A stretch of DNA of 21,775 nucleotides from Saccoglossus kowalevskii (lineage: Eukaryota; Hemichordata; Enteropneusta; Harrimaniidae), in NCBI RefSeq assembly GCF_000003605.2, contig NW_003158749.1, forward strand, positions 113,303 to 135,077, given 5' to 3'. Both the position numbers and the translations under genes were made by a program. Below are positions 1-21,775 of this stretch, piece after piece. Positions within the stretch are counted from its first letter, which is position 1. Each line of letters starts with the position of its first letter. The notes beneath the pieces were generated by a model. It did no database searches, was not told the origin of the DNA, and worked only from the letters and a program-made list of their open reading frames with translations.

Positions 1-1099
1 CAAGGCTTATTCATGTGAAAAGTTCTTTCTGTAGTAAGATTTTATAACTATATTTTAGAAAGCTTTCAAATTGGTGGTTCTTTGTTATATTTATCACACC
101 TTAAAGGAAAGGACCATACAATATTGGACCCTTTATATTCTAATTTCTTAAAACAAATTCTTACAGCATGGCTGCGTTATAATTGTAATGAATCAGAACC
201 TATGATTGAAAGTCTTTGTCAGGAAATCATTTGGAATAATTCTAATATCCGCATAAATAACATACCAATAGTTTTGGAGAAGTTTTATTGAGCATGGTAT
301 TGTTTTTATCAATGACCTTCTTGATGAGAATTGTAATTTTCTAGCATTTGAACAGTTTATTTTACAATATGGGAATGTATGTACCCAATACAATTTTTTT
401 CCGTTAAAATCTGCCATTCCTTCAAAATGGAAAAATCTCATAGCTGGTTGTGCTGGAAAAAAATTATGTGTATGTAAACCAAACATGCGTAATTGTAAAT
501 GGCTAAGTGGTGATAAAATTAATAAAGAGTTGTATGCTGTGCTGCTGAAACCTTTTTTAAGCGATGAAATTTCAAGACGTATCCAGTACTACTGGCATGA
601 TATCCTGGATGTTATAATACCATTTGGAGCTGTATGTACACTCCCGTATAAAATCACAACCAATACAAAGCTTAGAAATTTCCAGTACAAGCTTACTATG
701 AAATTTTAGCCTTCTAATCAACTTCTGTATGCATGGAATCTCAAAGATTTTCTACTATGCTCTTTTTGTGAAGAGGTTAGTGAAGATTACTATCACTTAT
801 TTTGGGATTGTAGATTTATATACATTTTTTGGAATTCAGTTAGAAAATGATTATCCTAGTTCACAGAACTCATTTTCACATTATGTCAAACATTGTAGGT
901 TTCAAATCCTGTGTAAAACAAACCATTGATTTGGAAAGTATCATTGCGAAATCTCAGAACAGAAGAACAAAGTTTCTAAAGAAGTGGGAGCCTTTTATTG
1001 AATATTATGATCTGTAACTGTTTTTCATTTTACTTTTATTGTTGTTTTGTCTGTAATTTGTCATTGTAATTTTTGCATATTGAATAAAATAAAAAACAC
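1..1099 (+). mobile_element. 5'-truncated LINE (L1/Tx1-like), 3' end
   Basis: This is the 3' end of a non-LTR retrotransposon. It holds the C-terminal part of ORF2, a stop at 1015-1017, a short 3' UTR and an A-rich end with overlapping AATAAA signals near 1083-1092. The copy is cut by the window start, so its true 5' end is unknown. It is not functional: the reading frame is broken several times and no endonuclease or polymerase motif is present in the window. Assignment to the L1/Tx1 side rests on the C-terminal C-x2-C...H-x4-C zinc-binding segment and the KKWEPFIEYYDL-like terminus. Confidence 0.8.
82..1017 (+). pseudogene. LINE ORF2 C-terminal fragment (zf-RVT)
   Basis: Decayed coding sequence for the C-terminal third of a LINE ORF2. 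Frame 1 runs 82-288, then shifts near 289 into the frame carrying EHGIVFINDLLDEN and the segment around 485-709. An in-frame TAG at 707-709 interrupts it, and the same frame continues to LLCSFCEE...YYHLFWDC (Cys codons at 758-760 and just after), the zinc-binding zf-RVT signature of LINE proteins. A further shift after about 848 leads to a terminal stretch FLKKWEPFIEYYDL and the stop at 1015-1017. Seen: the motif and frame breaks. Known: zf-RVT follows the reverse transcriptase in L1/Tx1-type ORF2. Inferred: an old dead copy. Confidence 0.8.
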
Positions 1100-1171
1100 C
1101 TACTACAAAAACAACACTCCGGAAGACAATTGATTGCGTGATCGATCGCTCATGTTAAAAGAATTTGATGT

Positions 1172-1382
1172 TAACAGTATAAGGATACATTGATAACAAT
1201 TTAATGAAATGTTTTGAAACTCCCTGCAAAAGTGACACAGATATGTCATAAAAGTTCGGTTGCACATTGTGATTAATCTGGTAATTATATTATCAACAAG
1301 CAAATAGCACAGTATTTGTATCCGTGCTAGTGAACAATATATGGAAGGTTTGCAGAATTGACTGGATATAAGCAGAATGCTA
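1172..1382. repeat. Diverged interspersed repeat, copy A
   Basis: This segment aligns by eye, end to end with small gaps, to 4614-4833 in the same orientation. Shared anchors include ATAACAATTT near the start, ATGTCAT-AAA, TGTGATT, GGTAATT, and ATAAGCAG-ATGCTA at the end. It contains no open frame of note. It lies between the two LINE fragments. The family is not recognised. Confidence 0.55.
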
Positions 1383-1383
1383 G

Positions 1384-1990
1384 TTGAATATGAATCGCAC
1401 AATATCAAATGTGCGTATTCTCCAAGCGATGATTCCCGACCCTATCCTCCACCCAACATTTCCAAATGCGTTCCCATTGTTGAATGTATTTACAGTTGGA
1501 GCTCGGGTTGATTCTGATCATATGCCACTTGAATTTGCTATATCACTTGCTTATGTTTCCATTTCTGCGAATGTCAATGACTTCCAGCATAGTGTCAATT
1601 ATTCTACTACTAAACTAAGGTGGGACACCAAGGGAAAAACCAAAGTATTATAATAATATTAATTTAAAACACGTTGAGGGGATGCGCCATGATTTCCATG
1701 ATAATATTAGGCAGAGAAATGCAAGCAATGCTGCAAATAATTTAGTTGATATTATATATGCTTATAATACACATATGATGCACAAACCTAATTATGTTGG
1801 CAGGTCATATTTAAACTCCTGGTTTGACAATGAATGTTGTACTACTAAAAGAGAAGTAGATCAAGCATTGAATCGTTTCAGAAATTGTAGAAGTCAGGCT
1901 ACCTTGACTATTATTTGCAGTCTAAATACTCATACAGGCAACTAGTTCGTGATAAGAAAACTAATTATCAAAGAAAAAACGTGATGAATT
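1384..1990 (+). pseudogene. LINE endonuclease tail and linker remnant
   Basis: Frame 1 (1384-1653) contains FTVGARVDSDHMPLEF. The SDHMP element matches the conserved catalytic S-D-H box of APE/EEP endonucleases of LINEs. A shift near 1640 moves the reading to PKYYNNINLKHVEGMRH and then SWFDNECCTTKREVDQALNRFR, the usual acidic/basic linker of jockey-like ORF2. Shifts near 1910 and 1980 reach DYYLQSKYSYRQLVRDKK and KRDEFLKMAIQ. The N-terminal two thirds of the endonuclease is missing, so this copy could not nick target DNA. The family assignment is solid for a LINE and less so for the exact clade. Confidence 0.75.
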
Positions 1991-1997
1991 TTTAAAA

Positions 1998-3314
1998 ATG
2001 GCGATACAACCTAATTCAAAACAATTTTGGAAGAGTTTGAAATCCAATAGGCCCAATGTGCCAGACAATATATCAGAGGTTGAATGGTTTAACTATTTTA
2101 ATGATTTATGTAACCCACTAACCTTGATGGAGGACGAAAATCAAACAAGAGTTTTCGCATCAATCAAAAACTACATGGATTTATTTAGAAGATAATGTGG
2201 AGTTAAATAACGAATTTAATGTTTCTGAATTTGATAGGCCTATTTCTTTGGATGAAATTAGGGAAAATTTTAGTAAATTAAAGACAAATAAAGCCCCAGG
2301 ACCAGATGGCATACCCACAGAATTTTGGGAAAATGCTCCCATAGAAATCCATGAAATGTTATTTGTTTTATACAACAAGGTATTCGACCAGAGAATCTTT
2401 CCTGATGAATGGGGTAGGGGATTAATATCGCCTGTATACAAGAAGGGAAACAAGGATGAACCCAGTAATTATAGAAGTATTATGTTATTAAACGTCATAA
2501 ATAAAATGTATACAAGTATATTAAGTAATAGGTTAAATACCTGGTTAAAACATTATAATGAAATTGTGGAAGAACAAAGTGGTTTCCAGAAACATAGAAG
2601 CACGTTAGATAATGTTTTCATTTTACGTACTCTTTGCAACAGGGCTCTGTGATTTCACCTCTTTTATTTTGTTTCTACATTAATGATCTTCATAGAACTT
2701 TTCAACAAGGTCATGAAACTGTAGTTTACCTGTGTGCTTTGAAATTGTGTTGCTTATTGTATGCAGATGATCTGGCTCTGTTTAGTAGTACACCTGTTCG
2801 TTTACAACGATTATTGAATAATTTGTCAGACTATTGTTCAAAGTGGAGACTAACAGTGAACCTTAAGAAAACTAAAATTATTGTTTTTCGGAAATGGGGT
2901 AGTTTAAAAAACAGTGAAAAATGGTTTTGGAAGGGTAAAAGCATTGAAACTGTTTCAAAATATAATTATTTGGGGGTTATACTTTCCAGTTCTGGAAAGT
3001 GGTACCAGGCACAAAAATATGTTTCTCAACAGGCTAGTAAAGCACTTTTTTGTTTGGAAAAAAAATTACAGAATCTGGGTGGTGTGCCACGAGATGTTGC
3101 TTTTCGTATTTTTGATTGTAAAATCCTCCAATTTCTCCTCTACGGTAGTGCTATTTGGGGAACACATTCTGATATTAATGATGTGGAGAAAGTACACAAT
3201 AAATTTTGCAAATATTTACTAAGTGTTAGTTTTGTTGCCACTAATTCCGCTGTGGTGGGAGAATTGGGTCGGCATTATCTTAAAGTGTATGTAAATGTTG
3301 AAGTTATTCGTTGA
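1998..3314 (+). pseudogene. LINE reverse transcriptase, motif A deleted
   Basis: Reverse transcriptase remnant. The first block (1998-2195) shifts near 2180 into 2197-2652, which has NKAPGPDGIP, PVYKKGNKDEPSNYRSI and EQSGFQKHRST. The second block (2634-3314) starts abruptly at QQGSVISPLLF (motif B) and continues with LLYADDLALF (catalytic motif C), SKWRLTVNLKKTK (motif D) and YNYLGVIL (motif E). Motif A, with the first catalytic aspartate that should lie between the blocks, is absent. The join sits at about 2630-2640, where the two frames overlap out of register. The protein cannot have been active after this deletion. Confidence 0.88.
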
Positions 3315-3365
3315 TGTGATGTTTTTCCACATATTTTAAAAGAATCGTATAAATTTCAACTTAAT

Positions 3366-3935
3366 ATGGCAGGAGCAGGTACTATCTGCTGGACTTTGAC
3401 AGTTAAAAATCTTCTCTATAAATACGGTTTTGGACATATTTGGATTGACCAATATGTAAGTAATTCTATTGCATTCCTGAAACTGTTTAAACAGAGGTGC
3501 TTTGATATTTCCAGACAAGATTGGAGCTCTGAAATTAATAGAAGTTCCAAACTTGTAACTGATTGTAAGGTGAAACATGAATTAACATGTGAGAACTATC
3601 TCACAAACATTGGTCAGTCTTCTGCAATATACAAAAATGCTTTATGTAGATTAAGGATCTCGTCCAATGCAATACAAATTGAAAAGGGTAGGGTCAGTGG
3701 TACTCCACGTAACCAGAGGTTGTGTCCTTTTGGCTGTAATTGAGAACGAATACCACTTTACATTAGTTTGTCCCAAATATAACTGAAGGTTGAAGTTTAT
3801 TGCACAGTATTACTACTCCCCACCCACAGAGATAATGTTTATTTCATTATTTCAGAATCAAACCCCATATATAATTAAACCTTGGTAAATTTATGTTTTA
3901 TAGTTTGCAAGTACGACAACTTGTGCTTGAAAAGA
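3366..3935 (+). pseudogene. LINE ORF2 C-terminal Cys/His remnant
   Basis: Continues the LINE ORF2 above after stops near 3314. The block at 3366-3743 includes GFGHIWIDQYVSN, FKQRCFDISRQDW and PRNQRLCPFGC. A one-base shift just after this restores ENEYHFTLVCPKY, completing a C-x3-C...H-x4-C type zinc-binding segment common at the end of jockey-like ORF2. A weaker tail (RLKFIAQYYYSPP) can be read to about 3935 through stops. It is non-functional. The clade is inferred from these spacing patterns only. Confidence 0.72.
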
Positions 3936-4070
3936 ACACTTAATTATGCAAATGTTATGTATTATGATTTTATATTTGTTTTTCTTTACTTGTTTTTTAT
4001 TTATTATGTATTTATTTGTATCTGTACATAAGGCCAATAACCAATGAGATATTATTATATTATATGTTCC

Positions 4071-4613
4071 CATTTCTCCATGATCAAGCGTTATACATTC
4101 TATACATTATACATATTACAATTCTCAACAGAATGGTCGAAATGAAATAATGGTCGGGTGTCAAATCAAACTTAATTTGCATTGATTGTTTTAAGCTACG
4201 TACAGTTGTATAGCACTATTTTGACTGAATTTAATGATTTGCATACGCTTTCGTAGCAACAAGCTAGCCAGGATTCTAATATGTTGTATGGCGTTCCAAC
4301 AAACAATGACAACTCCACAAATCCGACCACGAGTTTTATAATCTTGTAAAATTTAGACCATGTTGGAGGAAGGATAATATGCTTCAGGTAATGAACGTAT
4401 ACAGGTTTCTTCTTTAATTTGTGTTCTTGTCTGATTTTCGAGGAATATGTTAGTGAGTATGAATAGACAAGTTACGGACGAGAATGGATTTGCTTACGAG
4501 TCATTGCGTGTCATTGGTTGTGTGTTTGTGAATGGTTCTCACGCTTGCAACACAAAATCATTTCAGAATGGCACTTGATTTTGTGAACACTTACGTGAAA
4601 AACAACTATTGTA
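4071..4613. other. Intergenic, no gene seen
   Basis: AT-rich sequence with no ORF that resembles a protein, no splice-bounded exon and no RNA gene that I can recognise. Confidence 0.5.
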
Positions 4614-4833
4614 AACAGCATCTGAACAAATCTATAACAATTTTATAAAATGTAACTGATCTCCCACAATAGTTAGACATACACATGTCATTAAAGATCG
4701 GATGTCTAGTGTGATTGATGGTAATTGTAATTTCCGTCATCATATCAAAACGCAAACACCATTTTTATCAGTGCTTAGTGCAACACATATGTAAAGTTTA
4801 CGGGACTGACAGGACATAAGCAGCATGCTATTG
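4614..4833. repeat. Diverged interspersed repeat, copy B
   Basis: Direct-orientation partner of 1172-1382. The homology stops within a few bases of ATAAGCAGCATGCTA, just as copy A stops at ATAAGCAGAATGCTA, so a common right boundary is likely. No terminal inverted repeat is visible. Copy B lies downstream of the second LINE, so the LINE is framed by the two copies. Confidence 0.55.
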
Positions 4834-5925
4834 TAAAGTACTTTATTTTCGCTTGGCGTTTTCCAACTCGTCAATAATTTGTGAAAAGAAAGTCAAAAAA
4901 CCCGTTCAGCTGAAATTTATTTCAGCTAAAATATTTTACAATATTCTAAGTCAGAACTGTCGTCACGCCACGTCACGTCAAAGCTGTACCGTTTGAGTGA
5001 TGCACCCAAAACACGCTGCCCAACAACCACATATACACACATTCCTTCATGATGGTGTTCGATCTGCCTTGTTCAATATTACCAAAAACTGATTACACGG
5101 TAGATAGAAACGAGATGAAAGGAGCAGACCAGCACCATGTCACCTTTTGACCTATGCATTATCCAATCTATTTTTATTAAAATGAGCTTTTGAAGTCGAC
5201 AATAAGGTAAATTTTAAACAACATGGCTACGGTTATTTTTACACAAAAAGAAATTTCAAAAAAAGGAAGTCTTGGTACAAGCTAATCCTTTTTTAGTGGT
5301 AGTGGTTGATGTTGGCGGGTTGATGCTCTTACGAGGAACACAACCACATCTGTCAATGTGCCTCTGGGACTACCCATTAGAGGTAAAAGGTCCGTCTGAT
5401 GGAAATAATTGTAAATATTTCGGACTGAGAATTGTAACAATTGAAAGTTATGATTGTTAAAGAATGAACATTTATTTAGTGTGTAAACGGGTATTGTTAA
5501 TGGTTAATTGGTTAATCATATCTTTATTTGTAAAATACTTCAGGGGAAATACATGTTTAGCAAATCATTTTGTTCTTCTATCTTCACTATTATTCAGAAA
5601 ATATTTAATTGTTTTCTAAATGTACAAATAGCGTATTCTAACTATCCAAAATAAATTTGTTGAAAAATTACTGATTGAACAAATTGGCAAGCTATTTTTA
5701 TCAACGCCAATGCTTTTAAAGTGGCAAAATGCACATAAAAAACAGGTATCGTTATAAAATTGATGCTTTTAATTATATTAATTTCACAATATGCACCACT
5801 CTAAAATTGTTTTCAATTGTGTAGATGCATTAATATGTATCAAGTTACTTCCTGTTTATCTTGTCCAAATATGTACTTGCAATGTTTGATGGATGTACGG
5901 GACAGATGTTTTATTACGTTTGTCG
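4834..5925. other. Intergenic, minor palindrome and unrecognised ORF
   Basis: No recognised gene. A perfect 9-bp inverted repeat with a 2-bp spacer lies at 4908-4927 (AGCTGAAAT / ATTTCAGCT). The region 4963-4980 has closely spaced CGTCAC repeats. An ORF at 5272-5460 without an ATG start matches nothing I know and is probably chance. The right end is the upstream region of the lectin gene. Confidence 0.45.
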
Positions 5926-5928
5926 CTC

Positions 5929-5934
5929 TATAAA
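5929..5934 (+). promoter_or_regulatory. TATA box of the lectin gene
   Basis: TATAAA in the context CTCTATAAATTC. A start about 25-30 bases downstream would give a short 5' non-coding exon ending at the GTAAGT donor at 5997. The placement fits the gene model; no transcript evidence is available. Confidence 0.5.
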
Positions 5935-5959
5935 TTCGATTCACCCATTCTCTAACATC

Positions 5960-5996
5960 GTCACTTTTGTCGAATCACAGGTCGAACAGCTTATAT
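5960..5996 (+). other. Putative 5' non-coding exon of the lectin gene
   Basis: Short stretch between the expected start site of the TATA box and a strong GTAAGT donor at 5997-6002. A TTGCTTACAG acceptor at 6100-6109 pairs with it and leads into the exon that carries the start codon. The left edge is estimated. Confidence 0.45.
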
Positions 5997-6135
5997 GTAA
6001 GTATGGCACGTATGTCGTCGAAACATGATATTTCAAGTAATGTGTTGGTGTTAATACAAACATTTCATCTTAGTCGTTTATGTGACTTATTGTCTATTTT
6101 TGCTTACAGATTTCAATAACATTGGTAATATCAGA

Positions 6136-6193
6136 ATGAATCGTCTGGTGTCAGTAATCCTTCTTTCATCGGTTTCGCCCATTTTGGCGCAAA
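6136..6193 (+). CDS. Lectin exon 2: signal peptide
   Basis: Coding part of the exon that begins at 6110. It encodes M1-Q19 plus one base, with a hydrophobic core LVSVILLSSV and a small residue before the likely cleavage site. The donor is GTATGT at 6194, phase 1. Confidence 0.82.
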
Positions 6194-8202
6194 GTATGTA
6201 GTTATAATTTACGGAGCTTCGTTTAAATTAAGTCACATTGAGAGGTATCTGCCAGGGTTCGGAGGTTCTGTCAGGATTTGAGATGCCTATCTATCAGGGT
6301 TTTGGAATCCCCCGCCCACTTTCAATATTTGAGAGATTTCTATGTCTGTATTTGAACGACTTCGCTAGAAGGGTACCATATTCAAACCAGAAGCGAGCTC
6401 CCCGAACATACTATTTCATTTTTGCATCGTGATCTTGATATCAAACAAAAACAAAAATCACATGAAGAGTGCCCCGTATTATTCTGTATCTTGTGTTTTA
6501 GTCTACTGTCAGGAAATATAAATTATACAAATTGTATTTGACGCAGTACTTTAACTCTAGTGAATATCACTTTAATAAAAACTTCATATTACTTTTCAGA
6601 CGCTTCACAGTATGACACCGTATGTAATCGTGTACCTGGCAATACCGTACAATATCACTTGTTCACGGATGAAATGTTTTGGTTCGATGCTCAGACGTTC
6701 TGTGAAGACAAGTTTGGGGGAATCCTGGCTAGAATTCCAAATAAGGAAACAGACGATCTGATACGGAGCCACATAATTTCTTCTGGTGCCGGCGATGTCA
6801 TTCAAACTGGGTTTTGGATTGGTTACAATGACATCCGAAGCGAAGGCGAATACGAGTGGGCCGGTGGTAAAATCTTGTGTCAAGATTACGTGAACTGGGC
6901 GAGAAAGGAACCAAATAACAATACCAAAAAAAGGACAGAAGGACAGGACTGCGTACAATTAAGGTGAGCGCAATGTAAATCTATTTTCATGCAGTGGTTT
7001 ACTGTTTTCATGTACTGGGGATATACAATGCATCGCAATGAGTTAATACCTTTGTTTCAATTCTGACATCTAAATGACCATTTGAATGAGTTCATCTAAG
7101 CAGGCACTCGTCAGTTGTTGTTTTCTTTACTTTTTTCAGGGATTGTAGATGTAATATATATTTACTTTATATCTAAAATCGCTGTGACTGTTATGTTTCT
7201 CGTGTATTATTCTACATTTTTCAAGAAAATATTATGCCTTCCCTATCAATTTCTTCACAATAGTCATTTTAATCTTCAATGAATGATTTTTTTACAGTCA
7301 CATAACCACATAATGGTTATATCTAAAGTAACATAAATTTGTAATTAGAGTGAATTATGTGCTTTCATAAAATATATAGTTCGATATGGTTTAAAACAAT
7401 TCTACTATGCAAATATTTAGTGTGAATTTTACTTTCTGAAAACTCAACTACATCCTTAAAACAGCATTATGAATAATAAAATAAGTTTTGTTTTATATTA
7501 TAATGCGCAATTGTAATTGGTGTCTTCTCAGGAAAAAGGTTAATTTTCTGTGGGATGACGATTATTGCGACTACAGAGAGAAAGGGTTTATTTGCGAGAC
7601 AGCGGGTAAGGATAACACTTCATGTTATTTCCAATTTTTACTTTCAACAGGCGGGTTCCTTCCATATACGATGGGAACTAAATGTAATCTAACTGCATGT
7701 ATAAACTTCAAAAACCACGAGCTGTGTTTAAACCTCTGTTTCATTAGTTTTAATATTTGAAATGCTGAAAAAAAATATCCTTGTCATACCAAATGCGTAA
7801 AGACACGGTATGTGTTTATGATAATAGCATTTGATCGACTAAACATACATTTTACACTAATATAGGTCTGCGCATGTGTAGCAGAAACATATACATTAAA
7901 ATGCATTTATTTGGTACCACAAAGTTATTTTGGTTTTTATATTAACGATACATACTTATGTCAATTTTATTTATTGTGTATGATTTGGTTTTTTAACTTC
8001 CTAGAAGCAAATCAATATGCAGAAAATATCATATATGTGTAAATATATTTTCGAAAGGCTTTTTACATATCCTGTGTTTCGTATTGGATTGCATTTGATT
8101 CTAATAATGCCGAATATACCCCTAACAAAATATTGAATCATCCTTTCTATCTTAATTTCAGTCTGTGATTCCTTCGACAAATGCAACATCTGTTCCAAGT
8201 AA
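6136..8202 (+). CDS. Secreted C-type lectin (single CTLD), spliced
   Basis: Predicted calcium-dependent carbohydrate-binding protein of 178 residues, secreted. Coding exons are 6136-6193, 6600-6963, 7532-7605 and 8162-8202, joined in phases 1, 2 and 1 by GT-AG introns. The start has A at -3. Residues 1-19 (MNRLVSVILLSSVSPILAQ) look like a signal peptide. The CTLD spans about 28-163: FWIGYND (91-97), YEW (104-106), YVNW...EPN (116-125), C137, LWDDDYC (147-153) and FIC (160-162). Expected disulfides are C54-C162 and C137-C153. EPN usually means mannose/GlcNAc-type binding. However, the WND motif is WDD, and the ligand Glu two residues before C137 is Gln135. C28 lacks its usual partner. The tail adds C167, C173 and C176, which may link subunits. 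A role in pathogen recognition is inferred from the family only. Confidence 0.88.
6600..6963 (+). CDS. Lectin exon 3: main CTLD body
   Basis: The acceptor is ACTTTTCAG at 6591-6599 and the donor is GTGAGC at 6964. It encodes residues 20-140 plus two bases, including WIGYND and EPN. The phase-1 entry and phase-2 exit are confirmed by an uninterrupted frame into the next exon. Confidence 0.9.
7532..7605 (+). CDS. Lectin exon 4: WDD and last CTLD cysteines
   Basis: The acceptor is TCTTCTCAG and the donor is GTAAGG at 7606. It encodes KKVNFLWDDDYCDYREKGFI and CETA, the conserved C-terminal part of a CTLD. If the donor is not used, the frame stays open to about 7760, giving an alternative Cys-containing tail. 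Confidence 0.88.
8162..8202 (+). CDS. Lectin exon 5: short Cys-rich tail
   Basis: A strong acceptor (polypyrimidine tract then TTTCAG) precedes a phase-compatible 13-residue tail VCDSFDKCNICSK and TAA at 8200-8202. It adds three cysteines outside the CTLD. It is supported by phase and acceptor quality, not by homology. Confidence 0.6.
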
Positions 8203-8391
8203 AGCATGTATTATTTCCCGTACATCTATTGGTGACAACGTACCGAATGACGAATGGATTTCCGTTGGTTTCAGTTTTTCTTCGTTCGTTCTCAGTGAAT
8301 CTTTCAACTACTTGTAACGTTTACTATACGCCAATGATCTCTTAAATATTAGAAATTTGAAATGTCAAATTTTCTCATTGCTTGGCATCAA

Positions 8392-8397
8392 AATAAA
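8392..8397 (+). terminator. Polyadenylation signal of the lectin gene
   Basis: AATAAA lies about 190 bases after the stop, the first canonical signal downstream of the last exon. Confidence 0.4.
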
Positions 8398-8960
8398 CGA
8401 GCAAACTAGGCTACATTGTGTCTATGATAAATTATGAGGCATATTCACAATTCCAGTTGCAAACACACAAATTTATTCACGTCCAATTATCGAATACAAC
8501 TATGCATGTACCCACTCATTTCACTATTTATCTAATTTACATATCTGACGTCACTCTGAATTATATCTGATTTTCATCTCGCCCTTATGAAAAAATCGGA
8601 ATTTGCAGACATTATTGGCTTTTGATACAGTTGGATACAGTAAAAATAATAATACAGCCGCAAGCAGCAATGATCTACTTTGGTCAAGCTATTAAATCCA
8701 CGTTTCTGTGAATGTGTGGGTGGTTGGGACAAACTACCAAAAAACTTCAAGAGATCCAATACCTGTACCACATGTATATATATATATATTGGTTTAACTG
8801 GTTTCTTTGTGTTGTTAAGTGTCAACAATTCTTTTCTTAGTATAGTAGTATTAAATAATTATGTTCACCGAAATTATTGGTTGTTCCCGTAATGCATACT
8901 ACTGAGGTCATGTGACCAGCCTATCGTTCCTCGTGCGTGTACAGGAGCTTAGAACACCCA
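8398..8960. other. Intergenic, no gene seen
   Basis: No gene recognised. It holds a short TA run near 8775-8789. Open frames on both strands (8680-8892 and 8574-8828) lack any recognised domain and are probably chance. Confidence 0.45.
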
Positions 8961-9145
8961 CTTACACTATTATGTGCGTCACATTATTCAGAAAGTTGAT
9001 ATACAATACCAATAAATACAGTCTTACACTATTATGTGCGTCACATTATTCAGAAAGTTGATATACAATACCAATAAATACAGTCTTACACTATTATGTG
9101 CGTCACATTATTCAGAAAGTTGATATACAATACCAATAAATACAG
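8961..9145. repeat. 62-bp tandem repeat, three copies
   Basis: Copies start at 8961, 9023 and 9085 with an exact 62-base period. I see no difference between copies until the last base of the third. Each unit begins CTTACACTATTATGTGCGTC and ends AATACAGT. There is no open frame. Identity this high points to recent expansion or ongoing homogenisation. Confidence 0.95.
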
Positions 9146-9443
9146 ACTAGACTAGCAACCTGATTGTCGAAAGAGTTCTATTGTCACATACGAATATATA
9201 CGTACTAAAGCAATCATGCTGGTGGAAAACTAATCTTATCATCATCACACAAATATGAGGAATCTCCACGTTGTATCACCACACATTCCCATAAATAATT
9301 GCTAAAGGTACTTAATATGGTTTTAGAATTACACCAAAACCGAATTATAAAAATAAAAATAAGCAGATCAAAAGCAATAGGCTTGTGGGCGGTACATGCA
9401 TTGTGATTACATCAGTGCACTCAAGACTAATAATAAAACAAGG
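9146..9443. other. Intergenic, no gene seen
   Basis: AT-rich spacer between two tandem repeats with no recognised feature. Confidence 0.4.
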
Positions 9444-9567
9444 GTAAAATAAATACAACATGATAATGAAATAATAAAAACAATCGCAAAATAAATACAA
9501 TATAATAATTAAATAATGAAACAGTGGTGAAATTAATACAATTTAATGATAAAATAATGAAACAGCG
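9444..9567. repeat. Imperfect 41-42-bp tandem repeat, three copies
   Basis: Units at about 9444-9485, 9486-9526 and 9527-9567 share AAAT(A/T)AATACAA and AAATAATGAAACAGYG-like blocks. It is older and more diverged than the 62-bp array. A 75-residue open frame on the - strand across it is only the translated repeat. Confidence 0.7.
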
Positions 9568-11608
9568 AAGAGCATTAAGAAACACGACCCGTCGGGCAAT
9601 GTGTGAAACACAGTAAGTCAGGCAGTGTGAGGATACACAGTGAATGGTGTACATTGACTATTTGCATTTACAGTTTCTGTAAACTAATTGTGACATAGTG
9701 CATGCAACATGTTTAATTAGATTCATAGCAGCATCTACAATACGTTTGTCTACACCACCAGGTAAACCATTTTTATCCATATATGAGACAGTGAATCGTT
9801 TCTATCAACTGTGGGCCTATAAACCAGAAATCTCTGATAACTCATTGGCTTTCTGTGGCGGAACCACCGCTGATCATGTATTCACAGCAGTTTCTAGAAA
9901 TCATGCAATATCTTCATTACGCCGAATGACATTTCCTCTGCCAGCGCTTAAATATATGATGATGAATTCTTTCATAGCATAGAATAACAAATTCAACTCA
10001 CACGCGGTAATTTTATTTCTATGTCATGTTCACCAATAATGTGGTGTTAGACATATCCAATGTAAGTCACGATTAAAAAAATTAAATCACGGAGAATGAC
10101 TGAAAGATTTGTTAAAACAAATTGAAACTAGACACTGAGAAAAAACAAATTGTGTGCAAGATGTTGATAACAAAAAAGGTTGCCATAATCGTCAAAATAA
10201 CATAAAATGCACAAGGAATACTCCGTAAAATATATGCACTGATCACCCTCGTCCAGCCAATCCAATCATTTCAAATCTGGACATTTAAGTCCGTTTCACA
10301 TCGTTATTGTTACTGGTATTTGATATGCTTTTTAACCATGAATTATACTTGTAAATAGTTCAATGCGCTTTTAATTTGCTTGATTATTTGTTTAAATATA
10401 ATCAATTTCAAACATATTCATATTTAGTTTCTTATTTTATTTGAAAAGTGCACATTAAAATTATACTATTGTGGACGTTTACCCGAGTCAGGAACTACGT
10501 CTTTGGTGCAATCAAAGCTTAAACCAAGCACTATCTTTTTGTACCCACATAGATCCCGCTACGGACTGTCCCCTTTTGGTAGTTCCACACATCCCATCAG
10601 AGATTGCACCTGTTTGTGCCCACAGGAAAACAGAGACTGACCAATATGGCATGTCACTGAAGATTGATTCCTTTGTCTGACTACTACCACGTTTAAACAC
10701 ATGTACCATAATAAATCTCAAAAGATACCAAATTTAACACATTGCCCAGTGGCTCAAAGGTAAATATTCAAATTCCAAACACCACATTCATAGGGATCCA
10801 CAACATCTGTTCAGCGTATGGATGACGCCCAGTACTAGTATGTTTGAACACAATTCAATCACAATATCCCTCAGGAATACTCAAAAGCTTATTTTATTCC
10901 TGTCAATTTGAAAGTTTCATTAATTCAAACTAATGCCTCTAAATCACATGTATAGAATGTGGTTTTTACCTACTGGTGTTTTGGGCTGGAGTACAAATAA
11001 TGTTGCAGATATTGTTTCATCTTATCTTTCTTACTCTGCATCATATTGTAGGCCTCTAATACATATGTATTGTATTTACACTTGTATCACTGACAATGTC
11101 AATATAGATTTTATGGAGAAATAAATGTAAATAAAAGTAAATATTAAATTTGTTGTTTCCTGATTTATTGTTTTGTGTATTAGACAAGTTCGAAACACAT
11201 CTCATGTGTGCCATTGATGACGATCAATGTTATACTATATTATACATCAGCAATAATCAGCGAAGTGAGAAATGCATGTGAGGCACGCGGTTTAGATTAA
11301 ATATGTGGGGGGGAGTATCAAGTAGATGGCATACATCCTAGAAGCAATATAATTGTCAATATGACTGGCCAGTAATTAAAATGTCGAATGTCTAATTTTA
11401 GTAGGTTTAGCGACATCAATTTATTTTTGAATGTTTTCCTAGGCGATGTATTCTGGCAACCAACCATGATGATAACCAGGACCGCAACATATATATCAAT
11501 TTCGTTGGCCAGGATTACTTCAAAGTTAAGTTTGTGCTGTTTCTTCGACTGTTGGCTTTTTTCACCGACTCTTTGACCAAAGTTCCACAGCATTTTACAC
11601 AGAACCCT
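9568..11608. other. Intergenic, unrecognised ORFs only
   Basis: Open frames at 9698-9982 (+, 94 codons) and 10471-10680 (+, 69 codons) match no family I know. The first lies over a - strand segment (about 9658-9801) that reads FTVSYMDKNGLPGGVDKRIV, also unrecognised. No RNA gene or transposon boundary is evident. A run of seven G occurs near 11307. Confidence 0.4.
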
Positions 11609-11749
11609 TCAAAATACATGATATAGTGGTGCGTGACATAGCAACATAGAACGTTCTGTGACGTATCCTTTCCCTGTGAATAGACCTGATACAAAATATA
11701 GAAGAGCGAGTATGAATACGGCTAAGAAAATCTGTGAATGCCAAGACAT
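11609..11749 (-). CDS. Possible small secreted peptide
   Basis: A 46-codon frame on the - strand. It starts MSWHSQIFLAVFILALLYFV, a polar start followed by a strong hydrophobic core that looks like a signal peptide, and stops at 11609-11611. The remaining 24 residues hold one cysteine and match nothing known. A second frame in the same DNA, open from about 11740 down to about 11530, reads a Cys-rich stretch (NVLCCYV...GFCVKCCG) rich in Lys and Arg. So the region could be a frameshifted or spliced secreted peptide gene, or chance. No intron consensus that joins the two frames convincingly was found. Confidence 0.22.
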   Translation of the reverse strand: MSWHSQIFLAVFILALLYFVSGLFTGKGYVTERSMLLCHAPLYHVF

Positions 11750-12450
11750 TTTAGCAATCAAATAATTATAAAGATTCAACAGACTTTCGCCAGCAATTCA
11801 ATTATTCAATTGTATGACACTTCACCAAACTGCGTGCAAACATTGTTTGTTGTGTTTAGAACTCACACAAATATATCTACCATGTCAGCCAACCTGATTT
11901 ATTCGTACATCGGTTATTTACCAATACTTCTAGCAATAGTATGTAAAATCAATATTTTAAATCGTTATTTACTAATTCATGTTGTTGTTATGACAAACAT
12001 GCTGCCTGAGACACTATGCAAGATACACAGTATTGATAAACAGTAGATTATTTGTTCGAATTCGAATTTAAAAAAAACTTATTAAACGAGTTATTAAGTA
12101 ATATGATGTGACCAGTAATTATTTACCGAAATTACCAATTGTCCAATTATGCTGAAATAGTTAATACCATATTATTATGTTTCAAACAATTATCTAAATT
12201 GTAAATCAAAAATAGCTTATGACTAATTATATTACTGTTTGGCTAGGACAAATATTTCAGCAATAAAAAGTTGGGGGCTTGACAAGACAAGAATTATGTG
12301 TTTTGAGTAAATTTTAAAACAATATTCTACAGGGAAATTTACAAAAACAAGTATATTTATGAAAACAATCTCACAAAAAGTGTGGCTCGAAAACTAGGTG
12401 TAGTAAAATATGTTTGCACAGTACTCCTTCTCCAGATTTTCTAGTGGTAG
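11750..12450. other. Intergenic, upstream of the channel gene
   Basis: AT-rich. A 102-codon open frame at 11738-12046 (+) has no recognised domain. A small palindrome TTCGAATTCGAA lies near 12055. Nothing else is supported. Confidence 0.4.
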
Positions 12451-12457
12451 ACCCCTG

Positions 12458-12475
12458 ATTGGCTGTTGTATATAA
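12458..12475 (+). promoter_or_regulatory. CCAAT/TATA core promoter of the channel gene
   Basis: An inverted CCAAT box (ATTGG, 12458-12462) is followed closely by TATATAA (12469-12475). A start near 12500 would leave a 5' UTR of about 45 bases before the start codon at 12546. The CCAAT box is closer to TATA than usual, so only the TATA part is moderately supported. Confidence 0.4.
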
Positions 12476-12510
12476 CATATTTCAGTCTCATAAACGCATT
12501 TGTGCGTCAC

Positions 12511-12549
12511 ATGTGTTTTAAAAAGCGGACGTGCCCAGCATCGTCATGA
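12511..12549 (+). promoter_or_regulatory. uORF overlapping the channel start (ATGA)
   Basis: A 12-residue upstream [15 protein letters not shown], has a TGA stop that overlaps the main ATG as ATGA (12546-12549). Its own start has a weak context (C at -3), whereas the main start has G at -3. If transcribed, it could reduce translation by a termination and reinitiation or leaky-scanning route. Confidence 0.35.
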
Positions 12550-12830
12550 CCAGGAAGCAAGCACAAATGACCTCAACAGAAGAAGACAAAAAAGACGCCG
12601 CACCGAGCAGTATGGCAGTATTGGAACCCGATTTTAACAACAGTGTGAAGAAGATTACTGATGCCTTCATGAGAAGCACCTCAGTCGCTGGTCTGCCACG
12701 TATATTCGAAGGAAGGGGGACTATAGTATCTTCATTTTGGACTGTAGCTTTCATCCTTGCCATGGCGGCTTCAGTGTGGCAAATAGAAGAATTGGTCGTA
12801 CAATATCTTGCGAGAGATGTTAACGTCAGG
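12546..12830 (+). CDS. Channel exon 1: N-terminus and TM1
   Basis: Residues 1-95. The ATG at 12546 is the first in frame; the frame is open upstream to a GTG at 12531. A charged N-terminus precedes [11 protein letters not shown], aligned with STLHGLAHIF-type sequence of ASICs, then [17 protein letters not shown] (TM1) and VVQYL. The donor is GTAAGG at 12831, phase 0. Confidence 0.85.
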
Positions 12831-15800
12831 GTAAGGCATAGATTTGAAGAGTTTCAAATAGTATACATTGGTGTTGGGACACATGTAAAGTCAAGCAATG
12901 TGTTGAACATATGTACCTGAAGCCACGTACATACCCGTGACAATAATGCCCCATATATATGGTATTCATACTTTTTGTATATATTGATTAAACCACATGT
13001 GCTTTCATAAACCACAATACAGATTTTACTCACAATGGCATACTGTTTATGCATTGACTTTTACACATTGATCCGGGATGTTGACGTATGCATCTCATCA
13101 TCCAATCGAGAATCGGTTTTGATTGACAATTCTAATTAGTAAACAGTTGACAATAAAGTGATCTATTTGTTTTCAAATATGAAGTTTCATTATTTGTTTA
13201 ATTTAATAAAGTTCATCTTTGTCAACATGTTTCTGTTCGCAGATAAAGGTCGTCACAACTCAAGGTTTACCTTTTCCCAGCGTTTCAGTCTGCAACACAA
13301 ATAAATTTCGGAAATCTGCAATATCAATGTCGCCATACTCCAAACTTGTAACTGTTGACACCGAAATAGTACGGTCATATTTTGGTAAGTATCCAATCAT
13401 ATTTAATAATATTTGTGAAGGTTAGTTCAGACCCTAGTTTGACATCAAATATATGTCGTTATTTGCACACTAATTTTCTTTTAATTAATCAATATTAACA
13501 AAGCTAAATAGTGTACATAATTACATGTTTTAATAGTCATCGAATATTCTAATGTATTGAATTACATTACACATATAATTAAACTGCATAAACGGACAAT
13601 ATGCATTAACGTTCAGTTTCGTAATGCGTCTTACACCATTTGAATCATAAAGCGCGTACATATTCTTCAGTCATTATGCAAGACTTGAATAACCCGTATT
13701 TGGAAATTTATATAACTATCACATAAAACTTGTTAATAAAGAAGGTTGTAACAGATGTTTACTTTACATTTTTAATATGTTAATTCACGTATTTGCAGCT
13801 CTTCAGTGTCTTGAAGGGGATTTTCGATGCAATAATAGTGGATGTATCAAGCAATATCTTTTTTGTGATGGCTATGATAATTGTGGCGATAGAAGTGATG
13901 AAGAAAACTGCGACTATGGTGAGTTATATCGACTTGTATTATGTTTCAGTACAGTACTTGGCGTGAGTAAACTGGGCAATATCGAGTACGTGTATACGCT
14001 AAACAATTATGTGAGAATGTTAGCTTATAATATTATTTTATTTCATTTTTCTGGAACTATGACTTGCTACAGGTAGTTGCAGCGTCGATCAATTCAAATG
14101 CACGTCGGGAAGTGACTTGGGAGTTTGTATCGAAAAGAAGTTCAGATGTGATAGAAAATTGGACTGTTATGGGGGAGAAGATGAAGACCACTGCGGTAGG
14201 TTAAACATTGACATGAATTTTAAAATAAACATTTATTTAGTTAGTTATTATTAATGCTATTCAATGTCTGATATTCCCATCAACATTCCATCAAAAATCT
14301 TATTCGTTTCAAATTCATGTAAGGAAGTGTAACTTGTTAAACTGCTACATGGATCAGGGTAGCGTCTACTGACAATTACAAGTTACTGCTTGTATTCCAG
14401 AGTGTATTGATAAGAAAGAATACAAATGTTCGGATACTGGTCGTTGTATCAAGTTATCTAAAAAGTGTAATGGTATAGACGACTGTGCAGATGGTAATGA
14501 TGAAAATAATTGTGAGTCAGGTTTTTTTAGTATCGGATAGCATTTGGAAAATACGTGAATAAGTAACGAATATTGGTGTAAATGCGATGTTATTAATGCA
14601 TCTTGTTCTTATAACTTGCATATCTTGTCGAGAAATAAACTGTCATGTCGACATTACATATACACTCCATTTTTCAGGTACTATATTGTTTCTATAAGTT
14701 TCAATTTATAAATGTATAATAACAAAAAAATCACAACCAATACATGCAGTCGACGTCAACGAGATTAAAGCGTAAAATAAAACAAATGTGCAGTACTTCT
14801 TAAATGTTCATACTCAGGTTTTAACATGGAACACCAATGCCCAGAATATTATTTTCAATGTGATGAAGGACGTGTATGCATCCCTCAGTGGTATCGATGT
14901 GACGGCGATAATGATTGTCAGGACACACTAGATGAAACCGGATGTACAAATCGATCAATCGGTAATTAGTGGTTATTAATTATATCATCAGCATATATCA
15001 GGGTAAAAGTGAATGATTGACCAATTCCGTGTGTGCATTGAAATTAGGTCAAGCAAATCGAGGAACTTGAAACATATGTGTGATATATATTTGTCTAGTT
15101 ACGTAAAGACTACAATAATTCTGACCATAAAATATTACTTCTGGAGTTCCCCGTTGCTATAACGTGCCACTGGCCACTGATGCCAAGATTTGACATAAGC
15201 AATATGTTCTAATTGTAAATTGGCGTTTACTGAATATATAGGTCATGACTGAATGTATATTTTGTTGAATAATATGTTACTATTGTCATGAGAATAAACT
15301 ATGATCATATATTGGGATGATATCAGTAACAACGAGATTGATTGATGACTGTTTTTAGGACCCGGTTAAGACATTTAGTTCAGTTTAACACGACAACATT
15401 ACAAGTAACCTCAGCGCATCCAGAAATATTGTTCTCATAAACATAAGAACTTCCGATGTGAATCTGTACTACTTCCTGTTATACTACTTTTGTTAGTCCT
15501 TTATAACTAAAATATGTACCTCCGAGGTTATTTCTCTAAGTTAAAAGTACTGAAAATGTTTATGTTCTTTTTAAGTTTAGTCGTCTCTTAGTCCGTACAC
15601 AATTATTAAAATCAATCCTAATCATACGGAAATGTATTCAAATATGGTAAAGAATCTATTAATCAAGCACATGATTAATAGAGAGTATGTGTTTACTTAT
15701 GACGATTATAATTGCCGTATTAATTCCAGAATCAAGCAGCACATCAGCTGTAATTGACTCAATACAGTTTTGATATACCCAGGTGCTATATCAGGAAAAT

Positions 15801-18800
15801 CTACGGCTACAATTACCGCTGACCTAACGCACAAGCAACAATAAATTCACTGTGTAAATGTGCGCTGGCGGATACTACTTGACTTACATACATACCAAAT
15901 CACAGCCATGCAGTTAAACTTGATTAGTTTTTATTTTTCTAATACCCATGTGCATTTAGGTATTGTAAGTTCGCATTTGTTTGTTTAATGTTTATATGCA
16001 TGCATATATGCCTGTAGTTTTGATTGGTGGAAACTGATAGACCCACTGATTGACTGACTAACTGACTGACTGACTGATTCGTATAGTTTCATCAGTATTA
16101 CAAATCTCTCACGGAAAATTGTTACCACTGAAATACAATTAAAGAGCAGATGTTATGTCTAGGATTTATACAAATGAGATACATGTAAACCGGACACTTT
16201 GTTTCAGATGTCATCGACTTTACTTGCCATGCAAATGAGTTTAAATGCGAAACGGAGTGTATACCAGATGTTTGGGTTTGTGATGGATTCATTGATTGTC
16301 CATCAGCAGAAGACGAACACTACTGTCACATGACTGTTATTAATGGTACGTCCATCGTTCATAATTCTATTGTAACAACACGCAGTAAATTAATGTAAAT
16401 CAACACAAATAATATGTATAAGTTAAATGTTTTCACAGGGTGCGCTGAACACGAATTTATGTGCGATGTTAGTCAATGTATTCCGAATTCGTGGCTCTGT
16501 GATGGAATTGTCGACTGCTTCGATCAAACCGATGAAATTATATACAATTGTCTCGGAGGTGGGTAATATGCATATAAAGCAATGTTCCGTTTAAGAAAGT
16601 AAATTAGAAAATAAATGTCCTTGATATAAAAGTCTGAAAATTCTATAGAAACGTTTTAAATCAGACCCACAATGCCATAACATCAATCATATATCCGATT
16701 AGGTGATTACATGAGCTATAAATATAAGTTTAGGGGACATTACTATGGTGTAATTTCCGCATCTGTAATTTATTGGGTTCACAGGAATTGGAGAGTGTTT
16801 TTACGATACCAGTGGAACGGATTATCGGGGTTGGACCAACACCACAATCAATGGCAAAGTATGCCAGAATTGGAGTGAGCAGATACCGCACCAGCACTCG
16901 TACACACCTAATAACTACAGTAATCATGGTATTGGGACACATAACTATTGTCGCAATCCAAGTGAATCATCTGCGACGTGGTGTTATACAACAGATCCAA
17001 TGGTGCGCTGGGACTGGTGCGATATTGGCGAACCTGGGGTGAATTGTAGTAAGTGTGATTTGTATATTCCTAGAAACATGGTTATTAGGGTCACTGAATA
17101 ACATCACCGTTGCTTCACCTTAATAGATAATATATACAAATATCTCCTGATCAAAAGTTCACACTTTATTTTTACACATTATATCGTTTGCTCCACTGTC
17201 ATTGAAATAGTCCGTCAGCTTGCTCACGTTCAATCTCCCCTAGCATGCCATCAACCACAGAAGTATTACTAATATTCACTATGCATTATTAATATTCACA
17301 TTTGCTGATTTAGATTTAGACCTTTTCTACCTGTTATTTACGAACCTTAGGCAGATTGCGTTCTTACGTAATATGTTAGTACCTTAAATGAGTTCAATGG
17401 TTTGACATTTTATAAGTTTGAACATTGTATATAGATGGTATTTTAATTGTAATTTTACATTTTTGGCGAATGTAATTTATAATGTTCGGGAATCATTTTT
17501 GTTGACTAAGTCGATAACTGACTTTGACCTTTAATAAGGCTATAATGCCTAATTCCGAGAACTACACTGATACCATGAAACCAAGAAAGACCACGATGAT
17601 ATACATATCTTGTCAATAATTAACACTGTTACATTAACATGTGTAACATGGTGGTTGAAGCGAATATTTACACGATTGTGAAGATGTTAACACAAAGTTA
17701 TGCGCAATTATATTTGTTGTGTAGGAGTGACAGTAATGATTAATCAACTATTAGTAGCAAAATTAACAAATAATAATAAATATATACTGCAAATTACCAA
17801 GCAATCACAAATAGAACAAACATAACTAATTACAATATGAAACTAGATACTGTAACTAATCACATAGGTTAATTGACTCAGGTAAAGTAAATTTAGACTT
17901 GATTATTGTCGGGCACTATAAATAGAGAGGTTAAGGTAGAGATGCAGTTTACCTGAACGGTATTTTAATTAGTTAATTATGAAACCAAGATGAACCCACT
18001 TGTTCACAAAACTATATATTTTCGGAAAGATTATCGTATGAATTTTAAAATTGTGTTATGTTTTATGGACACTGTAGTTTGAAATATGCACAAAAATGTC
18101 CTTTTTTGGTCAAAAGAGATTTAAAAAAATAGCTTCTAAACCATGCTTCTGTTTCCTTTCAAAATTGGTATATGGGGACAGCTGTTTACTATAAAGAAAG
18201 TGCCGTCTTGAAAACTGTCTACCAGTTGTCAATTTTGCAGGGCAGCAGCTCAAATTTCACTATTTCAAGTTTATGCATAAATTAACACACAAGCTAGTTG
18301 TCTGTACGGTTGTTGTAACACTGTTCAACCAAAAACAATGCCCCGACGGCGTTTTGAAGATAAACACATTGTCAATCATTTGTGAAAATTTCAAAACAAA
18401 AGTCTAGGAGCTATTTTTTTTAAAAGTGCTGGGATGTGCACTAAAACGAAGCCGAGATAATTGCTAATTTGCATAACAAATTCACTCAGTAAGACGTTTG
18501 CTAATGCTCATAATTAAAATAGATGTAACAGTTTCAAATTTAAATGTATTATCATTTTGTTAAAAGTTAAATATGGTGCATAATATCCCGTCATTTCGTT
18601 TTTTCACCATGTTTCTTTTTTTTATTATTTATGTACAGCCTTGCTAAATCTTGCTTCAATAGCATTCAAAAGTGAGAATTTTTGCACCTGTTATCTATAT
18701 TTTAAAATCGTTTTTTGAGTATGTTCAACTATTTACAATTCTACAAAATGTTAACAGGCTATAGCCAAGACTGTTTGGATAATAAAGAAGCAAAATAAAA

Positions 18801-21600
18801 ATTCACCACCAAGTGCCACGAACCTGCATCTCTACCTTAATATCTGAACAAAATGGGCTTTGTTGTCTTAATAAGAATGATATATTTATAGAGAGGGCTG
18901 TGCTTAGATTTCATTTGGTTTCAACCAGCGGCTTAGTTGCAAATCATGCTCCGACATCAGAATGATAGATTAATATCTTTTAAGTCAAAAGAAAGCAAAA
19001 CAAATGTATAACTAGATCAACATGTAAATGAATAATCACTAGACATATTATAAATCATAAAGTAAAACCTTTGGTCCAACAATGTGAATATTCTAGTAAA
19101 AAATTATTAATTATTAAAGTAATTATTAAAGTAATTTATTAAGTAATTATTAAAGTAAATAATTAAGTAATCAAGGGCAAATCAGTGAAGTAATTATATA
19201 TGTGGGAGTTATACAACCAATATGTAGTGTCGGGGATTTCGAAAGGAGACATATTTAAAAGGTTTCTGTGAAAAGAAAAACCTGTGTGACATTACTGTTG
19301 TTGGGAACAGATTTCTGTGTTTAACATATTTGGGGATACCGTATGATATTCTTTATCTTACATTACGTCACTATAGTTTATAGCCTATCACGTTAATGTA
19401 ACTTGAGATTGCCCGCCAGAATGTAAACTTGTCACATGTGTGAGTCAAGGCTAACACGAGGCAGTAGTAGACCACGGAATAAAGTAGTCGTGTTTTTCAA
19501 CTCGAAGTAACTGACTTGTTATCTGATTCAGTAAAAGATCCTATACCCCACAACTGATGCCATCTGATATCATACGTGTCACAATCTGTGTCGCAACATA
19601 ACTGTCAAACATGCTTTGATAGATGGATATGCACTGAAATACAGACCTACTGAGTTCGGGTGCAACTAATCAATTCAATGCATTGTATATTACACTCGAT
19701 ACATATTCAAATATAAGCTCCGATAAGTACAGCATTTAGAAAGGCATTTCGACTGGGTTTTGCGTAATGATTGGTTAGTTGTCCCGAGTGAGAATTCACA
19801 TATTACACTATTGGCATTTATATAAGCACTACCTTTTATTTCAGACAATACTGGCGATGATTGCACTGACTCTGAATTCAGCTGCGACGATGTATGTATA
19901 CCAACATTGTTTCTCTGTGATGGTTTTATGCACTGTTCATCGGGAATCGATGAGGATAACTGCGACATGAAAACAAATAATAGTATGTTTATAAAATTCC
20001 GTTATTATATTTTAGTGTGTTATGCTATCGTCACATTGTCGTGGACTGGTGTATTAGCATTCTTATTCAAAATTTCAAATCACCCATAAATACAATGTGA
20101 AATGGCACGAAAATTCGCACTTAATGATTACATTAATGATTACATATTATTCATTGTAGGCGGGGAATGTTTTTACGGTGTTAATGGTGAGGACTACAGA
20201 GGAACAAAGAATTACACTATGAAAGGCAAGCCTTGCCAGAAATGGACTGAGCAAACACCACATGCACATACATACACCGAACAATTTTTCAATGCCAGTG
20301 GTTTTGGAGATCATAACTATTGTCGTAATACAGGTCGCGATCAAGCAACGTGGTGTTTCACTACTGACCCGGCAGTACGTTGGCAGTGGTGTTCTATTGG
20401 TGAACCAGAATTAAACTGTGGTGTGTATTACAGTTTACATTAATTGTTCTTCTTATTATGTGTACTAATCTGATATGATTGTGTAATAACAATTTCATCG
20501 ATTGGCCAAATCTCATTCACTCCAGTGGTACACAGCCACAGTCGCACTGGCAGGTTCTGGTTGAGTTATGTATATCTTATTAAGTTCGTAACATACTGGT
20601 TATACAAAACATGTCAGCAACAAAAAAATGCCACACATGTGGGGTAAAAAGCATAACAAAACAAACGCAAATGAAAAGAGCTTTCATCAGAAAAACCGCG
20701 TGACATGGAGACGGTAGTCCCGGGTAGATCTTCGGCATAATTGAAAGTAGATTTCATGTCGCCTGTGTACTATTTTTAGCTAGTTGTACTAAGTCGGTAA
20801 TGTATTTTCTTAAATAACTGCTAAAATAATTACGTAACAAAACAAGCAAGGATTACCCATCCTAACAGAAATTTGAGCAATACATGTTTTTCAAACACAT
20901 GAATCGTCTATTGTTGTATTAATGTTGTTAATTTTTTCGTTAATTGGAAAATGAAGGTTCTTACATCTAATTAAATAACATGTTGACATGTACCGCGATA
21001 TATGTATCTATTTACCTGGATTAAATTAACGTGCAATTAAACAGCCAGCATGTAATAATAGTATTTAGAATGTTCGTTATGCCTATCACATTGGCACATT
21101 CATTTGTAATTCTAGATTAATTGTATAATCCGCTTTTAAAACAAAGCAACAAATCCTTTGGCAGTAATCAGAATATGCAATAACATTTAATCATGATATG
21201 CTGCTACGTCATCAGATGTTTCCAATGTTTTAATAAACTTTAAACTCGATCTCGTAATTGTAATTATTAACGTCAACTTTCTGTTAATATTATGATATGT
21301 TGCATTATTTGTTCATCCTTATACTATAGTCATTGTTATTATAGTCAGCAATTTTCTTCGAAAAATTCAGTTCATCTGCAAATGAAAAATGGTATATTTA
21401 ACACATTAAGGTGGAATATGCATAACTCACGTCCTCAATGTAACAACTATAATAAACATATGTTATCGTCACACTAATAGGTGGTCTTTGCGAGGGCACA
21501 AATTTCGAATGCAGTGACTCTTTTTGCATTCCTGGTTATTGGCTCTGTGATGGCATTAATGATTGCTCAGATGGGGAAGATGAAATAGGATGTGAAAATA
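12546..21600 (+). CDS. DEG/ENaC subunit with LDLa-kringle ectodomain, 3' incomplete
   Basis: Twelve exons give 655 continuous codons: 12546-12830, 13243-13384, 13799-13918, 14073-14195, 14401-14511, 14818-14961, 16208-16345, 16439-16558, 16785-17048, 19845-19982, 20160-20420 and 21481-21600. Residues 1-57 are cytosolic, with AGLPRIF (48-54) in the place of the HG-motif block. TM1 is about 58-80. [20 protein letters not shown] (96-115) matches the first extracellular strand of DEG/ENaC (FPxVxxCN). Then follow LDLa1 146-180, LDLa2 185-223, LDLa3 225-261, LDLa4 268-303, LDLa5 315-348, LDLa6 356-392, kringle1 399-482, LDLa7 489-522, kringle2 532-615 and LDLa8 619-653. Family knowledge: DEG/ENaCs are trimeric amiloride-sensitive cation channels gated by ligands, acid or force. 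TM2, the Cys-rich finger domains and the GxS filter are not in the window, so the channel nature of the whole protein is inferred. Confidence 0.87.
13243..13384 (+). CDS. Channel exon 2: first extracellular strand
   Basis: Residues 96-142 plus one base. It contains FPSVSVCN followed by NKFRKSA, the standard palm-domain entry of DEG/ENaC with its conserved Cys (C112). Acceptor TTCGCAG, donor GTAAGT at 13385, phase 1. This is the last exon with channel homology in the window. Confidence 0.87.
13799..13918 (+). CDS. Channel exon 3: LDLa1
   Basis: CLEGDFRC...GC...[17 protein letters not shown] has six Cys and all acidic calcium ligands. Acceptor TTTGCAG, donor GTGAGT, symmetric phase 1. Confidence 0.93.
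14073..14195 (+). CDS. Channel exon 4: LDLa2
   Basis: Six Cys with a longer second loop (TSGSDLGVC). CDRKLDC...EDEDHC keeps the calcium ligands. The conserved Gly after CD is Arg. Symmetric phase 1. Confidence 0.92.
14401..14511 (+). CDS. Channel exon 5: LDLa3
   Basis: CIDKKEYKC...[15 protein letters not shown]. The sixth Cys is created only by splicing, from T at 14511 and GT at 14818. Symmetric phase 1. Confidence 0.9.
14818..14961 (+). CDS. Channel exon 6: LDLa4
   Basis: It opens with the Cys that closes LDLa3, then a six-residue linker and CPEYYFQC...[16 protein letters not shown]. An N-glycosylation sequon NRS follows in the linker. Donor GTAATT (weaker), phase 1. Confidence 0.92.
14962..16207 (+). 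other. Intron 6 of the channel gene
   Basis: 1246 bases with no LDLa, kringle or channel-like exon that I can find. It contains the GACT microsatellite and a phase-compatible but weak acceptor near 15780 leading to a stop after about 20 codons. Confidence 0.6.
16045..16079. repeat. (GACT)n microsatellite
   Basis: About eight imperfect ACTG units, interrupted by a few substitutions, inside intron 6. Confidence 0.8.
16208..16345 (+). CDS. Channel exon 7: LDLa5
   Basis: [14 protein letters not shown]...[16 protein letters not shown], complete ligand set. Acceptor TTTCAG, donor GTACGT, symmetric phase 1. It follows a 1246-base intron. Confidence 0.92.
16439..16558 (+). CDS. Channel exon 8: LDLa6
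   Basis: CAEHEFMC...[20 protein letters not shown], with the last loop lengthened (IIYNC). The preceding intron is only 93 bases. Symmetric phase 1. Confidence 0.93.
16785..17048 (+). CDS. Channel exon 9: kringle 1
   Basis: A full kringle on one exon with Cys at residues 399, 421, 450, 461, 473 and 482. Hallmarks are ECFY, DYRGW, CQNW, HNYCRNP, WCYTTDP and RWDWCDI. The Asp-x-Asp lysine-binding centre is replaced (NPSESSATW). Symmetric phase 1. Confidence 0.95.
17049..17930 (+). other. Intron 9 of the channel gene, left part
   Basis: No exon seen. It is AT-rich and ends where the MITE-like element begins. Confidence 0.5.
17931..18840. mobile_element. MITE-like element, 17-bp TIRs with TTAA ends
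   Basis: The left end TTAAGGTAGAGATGCAG (17931-17947) is an exact reverse complement of the right end (18824-18840). The outermost TTAA on both sides could be a target-site duplication, as made by piggyBac-type transposases, although GGTAGAG is not a usual piggyBac terminus. The element is 910 bases and has no coding capacity. A further internal inverted pair (about 18119-18140 and 18403-18425, around AAAAAAATAGCT) suggests folding potential. It lies in intron 9. The class is inferred; non-autonomous DNA transposon is the best call. Confidence 0.72.
18841..19844 (+). other. Intron 9 of the channel gene, right part
   Basis: No exon seen. It includes the AT-rich simple repeat and ends in a good pyrimidine tract before TTTCAG at 19844. 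Confidence 0.5.
19101..19171. repeat. AT-rich simple repeat (ATTAAAGTA-type)
   Basis: Repeated ATTATTAAAGTA and AATTAAGTA units in an irregular array of about 70 bases. Confidence 0.7.
19845..19982 (+). CDS. Channel exon 10: LDLa7
   Basis: CTDSEFSC...[23 protein letters not shown]. The usual Asp before the fifth Cys is His, so one calcium ligand is lost. It follows the longest intron (2796 bases). Symmetric phase 1. Confidence 0.92.
20160..20420 (+). CDS. Channel exon 11: kringle 2
   Basis: Six kringle Cys at residues 532, 554, 583, 594, 606 and 615, with ECFYG, DYRG, CQKW, HNYCRN, WCFTTDP and RWQWCSI. By hand, about 50 of 87 positions are identical to kringle 1. Symmetric phase 1. Confidence 0.95.
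20421..21480 (+). other. Intron 11 of the channel gene
   Basis: 1060 bases. No further module exon is recognisable, and the 61-codon open frame near its end has no domain. Confidence 0.55.
21481..21600 (+). CDS. Channel exon 12: LDLa8
   Basis: CEGTNFEC...[23 protein letters not shown], complete ligand set. Acceptor CTAATAG, donor GTAAGT at 21601, phase 1, so the gene must continue beyond the window. Confidence 0.93.
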
Positions 21601-21775
21601 GTAAGTACTATAGCAACACATTATGGACTGTCCGTTGCAAATCAACAACATTTTACACAGTTATGATCAGCAATATCTGTAACGTTTAAGTAATACGGAT
21701 GACAACTAAGTTAATGATATGACTAGGTATAACGCCAAATATGTATATTTAAATAATAACACATGCTTGTGAGGG
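21601..21775 (+). other. Start of intron 12, cut by window end
   Basis: Begins with a consensus GTAAGT donor. No acceptor or exon is found before the window ends. Confidence 0.6.

Follow-up and report, generated by a model that had tools for sequence, protein, structure and literature searches.

A predicted DEG/ENaC channel subunit of Saccoglossus kowalevskii with LDLa and kringle modules between its finger helices

The window analyzed here, a stretch of 21,775 nucleotides of the Saccoglossus kowalevskii genome (contig NW_003158749.1, positions 113,303 to 135,077), contains the first 12 exons of a gene that we designate A (Table 1). The mitochondrial gene order, a COX1 nearest to chains that are probably mammalian, and ATA codons that align with Ile at 5 of 9 positions and with Met at 1 of 9 tentatively suggest a deuterostome, perhaps a hemichordate. 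Read past the window end in the 572 Mb assembly, the gene A model comprises 24 exons in consistent splice phases; its predicted product is 1133 residues long and ends at a stop codon. The encoded order is a DEG/ENaC start, ten LDLa-type repeats and two kringles, a full DEG/ENaC ectodomain, a second transmembrane helix (TM2) and the stop. A preliminary description had read, within the window and without a frame break, six LDLa repeats, a kringle, an LDLa, a kringle and another LDLa; the spliced translation gives this order, with GT/AG at every junction of the 12 exons and the frame unbroken. The exons beyond the window encode two LDLa-type repeats with four cysteines each and the remaining channel with TM2. 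All 12 module exons are of phase 1-1, and the phases match at both joins between the channel and the modules; a direct join of exon 2 to exon 15 would keep the frame as well. Exon 5 has an alternative, weaker donor 9 bases downstream that leaves the phase unchanged.

Table 1. Exons of the gene A model (positions in the window, except where a contig is named)
Feature	Position	Strand	Evidence
Exon 1: cytosolic N-terminus and TM1	12546..12830	+	ATG; donor GTAAGG, phase 0 out; ASIC1/ENaC alpha alignment; ASC match
Exon 1 motif: AG where HG is usual	within 12546..12830	+	alignment to ASIC1 and ENaC alpha
Exon 2: FPSVSVCN motif; region of finger helix alpha1	13243..13384	+	AG/GT; PDB alignment; phase-1 end is the insertion point
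Exon 3: LDLa 1	13799..13918	+	phase 1-1
Exon 4: LDLa 2	14073..14195	+	phase 1-1
Exon 5: LDLa 3	14401..14511	+	phase 1-1
Exon 6: LDLa 4	14818..14961	+	phase 1-1
Exon 7: LDLa 5	16208..16345	+	phase 1-1
Exon 8: LDLa 6	16439..16558	+	phase 1-1
Exon 9: kringle 1, in one exon	16785..17048	+	phase 1-1; profile match
Exon 10: LDLa 7	19845..19982	+	phase 1-1
Exon 11: kringle 2, in one exon	20160..20420	+	phase 1-1; profile match
Exon 12: LDLa 8 (last exon in the window)	21481..21600	+	phase 1-1
Exons 13-24: LDLa-type repeats (13-14), finger/thumb/palm, TM2 with GFC, stop	C4796 140202-146988	+	spliced translation

The channel part of gene A belongs to the DEG/ENaC superfamily. The Pfam ASC model (PF00858) matches the whole spliced gene with an E-value of 1.1e-77 and, when the insert is removed, a single stretch covers model positions 1-454 of 455 (302 bits, 8.4e-90). 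Two hydrophobic peaks, at residues 59-77 and 1092-1110, correspond to the two transmembrane helices, and 17 cysteines lie outside the insert. The DEG/ENaC start that had been recognized in exons 1 and 2 is borne out by translation and by the ASC match: FPSVSVCN, which follows TM1, fits the DEG/ENaC motif FPxVxxCN. Since the ASC model is covered almost end to end and the Cys-rich domains and TM2 lie in frame up to a stop, the gene A model describes a channel subunit. The alternative raised earlier, a single-pass protein that borrowed only the start of a channel, is thus ruled out at the level of the gene model. Extension in the 3' direction, where the channel's Cys-rich domains, GxS filter and TM2 were to be sought, yielded the Cys-rich domains and TM2 in frame to the stop; at the GxS position, however, gene A reads GFC. 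A second gene, the tandem copy B, also has GFC there, and both have AG in place of the N-terminal HG. GxS and HG are common signature residues of DEG/ENaC proteins, not what defines the Pfam family, but their replacement means that conductance of A and B is not assured. In A and B, the changed motifs suggest a difference in selectivity or gating, which may involve pairing with C- or D-type subunits, described below.

By alignment, the 587-residue insert falls between finger helices alpha1 and alpha2, the site of the protease-sensitive GRIP domain in ENaC. The alignment to ASIC1 breaks at chain residue 109 and resumes at 163. The position of the GRIP domain between alpha1 and alpha2 is described in the available portion of PMC6197857. 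According to the accessible text of PMC11026163, the outer corner of the finger is divergent in sequence, yet is held to be important for gating across the superfamily; ion and protease sites of ENaC are placed at this corner, as is a proposed tethering to the matrix.

Pfam profiles identify the modules of the spliced gene, as the preliminary description had anticipated for all three domain types. LDLa (PF00057) matches eight stretches (1.5e-70), and kringle (PF00051) matches two (1.4e-37; 128.3 bits, cut-off 34.3). The LDLa-type repeats of exons 13 and 14 have four cysteines instead of the six usual in LDLa and keep the acidic Ca2+ core, a pattern matched by all ten repeats of A and by nine of ten in B. 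The insert of A contains 68 cysteines, an even number. Lysine-binding kringles have Asp-x-Asp/Glu at a position where kringle 1 of A has SES, and kringle 2 retains only part of the acidic pair; the first kringle of C and that of D retain DNE. Some kringles lack a lysine-binding site. Capture of a ligand by such an arm is plausible.

The layout of gene A recurs in the genome. Copy B, about 36 kb upstream, has counterparts of all 24 exons in the same order, with 50-100% identity in the aligned part (96% for exon 2), and keeps the junction of exons 2 and 3. Exon 6 of B can be read only with a one-base shift of frame or another donor; damage to B, or an error in its assembly, is therefore possible. 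Two further kringle-bearing copies, C and D, lie on another contig and differ from A in module counts, and a gene on contig C3821 has LDLa modules only. These three genes keep the order TM1, modules, channel and TM2, have GLS and HG at the two signature positions, and show phase 1-1 in 37 of 39 module exons tested. At the cut-offs used, C and D gave no match for the short channel exons 18, 20 and 22, nor did the C3821 gene for exons 21 and 22. The numbers of LDLa-type modules in A, B, C, D and the C3821 gene are 10, 10, 13, 13 and 11. Recurrence of the layout in B, and with other module counts in C and D, is more than would be expected by chance. At least 18 contigs, among the 48 ASC contigs listed, have LDLa matches in order beside ASC pieces; such genome lists are lower bounds, as one search, in which 93 of 217 candidates were scored, did not recover gene A at all, and the LDLa genes on C603, C4507, C2855, C958 and others are known from match coordinates alone. 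There are at least 86 kringle matches in the genome, and among those listed only the ones on C4796 and C3229 are near listed ASC pieces; C4124 has both kinds of match, but more than 500 kb apart. Kringles as a general trait of DEG/ENaC genes in this genome are unsupported by these lists.

The ratio dN/dS is 0.27 for the LDLa exons, 0.26 for the kringle exons and 0.16 for channel exons 15-24, where constraint is strongest among the large blocks; the TM2 exon is retained. For exons 1-2 the ratio is 0.67, with a low dS. At the DNA level, these ratios establish selection against amino-acid change in the predicted modules and channel alike.

Comparison with known systems places gene A near ENaC and ASIC1. 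ENaC alpha (PDB 6wth) is the best solved match to its channel part (173 bits). The two are alike in having an extra domain between alpha1 and alpha2, as given for ENaC in the available part of PMC6197857, but in ENaC the extra piece is the GRIP domain whereas in A it is an LDLa and kringle insert, accompanied by GFC in TM2 and AG near the N-terminus. ASIC1 has the same fold as judged by sequence and the same domain order (168 bits, E 3.6e-48), but, by the alignments and a published description, lacks a module insert and has GAS and HG intact. FaNaC, the FMRFamide-gated sodium channel, shares the superfamily (136 bits); its ligand site is also at the finger corner but is a small-peptide pocket, and the accessible portion of PMC11026163 mentions neither LDLa nor kringles for it. 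Kringle 1 of A matches plasminogen, best the fourth kringle within that chain (82 bits). However, the kringles of plasminogen, apolipoprotein(a) and HGF are found in secreted proteins, while those of A are encoded by one exon each inside a membrane channel gene. No description of such an LDLa/kringle DEG/ENaC subunit was found in the open-access papers searched, where some of the queries may miss the slash spelling.

The anatomy of the predicted gene, the completeness of its channel, the position of the insert and the preservation of the layout in the copies are established at the level of DNA. Gene A probably encodes a full subunit of the ASC fold with two transmembrane helices, in which an arm between alpha1 and alpha2 binds a macromolecule and thereby modulates gating. 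The arm looks as if it was assembled by exon shuffling, with phase 1-1 module exons entering a phase-1 intron. The subunit would assemble into a trimer, giving the channel as many as three arms that project at its outer corner. We infer that the arm would bind an extracellular macromolecule, with calcium-loaded LDLa modules gripping basic patches and kringles adding protein contacts. Binding or pull on the arm, at the place of the GRIP domain, would then shift the finger and thumb and so alter opening.

Other explanations are less likely. The arm could be a mechanical tether that anchors the channel to the extracellular matrix or an adjacent cell, so that force reaches the finger, in line with proposals for degenerins. 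Arrays of LDLa and kringle modules frequently bind matrix proteins and glycans. The insert lies at the corner for which PMC11026163 mentions a proposed tethering to the matrix, and the tethering model appears in the available part of a DEG/ENaC review. The numbers of LDLa-type modules vary between genes, however, a variation that recognition of diverse ligands would explain no less well, and we consider a tether unlikely. Somewhat less likely still is a non-conducting subunit, in which the channel part would anchor a receptor arm or act as a silent partner. The GFC and AG motifs of A and B favor this reading, but the constraint on exons 15-24, the kept TM2 exon, and the GLS and HG of C, D and the C3821 gene argue against it.

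We regard as doubtful, below either of these, a gate under protease control, in which the insert would be an oversized stand-in for the GRIP domain that docks a serine protease or is cut, relieving inhibition. LDLa or kringle modules are likewise present in proteases whose target is ENaC. Papers on TMPRSS3 and TMPRSS4 mention both ENaC and LDLa in their accessible text, and the alpha1-alpha2 place is the one given for the GRIP domain in the excerpted PMC6197857. Yet a pattern scan found no furin-type RxK/RR site in A or B, and RxxR occurs once in the insert of A and twice in that of B, in each case inside an LDLa or kringle module. Finally, two or three adjacent genes or an assembly chimera could mimic a single gene, and the sequence analyzed skips 3875 bases directly past the window end. 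This is highly improbable given that the counterpart of that stretch in B is a 229-base intron, that the order is repeated in B, C, D and the C3821 gene, and that the phases match at both joins and the channel is complete only when the parts are joined.

Taken beyond gene A, the reading of a macromolecule-binding channel arm could extend to a class of receptor channels in which an LDLa/kringle arm senses macromolecules or matrix, expanded to many genes within a single animal lineage, with varied modules and, in A and B, a pore re-shaped by AG and GFC. We put this forward tentatively, as possible but short of probable. These genes would present the finger corner with well-understood binding modules, in several copies with differing sets, and swapping or removing the arm could test how the corner turns a signal from protons, peptides, proteases or force into channel opening. 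If the reading is correct, evolution would have combined an ion channel with the modules by which lipoprotein receptors and plasminogen bind their ligands.

Gene A, the DEG/ENaC-type channel gene that begins in the window, was read from a 572 Mb assembly of 4830 contigs, its contig being followed upstream and downstream of the window. The window spans bases 113303-135077 of contig C4796; the 3875 bases that directly follow it and the 3494 that directly precede it are N. The 12 in-window exons read together with splice sites, and the ORFs 3' of the window form the remainder of a DEG/ENaC channel; one short exon of the resulting model was placed by splice phase. The preliminary description had proposed a DEG/ENaC start in exons 1-2, and the spliced gene bears this out; the module order it gave for the window is likewise that of exons 3-12. 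Pfam comparison of the spliced exons, which it had suggested, matched ASC (the DEG/ENaC family; 1.1e-77, two stretches), LDLa (1.5e-70, eight stretches) and kringle (1.4e-37, two stretches). With the insert (exons 3-14) removed, Pfam reports ASC as a single stretch, 1-454 of 455 (8.4e-90). The channel remainder with TM2 that it proposed to look for downstream is present and ends in a stop, but TM2 has GFC instead of GxS.

Features of gene A, its copy B and other loci
Feature	Position	Content
Gene A	window 12546 to 33686, + strand	24 exons, 1133 aa, TAA stop
A exons 1-2		N-terminus, TM1, FPSVSVCN
A exons 3-8		six LDLa
A exon 9		kringle
A exon 10		LDLa
A exon 11		kringle
A exon 12		LDLa
A exons 13-14	C4796 140202-141248	LDLa-type repeats with four Cys
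A exons 15-24		finger, thumb, palm segments and TM2 (GGILGLYCGFCVITIVE)
Copy B	C4796 89410-107665	upstream of A
Overlapping ORFs	window 2128-3314	reverse transcriptase (RVT_1)
RVT_1 match	window 2613-3314	8.9e-19
RVT_1 match	window 2128-2652	7.3e-06, under cut-off
Open frame	window 6542-6967	C-type lectin domain (Lectin_C 2.3e-11)
LDLa array	C4670 35786-41390	26 of 150 scored matches
Kringle and LDLa	C2352 170524-175026	no listed ASC piece close by
Kringle and LDLa	C2729 109603-114064	no listed ASC piece close by

Four further genes were read at sequence level. Copy B has counterparts for all 24 exons of A in the same order, with 50 to 100% identity within the aligned part. Its exon 6 contains one frame inconsistency that requires a one-base frame change or an alternative donor; damage, polymorphism and assembly error are candidate causes. 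Upstream of gene A, the ORFs matching reverse transcriptase are apparently a frame-split retroelement, and the lectin frame is presumably a separate gene between B and A. Copies C and D, on the minus strand of contig C3229, encode TM1, modules and, after these, channel exons including TM2. Some modules could be hidden by N runs in C3229 and C3821, so counts from our census, which used home-made profiles built in part from the same repeats, are possibly incomplete: 13 LDLa matches each in C and D (one of D's partial), two whole kringles in each and a third as two pieces in C and one in D, and, in the C3821 gene, 11 LDLa matches and no kringle match. Exons 18, 20 and 22 had no match in C or D at E 0.01, nor exons 21 and 22 in the C3821 gene at E 1. 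All five genes contain the four-Cys LDLa variant, which retains the acidic core and lacks two cysteines.

LDLa matches beside ASC pieces recur across the assembly. Among 1658 LDLa candidates, 150 were scored and 124 used, the 26 from the C4670 array being excluded; 40 of the 124 lie within 30 kb of a listed ASC piece, compared to 0.75 expected under an even spread. In 36 of these 40, the LDLa match shares the strand of its nearest listed piece and the two follow the order TM1, LDLa, channel; the four exceptions are C3545:952 and three matches from gene A, none of whose ASC pieces is in the list. Of the 48 contigs that hold ASC pieces, at least 18 show the pattern. DEG/ENaC exons uninterrupted across the insertion point are also found, as six matches on C2355 and C3473 (ASC model positions about 15-236), one with two internal stop codons. 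In the C4670 array, 25 matches fall within a single 1735-residue open frame. At each of the C2352 and C2729 loci, kringle and LDLa matches lie near one another; the module set may have come from such loci, or they may be related to it. Elsewhere in the assembly, the 17 kb contig C4830 is mitochondrial, with COX1 and ND6 on the strand opposite to the other recognised genes and ATA codons aligning to Ile at 5 of 9 places.

An origin of the arm by exon shuffling into a phase-1 intron fits the data, because all 12 module exons of A are phase 1 at both ends, as are the end of exon 2 and the start of exon 15. Under a permissive splice-site rule, 37 of 39 module matches tested (of 44) in C, D and the C3821 gene fit phase 1-1; no acceptor was found for the other two. 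Between A and B, dN/dS (our own Nei-Gojobori script, with B exon 6 included only after the frame change) was 0.27 for LDLa, 0.15 for exons 13-14, 0.26 for kringles, 0.16 for the channel, and 0.67 for exons 1-2, where dS is low.

The nearest solved structures to the channel part are ENaC alpha and ASIC1. The alignment breaks at ASIC1 chain residue 109 and restarts at 163, and for ENaC alpha breaks at 143 and restarts at 272. ENaC has its GRIP domain between alpha1 and alpha2 (excerpt of PMC6197857). The outer finger corner appears important for gating superfamily-wide, with ion and protease sites in ENaC and a proposed role in matrix tethering, according to an excerpt of the FaNaC1 paper (PMC11026163). 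The HG motif and GAS belt, described as close together and highly conserved in part of a review (PMC10148893), are both altered in A and B, to AG and GFC, whereas C, D and the C3821 gene have HG and GLS. No paper on a combination of DEG/ENaC with LDLa or kringle was found in the open-access literature searched, where the slash spelling may have been missed in part. The available part of the same review has no match for kringle, LDL or lipoprotein, and the main text of a phylogeny paper, which mentions uncharacterised channel groups with ambulacrarian members, has none for kringle or LDL (PMC10507113).

At what we take to be the lysine site, the acidic pair is missing from kringle 1 of A, while DNE is retained in the first kringle of both C and D. 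The insert has 587 residues, with 68 Cys and 111 acidic versus 38 basic residues. Given this composition and the known behaviour of LDLa modules, we infer that the channel would carry an acidic, Ca2+-binding arm that may grip basic ligands.
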